A stretch of 64,000 nt of DNA, taken from Bacteroidota bacterium (GTDB lineage Bacteria > Bacteroidota > Bacteroidia > Chitinophagales > Saprospiraceae). The notes under the pieces are model-generated. The model worked only from the letters and a program-made list of their open reading frames with translations. It was not told where the DNA came from and ran no database searches. Positions 1-64,000 of this stretch are shown piece by piece. Each line of letters begins with the position of its first letter. Positions within the stretch are counted from its first letter, which is position 1. A program made the translations under genes and the position numbers. The stretch is from NCBI GenBank assembly GCA_024642665.1, contig JAHEAR010000001.1, positions 9,152-73,151 on the forward strand, in the 5' to 3' direction.

Positions 1-992
1 AAGTCTTCGTCCATCGAGAACACCTGATCCTTTCGGTCGCCCATGACTCCGGCTTTCTGATAATCACCGACACGCTTCTCAAAGAAGTTGGTCTTGCCGG
101 CGATAGAGATCAGTTCCATCCACTGGAATGGGTTTTCTGCATTGTATACTTTAGGTTGCCCGAGGGAAATCAGTAATCTGTCTGCCACATACTCTATATA
201 CTGACACATCAGGTCGGCATTCATACCGATCAATTTGACCGGAAGTGCATCAGACACAAATTCCTTTTCGATGGCGACTGCATCCGTGATGATATCTCTG
301 ACGATAGCACCATCGAGTCGATTGACGATATGTTTGTTGTACAGCAGGCAGGCAAAATCACAATGCATGCCTTCGTCTCTTGAAATCAGTTCATTAGAAA
401 ACGTCAGTCCCGGCATCAGGCCACGCTTCTTCAACCAGAAGATGGAGCAAAAAGACCCGGAAAAGAAAATACCTTCTACTGCTGCAAACGCAATCAGTCT
501 TTCCTGGAAATTTCCTTTATCGATCCAGCGAAGGGCCCACTCTGCTTTCTTTTTGACGCAATCGAGGGTATCAATGGCATTGAAGAGATAGTCTTTCTCC
601 TTATTATCGTTGATATAGGTATCGATTAATAAGCTATAGGTTTCTGAATGGATATTTTCCATCATAATCTGAAACCCGTAGAAGAATTTGGCTTCGGTAA
701 ACTGTACTTCACTGAGGAAATGCTCTGCCAGGTTTTCATTGACGATGCCATCACTGGCGGCAAAGAAGGCTAATACATGTTTGATGAAGTGACGCTCATC
801 GTCATTTAGTTTATTAGCCCAGTCATGGAGGTCCTGTTGGAGATCGATTTCTTCAGCGGTCCAGAAATTGGCTTCGGACATTTTATAAAACTGCCAGATA
901 TCCTGATGTTGAATCGGGAAAACGACGAAGCGCCCTGGGTTGTCTTTTAATAAGGGCTCAACAAATGTATCTGTTGTAGTTGCTTTTTCCAT
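1..992 (-). CDS. nrdB: Ribonucleoside-diphosphate reductase beta subunit (class I), 3' end cut by window edge
   Basis: Own translation from ATG at 992 ([51 protein letters not shown]...[25 protein letters not shown]...[11 protein letters not shown]); typical R2 sequence. Not in the supplied ORF track because the frame is open at the edge. Confidence 0.95.
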
Positions 993-1198
993 TGGTTACT
1001 CTTTAATCGGTTGGTTCTAAAAAATCAATTCCCAGTTTTCAACAGAGGCGACAATTCCATGGCTGTCTCAGACGGCGTTATGGCTTAGAGACAGCAATTT
1101 CCTGAATGGAACCGCTTTTTTCACGGACTAGTCAGGTGGTTGTGTAATCCAAAGTTTAAAAGGTAATCAAAGACGGGAAAAATCTGTTTCTGGTCGAA

Positions 1199-1409
1199 TG
1201 TGGAAATATCCCCGATTTGATGCCACTAAATAAATGAAGTTTTTATTTAATATGAAATGATTTTATCCACATCATGTGGAGAAAATGTGTAATATGTTGA
1301 AATAGTGGAAACTACACGACAAATTAAATTTGAGGGGTGTGTAAAACTTTTGGAATATCCGGACCAGCCCAATGAAGACCGTTAAAAACCACTCAAAAAG
1401 TGTGGATAA
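1199..1409. promoter_or_regulatory. Cluster of DnaA-box-like 9-mers upstream of nrdB
   Basis: TTATCCACA at 1263-1271 (+); TGTGGATAA at 1401-1409 (-); TGTGTAAAA at 1338-1346 (-, fits TTWTNCACA); one-mismatch sites at 1199-1207, 1276-1284 and 1286-1294. Confidence 0.55.
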
Positions 1410-1474
1410 ACTTTGGTTTTTACAGATTTTTAACAGGGAAACCCCATAGTCCTTTGAGGCTTAGGCATGGAGAA

Positions 1475-2422
1475 TCAGAATAGATTTTTCCTTCTGAAAA
1501 ACCAGACTAAAAGGAGGCTGATGGATGCCGATATCAGCAGTATCCAGTAGAATGCGGTGTCTGCGGTGGCAAACGGTAACTCAACATTCATCCCATAAAA
1601 ACTGGCCACTAGTGTAGGTACCATCAGAATAATGGTGACGATCGTCAGTCGCTGAATGAAGGTGTTGAGATTGTTGGAGACAATGGAGGTATAGGCTTCC
1701 ATAGTACCGCTGAGGATATTGGTGTAGATATTGGCCATACTGAGGGCTTGTCCATTATCAATGATGATATCCTCAAAGAAGTCGTAGTCGTCCTTGTTCT
1801 CCCCCAAACGAAGGAAGTCCGTTCGCTTCATCTTGATTTTCAATAGCTCGTTGGAGCCCAGGGCGTTGACGAAATAAACCAGACTCTTCTCAATACGCAG
1901 CAATTGCTTGAGCTCTGAGTTACGACTGGAGTTATAGAGCTCGCTCTCAATCACATTGCGCTTCAGGTTGAGCTTTTTCAGACTATCCAGAAACCGGAGT
2001 ACATTCTGTTCGAGGATATGCAGCACAAAGAGCTGTTCCTTGGCGGGGTTAAAGCCCTTGACACGACCCTCGATAAAGCGCTGGATGATGGGATTCTCAT
2101 TGGGACTGATGGTCAGGACGTGATCCTGGGTCAGGATGATGCCAATCGGCACCGTCACATAGATCGCTTCATTTTCCTGATCGATCTCATTGAGTACCGG
2201 TGTATTGACCAGAATCAGACGCACGTCATCTTCCCGCTCATAGCGGGAGCGCTCGTCAATATCCAGTGAGTCAATTAGAAAATCGTGTGGAATATCAAAC
2301 TTTTCTGACAGGTCTGTCAGCTCATTTTCCTCGAAGGGCGGGCATACATTGACCCAGCAGGAAAGTACAGGTGCTTCCAGTTCGGTGATTAACCCGTCCT
2401 CGATATGGTAATACCTGGTCAT
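1475..2422 (-). CDS. corA: CorA-family magnesium/divalent cation transporter
   Basis: 315 aa; C-terminal two-TM region with YGMN motif (VASFYGMNVELPF). Confidence 0.9.
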   Translation of the reverse strand: MTRYYHIEDGLITELEAPVLSCWVNVCPPFEENELTDLSEKFDIPHDFLIDSLDIDERSRYEREDDVRLILVNTPVLNEIDQENEAIYVTVPIGIILTQDHVLTISPNENPIIQRFIEGRVKGFNPAKEQLFVLHILEQNVLRFLDSLKKLNLKRNVIESELYNSSRNSELKQLLRIEKSLVYFVNALGSNELLKIKMKRTDFLRLGENKDDYDFFEDIIIDNGQALSMANIYTNILSGTMEAYTSIVSNNLNTFIQRLTIVTIILMVPTLVASFYGMNVELPFATADTAFYWILLISASISLLLVWFFRRKNLF

Positions 2423-2468
2423 AACAACAACTACCTTCCATTAAACGATGAATAATTTAGTTCGGCCA

Positions 2469-2499
2469 CAAAGGTACACAAAAGGTTTTGCCCTCCAAA
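2469..2499 (-). promoter_or_regulatory. Bacteroidota-type promoter for corA
   Basis: Minus strand reads TTTG (2499-2496), N19, TACCTTTG (2476-2469), matching the TTTG / TAnnTTTG consensus; 47 nt before the ATG at 2422. Confidence 0.65.
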
Positions 2500-2702
2500 C
2501 CTATGATTCAGATCATTATACAGGTTACTTCGTCCAATAATCGAGCCATTTATGGATGAGTGAGGGGGTGATTAGGTGATGGAATGATTTAGTAATAAAG
2601 TTATTGGGGTTAGATTACTGCAGCTTATTTGTTAAAAGGTTTAAAAATTTGTTAGTCCTACGCACTTTAACCTGACTTCCACCCCATGCCCCTTGTCGCG
2701 TG

Positions 2703-2836
2703 TCGCATGTCGAAAAATCCCAGGTCCAAAAGTAGTGAGTAGTGAGTAGTGAGTCGCGCGTCGAAAAGTCTCAGGTCCAAAAGTAGTGAGTAGTGAGTGG
2801 TGAGTCGCGTGTCGAAAAATCCCGGGTCCCAGGTCT
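2703..2836 (+). repeat. Tandem repeat, 51-bp period, about 2.6 copies, intergenic
   Basis: Unit TCGCrTGTCGAAAArTCyCAGGTCCAAAAGTAGTGAGTAGTGAGTrGTGAG starts at 2703, 2754 and 2805 (exact 51-bp spacing). Confidence 0.85.
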
Positions 2837-2837
2837 A

Positions 2838-4103
2838 CTACTGAAAATGAATCGTCTTAATCGGATTGATCTTACTCACCAGGAAAGATGGGGCGATGAG
2901 GCAAAGGGCAATAATCAGCAAAGCCCCAAGATTGACTAATAGCAAATGCCAGGGCAATACCACTACCGGAGCATAATCGAGATAATAATCTGCTTCCTCC
3001 AGCTTTATAAAATGATATTTATCCTGAAGGAAAGCCAACCCAAGACCGAGAATATTTCCCAAAAGGATACCACCTACCGTAATGAACATCGCAAACCATA
3101 GGAAGACCTGACGAATGGACATATCCCGTGCCCCGATACTCTTGAGAATGCCAATCATCTGCGTTCGTTCGAGAATGAGAATTAAGAGTGCCGTGATCAT
3201 ATTGATGATGGCTACGGCCAGCATGAGTCCGATGATCACGACCGTATTGATATCCTGCAATTCGAGCCATTCAAAGAGACTGGGAAATTTCTCACGAATA
3301 TTCTCCGCATAGAGATTTGGTGGGATTTCATTTCGATAGACAAAATCGGTGATGAGGTTGAGATCGTCAATATTGTCAATCACGATTTCCAAACCACTGA
3401 TCTGGTTGTCTTTCCATTCCAGGACTTCTCGCAGACGATCGATAGACGCGAGCGCAAACTTCGTATCACTTTCTTCCAGACCTGTTTTGTAAATTCCCTT
3501 GATGGTAAACCTCCTTTGCAGTTGTCTGCCTTCACGGACAAAATGCAGGATCAACTTATCCCCGGTTTTCAACCGCAATCGATCGGCGGTAACTTGTGAG
3601 ATGATCAGTTCATCAATCGCTATGGAAGTCCACTCGCCACCGGATACATTGTACGCATTAATCGACTGCCAGTTGTAGTCATCCCCGAGCCCCTTCAGGA
3701 CTATACCTTCCATTTGATTGTCATGCGTAATGATGCCCGGCAGATAGATATAGGATTGCACATGGCTGACGCCACCGATCGAAGAAACTTTCGGCGATAC
3801 ATCCGGATCTGATGCGTAGACCTGATCAATAGATTCAATTGATTTAACCAGATTGGTATCATAATCAAAAGGCAACGCTTCATACGATCGAATCGAGCGT
3901 GGATCTGAAATATGAATATGACCCCAGAAGCCAAACATTTTCTTTGTGATTTCTTGTTTGAATCCGGTCATCATCCCCAACGAAATGATCATCACGGCTA
4001 CAGACAAACCAACGGCACCGGTAGCAATCCAAAGGATCACACGGGTGAAGCCGCCTCCTCCGGAGGTCATGAGTCGTTTAGCGATCCAGGGTTCGTATTT
4101 CAT
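2838..4103 (-). CDS. FtsX-like / LolC-E-type ABC transporter permease
   Basis: 421 aa; N-terminal TM, MacB-PCD-like periplasmic region, three C-terminal TMs (LILILERTQMIGILKSIGARDMSIRQVF motif). Confidence 0.88.
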   Translation of the reverse strand: MKYEPWIAKRLMTSGGGGFTRVILWIATGAVGLSVAVMIISLGMMTGFKQEITKKMFGFWGHIHISDPRSIRSYEALPFDYDTNLVKSIESIDQVYASDPDVSPKVSSIGGVSHVQSYIYLPGIITHDNQMEGIVLKGLGDDYNWQSINAYNVSGGEWTSIAIDELIISQVTADRLRLKTGDKLILHFVREGRQLQRRFTIKGIYKTGLEESDTKFALASIDRLREVLEWKDNQISGLEIVIDNIDDLNLITDFVYRNEIPPNLYAENIREKFPSLFEWLELQDINTVVIIGLMLAVAIINMITALLILILERTQMIGILKSIGARDMSIRQVFLWFAMFITVGGILLGNILGLGLAFLQDKYHFIKLEEADYYLDYAPVVVLPWHLLLVNLGALLIIALCLIAPSFLVSKINPIKTIHFQ

Positions 4104-4117
4104 TTTTGTTTGGTCTA

Positions 4118-4153
4118 TTCGACATGCGACGCGCGACTATTCGATGCGCGACT
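4118..4153 (-). repeat. Dispersed copy of the TCGCGYGTCG...TGTCGAA element
   Basis: Minus strand reads AGTCGCGCATCGAATAGTCGCGCGTCGCATGTCGAA, related to the 2703 array core, 15 nt upstream of the permease ATG. Confidence 0.55.
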
Positions 4154-4476
4154 CTGGTTTATCTCAGTTCTATTTATATTTTATTCTGATCCCAACCTGA
4201 TTTATCGCGACAGCGACTTTGAAAACTTACGATTGATATTTTAATGATTTGTTTTTCTGTTTTTAGTTGCGTTTCCCGATTGATCGGGATTTGCAAAGAA
4301 GGGTAATAGATTTATTCGTGTTTAATTTGCCTTCCACCCTTCCGCCTTTCTGCCCTTCCGCCCTAATTTCATTGTAAAAAGCAAGGGTTTTAGCATATTT
4401 CGGACCTTTGTCAGGGCAAATATGGGCGCAAATTTCCATTTTTGCCCTTGTAAAGTTCACAATTACAGCTAAACGA

Positions 4477-5760
4477 ATGACAAAGTCTTTTATTGAGGAG
4501 TTAAGATGGCGCGGAATGATTCAGGATCAGACGCCGGGCGTGGAGGAAAAATTGAATGCCGGAATGGTTACCGGATACATTGGTTTCGATCCTACGGCCC
4601 CATCATTGACATTGGGCAATTACGTGCAGGTGATGCTGCTGACGCACTTTCAACGATGTGGTCATAAACCGGTGGTGTTGATGGGTGGTGCCACAGGAAG
4701 AATAGGTGACCCTTCAGGAAAAGATACCGAACGTGAATTGAAGTCTTTCGAAGAGTTGGACCGAAACCTCGAACATCAGGTAAATCAGATGAAGCAGTTA
4801 CTCGACTTCAAGAATGAGGGAAACGGAGCGCTTATGGTCAATAACCTGGACTTCTACAAGGATATGAATGCGCTGACCTTTTTGCGCGACCTCGGCAAAC
4901 ATCTAACGATCAATTACATGATGTCCAAGGAGTCTGTCAAGCGTCGCGTGGAAACAGGAATGTCCTACACTGAATTTAGCTATCAGTTATTACAGGCGTA
5001 TGATTTCCTTTGCTTGTATCGCAAGTATGATTGTGTACTGCAAATGGGTGGTTCGGATCAGTGGGGTAATATTACATCGGGCACAGAATTCATTCGCCGC
5101 AATATGGAGGAGAGTGAATCTTTTGCGCTTACTACGCCACTGCTGACGAAGTCCGATGGCAAGAAATTTGGAAAATCAGAAGAGGGAAATATTTGGTTAG
5201 ATCCATCAATGACTTCGACGTACAAGTTTTATCAGTTCTGGTTGAATATTAACGATCTTGATATACCTAAATTGTATCGCTATTTTTCGCTGAAAAGTCG
5301 GGAAGAAATAGAAGCGTTGGAAAAAGAACACGAGACAAATCCAAATGCATTGAAGGCCATCCTTGGGGAAGAAATCACGATCAGAATTCACGGACAGGAC
5401 GCTTATGAAAGTGCCAGAAATGTAACGGATATTTTATTTAATGCCAGGGCGAGCAAAGAGCAGTTGATGAGTCTGAGTGCCACGGATTTGCAATTAGTTG
5501 CTGAAGAAATTCCGGCCTTTGAAATCGCTCAATCTGATCTGGCAGACAGCCCAACGCTGATTGATGTACTTTCAATGCATACCACGATTGTCAGTTCTAA
5601 AAGCGATGCAAGGCGTGCCATTCAAGCCAATGCGATCAGTATCAATAAAGACAAGATCACTGATCTCGATGCGACACTGAATAGCTCAATGCTCATGCAT
5701 AGCGCCTATCTGATGATCGAAAATGGAAAGAAAAACAAATATATCCTTAAGGCTGTTTAG
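4477..5760 (+). CDS. tyrS: Tyrosyl-tRNA synthetase
   Basis: MTKSFIEELRWRGMIQDQTPGVEEKL..., HIGH-like (APSLTLGNYV), KMSKS-like (KFGKSEEGN), C-terminal S4-like domain. In-frame ATG at 4477 preferred to the ORF-track start at 4408. Confidence 0.95.
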   Translation: MTKSFIEELRWRGMIQDQTPGVEEKLNAGMVTGYIGFDPTAPSLTLGNYVQVMLLTHFQRCGHKPVVLMGGATGRIGDPSGKDTERELKSFEELDRNLEHQVNQMKQLLDFKNEGNGALMVNNLDFYKDMNALTFLRDLGKHLTINYMMSKESVKRRVETGMSYTEFSYQLLQAYDFLCLYRKYDCVLQMGGSDQWGNITSGTEFIRRNMEESESFALTTPLLTKSDGKKFGKSEEGNIWLDPSMTSTYKFYQFWLNINDLDIPKLYRYFSLKSREEIEALEKEHETNPNALKAILGEEITIRIHGQDAYESARNVTDILFNARASKEQLMSLSATDLQLVAEEIPAFEIAQSDLADSPTLIDVLSMHTTIVSSKSDARRAIQANAISINKDKITDLDATLNSSMLMHSAYLMIENGKKNKYILKAV

Positions 5761-5790
5761 TGAATGGTCAGTGGAAAGTTGTGAGGAGTG

Positions 5791-5806
5791 TTCCGCTGTT
5801 GCGGAA
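5791..5806. other. Perfect hairpin TTCCGC-TGTT-GCGGAA inside repeat region 3' of tyrS
   Basis: 6-bp perfect inverted repeat with 4-nt loop. Confidence 0.5.
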
Positions 5807-5820
5807 GGTGAGGAGTGAAT

Positions 5821-5900
5821 GTCGTGTGTCGAACAGTCTCAGGTCCCCTGAACTACCTCCTTCGTCGGAGTACAGGGTCTACGCTGCGCTCCGATCAGGT
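5821..5900 (+). repeat. Dispersed intergenic repeat (family core plus 44-bp second module)
   Basis: GTCGTGTGTCGAACAGTCTCAGGTCC (core) followed by CTACCTCCTTCGTCGGAGTACAGGGTCTACGCTGCGCTCCGATC, which recurs at 18300. Confidence 0.7.
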
Positions 5901-5922
5901 CTAACAAAATAAAAAAATAAAA

Positions 5923-6801
5923 TTGAGTAAACTATCCAATCTGCGTATTCCGGGTCGATATCTACTAAAGCTTTTGGTGGAGTTGGTCATACTGTGTGTC
6001 GCATTTTTTTTCGCCTCAAATATTGATGAATGGTTGCCCAAAGAATGGGTGTTTGCTTCAACGGTAAAAATCATACTGCATTTCATTATTGTCAGTATGG
6101 GTTTCAGCCTGCTATTGCGATTCCTGGCCATTGGCTATCGGAGACGTAAGCAACTTCCTTTCGCGAAGAAGGATAATGTCACGGTGGGGTTGACCAATAT
6201 CTTCATGATGTTCATCTTTATCTATGCGCTGGTTTCCGTATTAGGCCTATTCGGGATCCAGTTCAAGGAGATGTTTACCAGTTTGTCCATTGTCGCAGCA
6301 GCCATTGCGATCATCTCCAAGGATTTTGTGGCGGATATCATCAGTGGTATTCTGATCAGTTTCAGTAATGAAATCAAAATTGGGGACCATGTGAAAATTG
6401 GTGGCCAGAGTGGAAAAGTGATCGATATCAATATTTCCAAAACAGCTTTGCTCAATGACGATGATGATATCATCTTTATGCCTAACAATAAAGTTTTTGG
6501 TGCAGAAACCATCAACTACTCCACCAAGCCTTTTAAGAAAACGAGCATTGATTTTGAAGTGGCTAAAGGAGAGTACACTACTATTGAAGAAATGGAAAAA
6601 GTATTAATCCAACTCCTCTCAGAATTTGAAAATGATATTGAGTCTTATTCCTATGATCTGCGTGTCGTATCCATTCACAAGGACTACCTTGTCCTGAAGT
6701 TTCAATACCAGCTCAATGAATTTAACCGCCGCCTGGAACGCAGCATACGACAAAAAGCTGTGCGGTATATTGTGGCAAATATTTCTAAAAAAGCGGACTA
6801 G
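5923..6801 (+). CDS. MscS-family mechanosensitive ion channel
   Basis: 292 aa; TM helices then GIQFKEMFTSLSIVAAAIAIISKDFVADIISGILISFSNEIKIGDHVKIGGQSGKVIDINISKTALL. TTG start. Confidence 0.88.
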   Translation: MSKLSNLRIPGRYLLKLLVELVILCVAFFFASNIDEWLPKEWVFASTVKIILHFIIVSMGFSLLLRFLAIGYRRRKQLPFAKKDNVTVGLTNIFMMFIFIYALVSVLGLFGIQFKEMFTSLSIVAAAIAIISKDFVADIISGILISFSNEIKIGDHVKIGGQSGKVIDINISKTALLNDDDDIIFMPNNKVFGAETINYSTKPFKKTSIDFEVAKGEYTTIEEMEKVLIQLLSEFENDIESYSYDLRVVSIHKDYLVLKFQYQLNEFNRRLERSIRQKAVRYIVANISKKAD

Positions 6802-7394
6802 TTATCCTTCTTATGATTTAACCATTTTTCTGCCGTCGGTGGTTTAAAATGATTAAGCATCGGAAGGAGTTGCGTCAGGTCATCTGTCGCCATAAGTAAT
6901 GACCTCGTTGGCCCGTATAAAAAGCCTTCCTGTACCATGTGATCTGCCTGCTTCAACAAGGCATCATAATACCCATTTGGATTGTACATAATGATTGGCT
7001 TCTGATGTAAATGCAACTGCGCCCAGGTCAAGGTCTCAAAGACTTCATCCATGGTACCGAAGCCCCCCGGAAGAGCGATAAAAGCATCCGACATATTGAC
7101 CATCGCCAGTTTACGGCTATGCATATCTTTGGTCACCATTAATTGTGTCATCCCAAGATGTGCTACTTCCTTTTCTTTCAGATTGGTGGGGATGACCCCA
7201 ATCGCTTTACCACCCCCTTGCATCATCGTATCCGCCATTACCCCCATAAGGCCGATACTGCCACCACCATTGACCAAAGTTATTTTATGGGCAAGGAAAA
7301 TCTTCGCAAGGGCTATGGCATCTTTCGTGTATTGCGGGTTGGCTCCGGTGGCTGAGCCACAGTATACGGCGATGGATTCAAGTTTATTTTTCAT
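6798..7394 (-). CDS. LOG-family protein (TIGR00730 type)
   Basis: MKNKLESIAVYCGSATG...LVNGGGSIGLMG...ALPGGFGTMDEVFETLTWAQL: PGGxGTxxE motif. ATG at 7394 preferred over 7454. Confidence 0.92.
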   Translation of the reverse strand: MKNKLESIAVYCGSATGANPQYTKDAIALAKIFLAHKITLVNGGGSIGLMGVMADTMMQGGGKAIGVIPTNLKEKEVAHLGMTQLMVTKDMHSRKLAMVNMSDAFIALPGGFGTMDEVFETLTWAQLHLHQKPIIMYNPNGYYDALLKQADHMVQEGFLYGPTRSLLMATDDLTQLLPMLNHFKPPTAEKWLNHKKDN

Positions 7395-7648
7395 GATGCA
7401 TTCGGGAGATTCATGCCTCAAAATAAGACAAGCGTTGATATTATCATTGGACAATCTTTATAGTTCTTAAAATTTGTGACCTAAAAGGAGATTTTAATGT
7501 TTACCCAATTGTTTCAACAAGTGCTAATGTACATGTTTGTTATTTTTTGACCTGTCGCAAATCTGAAATATTTTGGATTCAATAAAATAGCTATCCCCAC
7601 CTTTAACCCTTCACCGTTAACCCAGTCATGTATAAATCCTCAGTATAA

Positions 7649-7680
7649 TTGGAAGATTGGATCATCCTTATGTACTTTTG
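7649..7680 (+). promoter_or_regulatory. Bacteroidota-type promoter for aspartate kinase
   Basis: TTG at 7649-7651, N21, TACTTTTG at 7673-7680 (TAnnTTTG), 16 nt before the ATG at 7697. Confidence 0.6.
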
Positions 7681-7696
7681 AGGCAAATCAGCACAA

Positions 7697-8977
7697 ATGG
7701 AATCTGTGGAGGTGTATAAGTTCGGAGGAGCATCGGTCAAGGATGCTGCAGCCATCAGAAATGTGGCCGACAGATTGCGTGATGTCAAGGATCAACCACT
7801 GGTGGTCGTGATCTCTGCCATGGGAAAGACAACGAATGCATTGGAGGTGTTAATTGATGCGCATTACAATCATCCGGCTGACCTGCCTGCGCTCTTTAAT
7901 AATCTTCAGGCGTTTCACAATGATATCGTGGAAAGCCTGATGCCGGAACAATCAAAAGAACTTCTGATAGATCTGCATGATCTATGGGTTGAGCTTAACT
8001 GGATTCTGGAAGAGGATCCTCATCCGGATTACAACTATCATTATGATCAGATCATCGTCTTTGGTGAACTGGCCTCCACCAAAATAGTCAGTGCCTATCT
8101 GAAGGCGCAAGGCATTGTGCATGAATGGATGGATGCGCGAAGTTTTATGATCACAGATAGTGACTATCGGGAGGCCCGAATTCTTTGGGAACAAACTTCA
8201 GAAGCTGTAAACAAAATGGTCAAACCGGTTTTGGCACAAAACAAGATTGTCATTACTCAGGGATTTATTGGTTCAACGGTCTACCTCGAGAGCAGTACAC
8301 TGGGACGGGAAGGATCGGATTATACGGCGGCAGTATTGGCCCATTGTCTTGATGCAACTAGCGTAACATTCTGGAAAGATGTCCCCGGTATCATGACCGG
8401 TGATCCCCGGCAATTTGAAGAAGTTACTTTGTTGAAAGAGATCACCTATCGGGAAGCATTGGAGATGACTTATTACGGAGCGAAGGTGATCCATCAAAAA
8501 ACCATCAAGCCGCTCCAGAATAAAAACATTCCACTATACGTCCGATCCTTTGATCAGCCCACGCATCCCGGTACAAAGATCAGTACATCCACCACTGCTC
8601 AATTGCCACCCATTGTTGTTGTTGAAAACAATCAGGTGCTCATACAAATTGCCACACGCGACTTTTCTTTTGTGGCGGAAGGGCAGCTGAGTGAAATATT
8701 TGCCTTAGTCTCCTCCTTGCGTATCAAAGTCAACAGCATGCGCAATACCGCGATGAGCTTTTTGCTCTGTGTGCGTAATGAAACTGACAAGTTGGAAAAG
8801 CTCCGGATAGGCTTAGCCGAGCGCTATGACGTGAAAATGGAAGCTGGCCTGCAACTTATCACGATTCGCCATGCGGATCAGGCGATGCTCGACAAAATGC
8901 ATAAGGGGAAGACAATTATTTTCGAAGAGCGGTTTGGGGATACGGATCAGTTTATTGTGAAATCCGAAGGACTATAG
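7697..8977 (+). CDS. lysC: Aspartate kinase
   Basis: VYKFGGASVKDAAAIRNVADRL; GREGSDYTAAVLAHCLDATSVTFWKDVPGIMTGDPR; C-terminal ACT-like region. Confidence 0.93.
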   Translation: MESVEVYKFGGASVKDAAAIRNVADRLRDVKDQPLVVVISAMGKTTNALEVLIDAHYNHPADLPALFNNLQAFHNDIVESLMPEQSKELLIDLHDLWVELNWILEEDPHPDYNYHYDQIIVFGELASTKIVSAYLKAQGIVHEWMDARSFMITDSDYREARILWEQTSEAVNKMVKPVLAQNKIVITQGFIGSTVYLESSTLGREGSDYTAAVLAHCLDATSVTFWKDVPGIMTGDPRQFEEVTLLKEITYREALEMTYYGAKVIHQKTIKPLQNKNIPLYVRSFDQPTHPGTKISTSTTAQLPPIVVVENNQVLIQIATRDFSFVAEGQLSEIFALVSSLRIKVNSMRNTAMSFLLCVRNETDKLEKLRIGLAERYDVKMEAGLQLITIRHADQAMLDKMHKGKTIIFEERFGDTDQFIVKSEGL

Positions 8978-9074
8978 TCTGAAAGGTAAATCAAAAATCA
9001 CCTGTTTCAATAGACGATTCAGTATTTTGAGTCCAACCGGCCCGGATGCTTGCATTGTGGAAATAAGTCGCATT

Positions 9075-9698
9075 TCAAAAGCTTACTAGTTTAGTAATTT
9101 CAAGACCCTGCGAAAGTTGCAATTTTATAATTTGCGGCGTCAAATCCTTATGCTCACCTAATGGAGAAACTTTTATTTCATATTTCGCCGGACTAAGGAT
9201 CAGTTTTGCGCCTGTGATGTATGTTCGGGATGTGGCTACAGTCGTCCATGAGGAAACTTCTTTGACGATTATCTCACAATCAATGTCTTCATTTCCAATT
9301 CGCGTAAACATCTCCAGACTTGCAGACTTAAAATCAAAACCCAGTGACGTTACTTTTCCTGCAGTGATCACGACATCTTCGATCACCGTTTGATTATCGA
9401 GGCCTTTTAAGGATCCAAGTGCTTCAATCACTACATCATAAGTGCCCGGCTGCAGTTTCAATAATGCTGGTTCACTGTATACCAACATCGAATCCACAAC
9501 ATTTCCTTGATCATCCAGAATACTGACCTTGCAATCACAAAATTGATTGTTGTTGGTCACCATCATCCAGACTTCTCCTTCCTCTGCTTTAAATTCAGAA
9601 TCCTTTATCGCTCCGGCATGGAACTCGTGTAAACCTATGGGCGGAACCGAAAAAATATTACCGGCAATCAGGAGTAAAATAAAAACAAAGAGTTGCAT
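9075..9698 (-). CDS. Secreted hypothetical protein
   Basis: 207 aa with N-terminal signal peptide; beta-rich; no family recognised. Confidence 0.65.
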   Translation of the reverse strand: MQLFVFILLLIAGNIFSVPPIGLHEFHAGAIKDSEFKAEEGEVWMMVTNNNQFCDCKVSILDDQGNVVDSMLVYSEPALLKLQPGTYDVVIEALGSLKGLDNQTVIEDVVITAGKVTSLGFDFKSASLEMFTRIGNEDIDCEIIVKEVSSWTTVATSRTYITGAKLILSPAKYEIKVSPLGEHKDLTPQIIKLQLSQGLEITKLVSF

Positions 9699-9709
9699 AC
9701 GAAATGAAA

Positions 9710-11239
9710 TCAGGTACGCGAAGGTCTTATCACTTGATAAATATCCTTCCGCCTGTCTTTCAGATTGCGCACACTACCAAACTGATGCAGTTCTCTAAGC
9801 AAATCAATATCCACATCTGCGATCAGGATCATCTCCGTATTCGTCGTAGCTTCTGCCTTAATTCCATTAGCAGGAAAGGAAAAATCACAGGGTGTAAATA
9901 CCATGGATTGCGCAAATTGAATATCCATGTTGTGCACCTTCGGCAGATTGCCAACACTACCGGCAATGGCAACATAACATTCATTCTCAATAGCCCTGGC
10001 CTGAGCGCAATGCCGTACTCTGGAATACCCATTTTGCGTATCGGTCAGAAATGGAATAAATAGGATATCCATTCCTTCATCGGCAAGCAGTCGACTCAAT
10101 TCAGGAAACTCAGAATCGTAACATATCAATACACCGATCCGACCACAATCCGTATCAAAAGTCTTAACTTCCTTACCGCCCTGCATACCCCAGACTTTAG
10201 CTTCATCCGGCGTCACATGAAGTTTTTCGTATCGCTCAGTCGAACCATCTCTTCTGCATAAATAACCGACATTGTAGAGCAGATTATTTCTGATTTCGGG
10301 AAAACTTCCGGTGATGACATTGATATTATAGGAGATCGCCAGTTTAGAAAATTGATCGACAATTTCAGGCGTAAAACTTGCCAGCTCGCGAATGGCTTCC
10401 GCTTCCGGCAAGTGATTATTGTCGGCCATCAAAGGCGCATTAAAAAATTCCGGGAAGAGTGCAAAGTCAGAGCGATAGGCTGAAACGGCATCAATAAAAT
10501 ATTCTGCCTGTTGCATCAACTCCTCCAGATCCTTATAGAGTCGCATCTGCCATTGGATCAAGCCAAGACGAATAATCTTTTTCTTGGTAGCGGCTTTCTC
10601 AGTTTCTTTTTCATAATAGATATTCTTCCATTCCAGCATCACCGCAAACTCATTGGAGGCTTCATCGCCCTCAAGATAATTTTTCAGAATCTTCGAAGGA
10701 TGAAAATCATTGGATATCTGGAAGTTTAAAACAGGATCATGAATCTCCTTGCGTTTAACTTTTTCAATATATTGCTTTGGTGTTAATTCCTGCGCATACT
10801 TATGATAATTGGGAATGCGCCCACCAAATGCAATACCTCTAAGGTTCAATTTTTCAGTCAGTTCCTTTCGGAAATCATACAACCTGCGACCAAGACGCAA
10901 ACCACGAAATTTAGGTGTGATAAAAACATCGATGCCGTAAAGGACATCTCCATCCGGATTATGTGTATCGAACGTGTAGTTTCCGGTAATATCACGGTAC
11001 GTATGCTTTCCTTCAAACTCGGCATCGCCGACGATGATGGACAGGGCACAGCCGGCTATTTCGTTATTGATTTTAATACATACCTGACCTTCAGGAAATT
11101 TTTTGATCAACGACTTTATATGAGCTTCCTTCCAATAGGAATTGGGCATATTGGTATACGCTTCGATCATCGCATCTTTTAACTCCTGATAATCATCGAG
11201 CGTTAAATAGTGGAGTTCAATATTTTCAATAGTCTGCAT
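9710..11239 (-). CDS. Bifunctional GNAT N-acetyltransferase / carbon-nitrogen hydrolase (nitrilase superfamily)
   Basis: N-terminal GNAT (PKFRGLRLGRRLYDFR) followed by a nitrilase domain with E (FPEFF), K (YEKLHVTPDE) and C (VLICYDSEFPE). Confidence 0.9.
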   Translation of the reverse strand: MQTIENIELHYLTLDDYQELKDAMIEAYTNMPNSYWKEAHIKSLIKKFPEGQVCIKINNEIAGCALSIIVGDAEFEGKHTYRDITGNYTFDTHNPDGDVLYGIDVFITPKFRGLRLGRRLYDFRKELTEKLNLRGIAFGGRIPNYHKYAQELTPKQYIEKVKRKEIHDPVLNFQISNDFHPSKILKNYLEGDEASNEFAVMLEWKNIYYEKETEKAATKKKIIRLGLIQWQMRLYKDLEELMQQAEYFIDAVSAYRSDFALFPEFFNAPLMADNNHLPEAEAIRELASFTPEIVDQFSKLAISYNINVITGSFPEIRNNLLYNVGYLCRRDGSTERYEKLHVTPDEAKVWGMQGGKEVKTFDTDCGRIGVLICYDSEFPELSRLLADEGMDILFIPFLTDTQNGYSRVRHCAQARAIENECYVAIAGSVGNLPKVHNMDIQFAQSMVFTPCDFSFPANGIKAEATTNTEMILIADVDIDLLRELHQFGSVRNLKDRRKDIYQVIRPSRT

Positions 11240-11307
11240 TTCCCTTTAAATAATTTAGTTTGTTCTATTGTAAAGACAACGTTAGGCAAGAATTGTTCCC
11301 GTCTGAA

Positions 11308-12408
11308 TCACAACCAGTCATTTCGCTTAAAATAAATCATCATGCCACCGGCAATCATAACCATTACGCCTAACATAATAAAATAACTGTACTTATAACT
11401 CAATTCCGGAATAAATTCAAAATTAGTTCCATATATCCCGGCAATAAACGTCAATGGTATAAAAACTACCGAAAAGACCGTCAGGAATTTCATGATATCA
11501 TTCAATTTACTGCTCATGGTTGTATGATAAATCTGCAATTGATCCGAAAGGATATCCCGGTAACTATCAGATAATTCAATCGCATGATTTATATTATTCT
11601 GCAGTTCCAGATAGTGCACTTCAGAACTCTCACGGATGATTTCAAATTCTTCTTTCAGGAGATTCGTGATCATTTCTTTAGCCGGTTTAATATTACGTCT
11701 GAGGAAATTCAATTCTCGTTTATATACGTATATTTTTTCCATGACATCTGCATCCGGTTCAGACATCAGTTCTTCTTCAATAATTTCTATTTTCTCTCCC
11801 AATGCACTCAGAATAACTATATAATTATCGATGATGACATCCAGCAAAGCAAAAGCCAGATAATCAGTTCCGGACGTACTGATACGTCTTTTATTTTTCC
11901 TGATGCGCTCCCTCACAGGCTCAAAGACATCTCCGGTCATCTCCTGAAACGAAAACAGCACAGATTCATTGAAAATCAGACTCATGTTTTCGGAATGAAT
12001 CAAATCTGATTCCGGATCCTGATGCAACATCTTAATCGAAATAAAAAGACCGTTTTCATATTCCGTCACAGTAGGCCTGGCCATCGTATTCATCACTTCT
12101 GCCAGCATCAGCTGCTCGAAATTAAATGAGCTTGATATTTTTTCCATCAACGAGGTATCGTGCAGGCCATCAATATTGACCCAGGTAACGGACGATTTAT
12201 CTACAAAAGGTATAACCTGACTGATGTCGGTCAGGGTAGCTTCTTCACATGACTCATTGGTATAATCAATCAGCCGAAGCAACACCTTATCGCTTTTAGG
12301 GATTCCTCTGAAGTACAGCTGATCAGGAGATGCGCCCACTTCCTCTTTCTGTTTCTTTAAAAAACGAGCCATCGGATAATTTAACGCCTGATGTATAGGA
12401 TTTTTCAT
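11308..12408 (-). CDS. CorA-family magnesium/cobalt transporter, GTN variant
   Basis: 366 aa; PLTFIAGIYGTNFEFIPELSYKYSYFIMLGVMV: CorA C-terminus with GTN instead of GMN. Confidence 0.88.
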   Translation of the reverse strand: MKNPIHQALNYPMARFLKKQKEEVGASPDQLYFRGIPKSDKVLLRLIDYTNESCEEATLTDISQVIPFVDKSSVTWVNIDGLHDTSLMEKISSSFNFEQLMLAEVMNTMARPTVTEYENGLFISIKMLHQDPESDLIHSENMSLIFNESVLFSFQEMTGDVFEPVRERIRKNKRRISTSGTDYLAFALLDVIIDNYIVILSALGEKIEIIEEELMSEPDADVMEKIYVYKRELNFLRRNIKPAKEMITNLLKEEFEIIRESSEVHYLELQNNINHAIELSDSYRDILSDQLQIYHTTMSSKLNDIMKFLTVFSVVFIPLTFIAGIYGTNFEFIPELSYKYSYFIMLGVMVMIAGGMMIYFKRNDWL

Positions 12409-13332
12409 TTACTGGTCTGAAGTTTTATTTCGAGGGCCTGTTTCAATCACCGGAATTTTAACGATTTCAAACGTAGCGGAACCTAGTTGTACTTTTCCGT
12501 CCGTCTCCCAAATCTTCTTACAGATCAACTCATTTAATTTATGTTTTGTAATTCTTCTTTTTTTATAATCAACGATGTATCGCAAATTGAATTTTATCCA
12601 ATTGTCGGTCATGGTGATGGCAATGGATGGATCTACTTCAGCATTTTCAATATAATATTTATGAACGACCTCTTTCCACTGGGCTCGCGATTTTTCTACA
12701 TATTCAGAAAGCAAGTCCGTGGCGATATCAATGATCAATCTTTTAGCCAGTTCAATATCTGATCCATAGCGAATGGGTATATCAAACTCGTCCCATACAA
12801 ATGGAAAATCCTGCGAATAATTATAGACCGGACCTTTAAACACAAAAGCGTTACTAAGTTTGACAAGTCGACCGCTGTAATTATCACTCGATACCCACTC
12901 CCCGATCTCCATCATCGTAGTATACATACTATCGATATCAATGACGTCCCCTTTGATGCCATGCATCTGAATACGATCACCGGGCTTGTAAACCCCAACA
13001 AAAAAGATGTAAAACGAACCGGCGATACTGAGTATTAATTCCTGTAGTGTGATCGTAATACCTGCTGTCAGCAAACCAATGGCTAACCCTAAATCTTTGA
13101 TGTTACCGGTAAAAAAAGAAATGGAAATAACGATAATCAGGAGATATCCTATGATTTCAGTTCCTTTTTGTGACTTGTATCGAAGTGAAGTATCCGGAAG
13201 TTTTTTTTGAAACAACCTTCGTAATACTACCATCAGGAAAATGATCAATCCCACCCATAGCAAGTATTTACCAATACTGGTGGCCATAGGATGTTCTGCC
13301 AACCAACTTCCAAAAGATTCAAGATTATTCAT
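12409..13332 (-). CDS. MscS-family mechanosensitive ion channel
   Basis: 307 aa; AIGLLTAGITITLQELILSIAGSFYIFFVGVYKPGDRIQMHGIKGDVIDIDSMYTTMMEIG. Confidence 0.85.
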   Translation of the reverse strand: MNNLESFGSWLAEHPMATSIGKYLLWVGLIIFLMVVLRRLFQKKLPDTSLRYKSQKGTEIIGYLLIIVISISFFTGNIKDLGLAIGLLTAGITITLQELILSIAGSFYIFFVGVYKPGDRIQMHGIKGDVIDIDSMYTTMMEIGEWVSSDNYSGRLVKLSNAFVFKGPVYNYSQDFPFVWDEFDIPIRYGSDIELAKRLIIDIATDLLSEYVEKSRAQWKEVVHKYYIENAEVDPSIAITMTDNWIKFNLRYIVDYKKRRITKHKLNELICKKIWETDGKVQLGSATFEIVKIPVIETGPRNKTSDQ

Positions 13333-13475
13333 GAATGAGCATAATTACAGACATACACTTTACTCTTTGATTGCTTTACATAAATTACAATCGGGCATTC
13401 CCTAACATATGCTCTAAGATACAAAGAAGAACAGGCCATCTGCAAACAAGCAAGGGATTGGCCTTGAACAGTATG

Positions 13476-14666
13476 CTATGACACTACGCCATGTTTCTTA
13501 CCTATCTTGATGAAGGCACTGATCGCTTTGTCCAAATGTGCCTGCTCATGCCCGGCAGAAATTTGCACACGGATTCTGGCTTTTCCCTGAGGGACTACCG
13601 GATAATAGAAGCCGATCACATAAATACCTTCCTTCAACAGATCATCCGCAAATACCTGTGACAAAGCTGCATCATAAAGCATCACAGGAACAATTGGATG
13701 AACGCCAGGAATAATATCAAATCCGGCGTCTGTCATTCCCTTTCGGAAATAGGTCGCATTCGCTTCCAGTTTATCTCTAAGTTCTGTCGTTTGACCAAGC
13801 ATTTCCAATACAGCAATAGATGCCCCGACTATCGAAGGAGCAAGGGTATTCGAAAACAAGTATGGCCTTGATCTTTGTCGCAAGAGAGATACCACTTCTT
13901 TTGATCCGGCCGTAAAACCACCGGAAGCACCGCCCAGGGCTTTTCCAAAAGTCCCTGTAGTAATGTCTACCTTCCCAAAAACTCCGCTGTGCTCTGCACT
14001 ACCCCGTCCTGTTTTTCCAACAAAACCAGTGGCATGACAATCATCCACCATGACAATAGCACCATACTTTTCAGCAAGGGCAACAATTTTATCCATCGAA
14101 GCGATGATCCCATCCATAGAGAATACCCCATCGGTAGCAATCATAATTCTTCTTGACCCCTGGGCTTCCTTTAGTTTTTCTTCCAGATCAGCCATATCAT
14201 TATTCTGATACCGCAACCGCTTTGCTTTACACAACCTGATGCCATCAATGATCGAGGCATGATTTAGGGAGTCAGAAATAATGGCATCTTCCTCATTTAA
14301 AAGTGGCTCAAACAAACCTCCATTGGCATCAAATGCAGCTGCATAGAGTATTGCATCTTCTGCCCCAACCCATGCTGCAATTTTCTTTTCCAGTGCTTTA
14401 TGAATATCCTGGGTGCCACAGATAAAACGGACACTGGACATACCATACCCATGCGTTCTGATCGCTTCTATCGAAGCTTCTATCACTTTTGGATGAGAGG
14501 ATAGTCCGAGGTAGTTATTCGCACAAAAATTCAGTACTTCACCCCCCTCGACTGTATCAATTAAAGCACCCTGTGGAGAAGTAATCGTTCTTTCCCGCTT
14601 AAACAATCCGGCTTCCGTAATGGCATCTAATTCTGCCTGGATCGCCTGGTTAATATTATTCGCCAT
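13476..14666 (-). CDS. kbl: Glycine C-acetyltransferase (2-amino-3-ketobutyrate CoA ligase)
   Basis: 396 aa PLP alpha-oxoamine synthase: [50 protein letters not shown]. Confidence 0.95.
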
Positions 14667-15618
14667 GATTATATTTTTTCTTTAGTTGTGTAAGCATTTC
14701 AAGCGTCATCGCATCAAGATCAAAGGCATGTTTCCAGCCCCAGTCTTTTCGGGCGGCCTGGTCATCTATACTTTCCGTCCAACTATCAGCAATCGCCTGC
14801 CGGGCGTCCGGCTCATAGGTAATCTTAAAATCAGGGATGTGTTTTTTGATCGACGCTGCAAGTTCTGCCGGTGTAAAACTCATAGCAGAAAGATTATAGG
14901 CTGTGCGAATTTTTATTTTATCTGACGGTGCAGCCATCAATTCAAGTGTCGCACGAATAGAATCATCCATATACATCATGGGCAACCTCGTGTCCGCTTT
15001 CAAAAAGCAAGTATACTGACCTTGCAGAATCGCCTGATGAAAAATATCCACTGCATAATCTGTCGTTCCTCCACCGGGCATCGACTGATAACTAATAATC
15101 CCGGGATAGCGAACTGAACGAACATCCAAACCAAACCGTTGGTGATAATAGTTACACCAAAGCTCACCGGCTTCTTTAGAAATACCGTAAACCGTTGTAG
15201 GCGTCATCACGGTATCCTGTGGCGTATGTACACGAGGAGTGCTCAGACCAAACACAGCGATCGAACTTGGGAAAAATATTTTGGTGACCGAAGTATCACG
15301 ACCTAATTCCAGAATGGACATCAGACCATTCATATTGACATTCCAGGTCTTCTGTGGATTCCACTCGCCGCTGGCAGATAAAATGGCTGCGAGGTGGTAT
15401 ACAGTAGTAATCCCATTGTCCTGCACTACCTCTTTTATGCGTTGTGTGTTCAGGATATCCAGCATTTCGAAACGCCCTGCATCCACCTCCGGTTTTTTGA
15501 TGTCAGTTGCCAGCACATGATCAATTCCATAATGGTCACGCAATGCTTCTGTTAATACTGTACCGATCTGCCCGGTTGCGCCGGTCACCAGGATTATTTC
15601 TTTATTCGTATCCGCCAT
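14656..15618 (-). CDS. NAD-dependent epimerase/dehydratase-type L-threonine 3-dehydrogenase
   Basis: [14 protein letters not shown] Rossmann motif, [18 protein letters not shown] (YxxxK); overlaps kbl. Confidence 0.88.
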
Positions 15619-15663
15619 AGGGCTAAGTTAACAGGATTGAATGATCAATTAAAATTTTCTGTA

Positions 15664-17745
15664 TCAGCTCAATACCTGATAGACTAACAAGCTGCATACA
15701 TAAGCCAGGGTCGTCATCATAACAAACTGAATGATAGGCCATTTCCAGGATTTTGTTTCCCGCTTAACAATAGCGAGTGTACTCATGCATTGCATAGCAA
15801 AAGCATAAAATATCAACAAGGACCAGGTAGTGGCCGTGGTATAGATTAAAGCGCCTGTTTTCAGATCGCGATCCTTAGCCATATGGGTACGAATAGAGGA
15901 CACATCAGAATCATCATCAATACTGTAGATCGTTGCCATGGTCCCGACAAAAACTTCTCTTGCAGCAAAGGAACAAATCACTGCAATCCCGATTTTCCAG
16001 TCGAAACCAATCGGCTTTATGACCGGCTCAATCCACTTTCCCAGTATGCCGGCATACGAATCTTCTATTGCGGGCCTTTGTCTCGCCTGCGATGTCTCCA
16101 CTTGTGCATCAGACAATTTAGGATGATCAGGCGAAGGACCAAAACTGGCCAAAAACCAAAGGACCATCGAAATAATCAAAATGATTTTACCAGCGCCTAA
16201 AACAAAGGATTTAGTTTTTTCAAAGACCAGTAGGAACAAATTTTTTGCGACCGGTGGACGATAGATCGGCAGCTCCATCATCAGAAAACTTTTGTCCTCG
16301 GACTTTATAATGTGTTTGAGCACATATGCTGCGCTCAGGGCTGCCACAATACCTATTCCGTACAAACCCATGAGTGCAAGCCCCTGTTGCTCGAAGCCAA
16401 AGATTCTTCCCTGAGGGACCGCAAAACCGATCAGTATGGCATACACAGGAATGCGTGCCGAACAACTGATAAAAGGTGTCACCATGATCGTGATTAATCG
16501 CTCTTTCCAGTTACTAATATTTCGGGTACTCATAATCGCCGGAATGGCACAGGCACCACCGGAAACCAGCGCCACAATACTTCTTCCATTAAGCCCGAGT
16601 TTACTAAGCAGCACATCAAACATACTGACAGCCCGTGCCATATAGCCTATTTCTTCAAGAATCCCAATGAATAGAAAGAGAATGGCAATTTGTGGAATAA
16701 AAACAATAATGCCTGTCAGCCCAGCCAGTAATCCATCACAAATTAAATCGGTGACCCAACCACCCGGAAGGATGGTTCGAATCATCATCCCTAATTCTCC
16801 CATGCCGGCTTCAATAAAATCCATGGGGCCGGTAGACCAGGCAAATATGGCTTGAAAAACCAGTAGCATCAGGAGAAAGAAAATAATAGAACCCAGTACC
16901 GGATGCATCACCCATTTGTCAATACGATCGGTCATTTTCATGCCGGCTCCACCTTCATCCAGGTGAAGTGCTTTCCTGATGACCGGCGTAAAACGGCTAT
17001 ATCTTGATAGTGTTTCACTGATCTGGGCCTGTATGGAATTAAATCGAACACGACCGGATTGCTCTTTAATTTCTGCTTTTAGATTTGGGGAAATATGGTC
17101 CAGCCATTCCGCATGATGAATGGTTAGTAATTTTCCATAGGGTGATGTATGTGCGATTCTATCCGCAAAATAATCAGTGAGCTCTTTTTCCTGAGAGGAT
17201 AACTTATAATACGTTTCGTCCTGCTTTATCGGATTAGCTAATAGATTGCCAATCTGGAGTTTTAACGCCATCATCCCTATGCCTGTTTTTCCGGAAATCG
17301 GAACAATAGGAATATTGAAATGCTTTTCCAATAAATCAGTATGAATCGTAATTCCGGGCATATCGACCATATTCAAAGCGAGAATCACCGGATAGCCAAG
17401 ATCTTTTAGTTGTGTGAGAAACAGTATTTGCTTTTCCAGTTGGCTTACATCCGCGACATAGACGATCAGATCGGGCTGTTTTTCTTCTGTCAAAAACTGT
17501 CGCAAGACGACGCGCTCATCTTTTGAGGAAGGATACATACTATACGCTCCCGGCAAATCAAGTAATGTCACTTCCTGATCCGCCGATAAATGCAGCGCAC
17601 CGGTCTTCTTATCCACCGTTACCCCCGGATAATTTCCAATATGCTGACTCAGGCCGGTCAGCTGATTAAACAAGGTGGATTTTCCTGAATTTGGATTACC
17701 GGCCAGTACGACAAGTTTCAAATCAGTTTTTGATCGTACACTCAT
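15664..17745 (-). CDS. feoB: Ferrous iron transport protein B
   Basis: GTPase G1 AGNPNSGKSTLFNQLTG, DLPGAYSMYP; Gate domains (SGGACAIPAIMSTRNISNWKERLITIMVTPFISCSARIPVY). Confidence 0.96.
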   Translation of the reverse strand: MSVRSKTDLKLVVLAGNPNSGKSTLFNQLTGLSQHIGNYPGVTVDKKTGALHLSADQEVTLLDLPGAYSMYPSSKDERVVLRQFLTEEKQPDLIVYVADVSQLEKQILFLTQLKDLGYPVILALNMVDMPGITIHTDLLEKHFNIPIVPISGKTGIGMMALKLQIGNLLANPIKQDETYYKLSSQEKELTDYFADRIAHTSPYGKLLTIHHAEWLDHISPNLKAEIKEQSGRVRFNSIQAQISETLSRYSRFTPVIRKALHLDEGGAGMKMTDRIDKWVMHPVLGSIIFFLLMLLVFQAIFAWSTGPMDFIEAGMGELGMMIRTILPGGWVTDLICDGLLAGLTGIIVFIPQIAILFLFIGILEEIGYMARAVSMFDVLLSKLGLNGRSIVALVSGGACAIPAIMSTRNISNWKERLITIMVTPFISCSARIPVYAILIGFAVPQGRIFGFEQQGLALMGLYGIGIVAALSAAYVLKHIIKSEDKSFLMMELPIYRPPVAKNLFLLVFEKTKSFVLGAGKIILIISMVLWFLASFGPSPDHPKLSDAQVETSQARQRPAIEDSYAGILGKWIEPVIKPIGFDWKIGIAVICSFAAREVFVGTMATIYSIDDDSDVSSIRTHMAKDRDLKTGALIYTTATTWSLLIFYAFAMQCMSTLAIVKRETKSWKWPIIQFVMMTTLAYVCSLLVYQVLS

Positions 17746-17981
17746 GCGCTTTGGATAATAATGGTCCTGGCTTCATCCCTGCGCAAGGCGATTTTAAATC
17801 GGCTATTGATCCGAAAAATCAAGGTATGCCCCAGGGCGTTCCTTCTTACCATTTCTATTTCTGCATTGGGCAAAATTCCCATGGTCATCAGCTTTCCGGC
17901 AATGACCAAATCTTCAAATCGAATGATTTGACTTATCTCATTAGGAATCAGATCAATAGCAGTCTTATCAGCCACTTGCAT
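17742..17981 (-). CDS. feoA: Ferrous iron transport protein A (FeoA domain)
   Basis: 79 aa SH3-like protein overlapping the start of feoB (GKLMTMGILPNAEIEMVRRNALGHTLIFRINSRFKIALRRDEARTI). Confidence 0.9.
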   Translation of the reverse strand: MQVADKTAIDLIPNEISQIIRFEDLVIAGKLMTMGILPNAEIEMVRRNALGHTLIFRINSRFKIALRRDEARTIIIQSA

Positions 17982-18010
17982 TATTTGAATAAAGTCTAAA
18001 TAATGCGCTA

Positions 18011-18033
18011 ATATACCAAGCCTTAAGGTATAT
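18011..18033. promoter_or_regulatory. Candidate operator upstream of feoAB
   Basis: Inverted repeat ATATACC-N9-GGTATAT centred about 41 bp upstream of the feoA ATG. Confidence 0.4.
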
Positions 18034-18244
18034 ATTTCAATTACGAATAACGAATGTGAGACTCATTTGAGGGGTGAGAGGTGAGTTGTGAGGGGCGAGT
18101 GTTATCCTGCCTCTCTCTGTAACGCTAATATTCCGAATTATATGTTAAAAAATAATCACCCGCTGATCTGGCAGATATAAAGCTGACTGTTTCTATAAAC
18201 GCTGATCCACGCTGATGAGTTTACGTATTTGCTCCATAAGCTTT

Positions 18245-18265
18245 CACCGTTGACCGTTCACCGTT
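18245..18265 (+). repeat. 7-bp tandem repeat x3 (CACCGTT/GACCGTT/CACCGTT)
   Basis: Direct reading, in the intergenic region between feoA and the HerA-like gene. Confidence 0.6.
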
Positions 18266-18299
18266 GTTCCTTTTATTGCATCACCACATCACCCCTGTA

Positions 18300-18344
18300 C
18301 TACCTCCTACCGTCGGAATACAGGGTCTCTGCTGCGCTTCGATC
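18300..18344 (+). repeat. Second copy of the ~44-bp module found at 5853-5896
   Basis: CTACCTCCTACCGTCGGAATACAGGGTCTCTGCTGCGCTTCGATC versus CTACCTCCTTCGTCGGAGTACAGGGTCTACGCTGCGCTCCGATC. Confidence 0.75.
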
Positions 18345-18452
18345 CTTTCCCATCACTTTATCACCACATCACCTATCACTCTATCACTCATCACTCATAT
18401 CACGGACCCATATGTTTTTCCTATTTTGGACGCAATCTAATGTCTGAGCAAA

Positions 18453-20009
18453 ATGGATACAACAGCATTTCAGGAGATCATGAACAATGGCTACACCTTC
18501 AAAGGCGATTCGATCCTTCTGGGAGCCGCTATGCTCAATGGCGAACCCATCAAAGAGTGTTTTGTTCGCCTCCCATTGGCGACAATTAATCGACATGGTT
18601 TGATCGCCGGAGCTACAGGGACAGGTAAAACAAAAACATTACAAATACTGGCTGAGCAACTCAGCGCCAATGGTGTGCCTTCCCTGGTGATGGACATCAA
18701 AGGAGATTTGAGTGGTATTGCCGTAAAAGCTGAAGGGCACCCTAAAATAGATGAGCGTCATGAGAAAATTGGTTTTCCCTTTATTGCCGGCTCCAGCCCT
18801 GTTGAATTCCTGACACTGTCCAACGAACCCGGGGCAAGAATCCGAGCAACCGTATTGGAATTTGGTCCTGTTTTATTTTCAAAAATGCTTGACTTGAATG
18901 AAACACAACAAAGTATCATTTCGGTTATCTTTCAATTTTGTGAAAATCACGAACTACCGCTGCTCGATCTGGAAGATGTCAAAAAAGTACTTCAATACCT
19001 GACTACCGATGGAAAAGATAAATTCGAAGCAGAGTACGGTAAAATCATGACCTCTTCCACCGGCACCATCGTTCGAAAAATTGTGGAGTTAGAGCAACAG
19101 GGAGGCAATGAATTTTTCGGCGAACCATCTTTTGATGTCACAGATTTACTTCGTGTCAATGCGGATGGTCAGGGAATTGTTCATACGCTGAGACTCACCG
19201 ATATTCAGGACAAACCGAAATTGTTTTCTTCTGTGATGTTGGAATTGCTGGCAGAGATGTATACCGTGTTTCCGGAAGAAGGAGACTTAAAAAAACCTAA
19301 ACTTGTTTTATTCATTGATGAAGCGCATCTTCTTTTTGACAATGCTTCTGATGCGCTTCTGGATCAAATCGAAGTGATTATCAAATTGATTCGATCAAAA
19401 GGAATCGGTGTCTTTTTCGTTACGCAAAATCCTACAGATATTCCGGAAAGTGTGTTAAGTCAATTGGGCATGAAGATTCAACATGCCTTAAGAGCCTTTA
19501 CCGCAAAAGACAGAAAAAGTATCAAACAAGCAGCCCAGAATTTTCCTGAATCTTCCTTCTACGATGTGGATCAGATACTGACAGAACTTGGAATAGGTGA
19601 AGCGTTGGTCACCGCGCTAAATGAAAAGGGAATCCCAACACCTCTGGTACATTGTTATCTGCGGGCGCCGCAATCCAGAATGGATATCCTGACACCAAAC
19701 GAAATCAAAACAATCACCGATGCATCTTCCCTGGTAGAAAAGTATAGCGAAGATATCAATCGGGAAAGTGCGCATGAAATTTTAACGGCAAAAATCGAAG
19801 ATGCCCAATTAGATAGTCACAGGGATCCCATCAACAAACAAAGAGCAAATGCGCGAAAGGAAAAGTCAACTTTAGATAAAGTACTATCCAATACCACCAC
19901 CAGACAAATCGGTCGAACGGTTGCTCGTGAATTAACAAGAGGACTTCTTGGGGTCTTAGGTGTGCGTGCTGTCACACGACGAAGTAAAAAGAAAACGACC
20001 TGGTTCTGA
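18453..20009 (+). CDS. HerA-like helicase/ATPase, DUF853 (YjgR-like) family
   Basis: Walker A AGATGTGKTKTLQ; Walker B LVLFIDEAHLLF; DIKGDLSGIA. Confidence 0.9.
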   Translation: MDTTAFQEIMNNGYTFKGDSILLGAAMLNGEPIKECFVRLPLATINRHGLIAGATGTGKTKTLQILAEQLSANGVPSLVMDIKGDLSGIAVKAEGHPKIDERHEKIGFPFIAGSSPVEFLTLSNEPGARIRATVLEFGPVLFSKMLDLNETQQSIISVIFQFCENHELPLLDLEDVKKVLQYLTTDGKDKFEAEYGKIMTSSTGTIVRKIVELEQQGGNEFFGEPSFDVTDLLRVNADGQGIVHTLRLTDIQDKPKLFSSVMLELLAEMYTVFPEEGDLKKPKLVLFIDEAHLLFDNASDALLDQIEVIIKLIRSKGIGVFFVTQNPTDIPESVLSQLGMKIQHALRAFTAKDRKSIKQAAQNFPESSFYDVDQILTELGIGEALVTALNEKGIPTPLVHCYLRAPQSRMDILTPNEIKTITDASSLVEKYSEDINRESAHEILTAKIEDAQLDSHRDPINKQRANARKEKSTLDKVLSNTTTRQIGRTVARELTRGLLGVLGVRAVTRRSKKKTTWF

Positions 20010-20013
20010 TCCG

Positions 20014-21441
20014 TTAATACTCAAAATAGGTTCTGGCATTCCGATTGAAATTGTCTCCCATCACCTTCTGCCCCACGGCCGGTGCTTCTAAGGTAGCATC
20101 TTCATAAAGCATCACTTCCCATCGGGAATTGTTGACTTCACCACGTGCGGTGGAATGCAAGAGTTCATGTCCGTTTTTTACCAGGGAAGGGTTGTAAAAA
20201 AGAAACCGGACATTAGTTTGTCGCGTTGCCGGAAAATCATTGTATATCCAGATTTCATATGGAGGTGCACTTGGTTCCTCTTCAACCGTCACCACTTCAT
20301 TAGGCATGCCATACTTCAAAAATATATGCCCTCGATCAGTTTCAAAACCATAGCCAAATCCGGACATATAGTTTTTGTCAACAGACCTTGCAATTTTCAT
20401 ATAGGCCTGAAAAGCAACACCTGCATATTTTCCGGAATCAATCGTCCAAAATCGATGAATGAAAAATCGTTTCGCTCTTTCACTTCCTTTCTTCAATAAA
20501 TCATTCATGATTTCGATGTCAATTGAATTGACAATAGGTGCCATCGCACGAAGGGTATAGTTTAAAGAATCTGTCGGAATCTCGCTAACGAAACCAAAGT
20601 CTATAGTTTGACCCGCAGTTTCCATAAATATCGAGTCCCCAACAGGGTTAAATCTTGCAAAGGCAATTTGTCTTGATTCAACCAATTGTTGCTTACCATC
20701 ATACAGCACTGCTTCAAGCAGATAAGAGCCGGATATCAAAAGACTGATATCAAGCTGCAGCACATTGACATTGATGTCTTCTTTTTTCAGTTTCTTATAC
20801 GTTGTAATCGGCTTTGGAACATCCCCGGCCACCGGCTTGATGGTATACTGCACATAAGGCTGACCTTCCAGAGAATTTGCATGATAGGTCTCGAAATACA
20901 CAAACAACTGATCCAATGAGGAGTAATAATAATTAAAGGGAAGTGGCTCTAAATAAAGACCGCTTTTATTAAATACCGTAGCCCCATCAGGATCATTTTT
21001 GATGTTGGCTAAGATTTGAATATCAGATTGGGATGCTGTCTTTTTTTCTGAGAGAATTTGAATATTTTCAGAAACCTGTATAAAACTTTTTTCATCCTGC
21101 AAGTCAGAGACTTCAATGGATACCACATACTGATTCGGCTTCAGCGTAAAACGTCGAACATCAAAAATATCCTGCGCCGGATACCCTGTTCGGCTGAGGT
21201 TGTATTTATTGCCTGAGACAATACTATCCTGATCATCGGCAATCATCACCAGATACGAAACACCATAATGGTCTTGAGCTGCATTGCAAATTAATGAAGA
21301 ACCAACAATGTATAAAGAGACTTCTATATAGCTGCCGGCATCACTTTGAAATCGACAGACATCCATACTGACATCAGGAGCAGCTGACAAAGGAAGATTC
21401 AGGGTAAACAGTAATCCAAATAATAGGCTAATGTTTTTCAT
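20014..21441 (-). CDS. Secreted GWxTD-domain-like protein
   Basis: Signal peptide; C-terminal region (RFFIHRFWTID...GFETDRGHIFLKYGMPNEV...YEIWIYNDF) typical of GWxTD proteins. Confidence 0.75.
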   Translation of the reverse strand: MKNISLLFGLLFTLNLPLSAAPDVSMDVCRFQSDAGSYIEVSLYIVGSSLICNAAQDHYGVSYLVMIADDQDSIVSGNKYNLSRTGYPAQDIFDVRRFTLKPNQYVVSIEVSDLQDEKSFIQVSENIQILSEKKTASQSDIQILANIKNDPDGATVFNKSGLYLEPLPFNYYYSSLDQLFVYFETYHANSLEGQPYVQYTIKPVAGDVPKPITTYKKLKKEDINVNVLQLDISLLISGSYLLEAVLYDGKQQLVESRQIAFARFNPVGDSIFMETAGQTIDFGFVSEIPTDSLNYTLRAMAPIVNSIDIEIMNDLLKKGSERAKRFFIHRFWTIDSGKYAGVAFQAYMKIARSVDKNYMSGFGYGFETDRGHIFLKYGMPNEVVTVEEEPSAPPYEIWIYNDFPATRQTNVRFLFYNPSLVKNGHELLHSTARGEVNNSRWEVMLYEDATLEAPAVGQKVMGDNFNRNARTYFEY

Positions 21442-21790
21442 TTGATGTCTTTTTCAAAAAGAACATAAATTCATTTTCAGGATTCATGGCATAATAAATG
21501 TCCATTGAATCCTGTCTGATAGAGGTGATCGTGTAATCCGCTTTACCTTCCTGAATGATTCTATTGTCTTTCATCAAAAATGGACCGGTTTCATCACTCC
21601 CTGTAATATTCACCGTCAGATTATTTTTCGCATCGAAAATAAAGTAACCACCACGCAGATAAGGTGTTTCTCTTCCATTGCGGTTTGCACTGTAAATTTC
21701 CCACTTGCCATTCAGTCCTTGTGTTGATATAGTCGTGCTTTCTTTACACGAAACAAGAATCATCAATCCGCCAAAGCTGACTAAAATCAT
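21428..21790 (-). CDS. Putative lipoprotein, lipocalin-like size
   Basis: Internal ATG gives MILVSFGGLMILVSCKES (lipobox); C-terminus overlaps the start of the downstream GWxTD-like gene. ORF track starts at 21865. Confidence 0.55.
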   Translation of the reverse strand: MILVSFGGLMILVSCKESTTISTQGLNGKWEIYSANRNGRETPYLRGGYFIFDAKNNLTVNITGSDETGPFLMKDNRIIQEGKADYTITSIRQDSMDIYYAMNPENEFMFFLKKTSNEKH

Positions 21791-21890
21791 CCATCTGTAT
21801 ATAGGAACGATGGGAAAGAGCAATTTGTAGCTATGCAATGTATGGTTAGGTCCTGTGGAAATCATAAAATGTAATTTACCCGACCTAAAG

Positions 21891-23120
21891 TTACGATTGA
21901 TCCAGTTCCAAAAGCGTTATTTCCGGTAAAATTCCTACTCTACCCGGATATCCAAGAAATCCTAAGCCTCGATTCACATATAAGTGCTGGGAAGTTTCAG
22001 TGTATAAACCGGCCCATTGCGGATAGACATACTGTATAGGACTCCACTTGATGTACCCCGGAATTTCGACCCCGAATTGAAAACCATGCGTATGACCGGA
22101 AAGTGTTAAATCCACTTCAGGATAGTCCTTCGTGACCTGGTCATTCCAGTGGGATGGGTCATGTGACAGAAGAATATTCAAGGCATTTTTCTCCATTCCT
22201 GCAGTGGCTAACTTCATATCTCCATGCTTTGGGAATCTGGGACTGGCACTGTAATTTTCAACCCCTATGACATTAAAAAAAGTGTCCTTCACCCGTACCT
22301 GCTCATGCTCGTTAAGCAGTAATCGCCAGCCCAGCTTGCGATGCATATCCTTTAGATCGGCAAAATTTTGTTGCTTTTCCTGCTGACTTGGCCATTGATG
22401 ATAGTCCCCGTAATCGTGATTTCCCAAAACGGAGTATACGCCGAGAGGTGCTTTGATTTGACGAAACATGTCGACAAAAGGCTCCATTTCTTTCGCCATC
22501 GTATTGACGAGGTCACCGGTAAAGAAAACGATATCCGGATTTTCGGCATTGATCATTTCTATACTACGTGAGACCGGTTCTTTGAAAAGAAAACTCCCGG
22601 AATGAATATCAGAGATCTGAACAATTTTAAGCCCTTTCAGTGAGGGATGGAGATTCTTTATGGGCACTCTGGTCTTTAGTACTTTGTATCGATATGGATT
22701 CCTAGCCATTCCGTAGGTCAAGCTAAGAATTGGAATAGCACCAAGAATCAGCGCCCCATAAGACATAAATGAAGAGCGGATGGTGGGCAGGTTCATGGTT
22801 TCAAAACTGATATTCATCGCTCCAAATGCAAGCCTCCTGATATCATCAACCAGAATAATAGCGGCCATTAATAATTTAGCGAAATACAGAATAAATATCA
22901 TCGCCCGAACCATCACCTGGACCGCTCTTGGAAGATTGTCACTCCATCCGTACGAAAGGCCTATCAGGTAGATTACAGAAATCACGGGAACCAGCCAATA
23001 CGTAATATATATAATGGTCCTGAGCGTCTTTCCGGAAGAAGTGAGCATGTGTCTTACGGCCTGAAATGCCATAAGATCAATCAGGAAAAGAAAAATGGTG
23101 ATAAATATGATTCTGGACAT
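21891..23120 (-). CDS. Membrane-anchored metallophosphoesterase
   Basis: N-terminal TMs; VQISDIHSG, FFTGDLVN, VLGNHDYGD, LTLSGHTHGFQFG. Confidence 0.92.
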   Translation of the reverse strand: MSRIIFITIFLFLIDLMAFQAVRHMLTSSGKTLRTIIYITYWLVPVISVIYLIGLSYGWSDNLPRAVQVMVRAMIFILYFAKLLMAAIILVDDIRRLAFGAMNISFETMNLPTIRSSFMSYGALILGAIPILSLTYGMARNPYRYKVLKTRVPIKNLHPSLKGLKIVQISDIHSGSFLFKEPVSRSIEMINAENPDIVFFTGDLVNTMAKEMEPFVDMFRQIKAPLGVYSVLGNHDYGDYHQWPSQQEKQQNFADLKDMHRKLGWRLLLNEHEQVRVKDTFFNVIGVENYSASPRFPKHGDMKLATAGMEKNALNILLSHDPSHWNDQVTKDYPEVDLTLSGHTHGFQFGVEIPGYIKWSPIQYVYPQWAGLYTETSQHLYVNRGLGFLGYPGRVGILPEITLLELDQS

Positions 23121-23204
23121 AGCAACTGTCTTGTAGATGAGAGCAATAACATAAATTTTGCAAATATGTTATCATTCACCGGCCCAATTTCTGAACTTTG
23201 GTAG

Positions 23205-24056
23205 ATGAGTAGATTTGTTTTAGTGACGGGATCATCATCGGGTATTGGTAAAAGTGCTGCATTCGCCCTGGCTGCCAGGGGATATCATATTCTCGCCGGT
23301 GTACGAAGCCAGAAAGATGCGGATGAGTTGCTGGCCGGTGGACAAACGGGGATACATCCCGTCTTACTGGATGTCACGGACGATGAGAGCATCGCACAGG
23401 CTGTCCGACGTGCTGAAGTCATCCTGGGCGATCAACCCCTGGTGGCCATTGTTAATAATGCGGGAATTGCGGTGAGTGGACCGGTTTTGTACGTACCACT
23501 AGAAGCATGGCATAGGCAAATGGATGTAAATGTGCTGGGTGTAGTCCGCGTAACGCAACGATTTTTTCCTTTATTATCACGGGCAGCTAACGGCAAGATT
23601 GATCATCCCTGCAGAATCATCAATATCAGCAGTGTCTCCGGTTTATTTGCCAGTCCATTTGTCGCCCCTTATGCAGCTTCCAAGTATGCTCTGGAAGCCA
23701 TCAGTGATAGTTTGCGGCGTGAATTATACATGTATGCTATAGAGGTCGTATTGATTGAGGCCGGTAGTATCGCTACGCAGATATGGGATAAGGCAAAAGA
23801 GTCACCAATGTATTCAGGACCCGAATATGATCCTATCCTGTCCAGCCGGTCAGAGATGGTCGATCGGCAGATGAATCAGGCGATGTCTCTGGATATCATG
23901 GACGATTTAATCGTAAAGATCATTGGCCAAAAACGAGTTCGCGTAAGATACCTGCTCAGACGAAAGAAATGGAAGTTCCACCTGTTACGCTGGTTGCCCA
24001 CAAAATGGGTTGACCAAAAAATACACAAGGTGCTCAGGTCTAAATCCGGTCAATAA
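23205..24056 (+). CDS. SDR-family oxidoreductase
   Basis: VTGSSSGIGKSAAFALAARG, NNAGIAVSGP, YAASKYALEAISD. Confidence 0.92.
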   Translation: MSRFVLVTGSSSGIGKSAAFALAARGYHILAGVRSQKDADELLAGGQTGIHPVLLDVTDDESIAQAVRRAEVILGDQPLVAIVNNAGIAVSGPVLYVPLEAWHRQMDVNVLGVVRVTQRFFPLLSRAANGKIDHPCRIINISSVSGLFASPFVAPYAASKYALEAISDSLRRELYMYAIEVVLIEAGSIATQIWDKAKESPMYSGPEYDPILSSRSEMVDRQMNQAMSLDIMDDLIVKIIGQKRVRVRYLLRRKKWKFHLLRWLPTKWVDQKIHKVLRSKSGQ

Positions 24057-24119
24057 CCGTTTTAGACAGAGAAATCTGTATAGTAAAAAATTGGGAAAAG
24101 GAAATGCCTGTGGCAGCTC

Positions 24120-24473
24120 CTAGTTGAAGGTCCGCTTTTCTTTGATCTTGGCTTTCTTACCGACAAGATCACGCAGATAATAAAGACGAGCTCTGCGAAC
24201 TTTACCCCGCTTTAATACCTTAACCTCCACAATGTGAGGTGAAAAGAAAGGGAAAATACGTTCTACGCCAACGCCATTCGACATTTTGCGAACGGTAAAG
24301 GTTTTGCCTGCGCCACTCCCTTTGATCTGGATCACATCTCCCTTAAAATCCTGAATACGTTCTTTTACTCCCTCCACAATCTTGTAGGAGACTACAATGC
24401 TATCCCCTGATCTGAATTCCGGGAACGTTGGTTGAGTATTTAATTGCTGATGAACAAGCTTAATAAGATCCAT
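24120..24473 (-). CDS. rplS: 50S ribosomal protein L19
   Basis: [93 protein letters not shown]. Confidence 0.97.
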
Positions 24474-24513
24474 GACGCTGAGTAATTAATATAGCTTTCT
24501 TAAAAAAGAGCGA

Positions 24514-24521
24514 CAAAGGTA
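24514..24521 (-). promoter_or_regulatory. -7 element (TACCTTTG) upstream of rplS
   Basis: CAAAGGTA on the + strand 41 nt before the ATG; no clear -33 TTTG. Confidence 0.45.
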
Positions 24522-24565
24522 TGCTTTTTTCTATGATTTACTCTTTTATATTAAGAATTTTTCAG

Positions 24566-26842
24566 TTATCTGATCAGGGTTACGAATTCCTGCAGCTCAA
24601 ACGGCCTGTTTCGGGCATCCGTATACGTTAACGTACACATATAAACACCCACGGGAAGGTCCTGACCACTGTTATTACGTCTGCCATTCCAGCCTTCGTC
24701 CGGATCGGAAGTTTCAAATACTTTGTCCCCCCATCGGGTCCAGATAATAAGGGAATAAGAGCCTACACCGGCACTCAAGCCTTTGGGTTTATAAGTTTCA
24801 TTTTTACCATCGAAATTAGGAGTAAAGGCATTTGGTAGGAAGAATTGCACAATTGGCTCTACATCAATTATTTGTATCAGAGTATCGGTGCATCCATTCG
24901 GGTGAAAAACCACCTGCATCACCTCATACATCCCCGTATCGAGAAAGGTATAACTCGGATTCTGAATAAAAGATCTGGCCTCACTCCCAAAATCCCAGAA
25001 CCATCCTGTACCGCCGGTAGAAAGATCAGTAAAACTGGCAGTTGAATTAACGCTGTTCAATTCATCCGGCGTATAGGAGAAATCAGCCTCAGGAGAGGCC
25101 TGCATGGTGATCAGATTAGGAAACACCTCACTGGTATAACAGCCAATGGGTGAAGTCACCTCCAATTTGACGGTATATATGCCCGGTTCAGTATATTCAT
25201 GCGTTGGGCTGATGGAACCACTGGTACCACCATCTCCAAAATCCCACCGGATTTCATAGGTTTCATCAATAGGTGTGGACAAGTTCGTAAACTTAATTTT
25301 CTCCGGCACACAGGCTGAATATTTTGACGGTTTGATTATCAGCAAAGGTGGTACAGGATAATAATTAACAGTCTGCGACAACGTGTCCTTACATTCATTT
25401 GTATCCTCTACAATTAGTTCAACAGGATGATCACCGGGCGTCAGGTATAAATGATTCGGATTTCTTAACAAGCTGAATTCAGCGTCTCCAAAATCCCAAT
25501 CCCAGTCAGTGATGGACGAGGCCCCGGTGACGGACTTATCCCTGAAGCTGACAGGTCCCGCAATACAAGTGTCATAATCAAATTCAAAATCAGCCTCAAT
25601 CGATGGAAATACATTAAGACTGATATAGGCCGTATCGCCACAATTCAATCCTTCATTGATGATCATGGACCCTTTATAATTCCCTATCCCCGGAAAGGTA
25701 AATGTTGCATTGCGCTCATTGGATTCGACAATAGTTCCATTGATATTAAACGCCCAATGATAGGTCTCTATAAATTCTTCAATCTGACTTTTATTATTAA
25801 ACGTAATAGTGTTATTACCACAGGAATTAAGGACAAACTCTTCATCATCAATAATCGCATCAGCTTTAATGGCTGCATTTACTGCTTTAGAACAATTAAG
25901 TACATTAAATTGAAAATCGCGGCGCAACACACTTAACAAAATCCCATTCCGATATTCCTTAACGCAGATTCCCACGACAAACTGACCTGTCAGACCGGGT
26001 GTGCCGGTGATGAGACCGGTGACGGGATTGATAAAAATAGGCGAAACCAAACCAAGTGGATTGGAGGCAGAATAATCGGGTGCTTTAAATATCACATCCA
26101 GATAAGGTGGCAGACATTTTGAAGGATCCGGTGTGATCCCATCACAAAGATTTTGCTGTGCCGGATTGTCCACCCCTAATGGTCCTCCTCCTCGTAAAGG
26201 AGCGCAGAACTCATAAACAATCTGATCCCCTTCATTATCGGAGGCCGAGTGATCAAACTCTAACGGATCATTGACACAAATACCGATTGGTGGAAAATTA
26301 TTAAACTGCGGTCCGTTATTACAGGTTCGCTGTGCTTCTTCAGTTACCTCAATGGTGTAGGTAGCTCCGGTATCATTGGGGGCCAGGATATTGGTGATGG
26401 TATTATTCCGGCAGCATCTTTGCCAGGACACGATATATGATCCCTGAATAATGGGCAAATTATTCAGATTGATAAGATAAGCAGATTGTTCAACGCAAAC
26501 ATTGGGTGGCAATATAAGGCAGGGATTGCCTGAGGTCTGCAGTCTGGTGACAGCACCATGATTGACTGTCAGCATCCGCACAAAGGTGTATACACCATTG
26601 ACATAAGAATAGATCCCAATTCTTGCCGGATTGTCAAAATCTGCCCCGTTACTGGCACAATCCCTATAGATTTTCATGGTCATCCGGTAATTCCTGGTAT
26701 CCGTCATAGAACCAGGTCCAAGACAATTATAGTAAATCTCACCACCCACAATGTGTCGGGCGTAGCTGGTTTGTACCAAAGCAATCAGAAATAGCAGACT
26801 GACGACGCCCCGAATCATTGATTGTAGATAAACTTTATGCAT
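24566..26842 (-). CDS. PKD-repeat secreted protein with gliding-motility-associated (T9SS type B) C-terminal domain
   Basis: PKD motifs (WDWDFGD, IRWDFGDGGTS); C-terminal NAFTPNFDGKNE...IWTRWGDKVFETSDPDEGWNGRRNNSGQDLPVGVYMCTLTYTD. Start at 26842 (MHKVYLQSM) rather than 26866, because TACCTTTG at 26871-26864 overlaps the longer start. Confidence 0.9.
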   Translation of the reverse strand: MHKVYLQSMIRGVVSLLFLIALVQTSYARHIVGGEIYYNCLGPGSMTDTRNYRMTMKIYRDCASNGADFDNPARIGIYSYVNGVYTFVRMLTVNHGAVTRLQTSGNPCLILPPNVCVEQSAYLINLNNLPIIQGSYIVSWQRCCRNNTITNILAPNDTGATYTIEVTEEAQRTCNNGPQFNNFPPIGICVNDPLEFDHSASDNEGDQIVYEFCAPLRGGGPLGVDNPAQQNLCDGITPDPSKCLPPYLDVIFKAPDYSASNPLGLVSPIFINPVTGLITGTPGLTGQFVVGICVKEYRNGILLSVLRRDFQFNVLNCSKAVNAAIKADAIIDDEEFVLNSCGNNTITFNNKSQIEEFIETYHWAFNINGTIVESNERNATFTFPGIGNYKGSMIINEGLNCGDTAYISLNVFPSIEADFEFDYDTCIAGPVSFRDKSVTGASSITDWDWDFGDAEFSLLRNPNHLYLTPGDHPVELIVEDTNECKDTLSQTVNYYPVPPLLIIKPSKYSACVPEKIKFTNLSTPIDETYEIRWDFGDGGTSGSISPTHEYTEPGIYTVKLEVTSPIGCYTSEVFPNLITMQASPEADFSYTPDELNSVNSTASFTDLSTGGTGWFWDFGSEARSFIQNPSYTFLDTGMYEVMQVVFHPNGCTDTLIQIIDVEPIVQFFLPNAFTPNFDGKNETYKPKGLSAGVGSYSLIIWTRWGDKVFETSDPDEGWNGRRNNSGQDLPVGVYMCTLTYTDARNRPFELQEFVTLIR

Positions 26843-26976
26843 AATATTTGAAAAGATACACCTCAAAGGTAATTCGCGTCTAATTTTAACGTTTAATTCT
26901 CTTTTTTTATACCCCTAATCCTTAAAATGTCGTCACCTATGCTGCATTTTACTGTTTTTAAACAAATCTCACCCCC

Positions 26977-27558
26977 GTGAACATAGAAACCCGGCAAAAT
27001 ATTATAGAGCAGGCGATCTCCTTTCTTCAAAAAGGAAGTGTCATTCTCTACCCTGCAGATACCATTTGGGGCATTGGTTGCGATGCTCAGAATGAAGAAG
27101 CTGTTAAGCAGGTATATCAGATCAAAGGTCGAAGTTTTAACAAACCATTGATTGTCCTTGTTTCCAATATTCCTCAATTGTATGATGTCGTTGCATCTGT
27201 TCATCCCAGAATTGATACTTTATTGACCTTACATGAACGACCACTCACGATCATTTACCCAAAAGCCAGAAAAGAATACAGCCATCTGACTGCACCGGAT
27301 GGAAGTCTGGGTGTCCGGGTAGTTAAAAATTGTTTTTGCCATGATCTCATTGAGGCCTATGGCAAACCTCTGGTTTCAACTTCCGCCAATATTTCAAACG
27401 CACCCTCTCCCATTAACTTTGGATCGATCAGTTCCGAAATTATCAGTATGGTTGATTATGCACTGCCTGCTTTTACCGAAAAAGGCATGACAAGAACAGC
27501 CTCTGTCATTGCCAAATATGATGAGAACGGAGAATTAGACTTTTTGCGAACCGTATAA
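26977..27558 (+). CDS. tsaC: Threonylcarbamoyl-AMP synthase (Sua5/YciO/YrdC family)
   Basis: GSVILYPADTIWGIGCDA, YQIKGRSFNKPLIVLV, KPLVSTSANIS; GTG start. Confidence 0.93.
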   Translation: MNIETRQNIIEQAISFLQKGSVILYPADTIWGIGCDAQNEEAVKQVYQIKGRSFNKPLIVLVSNIPQLYDVVASVHPRIDTLLTLHERPLTIIYPKARKEYSHLTAPDGSLGVRVVKNCFCHDLIEAYGKPLVSTSANISNAPSPINFGSISSEIISMVDYALPAFTEKGMTRTASVIAKYDENGELDFLRTV

Positions 27559-27561
27559 CAC

Positions 27562-29157
27562 CTATTCCGATACGACAGCCTCCTGAATACTCAATCCAAT
27601 CATTCGGCGGGCTTTTTGAACGACTGGATCTGTATCATTAAAACCTCTGTACCACCCTTCTTCACCGGTTTGATACGCTACTAATGTTGCTTTCGCAATT
27701 CTGAGTAAATCCTCCTGATGCTCCATCAGATAATTTTTCATCACCCATCTTTCCTCCTCCGGTTTTTTTGAAATGATATCTGCCAAATTATTCAGAATCA
27801 CCGAATCTGATGGAAGCTCTCTTTTGATTCGATCTAACTGATCAAGGGAAACAATCTTTCCATCATGATAGATGATATTGTAGCGAATAGCATAAGCGGA
27901 TATGATATCCATCCAATCACGCATATAAGGATTTGACCAATTAATTGAATCCCCCATGATGATATCCGGCGTGATTCCTCCCCCGGAGTACACCAGCCTC
28001 CCATTGTCCGTTTTGAAAACCGCATTCGTATCCACCACGTACGTCGAGTCATAAGGCTTTTGAATACACCTGCCTGATGGTGTAAAGTATTTGGAAACCG
28101 TCATTCGCAGAATACCACCATTTGAAAGTTCATATTGCTCCTGGACTAATCCCTTGCCATATGTTGGTGCACCAATCACAAGACCTCTGTCATGATCCTG
28201 AAGACAACCGGCGATGATCTCACTGGCAGATGCAGAACCCTCATTGATCAAAACAACTACATCATGAATGGTGAAAAAGATTTTGCCGGTACTCTTGTAT
28301 TCATTTCGTTTCTGGTTAGCTCCTTCTGTATAGAGCAGCAGTTTTCCCTGCTCTTCAAATATTTGTGATAAAATATTAACGGCTTCACTTAAATAGCCTC
28401 CGGGATTATCGCGTAGATCCAAGAGAAGATTTTTTGCACCTTCCTGGGTCGCCATCCGTTCCCAGTGATCCATAAATTCGCGATACGTCGTATTGGTAAA
28501 CCGCTGAATCTTGATATAGGCAGTCACTGAATCAAGCATATAGCCTGCCACAACACTGGGCACATTGATTTTATCTCTGATCACCTCCACCTCATGCGTT
28601 TCACTGTCCATCATCGGCTTGATCGTCAATAACACTTTCGAACCGATTTCACCCTTAATATGCCCAAGAATATCTTCTTTAGCCATAGAGTCCTTTCCGA
28701 TAGATTTTCCATTCACGGCAAGAATATGATCCCCTGGACGTAAACCCACCTTTTCCGCGGGGCTATCGCGTTTTGGAAATAATATAACCAGACTATCCTC
28801 TATAAAGGCTACTTCAATCCCTATTCCAACATAGTTGCCGGAGGTTCGCTCATTGAGGGATTCCACTTCATCCGGTGGAATGTAATGAGTATGCGGATCT
28901 AAATCTTTTAAAATGGAGTTAATGGCGTGCTCTACAAGTTCATCAGTGGAGACTTCTCCGACGTATTTTGTTTCAATAAATCTGATGATTTCTTCTACCT
29001 GCTGTCCATTGTAATGGGTTTTGGAAAATCCACTTTCCTCATTGCCATCATGTGATCCGGTATTGGCGAAACCGATACCTGCCAACATTCCGATGACCGT
29101 CATTACACTGAGCAAAAGGGGCTCCCAAACTTTGTACTTCCTACCTGTTTCCGACAC
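27562..29157 (-). CDS. S41-family C-terminal processing peptidase
   Basis: PDZ region (GLRPGDHILAVNGKSI), NLLLDLRDNPGGYLSEAVNI, NEGSASASEIIAGCLQDHDRGLVIGAPTYGKGLVQ. Confidence 0.95.
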   Translation of the reverse strand: MSETGRKYKVWEPLLLSVMTVIGMLAGIGFANTGSHDGNEESGFSKTHYNGQQVEEIIRFIETKYVGEVSTDELVEHAINSILKDLDPHTHYIPPDEVESLNERTSGNYVGIGIEVAFIEDSLVILFPKRDSPAEKVGLRPGDHILAVNGKSIGKDSMAKEDILGHIKGEIGSKVLLTIKPMMDSETHEVEVIRDKINVPSVVAGYMLDSVTAYIKIQRFTNTTYREFMDHWERMATQEGAKNLLLDLRDNPGGYLSEAVNILSQIFEEQGKLLLYTEGANQKRNEYKSTGKIFFTIHDVVVLINEGSASASEIIAGCLQDHDRGLVIGAPTYGKGLVQEQYELSNGGILRMTVSKYFTPSGRCIQKPYDSTYVVDTNAVFKTDNGRLVYSGGGITPDIIMGDSINWSNPYMRDWMDIISAYAIRYNIIYHDGKIVSLDQLDRIKRELPSDSVILNNLADIISKKPEEERWVMKNYLMEHQEDLLRIAKATLVAYQTGEEGWYRGFNDTDPVVQKARRMIGLSIQEAVVSE

Positions 29158-29472
29158 GTATTTTATTTACTTTACTGTTTGGCAAGCATGATACGCAACA
29201 ATAAATATCCGAACCAAACCAACTTTAAAGTCGCAAATATCATTGTTTTAACTGATTTAGGTTTTATAATTAGACTAAATCGGGTCTTATTATGCTTAAT
29301 ACAGAGATTGTCCGACTCATTTCCTGCCTTATTAATGTAAATAGACATATCCTCAGTGTACATTATCAAGGACTTTCAGGACAGTTGATTGCCTTTTTAT
29401 AGTTTTGGGGGCTGTAAGCTGAAAAACTTCTTTAACGCTAACCGCTCTACTTTGTCTATAAATGTATTTGAA

Positions 29473-32361
29473 ATGAAGATTTATCTCCTCTTGATGATCA
29501 GTTTGTTGCTAATGCAGGAAGCCGTAATCGCCCAGAACTATCCGACGCCAACTTCGTCCGATGACCAGCTATCCGGATATCAGCAAAGACTTTTATTGCA
29601 GGATTCTTCATTTTTCGCCGGATTACATTTTACCAATATCGGGCCCACAGTATGCAGTGGACGAGTTGTGGATATCGATGTAAATCCCAACAATCCAAAT
29701 GAAATGTACATTGCCTATGCCTCAGGAGGACTTTGGTATAGCAATAATAATGGAACTACAATGCAACCTATATTCGATCACGAAGCGAGTATGACGATAG
29801 GTGATATTGCCGTAGACTGGAACACGGGAGTTATATGGGTTGGTACGGGAGAAAATAATTCAAGCAGATCTTCTTATTCAGGTGTCGGCATCTACAAAAG
29901 CACTGATAAGGGAAAATCCTGGACCTGGAAAGGTTTGGGAGAAAGTCAGCACATAGGCAGAATTGTCCTTCATCCTTCAAATCCAAACATACTTCATGTG
30001 GCCTGCCTCGGCGCGCTATACACTGAAAATGAAAATCGCGGTGTGTATAGTAGCTATGATGGCGGTTCGACCTGGTATAAATCATTATACATCAATGCAG
30101 AAACCGGCGCTATAGATCTGGTCATGGATCCTTCCAATTCAAATGTACTTTACGCAAGTACCTGGGAACGTTCGCGAAAGGCGTGGAATTTTGAAGAAGC
30201 AGGAAAAGGGTCCGGCATTTATAAATCAACCAATGCAGGAAAATCCTGGTCTCTGCTATCTGATGAAAACAATGGCTTCCCGACCGGTGAAGGCGTAGGG
30301 CGTATCGGACTGGAAATTGTAAAAAGTAAAAGCGGAACTATTCTTTATGCCGTAGTAGATAATCAGCAAACCCGACCTGAGAAAGCTAAGGAATCAGACA
30401 AATTAACAAAGGCTGAGTTAAATGAAATGTCAGTGGATTCTTTTTTAGCGCTGACTGATAAAATGATTGCTTCTTATCTGGAGGAGCAGGGATTTCCTGA
30501 AAAGTACACCGTGGACACCATCAGAACTTTAATAAAAAAGGGCACCATCACCCCTGCCACCCTGGTCGAGTATACACAGGATGCTAATAGCCAATTATTC
30601 GACACCGAGATCATCGGTACCGAAGTGTATACCAGTACCAATAATGGAAAGTCATGGCACAAAACACACGAAGGGTATCTGGATGATGTATTCTATACGT
30701 ATGGTTATTATTTTGGCCAGATTCGTGCTTCACAGCGCAACCCGAAAAAATTATATATCATGGGTGTTCCGATTCTTAAGTCTGAAGATGGAGGAGCCAC
30801 CTGGACATCCATTGGTGGTAGAAATGTGCATGGGGATCATCATGCCCTTTGGATCAATCCAAAACTGGACGGCCATCTCATCCTCGGCAATGATGGCGGT
30901 CTTCATATAAGTTATGATGATGGCATGAGTTGGATGAAATGTAATCATCCACAGGTAGCTCAATTTTATAGTGTAGCCGTTGATATGGCTAAACCATATA
31001 ATGTCTATGGTGGATTGCAGGACAATGGCGTTTGGGTAGGACCATCAACCGCCATTGCAAATGATGCGTGGCAGGCCTCGGGACATAATCCATACAAAAC
31101 AATCATGGGCGGAGATGGCATGCAGGTGGCTGTGGATACCCGTGACAATAACACCGTTTATACCGGATTTCAATTCGGAAATTATTATAAAGTTTCGCGT
31201 AGCGATGATCGTGAGGAATCACGTATCACGCCGGTTCACGATTTAGGACAAAGACCCTATCGATGGAACTGGGAATCCCCCATTCACTTATCCAATCACA
31301 ATCAGGATATCCTGTATATGGGGGCAGATCGTGTCTTCAGATCCTTTGATCAGGGGCAACACTTTGATGCGATTTCTGATGATCTGACCTCAGGTTCCAG
31401 AGAAGGTGATGTAGCGTATGGTACTATCGTGTCTCTGCATGAGTCCTCATTAAAGTTTGGTTTGCTCTACGCAGGAAGTGATGACGGACATGTACATGTC
31501 ACCAAAGATGGCGGGAATACATGGAAATTAATTTCTGCAGAATTACCGGAATCCTTATGGGTGAGTAGTGTATTTGCAAGTGCGCATGAAGTAGGAAGAG
31601 TTTACATTTCTCTGAATGGATATCGTTTTGATCACTTTGAAAGTTATGTGTATAAATCGGATGACTACGGAGACCATTGGACGCGGGTGGCTACAAGCCT
31701 GCCTGCCGAACCTGTCAATGTAGTCAAAGAAGATCCTGTCAATGAGAATATCATATACATCGGAACAGATCATGGACTATATGTTTCATTAGACCAGGGA
31801 CAACATGTTATGCTGCTTGGTGACCTGCCTTTTGTGCCGGTGCATGATCTTGTCATCCACCCAAGGGATAAGGAATTGGTAGCGGCTACACATGGTCGTT
31901 CACTCTACAAAGCGAATGTGCGTTATCTCCAGATGCTACGCCAGGATATGGGTGATACGCTCACGTGTTTTAATGAGAAAGGAGAAATGTTTTTCAGTAC
32001 CCGATTTGGAAATCGATCAGCTTCCTGGATGGAATATAATGAACCTTCTTTTACCTTTCCGGTTTTTACTACGTCAGAAGGCAAAGGGCTACTGCAGGTT
32101 TATAGTGATAGTCTTTTAGTGTATGAGGAACCCATTGAATTAAAGCGAGGATTAAGCGAGTATACCTATCATTTGGAAATGCAGGAATCAGTAGTGAATA
32201 CGCTAAACGAAAAGGTAGCTGAGAAGAATCCTGAAAATGAGACTATCGCCAAAAAAGCGGATAATGGAAAATATTATCTGATACCTGGAGATTATCAGAT
32301 TAAAATTTCCCGGGAAAATAATCAGTCAGAAGTTTTATTAAAAGTTAAATCAAGAGATTAA
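29473..32361 (+). CDS. Secreted VPS10/sortilin-like BNR-repeat glycosyl-hydrolase-like protein
   Basis: Repeated Asp-box motifs (STDKGKSWTW, SYDGGSTWYK, STNAGKSWSL, SEDGGATWTS, TKDGGNTWKL). Start MKIYLLLMISLLLMQEAVIAQ at 29473 gives a proper signal peptide. Confidence 0.88.
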   Translation: MKIYLLLMISLLLMQEAVIAQNYPTPTSSDDQLSGYQQRLLLQDSSFFAGLHFTNIGPTVCSGRVVDIDVNPNNPNEMYIAYASGGLWYSNNNGTTMQPIFDHEASMTIGDIAVDWNTGVIWVGTGENNSSRSSYSGVGIYKSTDKGKSWTWKGLGESQHIGRIVLHPSNPNILHVACLGALYTENENRGVYSSYDGGSTWYKSLYINAETGAIDLVMDPSNSNVLYASTWERSRKAWNFEEAGKGSGIYKSTNAGKSWSLLSDENNGFPTGEGVGRIGLEIVKSKSGTILYAVVDNQQTRPEKAKESDKLTKAELNEMSVDSFLALTDKMIASYLEEQGFPEKYTVDTIRTLIKKGTITPATLVEYTQDANSQLFDTEIIGTEVYTSTNNGKSWHKTHEGYLDDVFYTYGYYFGQIRASQRNPKKLYIMGVPILKSEDGGATWTSIGGRNVHGDHHALWINPKLDGHLILGNDGGLHISYDDGMSWMKCNHPQVAQFYSVAVDMAKPYNVYGGLQDNGVWVGPSTAIANDAWQASGHNPYKTIMGGDGMQVAVDTRDNNTVYTGFQFGNYYKVSRSDDREESRITPVHDLGQRPYRWNWESPIHLSNHNQDILYMGADRVFRSFDQGQHFDAISDDLTSGSREGDVAYGTIVSLHESSLKFGLLYAGSDDGHVHVTKDGGNTWKLISAELPESLWVSSVFASAHEVGRVYISLNGYRFDHFESYVYKSDDYGDHWTRVATSLPAEPVNVVKEDPVNENIIYIGTDHGLYVSLDQGQHVMLLGDLPFVPVHDLVIHPRDKELVAATHGRSLYKANVRYLQMLRQDMGDTLTCFNEKGEMFFSTRFGNRSASWMEYNEPSFTFPVFTTSEGKGLLQVYSDSLLVYEEPIELKRGLSEYTYHLEMQESVVNTLNEKVAEKNPENETIAKKADNGKYYLIPGDYQIKISRENNQSEVLLKVKSRD

Positions 32362-32371
32362 ATAAAAAATA

Positions 32372-32674
32372 ATGGAATCCAAAAAAACATTTTCCACGTT
32401 TAGAAAAATTGCCTTTTTTGAAGGTCTTTCTTTTCTGGCGTTATTATTTATTGCCATGCCCTTAAAATACCTCATGGACATGCCCCTGGCCGTCAGAATC
32501 ATGGGAAGTATTCATGGCGCTCTGTTTGTTGCCTTCGTCATCTACCTGTACCTCGTGTATAATGATTATGGAAAAAATACGAAATGGATGATTAAAGCGT
32601 TTGTGGCGTCTGTCATTCCTTTTGGCACGATCATCATGGATAAGGAATGGAAACAGGAAGAACTGGCTATCTAA
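32372..32674 (+). CDS. DUF3817-family small membrane protein
   Basis: 100 aa, three TMs; FRKIAFFEGLSFLALLFIAMPLKYLMDMPLAVRIMGSIHGALFVAFV. Confidence 0.82.
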   Translation: MESKKTFSTFRKIAFFEGLSFLALLFIAMPLKYLMDMPLAVRIMGSIHGALFVAFVIYLYLVYNDYGKNTKWMIKAFVASVIPFGTIIMDKEWKQEELAI

Positions 32675-32683
32675 TCTTTCAAA

Positions 32684-33082
32684 ATGGCTGACAAGGTTAG
32701 AATCGACAAGTATTTATGGGCGATACGGATTTTTAAGTCGCGCAGTCTGGCTACCGAAGCCTGCAAAAATGGCAAAGTCAAATTGCATGATACTTCCGCT
32801 AAACCTTCCACACTGATTGTTCCGGGTGATGTCATTGATGTCATCAAGGATGGATTCCGATTAAAGTACAAGGTTATCACCTTACTTGAAAAAAGAGTGT
32901 CCTCGGTGCTGGCGAAACCTTGCTATGAAGACCTAACACCGGAAGAGGAAATTTTAAAATACAAAAGCTGGTTTATCGGAAAAGCTGCCCCGGAACGTCG
33001 GGATAAAGGAACCGGTCGTCCCACAAAAAGAGAACGTCGGGATATAGATGATTTCAAACTGTATTACGATGGGGAAGATTAA
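32684..33082 (+). CDS. S4-domain RNA-binding protein (HslR/Hsp15-like)
   Basis: VRIDKYLWAIRIFKSRSLATEACKNGKVKLHDTSAKPSTLIVPGDVIDV. Confidence 0.9.
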   Translation: MADKVRIDKYLWAIRIFKSRSLATEACKNGKVKLHDTSAKPSTLIVPGDVIDVIKDGFRLKYKVITLLEKRVSSVLAKPCYEDLTPEEEILKYKSWFIGKAAPERRDKGTGRPTKRERRDIDDFKLYYDGED

Positions 33083-33122
33083 ACGATAGCATACACATTC
33101 CTCAGACCGTTTTTTTCTTACT

Positions 33123-34292
33123 TCAATTCCCGTGCTCCCGACCAAGCTCCTTGCCGGATTGAACAGCCTTGTCCAGTTCTAAATCTTCTTCAGTTTGCAG
33201 ACTGACTAACTTTCGCCCCGGAGCAACAGGTTGCCCGGCATCTACCCAAGCCGTATACCATAAATCACCCACAGACTTGACGGCCAGTCGAAAACGATCC
33301 TCCACCATGTGATCCATCGCCTGATCATAGGCTCGGGCAAAACCTTCACATTGTGTACGAACGGTTTTGTCAAGACGGTTATCAAAACACCATTGTTTAT
33401 CAGAAGGAAAGGTTATGCTCAATTCTTTTTCAAGCCCTAATACTTTTTCCACTTCCTTATGACTGCTCAGCACGATATCCCAAAAATAAGTTTCCGGATC
33501 ATTGACATACGTCGCCTGCCCAACGATCATATCAAATTCGTCAATGGCAAATAATTCCGGAATTCTACTTTCCCAAAAAGCATGGATGCCCAGCTGATCC
33601 GTGAGTTGACCATTATAGTTTGACGTAGTATGCAAAGGCACGCAGGCATCGGCTATATAATGTCCAAATTCAGCAGAGGTGCGCAATACTTTGTTCAGAT
33701 CATTCTCTTTAAACGCTGCGGTCAGTCGACGCAACATGGATTGCAAATGGAAGGGCACAATCCCATGCGCAGAAAATACATCCGCTATATATATTGTCGA
33801 ACGACCATCACATATCAGGTCGGGAAAAAGTTTCGTTACGCTGTCGCATGGAATCGTCGCGTCATCTTCATAATACTGACGCAGATAAAATTTTCTAACC
33901 AAATTCAAACGTGCTTTATGATCCGACAGACTATCCTTCCATTGTTCATAGGGATAAGCCTTTATCAGAAAAGTTGTATCGCTTCCGGCGAGCGTATACA
34001 ATTCAACATTTAAGGCCAGGACTTCGTCCCATTTTCTGGGCACGTGGTCAAAAGACTTGTCACCCCAATGATCAAGATCTATATAATGGCGGACTGCTTC
34101 ATGTTTTGTGGCATATCTCCTTTTGTCCGGATCTACTGCATGATCCGCCAGATAATCTATATACGGCTTATACCATGCGATCATTTCTGTCGGTACGGTA
34201 TAGACGGCTACCCGATTGATTAACCGATGGCCAAAAAAACCCCAGTCGGCACTACTGATGATTGTGATGATATAAATCCAGGTGGCAATCAT
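33123..34292 (-). CDS. Zinc-dependent phospholipase C / S1-P1 nuclease-like secreted protein
   Basis: SADWGFFGHRLINRVAVYTVP...EAVRHYIDLDHWG...FGHYIADACVPLHTTSNYNGQ: multiple His/Asp metal-ligand motifs. Confidence 0.75.
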   Translation of the reverse strand: MIATWIYIITIISSADWGFFGHRLINRVAVYTVPTEMIAWYKPYIDYLADHAVDPDKRRYATKHEAVRHYIDLDHWGDKSFDHVPRKWDEVLALNVELYTLAGSDTTFLIKAYPYEQWKDSLSDHKARLNLVRKFYLRQYYEDDATIPCDSVTKLFPDLICDGRSTIYIADVFSAHGIVPFHLQSMLRRLTAAFKENDLNKVLRTSAEFGHYIADACVPLHTTSNYNGQLTDQLGIHAFWESRIPELFAIDEFDMIVGQATYVNDPETYFWDIVLSSHKEVEKVLGLEKELSITFPSDKQWCFDNRLDKTVRTQCEGFARAYDQAMDHMVEDRFRLAVKSVGDLWYTAWVDAGQPVAPGRKLVSLQTEEDLELDKAVQSGKELGREHGN

Positions 34293-35272
34293 TCACCGAA
34301 AAAATAATCATAGGATCGAAATGCACCTTTCATCACTTCATGCTGACCAAGCATAAAATCCCTTCCTTCATAATTAATAAAATAGCGCGATACCGGCGGA
34401 GAAAATTCAGATGGGTTTGGTGTTCGTATAGGATAGAATGTTAATTTAGAAGTACTGTCATCATAGATCATACGCATTTCGAGGAACGGTACCGACTGCA
34501 ATACGCTGTCCCTTTCCGGAGCATCATTCATGAAGTCTTCGCAAGCGAGTTTACTGAGAATGGTATAATACGATTTTACTCTGTTGTTGACCTCTCCATT
34601 TTTTCGGGGAGTCGTGGAAAATAACGGAGCCACTTCATAGGAATTCCCTTTGTGAAAGATCATAAAGCTATGCTCTCGCTGAAGGGGATAATGGACTTTC
34701 AACGTATCTATTTTTTCATTGTCTTCCATCCAAAAGCGCACATCACGCCAGTCTACCGGCCTGAGTTCATATCGGGCGCGAAGTCCTCCATCAAAACCAG
34801 GTTGATACAGACAATAAGGTTGGGAAGTGCCTTCTTTAAGAAAATAAGTGCCTCGTTCGTCCTGTGTGACGCCGCCTACATAATAGTTCAATAGTTCTTT
34901 TCCCGATAGATCAAATATTTCAACATGAATCCCGGAGACAGCCATCGTTGGAAGAATATTAGCAATGGCAGCTTTGTTAGGGATATGTTCCAAGTGTTGC
35001 GTTTGAATCCCTCTTAGCAGATGATCAATGGTCGATTGTCTTGCTCTGTGCAGACCATTGATCAGCCAATGATCGCCTGATCTTGTCAAATCAGATCTGG
35101 AACCATCCTTGTGTGAAAGAATGATCCTTCCGATTTGACTGATATCTTCAATTTTAAAATTACTCTCTGCTCTGTCGATGTTATTGGAAACATCTTCTTT
35201 ATTGGTGTACAGGTAAAAAACGCCAATGGCTGCCAAGGCCAGGACAATAAGAAGTAAGATATTTTTATTCAT
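34289..35272 (-). CDS. DUF4340-domain protein
   Basis: 327 aa, N-terminal TM, repeated beta-rich modules; position after gldG matches DUF4340 neighbours of GldG-type ABC systems. Confidence 0.75.
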   Translation of the reverse strand: MNKNILLLIVLALAAIGVFYLYTNKEDVSNNIDRAESNFKIEDISQIGRIILSHKDGSRSDLTRSGDHWLINGLHRARQSTIDHLLRGIQTQHLEHIPNKAAIANILPTMAVSGIHVEIFDLSGKELLNYYVGGVTQDERGTYFLKEGTSQPYCLYQPGFDGGLRARYELRPVDWRDVRFWMEDNEKIDTLKVHYPLQREHSFMIFHKGNSYEVAPLFSTTPRKNGEVNNRVKSYYTILSKLACEDFMNDAPERDSVLQSVPFLEMRMIYDDSTSKLTFYPIRTPNPSEFSPPVSRYFINYEGRDFMLGQHEVMKGAFRSYDYFFGE

Positions 35273-35351
35273 TTTTCAATTTATGTCGACTACCCTAAGG
35301 CAGTATGAAACGTATAATTTTTTGTTCAATCATTCCAACCAACATTTGTCA

Positions 35352-37070
35352 TCAGGCGGCCGGTTGATGGTACTTTCGTCTTCTTAGAAATTGATACAAC
35401 AATCCAAGGATTAAAATCATCCCTAAAGGTCCCAGTATATTAATGAGTTGCCATTTGACACCTTCTTCTTTTGCCTTTACCGTATTTAAAAGACGTAATT
35501 TAATATCCTTTGATCTGGCTTCCAGCACGCCCGACTCATCCAGCATATACTCAATCGCATTTAGCAGAAAATCTCTGTTTCCGGTGAATGTGGTGTTTTC
35601 ATATTTATTGTATCCTAAAGGTGCCGTTTCACCGGTACCGGTATTGACAAGATTTTTAATGATATCACCATCAGTGACGACGAGTATTTTCGCAGAATCT
35701 CCGGAGGCTTTATACGTCAGACCGGCATTATCAAGGACTTGCAATTGTTCGTTGGAGAGTCTGTTTTGGTAAAAGGACTCAAAGGCGCCTTCCAGCATCA
35801 CCGCAAAAGACTGAGGTCCTTTGTTAAATAATTTTGGATCCGGTTCTTCACGAAGAATATCAAAATTCAAACGCACCGGGGTCATTTGTATTCTACTGTA
35901 TGGCGAAGAGGTAAGCAAAATAGTTTTTTGAATATCCGTAGCGGTCTGAATGGTATCAATACTGCCGGGAAATTCGAGTTGTATTCTGTCTAATCCCTTG
36001 GTGATGGGATGATCGGAGATCGATGAAATCAACGGATGATAATACCATGGAAATAATTCCGTCTGAGGTTTATCCCCCTGCATGCCCACCACCATTGGAA
36101 TGCGTGTACATTGAACATCAAGCACCAGATTTGTATTGATTCTGGCCCCCAGTTTAAACAACAACGGATTCAGGTTTACATCATTCGGAGGTGGAATAAA
36201 GAATTTATTATTTCCAATACTATCCAATGAAACAATCAAGGGGTCAATGAGAAAAATAACATGCCCGCCATGCATGATATACTGATCCAGCATAAAAAGT
36301 TTTACCTCCGAAAACGCTTTCATTGGTTTCGCTATGATCAGTACTTTGATTTCTTTCGGAATTTGGACGACACTATCCAAATCAATTCGGTTGACCGCAT
36401 ACGCATTGGTCAAATCTTTTTCAAAAGCAGCCGTTTGAAAACGATTGAGCTCACCCTGACCGGTAGTGAAGGCAACAATCCGTTTACTTTTTGCTTTGAT
36501 TTTTTGAATTCCATCAGCCAGCTTATATTCCAGCAGGCTTATACTATTGTTCAGAATGACTTCTTTATCAGCTCCCGGTATATCATCCTGCAAAAGGGTT
36601 ACAGGAATACTCCGGGTACCATAGTTGATGATCGCAAAAGGATAAATATACTGCGCCGAAGCACCGGCCGCATCACTGATGCGAAGCTTGGTTGGAATGA
36701 GTCCATCTTTTGCCAGCTGATTTCGCCGATCATTTACTTCTTCGATGGTCCCATCATTAGGATTTTCAAAATTGTATTCTATTTGTGGGCTTACCTGCGC
36801 AAACCTCCTCAACATATCTTCAGTAGATTCCTGCAAACGTTTAAATCCGGCAGGAAACGTTCCATCAAGGAGCACCTTGATATAGATTTTATCCTCCAAT
36901 CCATTCAACAAGGTTTTTGTGGCCGGAGACAACGTAAATTTTCTCTCCTCCGTTGCATCAATCGTAGTGTGCAACCATTGCGAACCAATATAAAACAGCA
37001 GCAGGATGCCGGAAATCAGCAAACCTGAGGTCAATACCTTTTTATGTTCGGTTGAAAATATTTTTGCCAT
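35352..37070 (-). CDS. gldG: Gliding-motility-associated ABC transporter component GldG
   Basis: LISGILLLFYIGSQWLHTTIDATEERKFTLSPATKTLLNGLEDKIYIKVLLDGTFPAGFKRLQESTEDMLRRF; C-terminal TM. Confidence 0.93.
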   Translation of the reverse strand: MAKIFSTEHKKVLTSGLLISGILLLFYIGSQWLHTTIDATEERKFTLSPATKTLLNGLEDKIYIKVLLDGTFPAGFKRLQESTEDMLRRFAQVSPQIEYNFENPNDGTIEEVNDRRNQLAKDGLIPTKLRISDAAGASAQYIYPFAIINYGTRSIPVTLLQDDIPGADKEVILNNSISLLEYKLADGIQKIKAKSKRIVAFTTGQGELNRFQTAAFEKDLTNAYAVNRIDLDSVVQIPKEIKVLIIAKPMKAFSEVKLFMLDQYIMHGGHVIFLIDPLIVSLDSIGNNKFFIPPPNDVNLNPLLFKLGARINTNLVLDVQCTRIPMVVGMQGDKPQTELFPWYYHPLISSISDHPITKGLDRIQLEFPGSIDTIQTATDIQKTILLTSSPYSRIQMTPVRLNFDILREEPDPKLFNKGPQSFAVMLEGAFESFYQNRLSNEQLQVLDNAGLTYKASGDSAKILVVTDGDIIKNLVNTGTGETAPLGYNKYENTTFTGNRDFLLNAIEYMLDESGVLEARSKDIKLRLLNTVKAKEEGVKWQLINILGPLGMILILGLLYQFLRRRKYHQPAA

Positions 37071-37076
37071 CAGCTA

Positions 37077-37805
37077 TTAGTTGCGCTTTTTTATGGAGAC
37101 CCAGGTCCATGTGAGACACAAACCAATCAAACAAATAAAATACATCAGGTCTCGTGTGTCAATCACTCCGCGACTAATCGAATGATAGTGATAGTCTATC
37201 CCCAGGGATTCAATAATCGCATCAAGACTTCCGGTAAATGAGGCCAGCTTACTGATAAAATAAAACCCATAATACAATACAAAGCAAAGGAATACTGCCA
37301 AAACAAATGCTACGATCTGATTGGATGTCAGCGATGAGGCAAAAATACCAACTGCACAAAACACGGACCCAAGAAAAAACAATCCCAAGTACGAGGCGGC
37401 AATTTGCCCTAAATCAATATTTCCCGGAGGTGATCCCAGTTGATAGATGGAGAAAACATAAATAATGGTCGGCACCAGCGCGATGAACAACCACGTGATG
37501 GTCGCCAGATATTTTCCAAATACAATTTGCCATGGAGAGACAGGTCGCGTCAGCAGAATTTCCAATGTTGCATTCTGGCGCTCTTCCGCAAAAGTCCGCA
37601 TGGTAAACGCCGGAATCAGGAAAATAAAAATCAATGGTGAAATTTCAAAAAGTGCATCGATACTTGCAAAAGGTGTTTGCAGCAAACTGAAATCAGGAAA
37701 CACCCACAGGACAAGCCCTAATACGGCTAGCAGCAAGCCTACGGTGATGTAGGCGATCATCGAGCTGAAATAACTTCCAAGTTCTCTGAGGTATATTGCT
37801 CTCAT
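37077..37805 (-). CDS. gldF: Gliding-motility-associated ABC transporter permease GldF
   Basis: REL+GSYFSSMIAYI...MRTFAEERQNATLEILLTRPVSPWQIVFGKYLA; ABC-2 permease. Confidence 0.92.
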   Translation of the reverse strand: MRAIYLRELGSYFSSMIAYITVGLLLAVLGLVLWVFPDFSLLQTPFASIDALFEISPLIFIFLIPAFTMRTFAEERQNATLEILLTRPVSPWQIVFGKYLATITWLFIALVPTIIYVFSIYQLGSPPGNIDLGQIAASYLGLFFLGSVFCAVGIFASSLTSNQIVAFVLAVFLCFVLYYGFYFISKLASFTGSLDAIIESLGIDYHYHSISRGVIDTRDLMYFICLIGLCLTWTWVSIKKRN

Positions 37806-38713
37806 GAGGGTTTATTGGTAAGTTGTTGAAAAATATTTTCGACACTGTCTCTGATCGTTGTCATCTCAAGAATTTTAAGATTCTTGCTGATCGCAAAGTC
37901 AAATATGGCTTCATTCAGGGTATGCTTTCCTCCTGTAATGAGGAAACGGTTTTCACCCAGACTTTTATGTTTTTCATAATCTTTTATCAAGGCAAGTGTC
38001 TGATCTGCGACAGCTCTTGAAAAAACAACTTCCACCTGATACTGACTGGTCAGGTTATCGCTCAGCATCTGGATATTACCATCCCCGACGATAACGCCTT
38101 TATTGATAATCACTACCCGATCACAAAGCGCCTGCACTTCCTGCATAATATGTGTAGAAAGTAAAATCGTTTTTTCTTTTCCAAGATTGCGGATAAGTTG
38201 CCTGATTTCGACCAGCTGATTCGGATCCAATCCTGAGGTAGGTTCATCCAAAATGAGAACTTCCGGATCATGCAAAATGGCCTGCGCTAATCCAACGCGC
38301 TGGCGGTAACCTTTGGAGAGTTCTCTGATAAGTTTTTGACGCTCCGGTAAAAGGCCGGTTATCTCAAGCACCTTTTCAATACGTTCTTTAGGCTGACTGA
38401 TTTTATAGATCCTGGCCACGTAATTCAGGTATTCTACGACATACATGTCCAGATAAAGAGGATTATTCTCAGGGAGATAACCGATAGCTGCTCTGATTTG
38501 ATGATTTTCCTCCGTGACCACGGTATCATTTACTTTTATTTCACCGGTATCCGGGCTCAGATAGCCCGTGATCATGCGCATGGTCGTCGTTTTGCCGGCA
38601 CCATTAGGACCCAGAAAACCAAGAATCTCCCCTTTACCTACACGAAAGGAGATATCATTGACAGCCATTTGCTGCCCAAATTGCTTGGAAAGGTTGGATA
38701 CGTCAATAGCCAA
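37802..38713 (-). CDS. gldA: Gliding-motility-associated ABC transporter ATP-binding protein GldA
   Basis: Walker A GPNGAGKTTTMRMITGY; signature LSKGYRQRVGLAQAI; Walker B VLILDEPTSGLDP. Confidence 0.92.
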   Translation of the reverse strand: MAIDVSNLSKQFGQQMAVNDISFRVGKGEILGFLGPNGAGKTTTMRMITGYLSPDTGEIKVNDTVVTEENHQIRAAIGYLPENNPLYLDMYVVEYLNYVARIYKISQPKERIEKVLEITGLLPERQKLIRELSKGYRQRVGLAQAILHDPEVLILDEPTSGLDPNQLVEIRQLIRNLGKEKTILLSTHIMQEVQALCDRVVIINKGVIVGDGNIQMLSDNLTSQYQVEVVFSRAVADQTLALIKDYEKHKSLGENRFLITGGKHTLNEAIFDFAISKNLKILEMTTIRDSVENIFQQLTNKPS

Positions 38714-38742
38714 TGCAGGGAAACTTTAAGTTAATTCGCCCG

Positions 38743-38750
38743 CAAAAATA
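38743..38750 (-). promoter_or_regulatory. -7 element (TATTTTTG) upstream of gldA
   Basis: CAAAAATA on the + strand 30 nt before the gldA ATG. Confidence 0.35.
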
Positions 38751-38780
38751 GGGTAAATTGTCTATAGGGAAGTGGATTCA

Positions 38781-40220
38781 TCAATATCCCGACCAGATCG
38801 CAAAAACCATCACTACAGCGGCCAGCACCATACAGATACCAAATAAAGGAAGGATAAAACGGAACCACTTTCCAAATGGGATACGGGCTACCGCCAGCAT
38901 CGCAATTAACAATCCATTAGTTGGAATGATCATATTGGAAAAGCCATCTCCATACACATAGGCAAGTACCGCCGTTTGGCGGGATATATCCAGTAAATCA
39001 GCCAAAGGCGTCATTAAAGGCATGGATACAAGTGCCTGACCGGAAGCGGAGGGAATGAAAAAATTCAGAAACGATTGAAAGACCAGCATTCCAATGGTCG
39101 CAAAAGTCTGAGGCAAATTGCTAAGTGTATTGGAGGTATGGAATAATATGGTATCCATAATCTGACTTTCCATCATCACAATCGATATCCCCCGGGCTAC
39201 CCCGATGACCAAAGCCGGCATAATCATAATCTCCAAACCCCGGGTCAAAACCTCCATCGAATGGTCACCTGTCATGCCACTAATCAGGATAACTACTATG
39301 GCTATCCCTAAAAACCCGCCACTCATTTCAATAAGCCCCCATCCCATGAACTGAATCGCCGTCAGAATACCTCCATATCCAACAACGAGTGTAATTAATA
39401 TCCAAATATGCTTTTTGGTCAGTTTGATCTTCGTGAAATCTTCATCACCCTTTTGGCTTAAAGAAATATCAGGCATCCATGATTTTCTCTTTTTGTTTTT
39501 AACCTGATTTCCATATCGCATCAGAAATGCAAAGCCAATCCCTATCGCCAGACAAAAGACAATAAATCGCAGCAACATCCCACTACCGATCGGCAACTCT
39601 GCAATCTGTTGCGCAATTTGAACATTATAAGGATTGGTAGTGGCAGTCGACCAGCCTATACTTAAGGGAATCGCTACGAGTCCAAAACCAAACATGGGAT
39701 CATATCCTTTTTGTCTGGCCAGCAGCATGATAATAGGTATCAACGGGATGAGTTCCATGATAATACCCATGAAAGCACTTCCTGTTGAGATCGCGACATA
39801 CACCATAAAAAACAGCAGGGTCGTGGAGTTTTTAAACTTGATGATCAGCCAGGCCAATGTTGCATGGATGGTTTGCGTTTCAATAATGAGATTAAATACG
39901 GCACCAATAATAAAAACGAAAAATACAAGGGAGGCAGAATGCGTCAACCCTTTGGGAATGGCCGTTAACAATCCCATCAATGATACCGGCGATGCCTTTC
40001 CTTCCTTTGCATCATCGAGGATCAGCCCCCGCACAGAGTAATGCTTTGGAATCTCCTGATAGGTGCCGGCCTTAACGACAGTTTGCTCGATTTTGTGGTA
40101 CACCTTTGTTTCCCTTTCAAATGCGCCGGAAGGAATGATATAACTTAAGACAGAGCAAAACAGAATGATGAAGAACATAAAAATAAAGATCTGCGGGATC
40201 CGGATCTTGCTCAGATTCAT
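38781..40220 (-). CDS. YfcC-family (C4-dicarboxylate/basic amino-acid carrier-like) permease
   Basis: 479 aa polytopic; IIPSGAFERE, FNLIIETQTIHATLAWLI, FFIPSASGQALVSMPLMTPLADLLDISRQTAVLAYVYGDGFSNMIIPTNGLL. Confidence 0.87.
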   Translation of the reverse strand: MNLSKIRIPQIFIFMFFIILFCSVLSYIIPSGAFERETKVYHKIEQTVVKAGTYQEIPKHYSVRGLILDDAKEGKASPVSLMGLLTAIPKGLTHSASLVFFVFIIGAVFNLIIETQTIHATLAWLIIKFKNSTTLLFFMVYVAISTGSAFMGIIMELIPLIPIIMLLARQKGYDPMFGFGLVAIPLSIGWSTATTNPYNVQIAQQIAELPIGSGMLLRFIVFCLAIGIGFAFLMRYGNQVKNKKRKSWMPDISLSQKGDEDFTKIKLTKKHIWILITLVVGYGGILTAIQFMGWGLIEMSGGFLGIAIVVILISGMTGDHSMEVLTRGLEIMIMPALVIGVARGISIVMMESQIMDTILFHTSNTLSNLPQTFATIGMLVFQSFLNFFIPSASGQALVSMPLMTPLADLLDISRQTAVLAYVYGDGFSNMIIPTNGLLIAMLAVARIPFGKWFRFILPLFGICMVLAAVVMVFAIWSGY

Positions 40221-40425
40221 ATGCGGGTGTGTATTTTAGGGTCAACAATTTGAATTGGGTGAAACAGGGAATGCCAACCCAAGTGATACTTACTCGTCCA
40301 AACATACCAAAATTGTCGGGCAGGCAAAAAACTAAATGCGCTCACCACATGGCCCATTGCGCTATAATCTTTGGCTTTCAAAACCACATTTAACCCAAAT
40401 TAACACGTATAACACCCGAATTACA

Positions 40426-40433
40426 TATCTTTG
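40426..40433 (+). promoter_or_regulatory. -7 element TATCTTTG upstream of DUF3098-uppP-truB
   Basis: TAnnTTTG match 20 nt before the ATG at 40454. Confidence 0.45.
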
Positions 40434-40453
40434 GAACTCGTTATACAAACATT

Positions 40454-40765
40454 ATGGCTAAAGAATCTTCATCACCAAAAAGGAAAATTGTAGCAAATAA
40501 GAATCCCGGCAATGTATCCCAAAGACGTGCTGGTAGCCGGAAGGAAGAAGCTTTTCCACTCTTATTTACAAAGCAAACCTATATGTATATTGGGATTGGC
40601 TGTGGTCTCATTGCCCTTGGTTTAATGCTTATGCTGGGTGGTGGGATGAAGGATCCGATGATTTGGGATGAAAGTGTGATCTACAGCCCTGTGCGTATTA
40701 CGCTGGCACCCATCATTATCCTCGCCGGACTGGGAATGCAGATTTACGCCATTTTCAAAAAGTAG
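40454..40765 (+). CDS. DUF3098-like small membrane protein
   Basis: 103 aa, two TMs, directly upstream of uppP. Confidence 0.8.
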   Translation: MAKESSSPKRKIVANKNPGNVSQRRAGSRKEEAFPLLFTKQTYMYIGIGCGLIALGLMLMLGGGMKDPMIWDESVIYSPVRITLAPIIILAGLGMQIYAIFKK

Positions 40766-40778
40766 TCAGTTACACCAA

Positions 40779-41576
40779 ATGAATGAATATTTAGAGGCCA
40801 TCATTCTTGGAGTCATCCAGGGATTGACAGAGTTTTTGCCCGTCAGCAGCAGCGGACATCTCGAACTGGCTAAGTGGCTGCTAGGCGATTCCGGAAATGC
40901 ATCCGAAAGTTTTCTGATGACTGTCGTCTTACACTTTGGCACTGCCTTGGCGACCGTATGGGTATTTCGAGATTATATCCTTGATATCCTCAAAAAGATT
41001 ACTAAACCTGAAGGAAGACAATACATTTTCTGGATCATTCTGTCCATGATACCGGCTGCTATGGTTGGCGTTGCTTTCGACGAACAGATTACAGCACTTT
41101 TTGACCGACAAATTATTCTGGTTTCCTGCATGCTATTATTGACCGGTATCGTACTGATTATTTCTGATCGTTGGAGAAACCAATCCAAATCACTTTCATG
41201 GACCGGTTCGCTGATCATTGGGGTCTCACAAGCTATTGCTATTCTGCCGGGTGTTTCGAGATCAGGAGCCACAATTGCTACCGGTATCTTTTTAGGAATA
41301 GACCGTAAAAATGTCGCTCAATTTTCTTTTCTGATGGTCATTCCGCTTATTTTCGGAAAGATTGCAAAAGATATTGCAGGTGGTGAAATGAATATAGCAT
41401 CAGAAAATTCGCTTCCGATGTTGCTTGGTTTTGGCTTTTCATTTTTTGTAGGCATCATCGCCTGCAAATGGATGATCAAAATCGTTCAAAACGCCAGACT
41501 GCGCTACTTTGGATACTATTGTGTGGCAATAGGTGTCATTGCCATTCTTCTTCGTTTGTTTGTCCTTAAAGGATAA
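40779..41576 (+). CDS. uppP: Undecaprenyl-diphosphatase
   Basis: GVIQGLTEFLPVSSSGHLEL and ILPGVSRSGATIATGIFLGI. Confidence 0.96.
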   Translation: MNEYLEAIILGVIQGLTEFLPVSSSGHLELAKWLLGDSGNASESFLMTVVLHFGTALATVWVFRDYILDILKKITKPEGRQYIFWIILSMIPAAMVGVAFDEQITALFDRQIILVSCMLLLTGIVLIISDRWRNQSKSLSWTGSLIIGVSQAIAILPGVSRSGATIATGIFLGIDRKNVAQFSFLMVIPLIFGKIAKDIAGGEMNIASENSLPMLLGFGFSFFVGIIACKWMIKIVQNARLRYFGYYCVAIGVIAILLRLFVLKG

Positions 41577-42301
41577 TGCAAATGAGCCTACCATTTGTTA
41601 CTGACCTCACGACAGCAGATTACGTTTCAGGAAGTTTACTGCTGGTGAATAAACCCAAAGGCTGGACTTCATTTGACGTCGTCAATAAAATCAGAGGCCT
41701 CATCCGACACAAGTATGGCATCAAAAAAATAAAAGTCGGCCATTCCGGTACACTTGATCCAATGGCTACTGGACTCCTTCTGATCTGCACCGGCTCCTGG
41801 ACAAAAAAATTGACTGCACTTACCGGCTTGGATAAAAAGTACATCGGAGAAATCACGCTTGGTATTGAAACAGATTCCTATGATGCCGAAGGGGAAGTCG
41901 TGAGTCAAAGAGAAGTACCTGCTCTCACCTCAGAAAAGATGGAACAAATACTTGATCATTTTAAAGGTAAGTTTGAACAATACCCACCAGTTTTTTCAGC
42001 CATCAAGAAAAACGGCACGCCTTTGTATGCACTGGCACGGGCAGGCAAAGAAGTTAAAACCGAACCAAGAAACGTAGAGGTTTTTGACATAGGGGTAAAT
42101 CACTTCACACCACCCATTTTAGACCTGAGCATCCACTGTGGCAGCGGTTTCTATGTCCGCTCGTTAGCACACGATATTGGTGACCGTATTGGTTGTGGAG
42201 CTTATCTATCCGGATTAGTGCGTACACATATTGCTGGCTATGCGCTCGATGATGCTTTCTCGATGGAAGCTATCAGGGAAACCTTAGGAACGGAGGAATA
42301 A
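41576..42301 (+). CDS. truB: tRNA pseudouridine(55) synthase
   Basis: LLVNKPKGWTSFDVVNKIRG...KVGHSGTLDPMATGLLLICTG; ATG overlaps the uppP stop. Confidence 0.96.
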   Translation: MQMSLPFVTDLTTADYVSGSLLLVNKPKGWTSFDVVNKIRGLIRHKYGIKKIKVGHSGTLDPMATGLLLICTGSWTKKLTALTGLDKKYIGEITLGIETDSYDAEGEVVSQREVPALTSEKMEQILDHFKGKFEQYPPVFSAIKKNGTPLYALARAGKEVKTEPRNVEVFDIGVNHFTPPILDLSIHCGSGFYVRSLAHDIGDRIGCGAYLSGLVRTHIAGYALDDAFSMEAIRETLGTEE

Positions 42302-42303
42302 TA

Positions 42304-43659
42304 CTAGGTAAAAGACTGCGAAAGCGCAAGTATATCCAGCCCATCAAAGCGACCGGAACTCATCCAAAGCAAAACCATATTTTTCTGCTTGTCAGTCTTG
42401 CGCACAAGTTTTTCCAAATCCTCTTTATTCGTCACCACCTGCAGATCGGGCGCGTTAAAATACCCGGCTAATTGCTCGCCGGACAGATCCGGAAGCTTTT
42501 TAATGGCAAGGGTATGCGGGCTGTAGAACACAAGCTTAGCATCAGCCTCGGAAAGCGAGTCTTTGTATTGTGGCAGGAAATCAGGATTCAGTGAACTAAA
42601 GGTGTGCAATTCGAGACAAGCGATAATAAAAGCATCCGAATGTTTTTCTCTCACGGCATTGACAGTTGCTTTAACTTTTGATGGCGCATGAGCAAAATCC
42701 TGATAGGCGGTGATATGTTCTGACGTATGCAATAATTGAAGCCGTTTGTTGGCGCCGGTAAACGATTGAATCGCCGGATAAAATTTTTCTTTAGCCAAAC
42801 CAATACATGCCGTAGCTAATTGAGCAGCTTTTAGGTTTTGCAGATTGTGCTTTCCAAAAATTTCAAGGGGAAAATAATGCCCATCCTCATCATGAATGAC
42901 CACTTGATCCTTGACCAATGCGTATTGATGCGTCGTGTAAGGCAGACACACACATACAGGTTGAAGTCGTTCCACTAAATCTACCAGATCAGGATCAGCT
43001 GCACAATAAATTAAGGTATCCGTTTTTCCTAAGGATTCAATCAGTAGCTGAAATTGCTGTACATAGGATTCGTAGGTGGGAAACACATTCATATGATCCC
43101 AGGCGATTCCCGTAATCACCGTAATCTGCGGATGATAATGAAAGAACTTGGGCCTTGGATCCAAAGGACTGGTCAGATATTCATCGCCTTCCAAAACAAT
43201 GATTTCAGCATCAGATAGCACCACCGGTTCCAAATCACCGATTTTTGCACCAATCATGCGATCAGCCTGAATCCCGGATTCATGCAGGACATGGGCGATC
43301 ATTCCGCAGGTTGACGTTTTCCCATGGCTACCGGCCACTACGATCCGCATTTTTTCCTTCGAAATATTATACACAAACTCAGGAAAAGAGGAAATCTTCA
43401 GTCCGATCTTCTGCGCTTTAAGCAATTCCGGATTATCCGCTCGGGCATGCATCCCTAATACCACAACATCAATATCGTGATGAATTCGCTCAGGATGCCA
43501 GCCTATTTCAGCCGGTAAAAGCCCTTTTTCAGCTAAACGGGAGCGACTTGGCTCATAAATCTCATCATCTGAGCCCGTCACCACATGACCACTTTTTAGC
43601 ATGGAAATGGCCAGACTATGCATAATACTACCCCCAATAGCCACAAAATGTATCTTCAT
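42304..43659 (-). CDS. mpl: Mur ligase, Mpl-like (UDP-N-acetylmuramate:L-alanyl-gamma-D-glutamyl-meso-diaminopimelate ligase)
   Basis: IHFVAIGGSIMHSLAISMLKSGHVVTGSDDEIYEPSRSRL; VVAGSHGKTSTCGMIAHVL; DFAHAPSKVKATV. Confidence 0.88.
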   Translation of the reverse strand: MKIHFVAIGGSIMHSLAISMLKSGHVVTGSDDEIYEPSRSRLAEKGLLPAEIGWHPERIHHDIDVVVLGMHARADNPELLKAQKIGLKISSFPEFVYNISKEKMRIVVAGSHGKTSTCGMIAHVLHESGIQADRMIGAKIGDLEPVVLSDAEIIVLEGDEYLTSPLDPRPKFFHYHPQITVITGIAWDHMNVFPTYESYVQQFQLLIESLGKTDTLIYCAADPDLVDLVERLQPVCVCLPYTTHQYALVKDQVVIHDEDGHYFPLEIFGKHNLQNLKAAQLATACIGLAKEKFYPAIQSFTGANKRLQLLHTSEHITAYQDFAHAPSKVKATVNAVREKHSDAFIIACLELHTFSSLNPDFLPQYKDSLSEADAKLVFYSPHTLAIKKLPDLSGEQLAGYFNAPDLQVVTNKEDLEKLVRKTDKQKNMVLLWMSSGRFDGLDILALSQSFT

Positions 43660-43789
43660 AATCAGTTATTTATGCCTGTTTTGATTATTTTTTAAGAAAA
43701 AGCCAAAGGAATAAAATAATTTCGCACTTTAAAACGATTTATATCTGTTATCTGTTGATAACCAAAAGCAAATTAAAGCATTGTCAAAC

Positions 43790-43945
43790 ATGAAAGTATC
43801 TTCTTTAAAGTTCATTCTGATTGCTGTGGGGCTAGTAGCCTGTGTCTCAATGACTACGAGTTGCAACAAGGGCTATGGTTGCCCAAGTGATTTCTCTGTA
43901 GATGCCGGTACTGATGTACCTGCTTACGTTGATCCTGCCTGCTGA
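43790..43945 (+). CDS. Small 51-aa Cys-rich putative lipoprotein (absent from ORF track)
   Basis: Own translation: MKVSSLKFILIAVGLVACVSMTTSCNKGYGCPSDFSVDAGTDVPAYVDPAC*; signal peptide with lipobox-like TTSC. Confidence 0.6.
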   Translation: MKVSSLKFILIAVGLVACVSMTTSCNKGYGCPSDFSVDAGTDVPAYVDPAC

Positions 43946-44043
43946 TTTTCCCCCATTTCACTCGGGAAATAGAACACAACCATTGCCGGTTTTCTGAACA
44001 AAAACCGGTCAACCAGACACCAAACCACCTATAACCGATAAAA

Positions 44044-44730
44044 ATGACTGCGAAAGACATCTCTCCAACCCTGGGTTGGGATGATGTGTATATTGTTTCC
44101 ACGCGCGACGGATCAGATACGTTGTTTAGCCGAACGCACGGAACCTTATATCACTCAGCCTTTGGTGCCGTGTCTGAAAGTAAGCATGTTTTTTTCCAGC
44201 AGGGACTGAACACCCAGTTGGACAAACCCATGATTTCTATCCTTGAATTTGGCTTTGGTTCCGGATTAAATGCCTTCCTAGCCTATCTTTTCTCTTTAAA
44301 TAAGGATAAAGAAGTCCATTATACCGGTATTGAGACTTCTCCAATTTCTCTCGATGTTGCTTCGAGCTTAAATTATCCCGAATACCTTGCCTTTATCGAA
44401 GAACGTGAAATATTTCTTCGCATGCACCGTGAAACATCTTTTGTCGCGGAATCTTTTCATTTTCAAAGAATCGATCAAATGGTCCATTTAGCAGCCCATC
44501 AAAAGTTTGATTGTGTATTTTTTGATGCTTTCGCTCCCGGTGCTCAACCGGAACTTTGGGAACAATCCATGTTTGACGTATTATTTCAACTACTCCACCC
44601 GAAAGGCTGCATCGTCACCTATTGTGCACAAGGAGAAGCCAGAAGACGAATGCAAACAGCAGGTTTTCAAGTAGAAAGGCTGATCGGTCCGCCCGGAAAA
44701 AGAGAGATGCTCAGAGGGATGAAAACTTAA
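44044..44730 (+). CDS. mnmD: tRNA (5-methylaminomethyl-2-thiouridine)-methyltransferase (MnmD)
   Basis: LEFGFGSGLNAFLA, YTGIETSPIS, FDCVFFDAFAPGAQPELWEQSMFDVLF, GCIVTYCAQGEARRRMQTAGFQVERLIGPPGKREML. Confidence 0.93.
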   Translation: MTAKDISPTLGWDDVYIVSTRDGSDTLFSRTHGTLYHSAFGAVSESKHVFFQQGLNTQLDKPMISILEFGFGSGLNAFLAYLFSLNKDKEVHYTGIETSPISLDVASSLNYPEYLAFIEEREIFLRMHRETSFVAESFHFQRIDQMVHLAAHQKFDCVFFDAFAPGAQPELWEQSMFDVLFQLLHPKGCIVTYCAQGEARRRMQTAGFQVERLIGPPGKREMLRGMKT

Positions 44731-44831
44731 AAACCATTTTGGAGTTCTATAATGGATAGTATGCGAATGGCCGTGAGGAAATAAACCGGTCGTTTCACTA
44801 TTTTTACGGTGTTATAATAATCATTCGATTT

Positions 44832-45368
44832 ATGTCAGAATCAAATCAATTATTGGGTGTTGGATCCCGTGTCAACCATCCCGCTTATGGTGATGGAGTC
44901 ATTATACGATTGCATCCTGCAGCCTATGAGGTAGTATTTATCGTCTACGGTGCAAAGACCGTTGGAAAGGATTATAAGGATTGGGAAATTCTTGATCATG
45001 TCGAAGCAGAAGATTCCGTCACCTGGACTGATGCGGAGAAATCACTCATGCGCATTCTTAAAACCTGGGGCGAAATATCCGAACTAGTCGTGATGGGCGA
45101 CAAATGGAAAGGTGGTGTGATGTCCCTTCAGCCCTACGATAAAGGATTGAAACCAAAAGATCTTCCGATCGAGACATTTTATCACAAGATTGTCATGCTG
45201 CGCGATCGCCTCCGTGTGATGGAACAAAAAATCAATAGTAACTCAAAACTAACTGACGAAGAGAAAATCGATCTCCAGCAATATATCACGCGTATCTATG
45301 GAAGTCTCACCACGTTCAACGTGTTGTTTAGAGACAAAGAAGCTCACTTCGTTGGGGATAAAGCATGA
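44832..45368 (+). CDS. Conserved hypothetical with N-terminal UvrD/PcrA Tudor-like module
   Basis: LLGVGSRVNHPAYGDGVIIRLHPAAYEVVFIVYGAKTVGKDYKDWEIL matches the VGxxVxHpxFGxGxV pattern; helical C-terminus. Confidence 0.65.
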   Translation: MSESNQLLGVGSRVNHPAYGDGVIIRLHPAAYEVVFIVYGAKTVGKDYKDWEILDHVEAEDSVTWTDAEKSLMRILKTWGEISELVVMGDKWKGGVMSLQPYDKGLKPKDLPIETFYHKIVMLRDRLRVMEQKINSNSKLTDEEKIDLQQYITRIYGSLTTFNVLFRDKEAHFVGDKA

Positions 45369-46657
45369 GGCGAATGACAAAATGGATTTTTGTATGTGTA
45401 ATTTTCACTTCTTTAGTTTCTTGTCTGACGTTTGGTGAACACTATGAAAAAATACCTCCGGGATTATGGCGAGCTACATTGACATTGTCTGATAAGACCG
45501 ATGATTTTGATGAAAAAACAAAAGGTGAACTTCCCTTTAATTTTGAAGTCATCTATGATCGTCCCGATTCATTTCATATCGTCATCCATAATGGGGAAGA
45601 GCGTATCCTAGTGAATGACATTTACATGGGTGTTGACCGCAGGACAGCGCGCGATACGATTCGAATAGAGTTTCCAATATTTGACAGCTATATCACGGCC
45701 CAATATGAAGAGGATGCCATTGAGGGCTTTTGGATCGTAAACAGTAAAAAGGATTATCGCATACCTTTTAAAGCGCTTCATGGCCAGCAATATCGATTCT
45801 TTCAATTACCGGAACCACCGGCTGCAGATCTAACAGGTCATTGGGCCTGTAACTTCAGTATTGATACAGAAGATCCGGAATTGAAACTTGGTGAATTTAA
45901 ACAGGATGGAAACCATCTCATCGGGACGTTTCTCTCTGCCACCGGTGATGACCGTTATCTGGAAGGAACCGTAAGCGGTGATCGCCTTTTTCTATCGCTC
46001 TTTGATGGTACGCATGCCTATCTCTATGAAGCGAAAATAATGCCTGATGGCCAACTGACAGGCATCTATCGCTCCGGCAATCACTATAAAACGTATTGGG
46101 AAGGATCACGCACGGACACACTCGAATTAGCCGATTTTGGTGATCCAATGACGTTGACAAAAGTAATGGATGAAAAACCATTTTCTCTTTCCGTCAAAGA
46201 CCCTGACGGTAATCTTTTGGATATCGATCAGGGAATCTTTCACGAACGCCCTAAAATCATTCAAATCATGGGGACATGGTGCCCGAATTGCAAGGATGAA
46301 ACCACTTTTTTGCTAAACTATTTGAATGAAAATCCTGAGCCTGGTTTTGAAATACTTGGACTTTCATTTGAAAGATATTCTGATACGTTAAAAGCAAATC
46401 AAAGCATCAGGACGTATAAAGAAAAAATGAAAATACCCTACCCTGTGACATATGGTGGATCCAGTAATAAAGTTGAAGCAAGTAAGACATTACCTATGTT
46501 AAATAAAGTAGTGGCTTTTCCAACTATGATTTTCCTTAACAAGCACAATCAGGTAGTGGCAATTCACACCGGATTCACCGGCCCGGCTACCTCCGGTTTT
46601 GATGCCTTTAAAAAAGAATTTTCTGAACTTGTTGCTAAAATGAAATCTGACCTATGA
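45365..46657 (+). CDS. TlpA-family thioredoxin-domain lipoprotein/periplasmic disulfide reductase
   Basis: Lipobox LVSC; PKIIQIMGTWCPNCKDETTFLLNYL (CxxC); VVAFPTMIFLNKHNQVVAIHTGF. Confidence 0.9.
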   Translation: MRRMTKWIFVCVIFTSLVSCLTFGEHYEKIPPGLWRATLTLSDKTDDFDEKTKGELPFNFEVIYDRPDSFHIVIHNGEERILVNDIYMGVDRRTARDTIRIEFPIFDSYITAQYEEDAIEGFWIVNSKKDYRIPFKALHGQQYRFFQLPEPPAADLTGHWACNFSIDTEDPELKLGEFKQDGNHLIGTFLSATGDDRYLEGTVSGDRLFLSLFDGTHAYLYEAKIMPDGQLTGIYRSGNHYKTYWEGSRTDTLELADFGDPMTLTKVMDEKPFSLSVKDPDGNLLDIDQGIFHERPKIIQIMGTWCPNCKDETTFLLNYLNENPEPGFEILGLSFERYSDTLKANQSIRTYKEKMKIPYPVTYGGSSNKVEASKTLPMLNKVVAFPTMIFLNKHNQVVAIHTGFTGPATSGFDAFKKEFSELVAKMKSDL

Positions 46658-47421
46658 AAAAATGCGCATTAATCACAGGAGCAACCAGTGGTATTGGTCT
46701 GGCAACAGCAAGAGAATTTGCATCCCATGATATAGACCTGATACTCACCGCGCGAAGAGCCGATCGGCTGGCAGAACTTAAAACTGAACTAGAAGCCACG
46801 CATGGCATTGAAGTGCTCACTCTGTGTTTTGATATTCGGAATCAGGAAGAATGCGCGGAAGCCATTTCAAAAATTAATCGGCCTGTCGATATACTTATTA
46901 ATAATGCCGGTCTGGCCCGAGGACTCAGCAGTATTGAAGAAGGTGATCTTGCCCATTGGGAGGAAATGATTGATACAAATATTAAAGGCTTGCTCTATAT
47001 GACACGGTTGATCAGTCCCGGCATGGTGAAACGTAAATCCGGACATATTATCAATCTGGGTTCAACCGCCAGCAAAGAAGTCTATCCAAAAGGCAATGTG
47101 TATTGTGCGACAAAATTTGCTGTTGAAGCACTCACAAAAGCTATCAGAGCTGATTTGTATACACATGGCATCAGAGTATCTCAGGTTTCACCCGCCCATG
47201 TGGAAGAAACTGAATTTGCAAGAGTACGTTTTGACTGGGATCAGGAGAAAGCAAAAATCTACAATGATTTTAATCCATTGACCTCAAAAGATGTAGCAGA
47301 AGCGATTTACTTTATGGCTTCACGACCACCACATGTCAATGTACAGGATATTCTCATGATGGGCACCCAACAGGCCGGTGGAATGCTGATCGATCGAAGC
47401 GGCAGGCGATATGATCATTAA
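46654..47421 (+). CDS. SDR-family NAD(P)-dependent oxidoreductase (YdfG-like)
   Basis: LITGATSGIGLATAREFASHDIDLILTARRADRL, NNAGLARGLSSIEEGD, YCATKFAVEALTKA. Confidence 0.93.
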   Translation: MKKCALITGATSGIGLATAREFASHDIDLILTARRADRLAELKTELEATHGIEVLTLCFDIRNQEECAEAISKINRPVDILINNAGLARGLSSIEEGDLAHWEEMIDTNIKGLLYMTRLISPGMVKRKSGHIINLGSTASKEVYPKGNVYCATKFAVEALTKAIRADLYTHGIRVSQVSPAHVEETEFARVRFDWDQEKAKIYNDFNPLTSKDVAEAIYFMASRPPHVNVQDILMMGTQQAGGMLIDRSGRRYDH

Positions 47422-47493
47422 AGAACTTGGATTTTTAGTCCTTAGACTTTTTGACATACGACGAAAGGCAAGGGGCGCAGAGCTCAGCGCAGG

Positions 47494-47538
47494 GAGCATG
47501 GGGCTTGGGGCAAAGAGCATAGGGCCTGGGGCAAAGAG
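47494..47538 (+). repeat. 21-bp tandem repeat, about 2.1 copies
   Basis: GAGCATGGGGCTTGGGGCAAA / GAGCATAGGGCCTGGGGCAAA / GAG, starting at 47494, 47515 and 47536. Confidence 0.75.
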
Positions 47539-47650
47539 TTTAGCTTAGCGGAAGTCTTAGGGAAAATTATAATTACGATTTACAAAAAATAAAAGAAATG
47601 TCTCTTATAAAGGAGCTGTTAAACGTTTATCTTTTACCCTATACATAAAA

Positions 47651-47723
47651 TCACTAAATAACAACATCACTCAATATTTATCACAACATCACCCATCACT
47701 CAATCACTAAATAACAAAATCAC
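47651..47723 (+). repeat. Direct repeat TCACTAAATAACAA(C/A)ATCAC, 53-bp spacing, in leader of M1 peptidase
   Basis: 20-nt copies at 47651-47670 and 47704-47723 with one mismatch, separated by TCACC/TCACT-rich sequence. Confidence 0.7.
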
Positions 47724-47732
47724 CAAATAAAA

Positions 47733-49598
47733 ATGAAATCAACTCTAAATATCTTCCTGCTTGCTTCCATTGCATTGCTCTTTGCAAATTGTAATAATGA
47801 AACAAAAAATGAGGAAACAGCTACTGAAACAACTGAACACATCATGGATACCCATTCCTATGCACAACCGGACAAAGCCGTCATGACTCATCTGTCACTG
47901 GATTTGAAGGCTGATTTTGCGATTAAACAAATCAGTGGAACAGCTACCTATGATATCCGTGTGGCTGAAGGTGCAGATCAACTTATATTAGATAGCAAGG
48001 ATTTAGACATTCAAAAAGTTACTGTAGATGGAAAAGAAGTTGCCTTTACCCTTGGAGAAGTGAAGGAAATATTTGGACAACCATTGAGCATACCTGTCTC
48101 TGAGAAATCAAAAAAAGTGGTGATTACATATGCCACCTCTCCTTCTGCGGAAGCGTTGCAGTGGCTAAATCCATCGCAAACAGCCGGCAAAGTGTACCCT
48201 TATCTTTTTACGCAGGGACAAGCTATTCTGACACGTACCTGGATTCCTATTCAGGATAGTCCCGGAATCCGTATAACATATGATGCAAAAGTAGCCGCGC
48301 CTGAAAACTTAATGGCTGTGATGAGCGCTTCAAATCCACAAGGAAAAAACGGTACCGGTGTGTACTCCTTTAAAATGGAGCAACCCATTCCTCCCTATCT
48401 AATTGCTCTTGCTATTGGAGATTTGGAGTTTAAGTCTGTTGGCAAGCGAACCGGTGTGTATTCCGAACCTTCCATGATAGCAAGCTGTGCTTTCGAACTT
48501 TCCGATATGGAAAATATGGTGGAAGCTGCAGAAGCACTTTATGGTCCTTATAAGTGGGATCGATATGATGTCATTGTATTACCTCCTTCATTTCCTTTCG
48601 GTGGAATGGAAAATCCACGATTAACATTTGCTACACCAACGATTATTGCAGGAGACAAATCTTTAGTCGCCTTGATTGCACATGAACTCGCGCATAGCTG
48701 GTCCGGCAATCTCGTGACCAATGCAACATGGAATGACTTCTGGCTAAACGAAGGCTTCACTGTTTATTTTGAATCACGCATTATGGAAGCATTATATGGC
48801 AAATCGTATGCAGCTATGCTCACAAGTCTTGGCTATCAGGGTTTAGTGGAATCAGTAGAAGACCTGGATGAGAAAGATACTCACCTGTTTCTCGATCTGG
48901 CAGGAAGAAACCCTGATGATGGCATGACCGATATCGCGTATGAAAAAGGAGCTCACTTTCTGATGATGCTGGAAAATACTGTTGGCCGACAGAAATTTGA
49001 TGCCTTTCTGAAAGCGTACTTCAATGATCATCAGTTTCAATCTATGACCACTGAAAAATTTGTTGCTTACCTGAAGGCAAATCTTCTGGAGCCAAATGGA
49101 GTAGAAGTAAATATTGATGAATGGATTTATGGGCCCGGGCTTCCGGATAACTGTCCGGTAGTTAGCTCAGAAAGATTTGATGCCGTTAGTGAACAGGCAA
49201 CTGCTTTTATCGCCGGCAAATCAGCGGCAACCTTAAAAACAGAAGCCTGGACTACTCATGAGTGGCTACATTTTATCAAAGCGATGCCTTATACATTAGC
49301 CATTGGTCAGATGGAGGATTTGGACAAAGCATTTGGATTTACAAATAGCGGTAATCGCGAAATTCAGGCAGCCTGGTATAAACTTGCCATCTATCAGGGA
49401 TACGGTAAAAAAATAGTCCCGGCGATCAGATCCTTTTTAGTCGAAGTGGGCAGAAGGAAATTTCTGACGCCTTTATATTCGGCAATGATTGAATCAGGCA
49501 TGAAGGATGAAGCCAAAAGTATTTATCAGGAAGCTCGTCCTAATTATCACAGTGTCTCGTACAATACCTTAGACGATTTATTTGCCAAGGCAAATTGA
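47733..49598 (+). CDS. M1-family metallopeptidase (LTA4-hydrolase-like aminopeptidase), lipoprotein
   Basis: PFGGMENPRLTFATPT, HELAHSWSGNLVTNATWNDFWLNEGFTVYFE (HExxH-18-E); lipobox LFANC. Confidence 0.96.
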   Translation: MKSTLNIFLLASIALLFANCNNETKNEETATETTEHIMDTHSYAQPDKAVMTHLSLDLKADFAIKQISGTATYDIRVAEGADQLILDSKDLDIQKVTVDGKEVAFTLGEVKEIFGQPLSIPVSEKSKKVVITYATSPSAEALQWLNPSQTAGKVYPYLFTQGQAILTRTWIPIQDSPGIRITYDAKVAAPENLMAVMSASNPQGKNGTGVYSFKMEQPIPPYLIALAIGDLEFKSVGKRTGVYSEPSMIASCAFELSDMENMVEAAEALYGPYKWDRYDVIVLPPSFPFGGMENPRLTFATPTIIAGDKSLVALIAHELAHSWSGNLVTNATWNDFWLNEGFTVYFESRIMEALYGKSYAAMLTSLGYQGLVESVEDLDEKDTHLFLDLAGRNPDDGMTDIAYEKGAHFLMMLENTVGRQKFDAFLKAYFNDHQFQSMTTEKFVAYLKANLLEPNGVEVNIDEWIYGPGLPDNCPVVSSERFDAVSEQATAFIAGKSAATLKTEAWTTHEWLHFIKAMPYTLAIGQMEDLDKAFGFTNSGNREIQAAWYKLAIYQGYGKKIVPAIRSFLVEVGRRKFLTPLYSAMIESGMKDEAKSIYQEARPNYHSVSYNTLDDLFAKAN

Positions 49599-49617
49599 AA
49601 CGAGCACCATTAAAGCA

Positions 49618-50412
49618 TCAGTTCGTTTTGATGAGATAGTAAACGCCGGTGGTAAACAGATCCTTAATTAAAGGAAGACTGCTGACAATTTTGTTTTGTA
49701 ATCTTGGTTTGACGTTAAATTTGTACTGATAAATCGGATTAAACAGATAGTGTCGTTTAGCTGCGATTTTATATCTGTTTACCCGAATACATTTTTCAAA
49801 TCGCTCAATGCTGATCCCGGTGGATTTCACTTCTAAAAGATCTTCAATGGTGGTTTTGGGCTCTCCTGCCATTTTCAAAACACCTTTGTAAAGAAATCCG
49901 GGAAGTAAATGAAAGTAAGGCAACTTACTAAGCCATTTATTCTTGCATACCTGTTGATGGCCACCATAGGGCATATACCAGGGTGGAAATGCAAAAAATA
50001 TCACACCACCCTCGTTTAAAAATAAGGACAGCTGTGCGATAAATTCCAGTTGTCCGGGAATGTGTTCAATCACATCCTTAAGAATCACGAGATCATACTT
50101 GCCTCCAAGATCATGCTCCGGATCGATGTCAAAAATATTGCGATTGACAAATTCGATTCGATTTTCCTTAAGTGCTTCTGCATGATACCTTTCAGCGGCT
50201 TGTATGCGCGGTTGGGAAAGTTCAATACCGGTACAAAACGATCCATGCTCGAGAAAACATTTCAATACACCGGCTTCTGCACAGCCAATCTCCAGCACAC
50301 GAACAAATGTTTTACCCGGTAAGGTCTCCTGTAAAAAAGGATAGATGTAATCCTTTGTTACGCGGTACTGCATATCGAAATACCGATCTTTATCCTGGTG
50401 GAATTCGTACAT
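49618..50412 (-). CDS. Class I SAM-dependent methyltransferase
   Basis: VRVLEIGCAEAGVLKCFLEHG, YDLVILKDVIEHIPGQLEFIAQLSLFLNEGGVIFFAFP. Confidence 0.88.
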   Translation of the reverse strand: MYEFHQDKDRYFDMQYRVTKDYIYPFLQETLPGKTFVRVLEIGCAEAGVLKCFLEHGSFCTGIELSQPRIQAAERYHAEALKENRIEFVNRNIFDIDPEHDLGGKYDLVILKDVIEHIPGQLEFIAQLSLFLNEGGVIFFAFPPWYMPYGGHQQVCKNKWLSKLPYFHLLPGFLYKGVLKMAGEPKTTIEDLLEVKSTGISIERFEKCIRVNRYKIAAKRHYLFNPIYQYKFNVKPRLQNKIVSSLPLIKDLFTTGVYYLIKTN

Positions 50413-51194
50413 CAGATTCCTTTGAAGTCAGCCTTTCGTTTTTCAATAAAGGCACTGGTTCCTTCAGTGAAATCTTCACTATCCGCTATTTCGCCGAATG
50501 TTCGTGCCTCCATGGCATAGCCATTCACACCGGGCGTATAATATCCATTGACACATTTGATCACCCCACGCAAGGCTAAAGGACCTTTTGTATTCATTTT
50601 ATTCGCCAGGTCAATGGACGTATTCAATAATTCTTCCGGAGCAACTACGTAGTTAGCAAGTCCAAGAGCGAGTGCTACATCTGCAGAAATCATATCTCCG
50701 GTGAGTAAAAACTCCATCGCCTTTCCTTTCCCAATAAGTTGTACTAATCGCTGCGTTCCTCCATATCCCGGAATGATTCCAAGATTCACTTCCGGCTGTC
50801 CAAATCGCGCTTTGGAAGACGCAATACGAATATGGCAAGCCATCGCAAGTTCACAACCACCACCAAGCGAAAAACCATTCACAGCGGCAATAACCGGCAG
50901 ATGGAAATTTTCAATTAAACTAAATATCCTTTGTCCTTTGCTGCTCAACTGTTCTGCCTGTGCACTATTCAAACCATGTAACTCTTTGATATCTGCTCCG
51001 GCTGCAAAAGCTTTCTCTCCACTACCCGTCAGAATAATGCAACCGACTTTATATTGTTTATAATCTGTTGAGAAAAATTGATCCAGCTCATCAAACATTT
51101 GCGCATTCAGCGCATTCATAGCTTCCGGTCTGTTCAGCCGAAGGATCAGAAGATTGTCCTTGAGTTCGGCGATTAGCGTTTGGTATGTATTCAT
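50412..51194 (-). CDS. Enoyl-CoA hydratase/isomerase family protein
   Basis: LRLNRPEAMNALNAQMF, FAAGADIKEL, AAVNGFSLGGGCELAMACHIRIAS, FGQPEVNLGIIPGYGGTQRL. Confidence 0.95.
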   Translation of the reverse strand: MNTYQTLIAELKDNLLILRLNRPEAMNALNAQMFDELDQFFSTDYKQYKVGCIILTGSGEKAFAAGADIKELHGLNSAQAEQLSSKGQRIFSLIENFHLPVIAAVNGFSLGGGCELAMACHIRIASSKARFGQPEVNLGIIPGYGGTQRLVQLIGKGKAMEFLLTGDMISADVALALGLANYVVAPEELLNTSIDLANKMNTKGPLALRGVIKCVNGYYTPGVNGYAMEARTFGEIADSEDFTEGTSAFIEKRKADFKGI

Positions 51195-51307
51195 GGGGCT
51201 AAAATAATGAAGTAATGGGAGGATATGGTGCCCTCCGCAGACTATCCTTAAATTATTGACGAAATAAATCCCTATAGTTCATGTGTAAGTAGTTTTTCAT
51301 ATCCCGC

Positions 51308-51667
51308 CTATATATTGCGTCCAATCCAATAAGAAATAACAGCCACCAGGATCAAAACAGCAGCCCTGCGGCTATACCAAACAGATTTTATGTCTATCCA
51401 ATGCGTAGGAAAAAATGCCATGGTTACATAAGCAAAGAGTGCATATGCCAGCGTCGGAATAAAAAGCATATTGAATGTAAAAGCAGCAGAAAAATTTCCA
51501 TGCAAAAACTGATGCAATGCTCTTTGCGAACCACAACCCGGACATTCCCAACCCGTGATCATCAGAAATGGACACTGTGGAAATGGAAAACGATTTGGAT
51601 CAAGATAGCCATAGACAAATAAAATGACTATAACCGCCGAAATCCATATGAGATTTTTCCTTTTCAA
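51308..51667 (-). CDS. DUF2752 membrane protein
   Basis: FPQCPFLMITGWECPGCGSQRALHQFLHGNFSAAFTFN. Confidence 0.9.
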   Translation of the reverse strand: MKRKNLIWISAVIVILFVYGYLDPNRFPFPQCPFLMITGWECPGCGSQRALHQFLHGNFSAAFTFNMLFIPTLAYALFAYVTMAFFPTHWIDIKSVWYSRRAAVLILVAVISYWIGRNI

Positions 51668-52168
51668 CTAGACCGGCACTCCTCCACTGATGCCTGAAAG
51701 TATTCCGGAAGATATCAGGAGCATGTACAAAATCAAGGCTATCACCCCACATATAATCCCATACTTCACCCATCTGCCGGCTTCCATACTTAGACGTTCC
51801 GCAGCTTCTTTGTGGCCTTCTTTCCATAAGGTGTCCACCAGAAGCGCCAGAATGATACCTACTATACCAATAGGCAAACAGCAAAAAATAGTGACCAAAA
51901 CAGATTCAATCAGCCAGTTTTTTGGTGCTACGGCTAATGGTTGTGCATGTGGCTGACCAGAAAAACTGGTTTCCATTTCAGGGCCTTCAGGAAATAATAT
52001 ATTTAAATCAGAAAGCGTATTGGCCGGCATCCAGTCGGGAAGTCCTTCCTTCCAAACCAGCGTTTGTGGGGTGATGGGCTGGTCTTTTAATTCTTCAATA
52101 GAATATGGCCCAAACCGCTCTTTTCCATCCGTGTAATAGTATTGTACCATCCTTATTTCATTAGGCAA
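51668..52168 (-). CDS. GYF_2 (DUF4339) domain plus CD225/dispanin-like two-TM protein
   Basis: YYTDGKERFGPYSIEELKDQPITPQTLVWKEGLPDWMPA then NWLIESVLVTIFCCLPIGIVGIILALLVDTLWKEGHKEAAERLSMEAGRWVKYG. Confidence 0.87.
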   Translation of the reverse strand: MPNEIRMVQYYYTDGKERFGPYSIEELKDQPITPQTLVWKEGLPDWMPANTLSDLNILFPEGPEMETSFSGQPHAQPLAVAPKNWLIESVLVTIFCCLPIGIVGIILALLVDTLWKEGHKEAAERLSMEAGRWVKYGIICGVIALILYMLLISSGILSGISGGVPV

Positions 52169-52191
52169 ACAAAAATATCTGCTGACTAAAT

Positions 52192-52890
52192 TTAAGCTTC
52201 TTCATCTTTACGGAGCAAATCAGGCCGTCTGTTTTTAGTGCGTTCGATGGATTGTTCATAACGCCACTCCTCAATCTTAGCTGCATGACCACTTAACAAC
52301 ACTTCCGGCACTTTCATACCCTCCCATTCCGCCGGTCGAGTATATACAGGTGGGGCTAGAAGATCATCCTGAAAAGAATCCATCAAGGCAGAAGTTTCAT
52401 CTGACAGAACCCCCGGGATCAATCGTCCAATCGCATCCACCACTACCGCTGCTGCCAATTCACCACCGCTAAGTACATAGTCACCAATAGAGATTTCTCT
52501 GGTCACATATTTTTCTCTGATACGCTCATCGATCCCTTTATAATGCCCGCAGATCAGCAGGAGTCTTGCCTTAAGCGATAGTTGATTGGCTGTCGATTGA
52601 TTAAACGTAGGTCCATCAGGTGTCAGATAGATGATCTCATCATAAGACCTGTCGCCCTGCATCTGCAAAATTGCATCCGCTAAAGGTTCGGGCTGCAGCA
52701 CCATGCCGGCGCCCCCTCCAAAAGCATAATCATCAATTTGCTTGTAAGCCCCACGCCCAAAAGTCCGAAGATCCGTTACCCGGACTTTCAATAATCCTTT
52801 CTCTTCTGCTCGATGCAAAATGGAATGCGAGAAAGGACCTTCCAGAAGTTCAGGAACCACAGCAAGGATGTCTATCTCCAACATCACCAA
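52192..52890 (-). CDS. trmD: tRNA (guanine(37)-N1)-methyltransferase
   Basis: DDYAFGGGAGMVLQPEPL, LLICGHYKGIDERIREKYVTREISIGDYVLSGGELAAAVVVDAIGRLIPGVL. Confidence 0.96.
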   Translation of the reverse strand: MVMLEIDILAVVPELLEGPFSHSILHRAEEKGLLKVRVTDLRTFGRGAYKQIDDYAFGGGAGMVLQPEPLADAILQMQGDRSYDEIIYLTPDGPTFNQSTANQLSLKARLLLICGHYKGIDERIREKYVTREISIGDYVLSGGELAAAVVVDAIGRLIPGVLSDETSALMDSFQDDLLAPPVYTRPAEWEGMKVPEVLLSGHAAKIEEWRYEQSIERTKNRRPDLLRKDEEA

Positions 52891-52906
52891 ATTATTTAAT
52901 TGCTTA

Positions 52907-53569
52907 TTACTCTATCCCTAATAACTCGATTTCAAAGATCAGCGTGGAATAAGGCTTGATCGTCTGACCCGCTCCCTGATCACCATAGGCTAAATCATAT
53001 GGGATGTAAACTCTCCATTTAGAACCAACAGGCATCAGTTTCAGAATTTCAGTCCAACCTCTGATCACCTGATTTAAACCAAACGTAATAGGCTCTCCCC
53101 TATCTACAGAACTATCAAAAGTAGTTCCGTCGATTAATGTTCCATGGTAGTGTACCAAGACTTTATCTGTTCCTTTTGGCTTTGGCCCATTACCTTCTTT
53201 CAATATCTCATACTGAAGACCATTGTCCAGGGAAATAACACCAGCTCGCTTCTTATTTTCTACAAGAAAGGCCTCTCCTGCTCCTTTGTTTGATTCGTGA
53301 TTTTTCATCTGTTGTTTTACTGCGTTTTCGCGAACAATTGAATTACAGGCATCCATTGATAACAATGGTTTTTCTCCGTTCAGGACAGCTTTCAGACCGG
53401 CCGTCACCAATTCAGGTTTAAGATTAGAAAATCCTTCCTGCTTTAAATTGTTGGCAATTAAAACACCCAGACTATAGGCTAATGTATCATCAGCAGTCTT
53501 CAGATCCTGAGCGGTTAGTGAATTACTCATAAGTAGAATTAATGTAAATATGGTTGTTAAAAATTTCAT
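52907..53569 (-). CDS. FKBP-type peptidyl-prolyl cis-trans isomerase (Mip-like)
   Basis: VLVHYHGTLIDGTTFDSSVDRGEPITFGLNQVIRGWTEILKLMPVGSKWRVYIPYDLAYGDQGAGQTIKPYSTLIFEIELLGI; signal peptide. Confidence 0.95.
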   Translation of the reverse strand: MKFLTTIFTLILLMSNSLTAQDLKTADDTLAYSLGVLIANNLKQEGFSNLKPELVTAGLKAVLNGEKPLLSMDACNSIVRENAVKQQMKNHESNKGAGEAFLVENKKRAGVISLDNGLQYEILKEGNGPKPKGTDKVLVHYHGTLIDGTTFDSSVDRGEPITFGLNQVIRGWTEILKLMPVGSKWRVYIPYDLAYGDQGAGQTIKPYSTLIFEIELLGIE

Positions 53570-54939
53570 GATTTTTTCATTTCGGCGTAATACATAAAAT
53601 AATATGGAATCGTCTCTATCCCTTTAAAGAAATTGAACAGACCATAGTGCTCATTCGGTGAATGAATCGCATCAGAGTCCAATCCAAACCCTAACAATAC
53701 AGTTTTTACTCCAAGCACTGATTCAAATAAGGCTACGATTGGAATACTACCTCCTGATCGTTGCGGAAGTGGTGCTTTCCCAAAACTTTTCTCCATGGCT
53801 TTTGAAGCAGCCTGATATTCGATGGTATCCGTTGGTGTGACAGCCGGTTGGCCACCATGATGTGGGGTTACCTTTATGTTAACGGATGGTGGGGCTATAC
53901 GTTTAAAATGCTCGGCAAACAGAGCTGTTATTTTATCCGGATCCTGATTAGGCACCAAACGCATACTGATCTTAGCAGATGCTTTGGATGGCAGCACAGT
54001 TTTAGCCCCCTCACCAATGTATCCACCCCAAATACCATTCACTTCGACGGTTGGGCGAATGGAGGTGCGTTCAAGGGTGGTATACCCTTTCTCGCCCATC
54101 AATGCCTTAACGTCAAGGTCCTTCATATATTCCGCCTCACTAAAGGGCGCCATATTCATTTGTTTGCGCTCATCATCCGATACGACGACAACATCATCAT
54201 AGAAACCGGGGATCGTAATGTGTTTGTCTTCATCATGTAGCGAGGCAATCATCTTGCACAGAATGTTGGCCGGATTACCAACGGCACCACCATATACACC
54301 GGAATGTAAATCAATATTGGGTCCCGTTACTTCTACTTCCACATAGCTCAATCCACGCAGACCAGTAGTGATGGAAGGAACATCATTAGCAATGATGCTC
54401 GTATCAGATACTAATATGACATCCGCGGATAACTTATCCTTGTATTGTTCCAGAAAGTGACCAAGATTGACAGAGCCAACTTCCTCTTCGCCTTCAAACA
54501 TCACTTTTACATTGCAGGTAAGCTTTCCGGAAGCCATCATCGCTTCCAGGGCTTTAACATGCATATATAATTGTCCCTTGTCATCGCAAGCTCCTCTGGC
54601 ATATATCTTTTCATCTTTAATCACAGGTTCAAACGGAGGCGAATTCCAAAGATCCAATGGATCAGGAGGCTGAACATCATAATGGCCGTAAATCAAAATT
54701 GTCGGTAATGAATCATCCACTCTTTTTTCTCCGTAAACGATTGGATGGCCGGCTGTGGGTACTACTTCTACCTGGTCCATGCCTATTCGAACCAGTTCAT
54801 CCTTTAACCAACCGGATGCTTTCAAAACATCTCCTTTGTATTTGGTATCTGCACTGATGGACGGAATCCTGAGGAAATCAAGTAATTCATCAAGAAAACG
54901 CTGGCGATTCGCCTGAATATAATTTTGTACTTCTTCCAT
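53566..54939 (-). CDS. M20-family dipeptidase
   Basis: LIYGHYDVQPPDPLDLWNSPPFEP, YARGACDDKGQ, FEGEEEVGS, RSGGSIPIVALFE. Confidence 0.95.
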   Translation of the reverse strand: MEEVQNYIQANRQRFLDELLDFLRIPSISADTKYKGDVLKASGWLKDELVRIGMDQVEVVPTAGHPIVYGEKRVDDSLPTILIYGHYDVQPPDPLDLWNSPPFEPVIKDEKIYARGACDDKGQLYMHVKALEAMMASGKLTCNVKVMFEGEEEVGSVNLGHFLEQYKDKLSADVILVSDTSIIANDVPSITTGLRGLSYVEVEVTGPNIDLHSGVYGGAVGNPANILCKMIASLHDEDKHITIPGFYDDVVVVSDDERKQMNMAPFSEAEYMKDLDVKALMGEKGYTTLERTSIRPTVEVNGIWGGYIGEGAKTVLPSKASAKISMRLVPNQDPDKITALFAEHFKRIAPPSVNIKVTPHHGGQPAVTPTDTIEYQAASKAMEKSFGKAPLPQRSGGSIPIVALFESVLGVKTVLLGFGLDSDAIHSPNEHYGLFNFFKGIETIPYYFMYYAEMKKS

Positions 54940-55143
54940 ACTTTGTATACAATTTTAATCAATGAATGCTTTACTTTCCGAATGCCAAGGAGCACTTTTA
55001 AACGAGCGCACAAGGTACACATTCAAAACATAAAAATCGGTCGTACAGGGGGTAAATCCCTGTTTCAACACCCAATCACCGCATAGCTTGCATAATACAG
55101 TCAAACAAAGCCTTATTTTAGCTGCTTATTATAACCAGATGGA

Positions 55144-56400
55144 ATGGCTTTGATCCAACCGCTAAGACTTTTTCTAACCTTCATCATCCTGTTGGCACTG
55201 ACTTTCCCGTCTGTATCTCAGCATGTTATCGTCAATAGTGCAGGTGAGCGGGTCGTTATTTATCCGGATGGTACGTGGCGAAACGCAGAACCTGGCGATT
55301 CACTCCTCATCCGAAAGGATCCTTACCGGAAATCAAACACGGACATTCGCGGGCATAGCAATACAATGAATGAGGCAGAGCGGTATGAGTTTCTGCTGCG
55401 CCAGTGGATTGATCTGTACGCCGCCGTAAATGATGAGAAAATTGAAGCACAGATCAAGTTCAGGGATGCTACGAATGCCAAGTTTAAAGCGAGCGAAGAA
55501 CTCCAAGCAGCTGAACTTAATAAAAAGCTGATCGAACCTGATCTCATGGCCCGACTGGAGGAAACTTATGATCAATCTGTCAAAGTATTAAAACAAAGTA
55601 ATAAGCAACAGAAGAGCATTAAATCAATCCAGGAACAAGCTGATAAAGTAAATGCATTACTGTCAAAACTCACAGAGAAAAAAGTTACCAATATCAACAC
55701 CCAATTTAATCGATATCTAAAAACATTTAAACCTCAGAGTCGTCAGGTTTCTCCGGACAAGTCCTCTGAAAAAAAGAAACCTGCTGCTAACACAGAACCG
55801 CCAGTGGTTGTCAAGAACACGACTATACAAGCGATGAATCCGGACATGGTGGATAAGCGGCCTTCCTATTTTAATAAAACGGAATACAGGGCCAGACCTT
55901 ATGATTGTAAATTCGCAACAGACAGCATTGATCTGGCGAGTGGCCGGATTAGGCTTGAAACTACTCCTGGTCTCCTTTTTACGTATACGGAGCCTGAACT
56001 AAGGCCATATTTTAAGGACAAGGATTTAATGAAATGTCGCGGTCGATTATCAAAATTGGGTCCATACGTCTATCTGGATATTGAATTTCAAATAGCCAGC
56101 TCTCATTCACAAAGCAATTTCGGGTCTCTTCCAAACGGCAGTCTGCTGCGCTTTCAACTAATGAATGAGGAGTCCGTTGCGCTATATAATGGCAAACCAA
56201 ATTCGGGCCGGATAGACCCCTATAGTGGTCACACTATTTTTACCGGTCAATATGCGCTCGGAAAAAAAGAACTCCATGCGCTTAAGAAATCAGGTCTGGA
56301 CAAAATGCGTGTCATGTGGAGTACAGGCTTTGAGGATTACGATGTGTATTACATGGATTTCTTAATCAATCAAATAAATTGTTTGGAATCAAGACAATAA
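55144..56400 (+). CDS. Secreted hypothetical protein with central coiled-coil
   Basis: Signal peptide; VIVNSAGERVVIYPDGTWR motif; Lys/Glu-rich helical centre; beta-rich C-terminus. Confidence 0.65.
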   Translation: MALIQPLRLFLTFIILLALTFPSVSQHVIVNSAGERVVIYPDGTWRNAEPGDSLLIRKDPYRKSNTDIRGHSNTMNEAERYEFLLRQWIDLYAAVNDEKIEAQIKFRDATNAKFKASEELQAAELNKKLIEPDLMARLEETYDQSVKVLKQSNKQQKSIKSIQEQADKVNALLSKLTEKKVTNINTQFNRYLKTFKPQSRQVSPDKSSEKKKPAANTEPPVVVKNTTIQAMNPDMVDKRPSYFNKTEYRARPYDCKFATDSIDLASGRIRLETTPGLLFTYTEPELRPYFKDKDLMKCRGRLSKLGPYVYLDIEFQIASSHSQSNFGSLPNGSLLRFQLMNEESVALYNGKPNSGRIDPYSGHTIFTGQYALGKKELHALKKSGLDKMRVMWSTGFEDYDVYYMDFLINQINCLESRQ

Positions 56401-56436
56401 ATAAGGTCTTCCTCCAACTGGTAATATCAATATGCA

Positions 56437-57018
56437 ATGCTAGGATTACAATTACCTACTGACCCCAGATGGGTTAATCTTGCAGAAAAATCACTGGAAG
56501 AAATTTTGACAGATCATGCGTACTGCGAACAGAAAGCCGCCACTTCCTGTATCTCATTAATTCAGTTTTACCCTGAAAATGAAGAATTGGTAAATGCGCT
56601 CGCCCCTATTGTCACTGAAGAATGGGGACATTTCCGATTAGTCCTGAATGAACTTCGAAAAAGAAATCTATCCCTGGGTCGACAGCGAAAAGATGAATAC
56701 GTGAATGCCCTACTTCAGTTTGAACAAAAAGGCGGATCAAGGAACGATCGCTTAATCGAACGCCTGTTAGTATGCGCACTGATTGAAGCACGAAGCTGCG
56801 AGCGTTTCAGATTACTTTCACTCCATATTGCCGAAGATGTACTGAAAGAATTCTACCATGGTTTTATGGTCTCCGAAGCCGGCCATTACAGACTCTTTAT
56901 TGATCTGGCCAATCAATACGGTGATCCGGAAAAAGTAAAAATCAGATGGGCTGAATATCTGGCCCATGAAGCTACCATCATGGCTTCCCTGAATCTACGA
57001 GGTGATCGAATCCACTAA
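56437..57018 (+). CDS. miaE: tRNA-(ms2io6A)-hydroxylase (MiaE-like)
   Basis: ILTDHAYCEQKAATSCISLIQFYP...IVTEEWGHFRLVLNELRKR...LIEARSCERFRLLS...SEAGHYRLFIDLANQY: diiron carboxylate motifs. Confidence 0.92.
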   Translation: MLGLQLPTDPRWVNLAEKSLEEILTDHAYCEQKAATSCISLIQFYPENEELVNALAPIVTEEWGHFRLVLNELRKRNLSLGRQRKDEYVNALLQFEQKGGSRNDRLIERLLVCALIEARSCERFRLLSLHIAEDVLKEFYHGFMVSEAGHYRLFIDLANQYGDPEKVKIRWAEYLAHEATIMASLNLRGDRIH

Positions 57019-57032
57019 ATAAATCCCAAAAA

Positions 57033-57530
57033 CTACTGAGGGATAGATTCACTTTTAAGCAACTGGATCTGAATCGCATTATCGCCATACGTGGCTGTAC
57101 CTACCCATACAATCACTTTATCCGTGGCCATCACCTTCCATTCACTCATTTTGTAATTTTGAGTATCCGGCCTTAAAAAAAGAGTCTGGGTATTATGCTC
57201 ATAGGACCATTGTCCGGTATGCGTTTGATCCTTAGCTCTGCCGGCCATATAGGTACCGTCCTTCATCAGATGGATCCAGTCATTCTTCCGGGGTGCCTTT
57301 TCATCTTCACTTGCTCCAACGACTGCATTAAATATCAATATCTTGTCCGTCAAAAAATTATAATCATGTCCCTCGGCAACCGATCGGCTATCTTGTTGTT
57401 TTTCAGCAGTTTGGACGGTCTCGGCCGGAGCCGGAGAATCAGTAGCGGGCGTAGTTTCAGCATGGTCTTGTTTGCATCCTGCGTACACAAACATCAACGC
57501 AATGGAACAAATCACATAAATTGCTTTCAT
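57033..57530 (-). CDS. Putative lipoprotein, hypothetical
   Basis: MKAIYVICSIALMFVYAGCKQDHAETT lipobox; Pro/Thr/Ala-rich linker; CAAAAATA (-7 TATTTTTG on minus) at 57548-57555. Confidence 0.65.
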   Translation of the reverse strand: MKAIYVICSIALMFVYAGCKQDHAETTPATDSPAPAETVQTAEKQQDSRSVAEGHDYNFLTDKILIFNAVVGASEDEKAPRKNDWIHLMKDGTYMAGRAKDQTHTGQWSYEHNTQTLFLRPDTQNYKMSEWKVMATDKVIVWVGTATYGDNAIQIQLLKSESIPQ

Positions 57531-57616
57531 AAAAAATATTTTGGCTGCAAAAATAAATATCTAATCCCATACAAATACATCATTTTGTTAATAATTATCC
57601 TCGTTTCTATTCCAGC

Positions 57617-58954
57617 ATGACAAAACCGGTAGCAAACGCATTACCAAATACTGTTCGACAATTCCTGACAAAAAATGGAATTACGGAAGAAACCCGACTA
57701 CTGGTCGGCGTCAGCGGTGGTATGGATAGCATGGTATTGATTAACATTTTGTATGCATTGGAGTATAATATTTCGGTTAGCCATATCAACTTCAACTTGC
57801 GTGCAGAGGAATCCGATATGGATGCAGCCTTTGTAAAAGATTGGTGCAGTCAAAGGAGTATTCCATTTCTTATTTTAAATAAAATCACCAAAACCGTCGA
57901 AGCTGAGCTTCACATTAATACACAAACAGCCGCTCGAAAGATTCGGTATGACTGGTGGGATAAATTAGTTTCAAAACACCAATTTGATTTTGTGTGTACT
58001 GCACATCACCTGGATGATTCCATTGAAACGCTATTGCTCAATCTTTTTCGGGGATCCGGCATGAAGGGATTAAGAGGGATTCCAAAAAAAAGAGATCATT
58101 ATTTAAGACCATTATTAGCATGCCCAAAATCTGACATCGAAGCGTATGCCAATCAGTATGAGATTCCATTCAGAATCGATTCGTCCAACCTGACAGATGC
58201 TTACAGGAGAAATCGAATTCGGCACCACATCATACCTTTGCTGGAAGAAATCTATCCCAACTTGCACACCAGCATGAGCACCACCATTACCCGATTAAAT
58301 ACGGAATGGGAAACCATGGATTTTATGTATTCGCAGTGGGTCACAAATCATGTACAGTCGGTCGAACAGGGAGTGATGATCAATACAAAACAGGATACCT
58401 CTGCTTTCGTTTTGAGATGGTTGGAAGAACAAGGATTCCCATGGCCACTGGCCGCTGATTTTGTTTTATCTCCGAATCAGCATACCGGTCATTTTCTTGC
58501 ATATGATCAGCAACGATTATCCAGAACTGACTTTGGATATTTTTTGGAAGACTTTAAAACACCTGTTCAAATCGCCATCCCTCACACGGGAAAATATAGC
58601 TTTGAAGAATTTGAATTTACAGTGGAGGAAATAAAAGATACATCTGAGATGCACTTTGATGATCCATGGACTGTATATGTATCTCCATCCGCACTGCAAT
58701 GGCCATTGATGATCAGAAGTGTGCAGCCCGGAGATGTTTTTCAGCCTTTTGGCATGGAAGGGAAACACAAAAAAATTCAGGATCTGATGGTCGACCTCAA
58801 ACTTGAGATGTTTGAAAAGAATCGATTGCTTTTATTGGAAAATAATGAGCACATCGTTTGGGTGATTGGCAAACGGCTTGATGAAAGAGCAAGGGTACTG
58901 GCTGATGATCATCCCATCACCCGCCTAAAATTTGAGTTAAAGTCAATGGTTTAA
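57617..58954 (+). CDS. tilS: tRNA(Ile)-lysidine synthetase
   Basis: LLVGVSGGMDSMVLINIL (SGGxDS), TAHHLDDSIETLLLNLFRGSGMKGLRGI. Confidence 0.95.
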   Translation: MTKPVANALPNTVRQFLTKNGITEETRLLVGVSGGMDSMVLINILYALEYNISVSHINFNLRAEESDMDAAFVKDWCSQRSIPFLILNKITKTVEAELHINTQTAARKIRYDWWDKLVSKHQFDFVCTAHHLDDSIETLLLNLFRGSGMKGLRGIPKKRDHYLRPLLACPKSDIEAYANQYEIPFRIDSSNLTDAYRRNRIRHHIIPLLEEIYPNLHTSMSTTITRLNTEWETMDFMYSQWVTNHVQSVEQGVMINTKQDTSAFVLRWLEEQGFPWPLAADFVLSPNQHTGHFLAYDQQRLSRTDFGYFLEDFKTPVQIAIPHTGKYSFEEFEFTVEEIKDTSEMHFDDPWTVYVSPSALQWPLMIRSVQPGDVFQPFGMEGKHKKIQDLMVDLKLEMFEKNRLLLLENNEHIVWVIGKRLDERARVLADDHPITRLKFELKSMV

Positions 58955-60117
58955 GAAAAAACAAAAACAACCATAAAGGCAGTGACGGTCACAATGATGC
59001 CATACATAAAAATGGTGTAGCATTTACGCAGATAGGAATATTTTGCGCCCAGGGTTTTACCCAGAAAAAACAAATCGCGCATAATCGTGGTATCAAGAAT
59101 GGAATCATCTGCGATGGTCGCATCCATTCCTTCTCTGTATTCCTGGAAACTCATCCGATAAAAATTTCCAAAAAAGAACAGGTTTGACTTTTTCTGCAAA
59201 ATACTCTCCATACTACTATAGCCTTTCATTGGAATTGGCTTAGTCGCCAGGGTGGCGAAAATCATAGATACAAGACATACGATCAGAAGGAGTATCGTTG
59301 GAATTAAAAGCATTCGATTGCTCGTTATTTCTTTGCCTAATAAGGGCAATGCAAATGTGATGATCAGGGCGTTGACAGAAAGCATGATATTTGCTTTATT
59401 GTCTGCAATTGAGCTCAGATCAATATGATTTCTAAGGGCTGTTTTAAATTGGGTCTGAGCAGAGCGGCTGGTACCGATGGTATAATTTCCTTCCGCAGCT
59501 TCTGATTTTCGCTCTTCCAGTCTCTCGACTTCCTCTTCCAACAATCGTTTATTTTCAAGTTTGGGTTTATCATATTTGGCTTTCCCAATATCAGAATAAT
59601 ATCGATGTTCATTTAAAAACTTCAGATTCGCCAATGTCCATTCGGAGCTGCTATAGTTCGCTTGCTGCAGCGCATTTAATTCTTTACGGAGTGTATTAGT
59701 GACAATGCTAAACTGTGGCTTTCCCAATGAACTTGTATCTGCATCTTTGATGAGCTTTTCCAAATGATTTTTGGGCTCAGTTTCAATTCTGGTAGCCAGT
59801 ATTAAACCGGTAATGGTCTCAATTTTTTCTTCGGGATAGCCTTTTTCAGATAAAAATGATTTTGCCAGTTGCGCTCCAACCTCTTCATGCCCCGTAAAAG
59901 TTTCAGAGAATCCGGCATCATGAAATAAAGTAGCCAGATTTAACATTTCCAACTCTTCGTTACTCACGTGAGCCAATCTGGCAAGATAATTTACCTCATC
60001 ACGAACATGGCAGGTATGTTCCCAATTATGGTACAAATAAATGTTGGAAGGTATCTTCTCGTCGAAAATATGCCGCACATATGCTTCGGCTTCTATGACA
60101 ATATCAGAATGATTCAC
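58951..60117 (-). CDS. HD-domain phosphohydrolase fused to Pycsar-effector-like membrane domain (DUF5706/PycTM-like)
   Basis: N-terminal HD: YHNWEHTCHVRDEVNYL...LATLFHDAGF...GHEEVG...KDADTS; C-terminal RNHIDLSSIADNKANIMLSVNALIITFALPLL plus two further TMs. Confidence 0.85.
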   Translation of the reverse strand: MNHSDIVIEAEAYVRHIFDEKIPSNIYLYHNWEHTCHVRDEVNYLARLAHVSNEELEMLNLATLFHDAGFSETFTGHEEVGAQLAKSFLSEKGYPEEKIETITGLILATRIETEPKNHLEKLIKDADTSSLGKPQFSIVTNTLRKELNALQQANYSSSEWTLANLKFLNEHRYYSDIGKAKYDKPKLENKRLLEEEVERLEERKSEAAEGNYTIGTSRSAQTQFKTALRNHIDLSSIADNKANIMLSVNALIITFALPLLGKEITSNRMLLIPTILLLIVCLVSMIFATLATKPIPMKGYSSMESILQKKSNLFFFGNFYRMSFQEYREGMDATIADDSILDTTIMRDLFFLGKTLGAKYSYLRKCYTIFMYGIIVTVTAFMVVFVFS

Positions 60118-60277
60118 ATTGATCCTATGCTAAAATTATACCGATTTGTATAAATGATTGAAAATGAACGCAATTGTAGCGTTTATGAAGGTTAGGAGGT
60201 GAAAGAAAGGGTAAGTAGTGAATGGTGAGTGTCGGAATGTAGATCAGATCTACTCGGATCGTATGACTTAATGAATC

Positions 60278-60306
60278 TCGCGTCTCGCGTCCAAAAGCCT
60301 CAGGTC
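60278..60306 (+). repeat. Dispersed copy of the TCGCG..TCG..AAAAG.CTCAGGTC element
   Basis: TCGCGTCTCGCGTCCAAAAGCCTCAGGTC; flanked upstream by GTAGTGAATGGTGAGTGTCGG (60214-60234). Confidence 0.6.
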
Positions 60307-60352
60307 TATTTACATGCACACAGCCCTACGCTCTGCGCCCTGCGCCCGTTGC

Positions 60353-62179
60353 TTACAGCCCCGGATCCGAAGTCCCATTGACATCCCCAATTTTTATGCC
60401 CATCATCTCAAGATTGCCCGGATCACCGCCGAATTCAGCATCAATGACGATTTGTGGTGGGTCAAAACGCCAGGAAGGAGAAGAAGGCAACGTCGTTATT
60501 TTCCCTAATAATAATCGAAGGATGACCACGATATCCCCAACGGTCAGATCATCATTATTGGTGGCATCAGCAGCAATATATTGCCAGCCAAAATCAAAGG
60601 TATCCTTCCCTAAGAGATGCTTTTGAATCGCTACCAGATCCAGCGCATTCAATCCGTTGGAAGGATTATCCGTTTTCTCGGAGGTAATGGTATAAGTTCC
60701 GTTCCTGCTCACATCAGCCAGCTCAAAAACACCATCATCCGCAGTCGTCATTTCCAGTTCCAGAGAGCCTGTGATTTTAACAATGGCATTTTTCACCGGC
60801 TGACCCTTGGGATTGCGAATTACACCACGTATAGTCATTGTTTCACCCGAAGCTATATTGGGCAAGTTCTGAAGCTGCATTAATCCTGTTTGGTCCGGAT
60901 CTAACCAATCACCTAGTCTTTCCTGAGCAGTGGAACCGAGACTCCATGATTTAGAAAACCGTCCAATAAACGTGTTGTTGATACTTTCACAGCCGGACGT
61001 CCCTCCATGCAGTTGGCCAACCAGCAAACCATTTTCATTAAATAGCGGTCCACCGGAAGAACCGGGTTGATGACCACCTTCAGTAAATTTCAATCTGAAA
61101 TGATGAAAACCGGGAGTTGAATACCCCTCGGACCAACCTATTTCATTTGGATGTATCGTAGCCTGATTGATGCAAGTGGAAATCTTCCGGATATCGGCAT
61201 TCGGATGATGAATCAGATAACTGGTATCCGGCTTGGCATCTGCGTCCCGATCCCATCCGGCAAAAGTGACATTTTGATTGACTGGAATCTGATCATCTAA
61301 CAGAACCAAAAGGAAATCTGATGCCTGACCCGACGATATCAATGTACAGCCTGTCAGCGAGAAATAAGACGGCTCATTATCCGGATTCTCGCAGGTGGTG
61401 GATTTATATTGTAAATCAAAGCGCCACATATCATAGATAGGCGTATAATCAAATTGACAATGGTAAGCCGTCAACAAATAGGGCGTCTTATCATTTCGAG
61501 TAGTATTGATAAAAGATCCCGTACACCAACCGATTCCTTCTTCCATCACCATTCTCATTCGAACTGCACTATTCGAAATTAATTCAAGGATTGAATCCTG
61601 CTTGCAAGCTGCATTCGGATGACAAGCCATCGCCGTACCAAAACCTATTCCACGCGTTCGTTGTGATAATACATTTTGATAATAAATATTTTCAATTGAA
61701 AAAGTACTCCTATAAGACGGACCATCAATACATTTCCAAATCAGCAAAGTTTTAGCCGGATCAAACGCAGGTGTTAATACACGTTGCTTAGACAGCCCGG
61801 TTAAATCAAATATGATTTCACCACGTTCTGTATCGAGAAGATAAATTTGTTCACCGGAGCTTATGTTGATTTGATCAATCAGCAGTTCAATAATGGATTC
61901 AGCAGGAAGATCAATTTTGTAAGCGGACCTTGAGGCTTCAGTTTGTGCAAGAGATTTGGAATGGATATTCACCTGGATCGAAGGAATTTCCAAATTACCA
62001 TCATTTGCTTCATGCCAGCCCTTTTCAGCATTTTCATCCCAGCTTACTGAAATCACTGCTCTACTATCCTGTACCTGTCGCGCGATACTTACACTAGCAG
62101 GTAACTGTGACAGTACATACGTGTTAGAGAAGAGAAGAAAACAGCTAAAGAAAAAAAGTACACGAAAAAAGGAACGCAT
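60353..62179 (-). CDS. Secreted trypsin-like serine protease with carboxypeptidase-regulatory-like and dockerin-like C-terminal domains
   Basis: PYLLTAYHC (His), DFLLVLLDDQ (Asp), QPGSSGGPLFNENGLLVGQLHGG (Ser); then VIRNPKGQPVKNAIVKITG; then NGLNALDLVAIQKHLLGK...AADATNNDDLTVGDIVVILRLLLGK...IGDVNG. Start at 62179 (MRSFFRVLFFFSCF) fits the -7 element TATTTTTG at 62220-62213. Confidence 0.87.
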   Translation of the reverse strand: MRSFFRVLFFFSCFLLFSNTYVLSQLPASVSIARQVQDSRAVISVSWDENAEKGWHEANDGNLEIPSIQVNIHSKSLAQTEASRSAYKIDLPAESIIELLIDQINISSGEQIYLLDTERGEIIFDLTGLSKQRVLTPAFDPAKTLLIWKCIDGPSYRSTFSIENIYYQNVLSQRTRGIGFGTAMACHPNAACKQDSILELISNSAVRMRMVMEEGIGWCTGSFINTTRNDKTPYLLTAYHCQFDYTPIYDMWRFDLQYKSTTCENPDNEPSYFSLTGCTLISSGQASDFLLVLLDDQIPVNQNVTFAGWDRDADAKPDTSYLIHHPNADIRKISTCINQATIHPNEIGWSEGYSTPGFHHFRLKFTEGGHQPGSSGGPLFNENGLLVGQLHGGTSGCESINNTFIGRFSKSWSLGSTAQERLGDWLDPDQTGLMQLQNLPNIASGETMTIRGVIRNPKGQPVKNAIVKITGSLELEMTTADDGVFELADVSRNGTYTITSEKTDNPSNGLNALDLVAIQKHLLGKDTFDFGWQYIAADATNNDDLTVGDIVVILRLLLGKITTLPSSPSWRFDPPQIVIDAEFGGDPGNLEMMGIKIGDVNGTSDPGL

Positions 62180-62247
62180 AAGCGTGAAAAAGAGATTTGG
62201 TGATATAAAAAGCAAAAATACAAGGTTATCTCATACTTCTATGGACA

Positions 62248-62673
62248 TCACTTTGCAAATAATAAGCCAATATCCCTGAAAGCCTTAAATTCCAGTGCAT
62301 TACCGCATGGGTCACGAAAAAACATGGTAGCCTGCTCACCATTTTGCCCTTTAAAACGGATATAGGGCTCAATATCAAAGGGAATACCTGCTTTTTTGAT
62401 TTTTTCGGCCAACTTCTCCCATTCTTCCCATGGTAATACAACCCCAAAATGTGGAATTGGGACATCATGCCCATCTACCGGATTTGAATGAGATGAAAGC
62501 TCACTTTTTGCTTGATAATGGATGACCAATTGATGCCCATAGAGATTATAGTCCGTCCAATGCGTATCACTACGACCTTCAGGGCATTCGAGCACATGGC
62601 TGTAAAAATGACGTGCAGTTTCAAGATTATCTACCGGAATAGCCAGATGAAAAGGGGCGAGAAATGAAGACAT
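62248..62673 (-). CDS. VOC-family (glyoxalase/bleomycin-resistance-like) protein
   Basis: [28 protein letters not shown]...[15 protein letters not shown]. Confidence 0.92.
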
Positions 62674-62686
62674 TTTATGGATAAAA

Positions 62687-63760
62687 TTATTTAGTGATGG
62701 AATGTTTGGATTGTACTCTGCTAACTAAAAAAGGAATAATGACACCTCCCAGCTTTCTTACGAGTTTGTCAAGCCAGGAAATTTTAGCTGCCCCAGCAAC
62801 GATTCTTGAGGAAAAAAAATAATACAGGGAAATAAATTGTCTTCCTGTAAATGTCTTTGCCAGCACATGATCTCGGTATCGTGTCATGACTTCATATTCC
62901 GGGCTATACGTGGAATAGCAATAGGTCACCACAAAACACGCTTGTCCCTTCAACCTTGCATTGAGATGATAAGTCACCGGTGGCTCCTGACGCTCATGAC
63001 AGGTCAATACAATTCGCCCGCCGGAAGGTCGCTCACCAAGTCTGACGGCGCTAAAAAGTGCATTTGTTCGAATAGAGGCTCCTCCATAAAGCATGCCGGC
63101 TATAAATTCACCCTTGCCCCAGTGATCGGCCATAATTTGATTTTTTCTTGGGTCTATCAACGCCGGAAGATCCAGATGCAGATAGATATTCCTCTCAGTC
63201 GGATTGGATAGTGTGATACCGAGATTATACCATTCTGTTCCGACACCTTCTGTGGCCTCCCATTTGACTTTCATCCTGAGATACGGCTCTATTTCCTCTG
63301 GAATAATTGGACCGGGTTGCGCTTTAATTTCTTCCATAGGATCCTTTCCTTCATAAAACAAGGCACTAAGGGCAGTATACAAGGCATCCCAATCCCACAG
63401 CTCAATTCCGGTTTCATCCGCAAGGCTTCTGCCCTCTTCAGTAAATCCGACATTCGTAATCACCCAAAAATACTGGGCCTCAAGCTCGTCCATCACCTCC
63501 CCTGCCTTCTCGATGATTTCCGAATCTACGGGCTGATCGTTATTTTTATGGACCGGATAGATCAGATGTACCTTTCCTCTTTTTTCTGCCGTTATAATCT
63601 CTGCATATGCCGGCGAAGCTTGGGCGGGTAAAATTTTAAATCCATCCTCTTGAAACAGGTAGGAGATAAAATCCTTAAAAACCAGTGGATTCAGGGCTTT
63701 GAAGTGAAAAGGAATCGATTCCTTCAGGAAATATCGTATATCTACCTCTTTAAAGTCCAT
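62687..63760 (-). CDS. Mrr-like nuclease-fold protein with CFI-box-like C-terminal domain
   Basis: N-terminus [21 protein letters not shown]...[31 protein letters not shown] (Mrr_cat-like); C-terminus [44 protein letters not shown]. Start [12 protein letters not shown] about 63760. Confidence 0.65.
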
Positions 63761-63814
63761 GTTTGACAGAAAAATAATAATTTCGGCACTCGATAGATAA
63801 TAAATAATTCCCAT

Positions 63815-64000
63815 ATGAAAAATAAAAAATATTTAATCGCCTTGTTTTACCTGATTTTATTGGGATTTGCGGTAGTCTCCTGCAATTCGTCAGGTACCAC
63901 CACCAGTGAAGAAGGATCAAATACCTCCGCCGCTTCAAATTCCGGGGAAAGAATTCTCGATAAAAAATCATTCGAAGCCGGAATGAAAAAGAGAGATGCG
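63815..64000 (+). CDS. Putative lipoprotein, 3' end cut by window edge
   Basis: Own translation: MKNKKYLIALFYLILLGFAVVSCNSSGTTTSEEGSNTSAASNSGERILDKKSFEAGMKKRDA...; lipobox VVSC. Confidence 0.7.
   Translation, partial: MKNKKYLIALFYLILLGFAVVSCNSSGTTTSEEGSNTSAASNSGERILDKKSFEAGMKKRDA

Follow-up and report, generated by a model that had tools for sequence, protein, structure and literature searches.

A Mrr-fold protein of Saprospiraceae with lost catalytic residues and constraint shifted to an Ig-like middle domain

What does a protein do if it has the fold of a restriction endonuclease and none of the residues of its active site? This question is raised by an open reading frame at positions 62687-63760, on the reverse strand, of the 64,000-nucleotide stretch of DNA analyzed here (the window). 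An earlier note, made by reading the sequence, described the product as a Mrr-like domain with an apparently degenerate active site joined to a CFI-box-like C-terminus. The frame is complete, encodes 357 amino acids and was confirmed as real. It is a single-copy gene, and no second Mrr_cat gene was found in the genome, which is 98.3% complete. Since it is the sole Mrr_cat gene, a role as a regulator of an active Mrr twin is unlikely.

Both halves of the protein were recovered by profile searches. The Mrr_cat profile (PF04471, Pfam) matches residues 21-128 (63377-63700, reverse strand) with E=1.2e-8 and 35.5 bits against a cutoff of 21. The PD-(D/E)xK fold of this domain is also seen in the AlphaFold (AF2) model, where its pLDDT is about 76-95, and in a Foldseek search, where the top match is 1y88 (AF1548) and MspJI (4f0p) is also matched. 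The CFI_box_CTERM profile (NF041770, NCBIfam) matches residues 275-336, at the C-terminal end of the protein, with E=1.1e-11 and 44.3 bits; this score is modestly above the curated cutoff of 40 and is backed by an alignment to relatives, several of which fall just below the cutoff. The same-genus ortholog scores 47.5 bits. The CFI module as a whole (residues 273-357; 62690-62944, reverse strand) has a net charge of +8 and is all-helical in the AF2 model (helices 277-282, 287-298, 304-326, and 328-355). Its Cys275 is present in all 12 family members that have a CFI box.

The two-domain layout proposed earlier overlooked a third, middle domain. It is an Ig-like beta-sandwich at about residues 155-270 (62951-63298, reverse strand), seen in the AF2 model (at about 162-267) and supported by Foldseek. 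Its Foldseek matches are ApaG, FixG, transglutaminase, and MSP-type sandwiches; overall TM-scores in the Foldseek search are low. The C-terminal half modelled alone has the same fold as in the full-length model (mean pLDDT 78.4), whose pTM of 0.46 is low, so that the relative arrangement of the domains in it is unreliable. The family profile, searched against PDB sequences, gave only chance-level cellulosome matches.

PD-QxK is the accepted site of the Mrr_cat domain (PMC12707154, PMC11037411). We located the catalytic positions E29, D55, Q68, and K70 in a gap-free alignment to intact relatives. The window protein has K, I, Y, and V at these positions, and the ortholog has E, M, H, and V. Specifically, the catalytic Glu position (residue 29; 63674-63676, reverse strand) is Lys, the Asp position (residue 55; 63596-63598, reverse strand) is Ile, or Met in the ortholog, and the Q-x-K position (residues 68-70; 63551-63559, reverse strand) reads Y-P-V, or H-P-V in the ortholog. 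The alignment thus shows that none of the four canonical catalytic residues survives in the window protein, and that the ortholog has lost three of them, D, Q, and K. The earlier reading was right about the loss of the active site, including the missing Q-x-K, but its Glu was placed one residue off: position 55, where the Asp would be, is Ile, and Glu54 precedes it.

A nuclease could in principle have kept its activity by relocating catalytic residues, e.g., to Glu54, Glu59, Lys60, or Lys72. Migration of catalytic residues is known from PD-(D/E)xK enzymes, and E59, K60, and H71 are common to both orthologs. However, Glu54 is replaced by Gly and Lys72 by Ser in the ortholog, Glu59 and Lys60 lie at a strand end near a turn in the AF2 model (strands 56-60 and 63-70), and the intact relatives have their site at the standard positions. 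We consider an active, relocated site highly improbable.

To place the protein within its family, a CFI-box search over 298 genomes of the bacterial family was combined with follow-up searches. A nine-member alignment that included broken members had no conserved stretch, and the search was repeated with intact members only. Altogether 12 relatives with the Mrr-Ig-CFI architecture were found, several of them on contigs of metagenome-assembled genomes (MAGs). Eleven belong to the Saprospiraceae-like family of the window. These include the ortholog, which is 59% identical and lies in a conserved gene block of the other genome examined for the genus, and relatives in Membranihabitans (three genomes), in one Lewinellaceae MAG, and in a six-genome genus of Saprospiraceae MAGs. 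The latter genus has the gene in 6/6 genomes, and in one of them (G136) the CFI box is lost. In this G136 relative (L093:1450-2316, L098:7080-7260) a short basic aromatic tail, GGLLYRIFRWPFPRR, stands in place of the whole box, and in the active site Q has become R and E has become Q. The twelfth relative, from a MAG recorded as Clostridia, has a canonical CFIATAAYG box; a class-level search of 17 genomes around it gave no other carriers. Among 399 evenly sampled genomes of the order, none outside the bacterial family had a full-length member, and no full-length relative was found in phages. Viral contigs contain a Mrr-alone relative only, and nothing for the Clostridia member. The gene of the window genus was most likely inherited vertically within the bacterial family.

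The E/D/QxK site is intact in 8 of the 13 family members. Because most members retain it, the degeneracy, as judged from the family alignment, is a secondary event within the Mrr-Ig-CFI family. Broken sites also occur in the sister genus: Q/H/Q/R in G296, Q/D/R/K in G136, and E/D/K/L in G960. The tree suggests three changes, two of them, the weaker ones, in the sister genus, while a single origin of the broken sites is, strictly speaking, still compatible with its best-supported branches taken alone. The suggestion that the architecture was undescribed seems fair, as our literature search found no paper that names the CFI box; yet the protein belongs to a small family, most members of which have an intact site.

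Losses of this kind could mean that the gene is what remains of a lost restriction-like defense gene and is decaying into a pseudogene. This would agree with the apparently repeated loss of catalytic residues in the sister genus, with the lack of the CFI box in G136, and with the very long stem branch that leads to the window genus. On the other hand, the frame is open, and both examined species of the genus retain the gene at the same place. Comparison of the window gene with its ortholog gives dN of 0.33 and dN/dS of about 0.08 (about 0.19 for the Mrr part alone), values that are approximate, as dS is near saturation. Such ratios show that the gene is under continued purifying selection and is not decaying.

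Two further observations speak against decay, which is improbable in our estimation: the Ig-like domain is tightened, and a divergent regulatory region is conserved. The latter is the intergenic region at 63761-63814, common to the Mrr-Ig-CFI gene and a divergent rhodanese lipoprotein gene. It is identical at 49 of 54 nucleotides between the window species and its sister species, and its would-be “third positions” are identical at 17 of 18. Both counts point to a regulatory region rather than a coding extension, and by its conservation the stretch looks like a divergent regulatory region. It is strongly conserved at the DNA level although synonymous sites of the two species are near saturation. 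An upstream start at ATG 63814, which would add 18 codons, was rejected since these 54 nucleotides are conserved DNA and not coding; Met 63760 is the best choice for the translation start.

The distribution of constraint along the protein differs between broken and intact members. In the broken pair of the window genus the Mrr domain is 48% identical and the Ig-like domain 79%, whereas in same-genus intact pairs Mrr is the most conserved part (70-90%) and the Ig-like domain is 54-73% identical (interaction z from -4.0 to -5.9 for the reversal). With separate branch lengths estimated per domain on a fixed tree, the ratio of Mrr to Ig rates reaches 5.9 on one and 2.6 on the other of the two branches in the window genus, and it does not exceed 1.3 on any branch elsewhere. 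By identity and by branch rates, the Ig-like domain is the most constrained part of the protein within the genus. Counting only residues that do not vary among intact members, the window protein retains 11/35 in Mrr, 5/6 in Ig, and 7/7 in CFI; the Mrr stretches QVKR, KVGV, and NQVxG are mostly lost. The alignments show that in the window-genus lineage specifically the Mrr domain has lost constraint and the Ig-like domain has gained it, a shift that rests on one pair, since the window-type version is present in two species only. The partly broken members G296, G136, and G960 have no such shift. Recombination or gene conversion was rejected as the cause of the conserved middle domain, since there, as in the other two domains, synonymous differences have reached saturation or come close to it.

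The same data bear on the idea that the dead nuclease is a nucleic-acid sensor, in which the Mrr fold would bind (modified) DNA or RNA without cutting it and signal via the Ig and CFI parts. Inactive enzyme domains have been described as effectors in conflict systems (PMC7159879). The fold is retained at good AF2 confidence, intact relatives match the Pfam family of NACHT-associated inactive restriction endonucleases, and the CFI box is elsewhere fused to nucleic-acid-binding domains, e.g., a cold-shock domain with a zinc-ribbon-like segment. However, the window protein itself has no match to this Pfam family (PF22722, NA-iREase1) at E<=10, 24 of the 35 invariant Mrr residues are gone, and within the window genus it is the Mrr half that evolves fast. 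This dead domain is also acidic, with charges of -13 and -17 in the two orthologs against 0 to -7 in 7/8 intact members; since one intact member, G112, matches this acidity, charge taken by itself carries little weight. Since the Mrr half is both released from constraint and acidic, a DNA-sensor role is disfavored, and we regard the sensor reading as unlikely. The link to DNA put forward in the earlier note is thus not supported so far, as the dead Mrr keeps few invariants and is more acidic than most intact members.

Nor do the surroundings of the gene support so far the proposed roles in sensing and defense: it is a single-copy gene in a conserved block, with no clear defense island at the locus in the window genus. 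A VOC/glyoxalase-fold gene follows downstream (62248-62673, reverse strand) after a gap of 13 nt, with a 4-nt overlap in the sister species, and the two genes are probably cotranscribed. Gene order around the locus is conserved in the sister species (16 matching ORF pairs), and in both species Mrr-CFI, VOC, trypsin-like, and HD-PycTM genes follow each other on the same strand. The last of these (58954-60117, reverse strand; 74% in the sister species) fuses an HD domain to the transmembrane module of the Pycsar effector PycTM. ZorD/PDC-S02 matches by PADLOC were set aside because they derive from the Mrr domain only.

The shared gene order might mean that the protein is a component of a local stress or defense operon together with its same-strand neighbors. 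PycTM is a Pycsar effector model, and at L032:4675-7086 the Clostridia relative lies near a bSEFIR defense gene (E=2.4e-72), the only defense-like context seen for the family. However, linkage is uninformative here since the whole surrounding block is common to both species. Relatives in other genera have different neighbors (proline racemase, a pyruvate dehydrogenase subunit-like gene, DUF697, phosphatidyltransferase), and no Pycsar cyclase was noticed beside the locus. Membership in such an operon appears quite improbable.

The explanation that we prefer, at somewhat better than even chances, is a non-catalytic binding or scaffold pseudo-nuclease, i.e., a dead descendant of a Mrr-Ig-CFI protein in which the Ig-like domain works and the CFI tail localizes. 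The window protein would no longer cleave DNA. The Ig-like domain, extending into the beginning of the CFI box, would bind a conserved partner and do the work, as its rate of evolution suggests. The Mrr fold may be kept as a structural or dimerization platform, and the basic helical tail may set the location at the inner membrane face or in an assembly. The intact relatives would be tethered type-IV-like DNases. A bolder form of this explanation is less probable: a neofunctionalized pseudo-nuclease whose working surface has moved to the Ig-like domain and which, localized by its CFI tail, has gained a new conserved partner as an adaptor or sensor. The family would then be a repeated route from restriction enzyme to signaling scaffold.

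Membrane association of the protein is plausible from its basic helical tail; there is no transmembrane helix in the window protein (maximum 19-residue hydropathy 1.13). The tails are modestly amphipathic: they exceed shuffled sequences at P<0.05 in 6 of 19 cases, with P=0.19 for the tail of the window protein. CFI boxes are also found at the end of cold-shock, zinc-ribbon, and TPR-like proteins in which no signal peptide is obvious (L102:1653-2234, L057:1453-2262, L071:1456-2337, L077:721-1761), which argues against a pure secretion signal.

The family provides a comparative case in which a restriction-type nuclease has become a probable non-enzyme, for which intact relatives from the same bacterial family serve as controls and the move of constraint from one domain to another can be measured. 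The CFI box is a widespread C-terminal module for which no published study was found; it forms the tail of several proteins that lack an obvious signal peptide and of which some are related to nucleic acids, and its function is testable.

Among known systems, the profile match and the predicted structure place the window protein with Mrr_cat nucleases such as EcoKMrr and MspJI, whose PD-(D/E)xK Mrr fold it shares. It differs from them in lacking the catalytic E/D/Q/K and a recognized modified-base reader (no winged helix, SRA or similar domain was matched by Pfam, and the middle domain is Ig-like), and in having Ig-like and CFI-box domains. With the CFI-box-CTERM proteins (NF041770) it shares the C-terminal helical module with the invariant Cys, R, and YY; in contrast to other carriers (cold-shock, zinc-ribbon, TPR, and CAP proteins), its CFI box is fused to a Mrr-Ig N-terminus. 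NACHT-associated inactive restriction endonucleases (PF22722) offer a likeness of idea, a dead REase fold serving as a non-catalytic module, although the profile does not match the window protein and no NACHT protein is present among the neighboring genes scanned.

A parallel in layout is a Mrr-WYL-CFI protein of the haloarchaeal Haloquadratum walsbyi plasmid PL47 (WP_052288770.1, L100:7938-9719), which RefSeq already labels “CFI-box-CTERM domain-containing protein”. Its gene adjoins a second Mrr gene that ends in a hydrophobic transmembrane-like segment, as read by eye; this end of the neighbor is a hint that localization may be among the tasks of the CFI tail as well. Like the window protein, WP_052288770.1 has Mrr at the N-terminus and a CFI box at the C-terminus, but its GxD..QxK site is intact and its middle domain is WYL, and because of these two differences it is probably an independent fusion.
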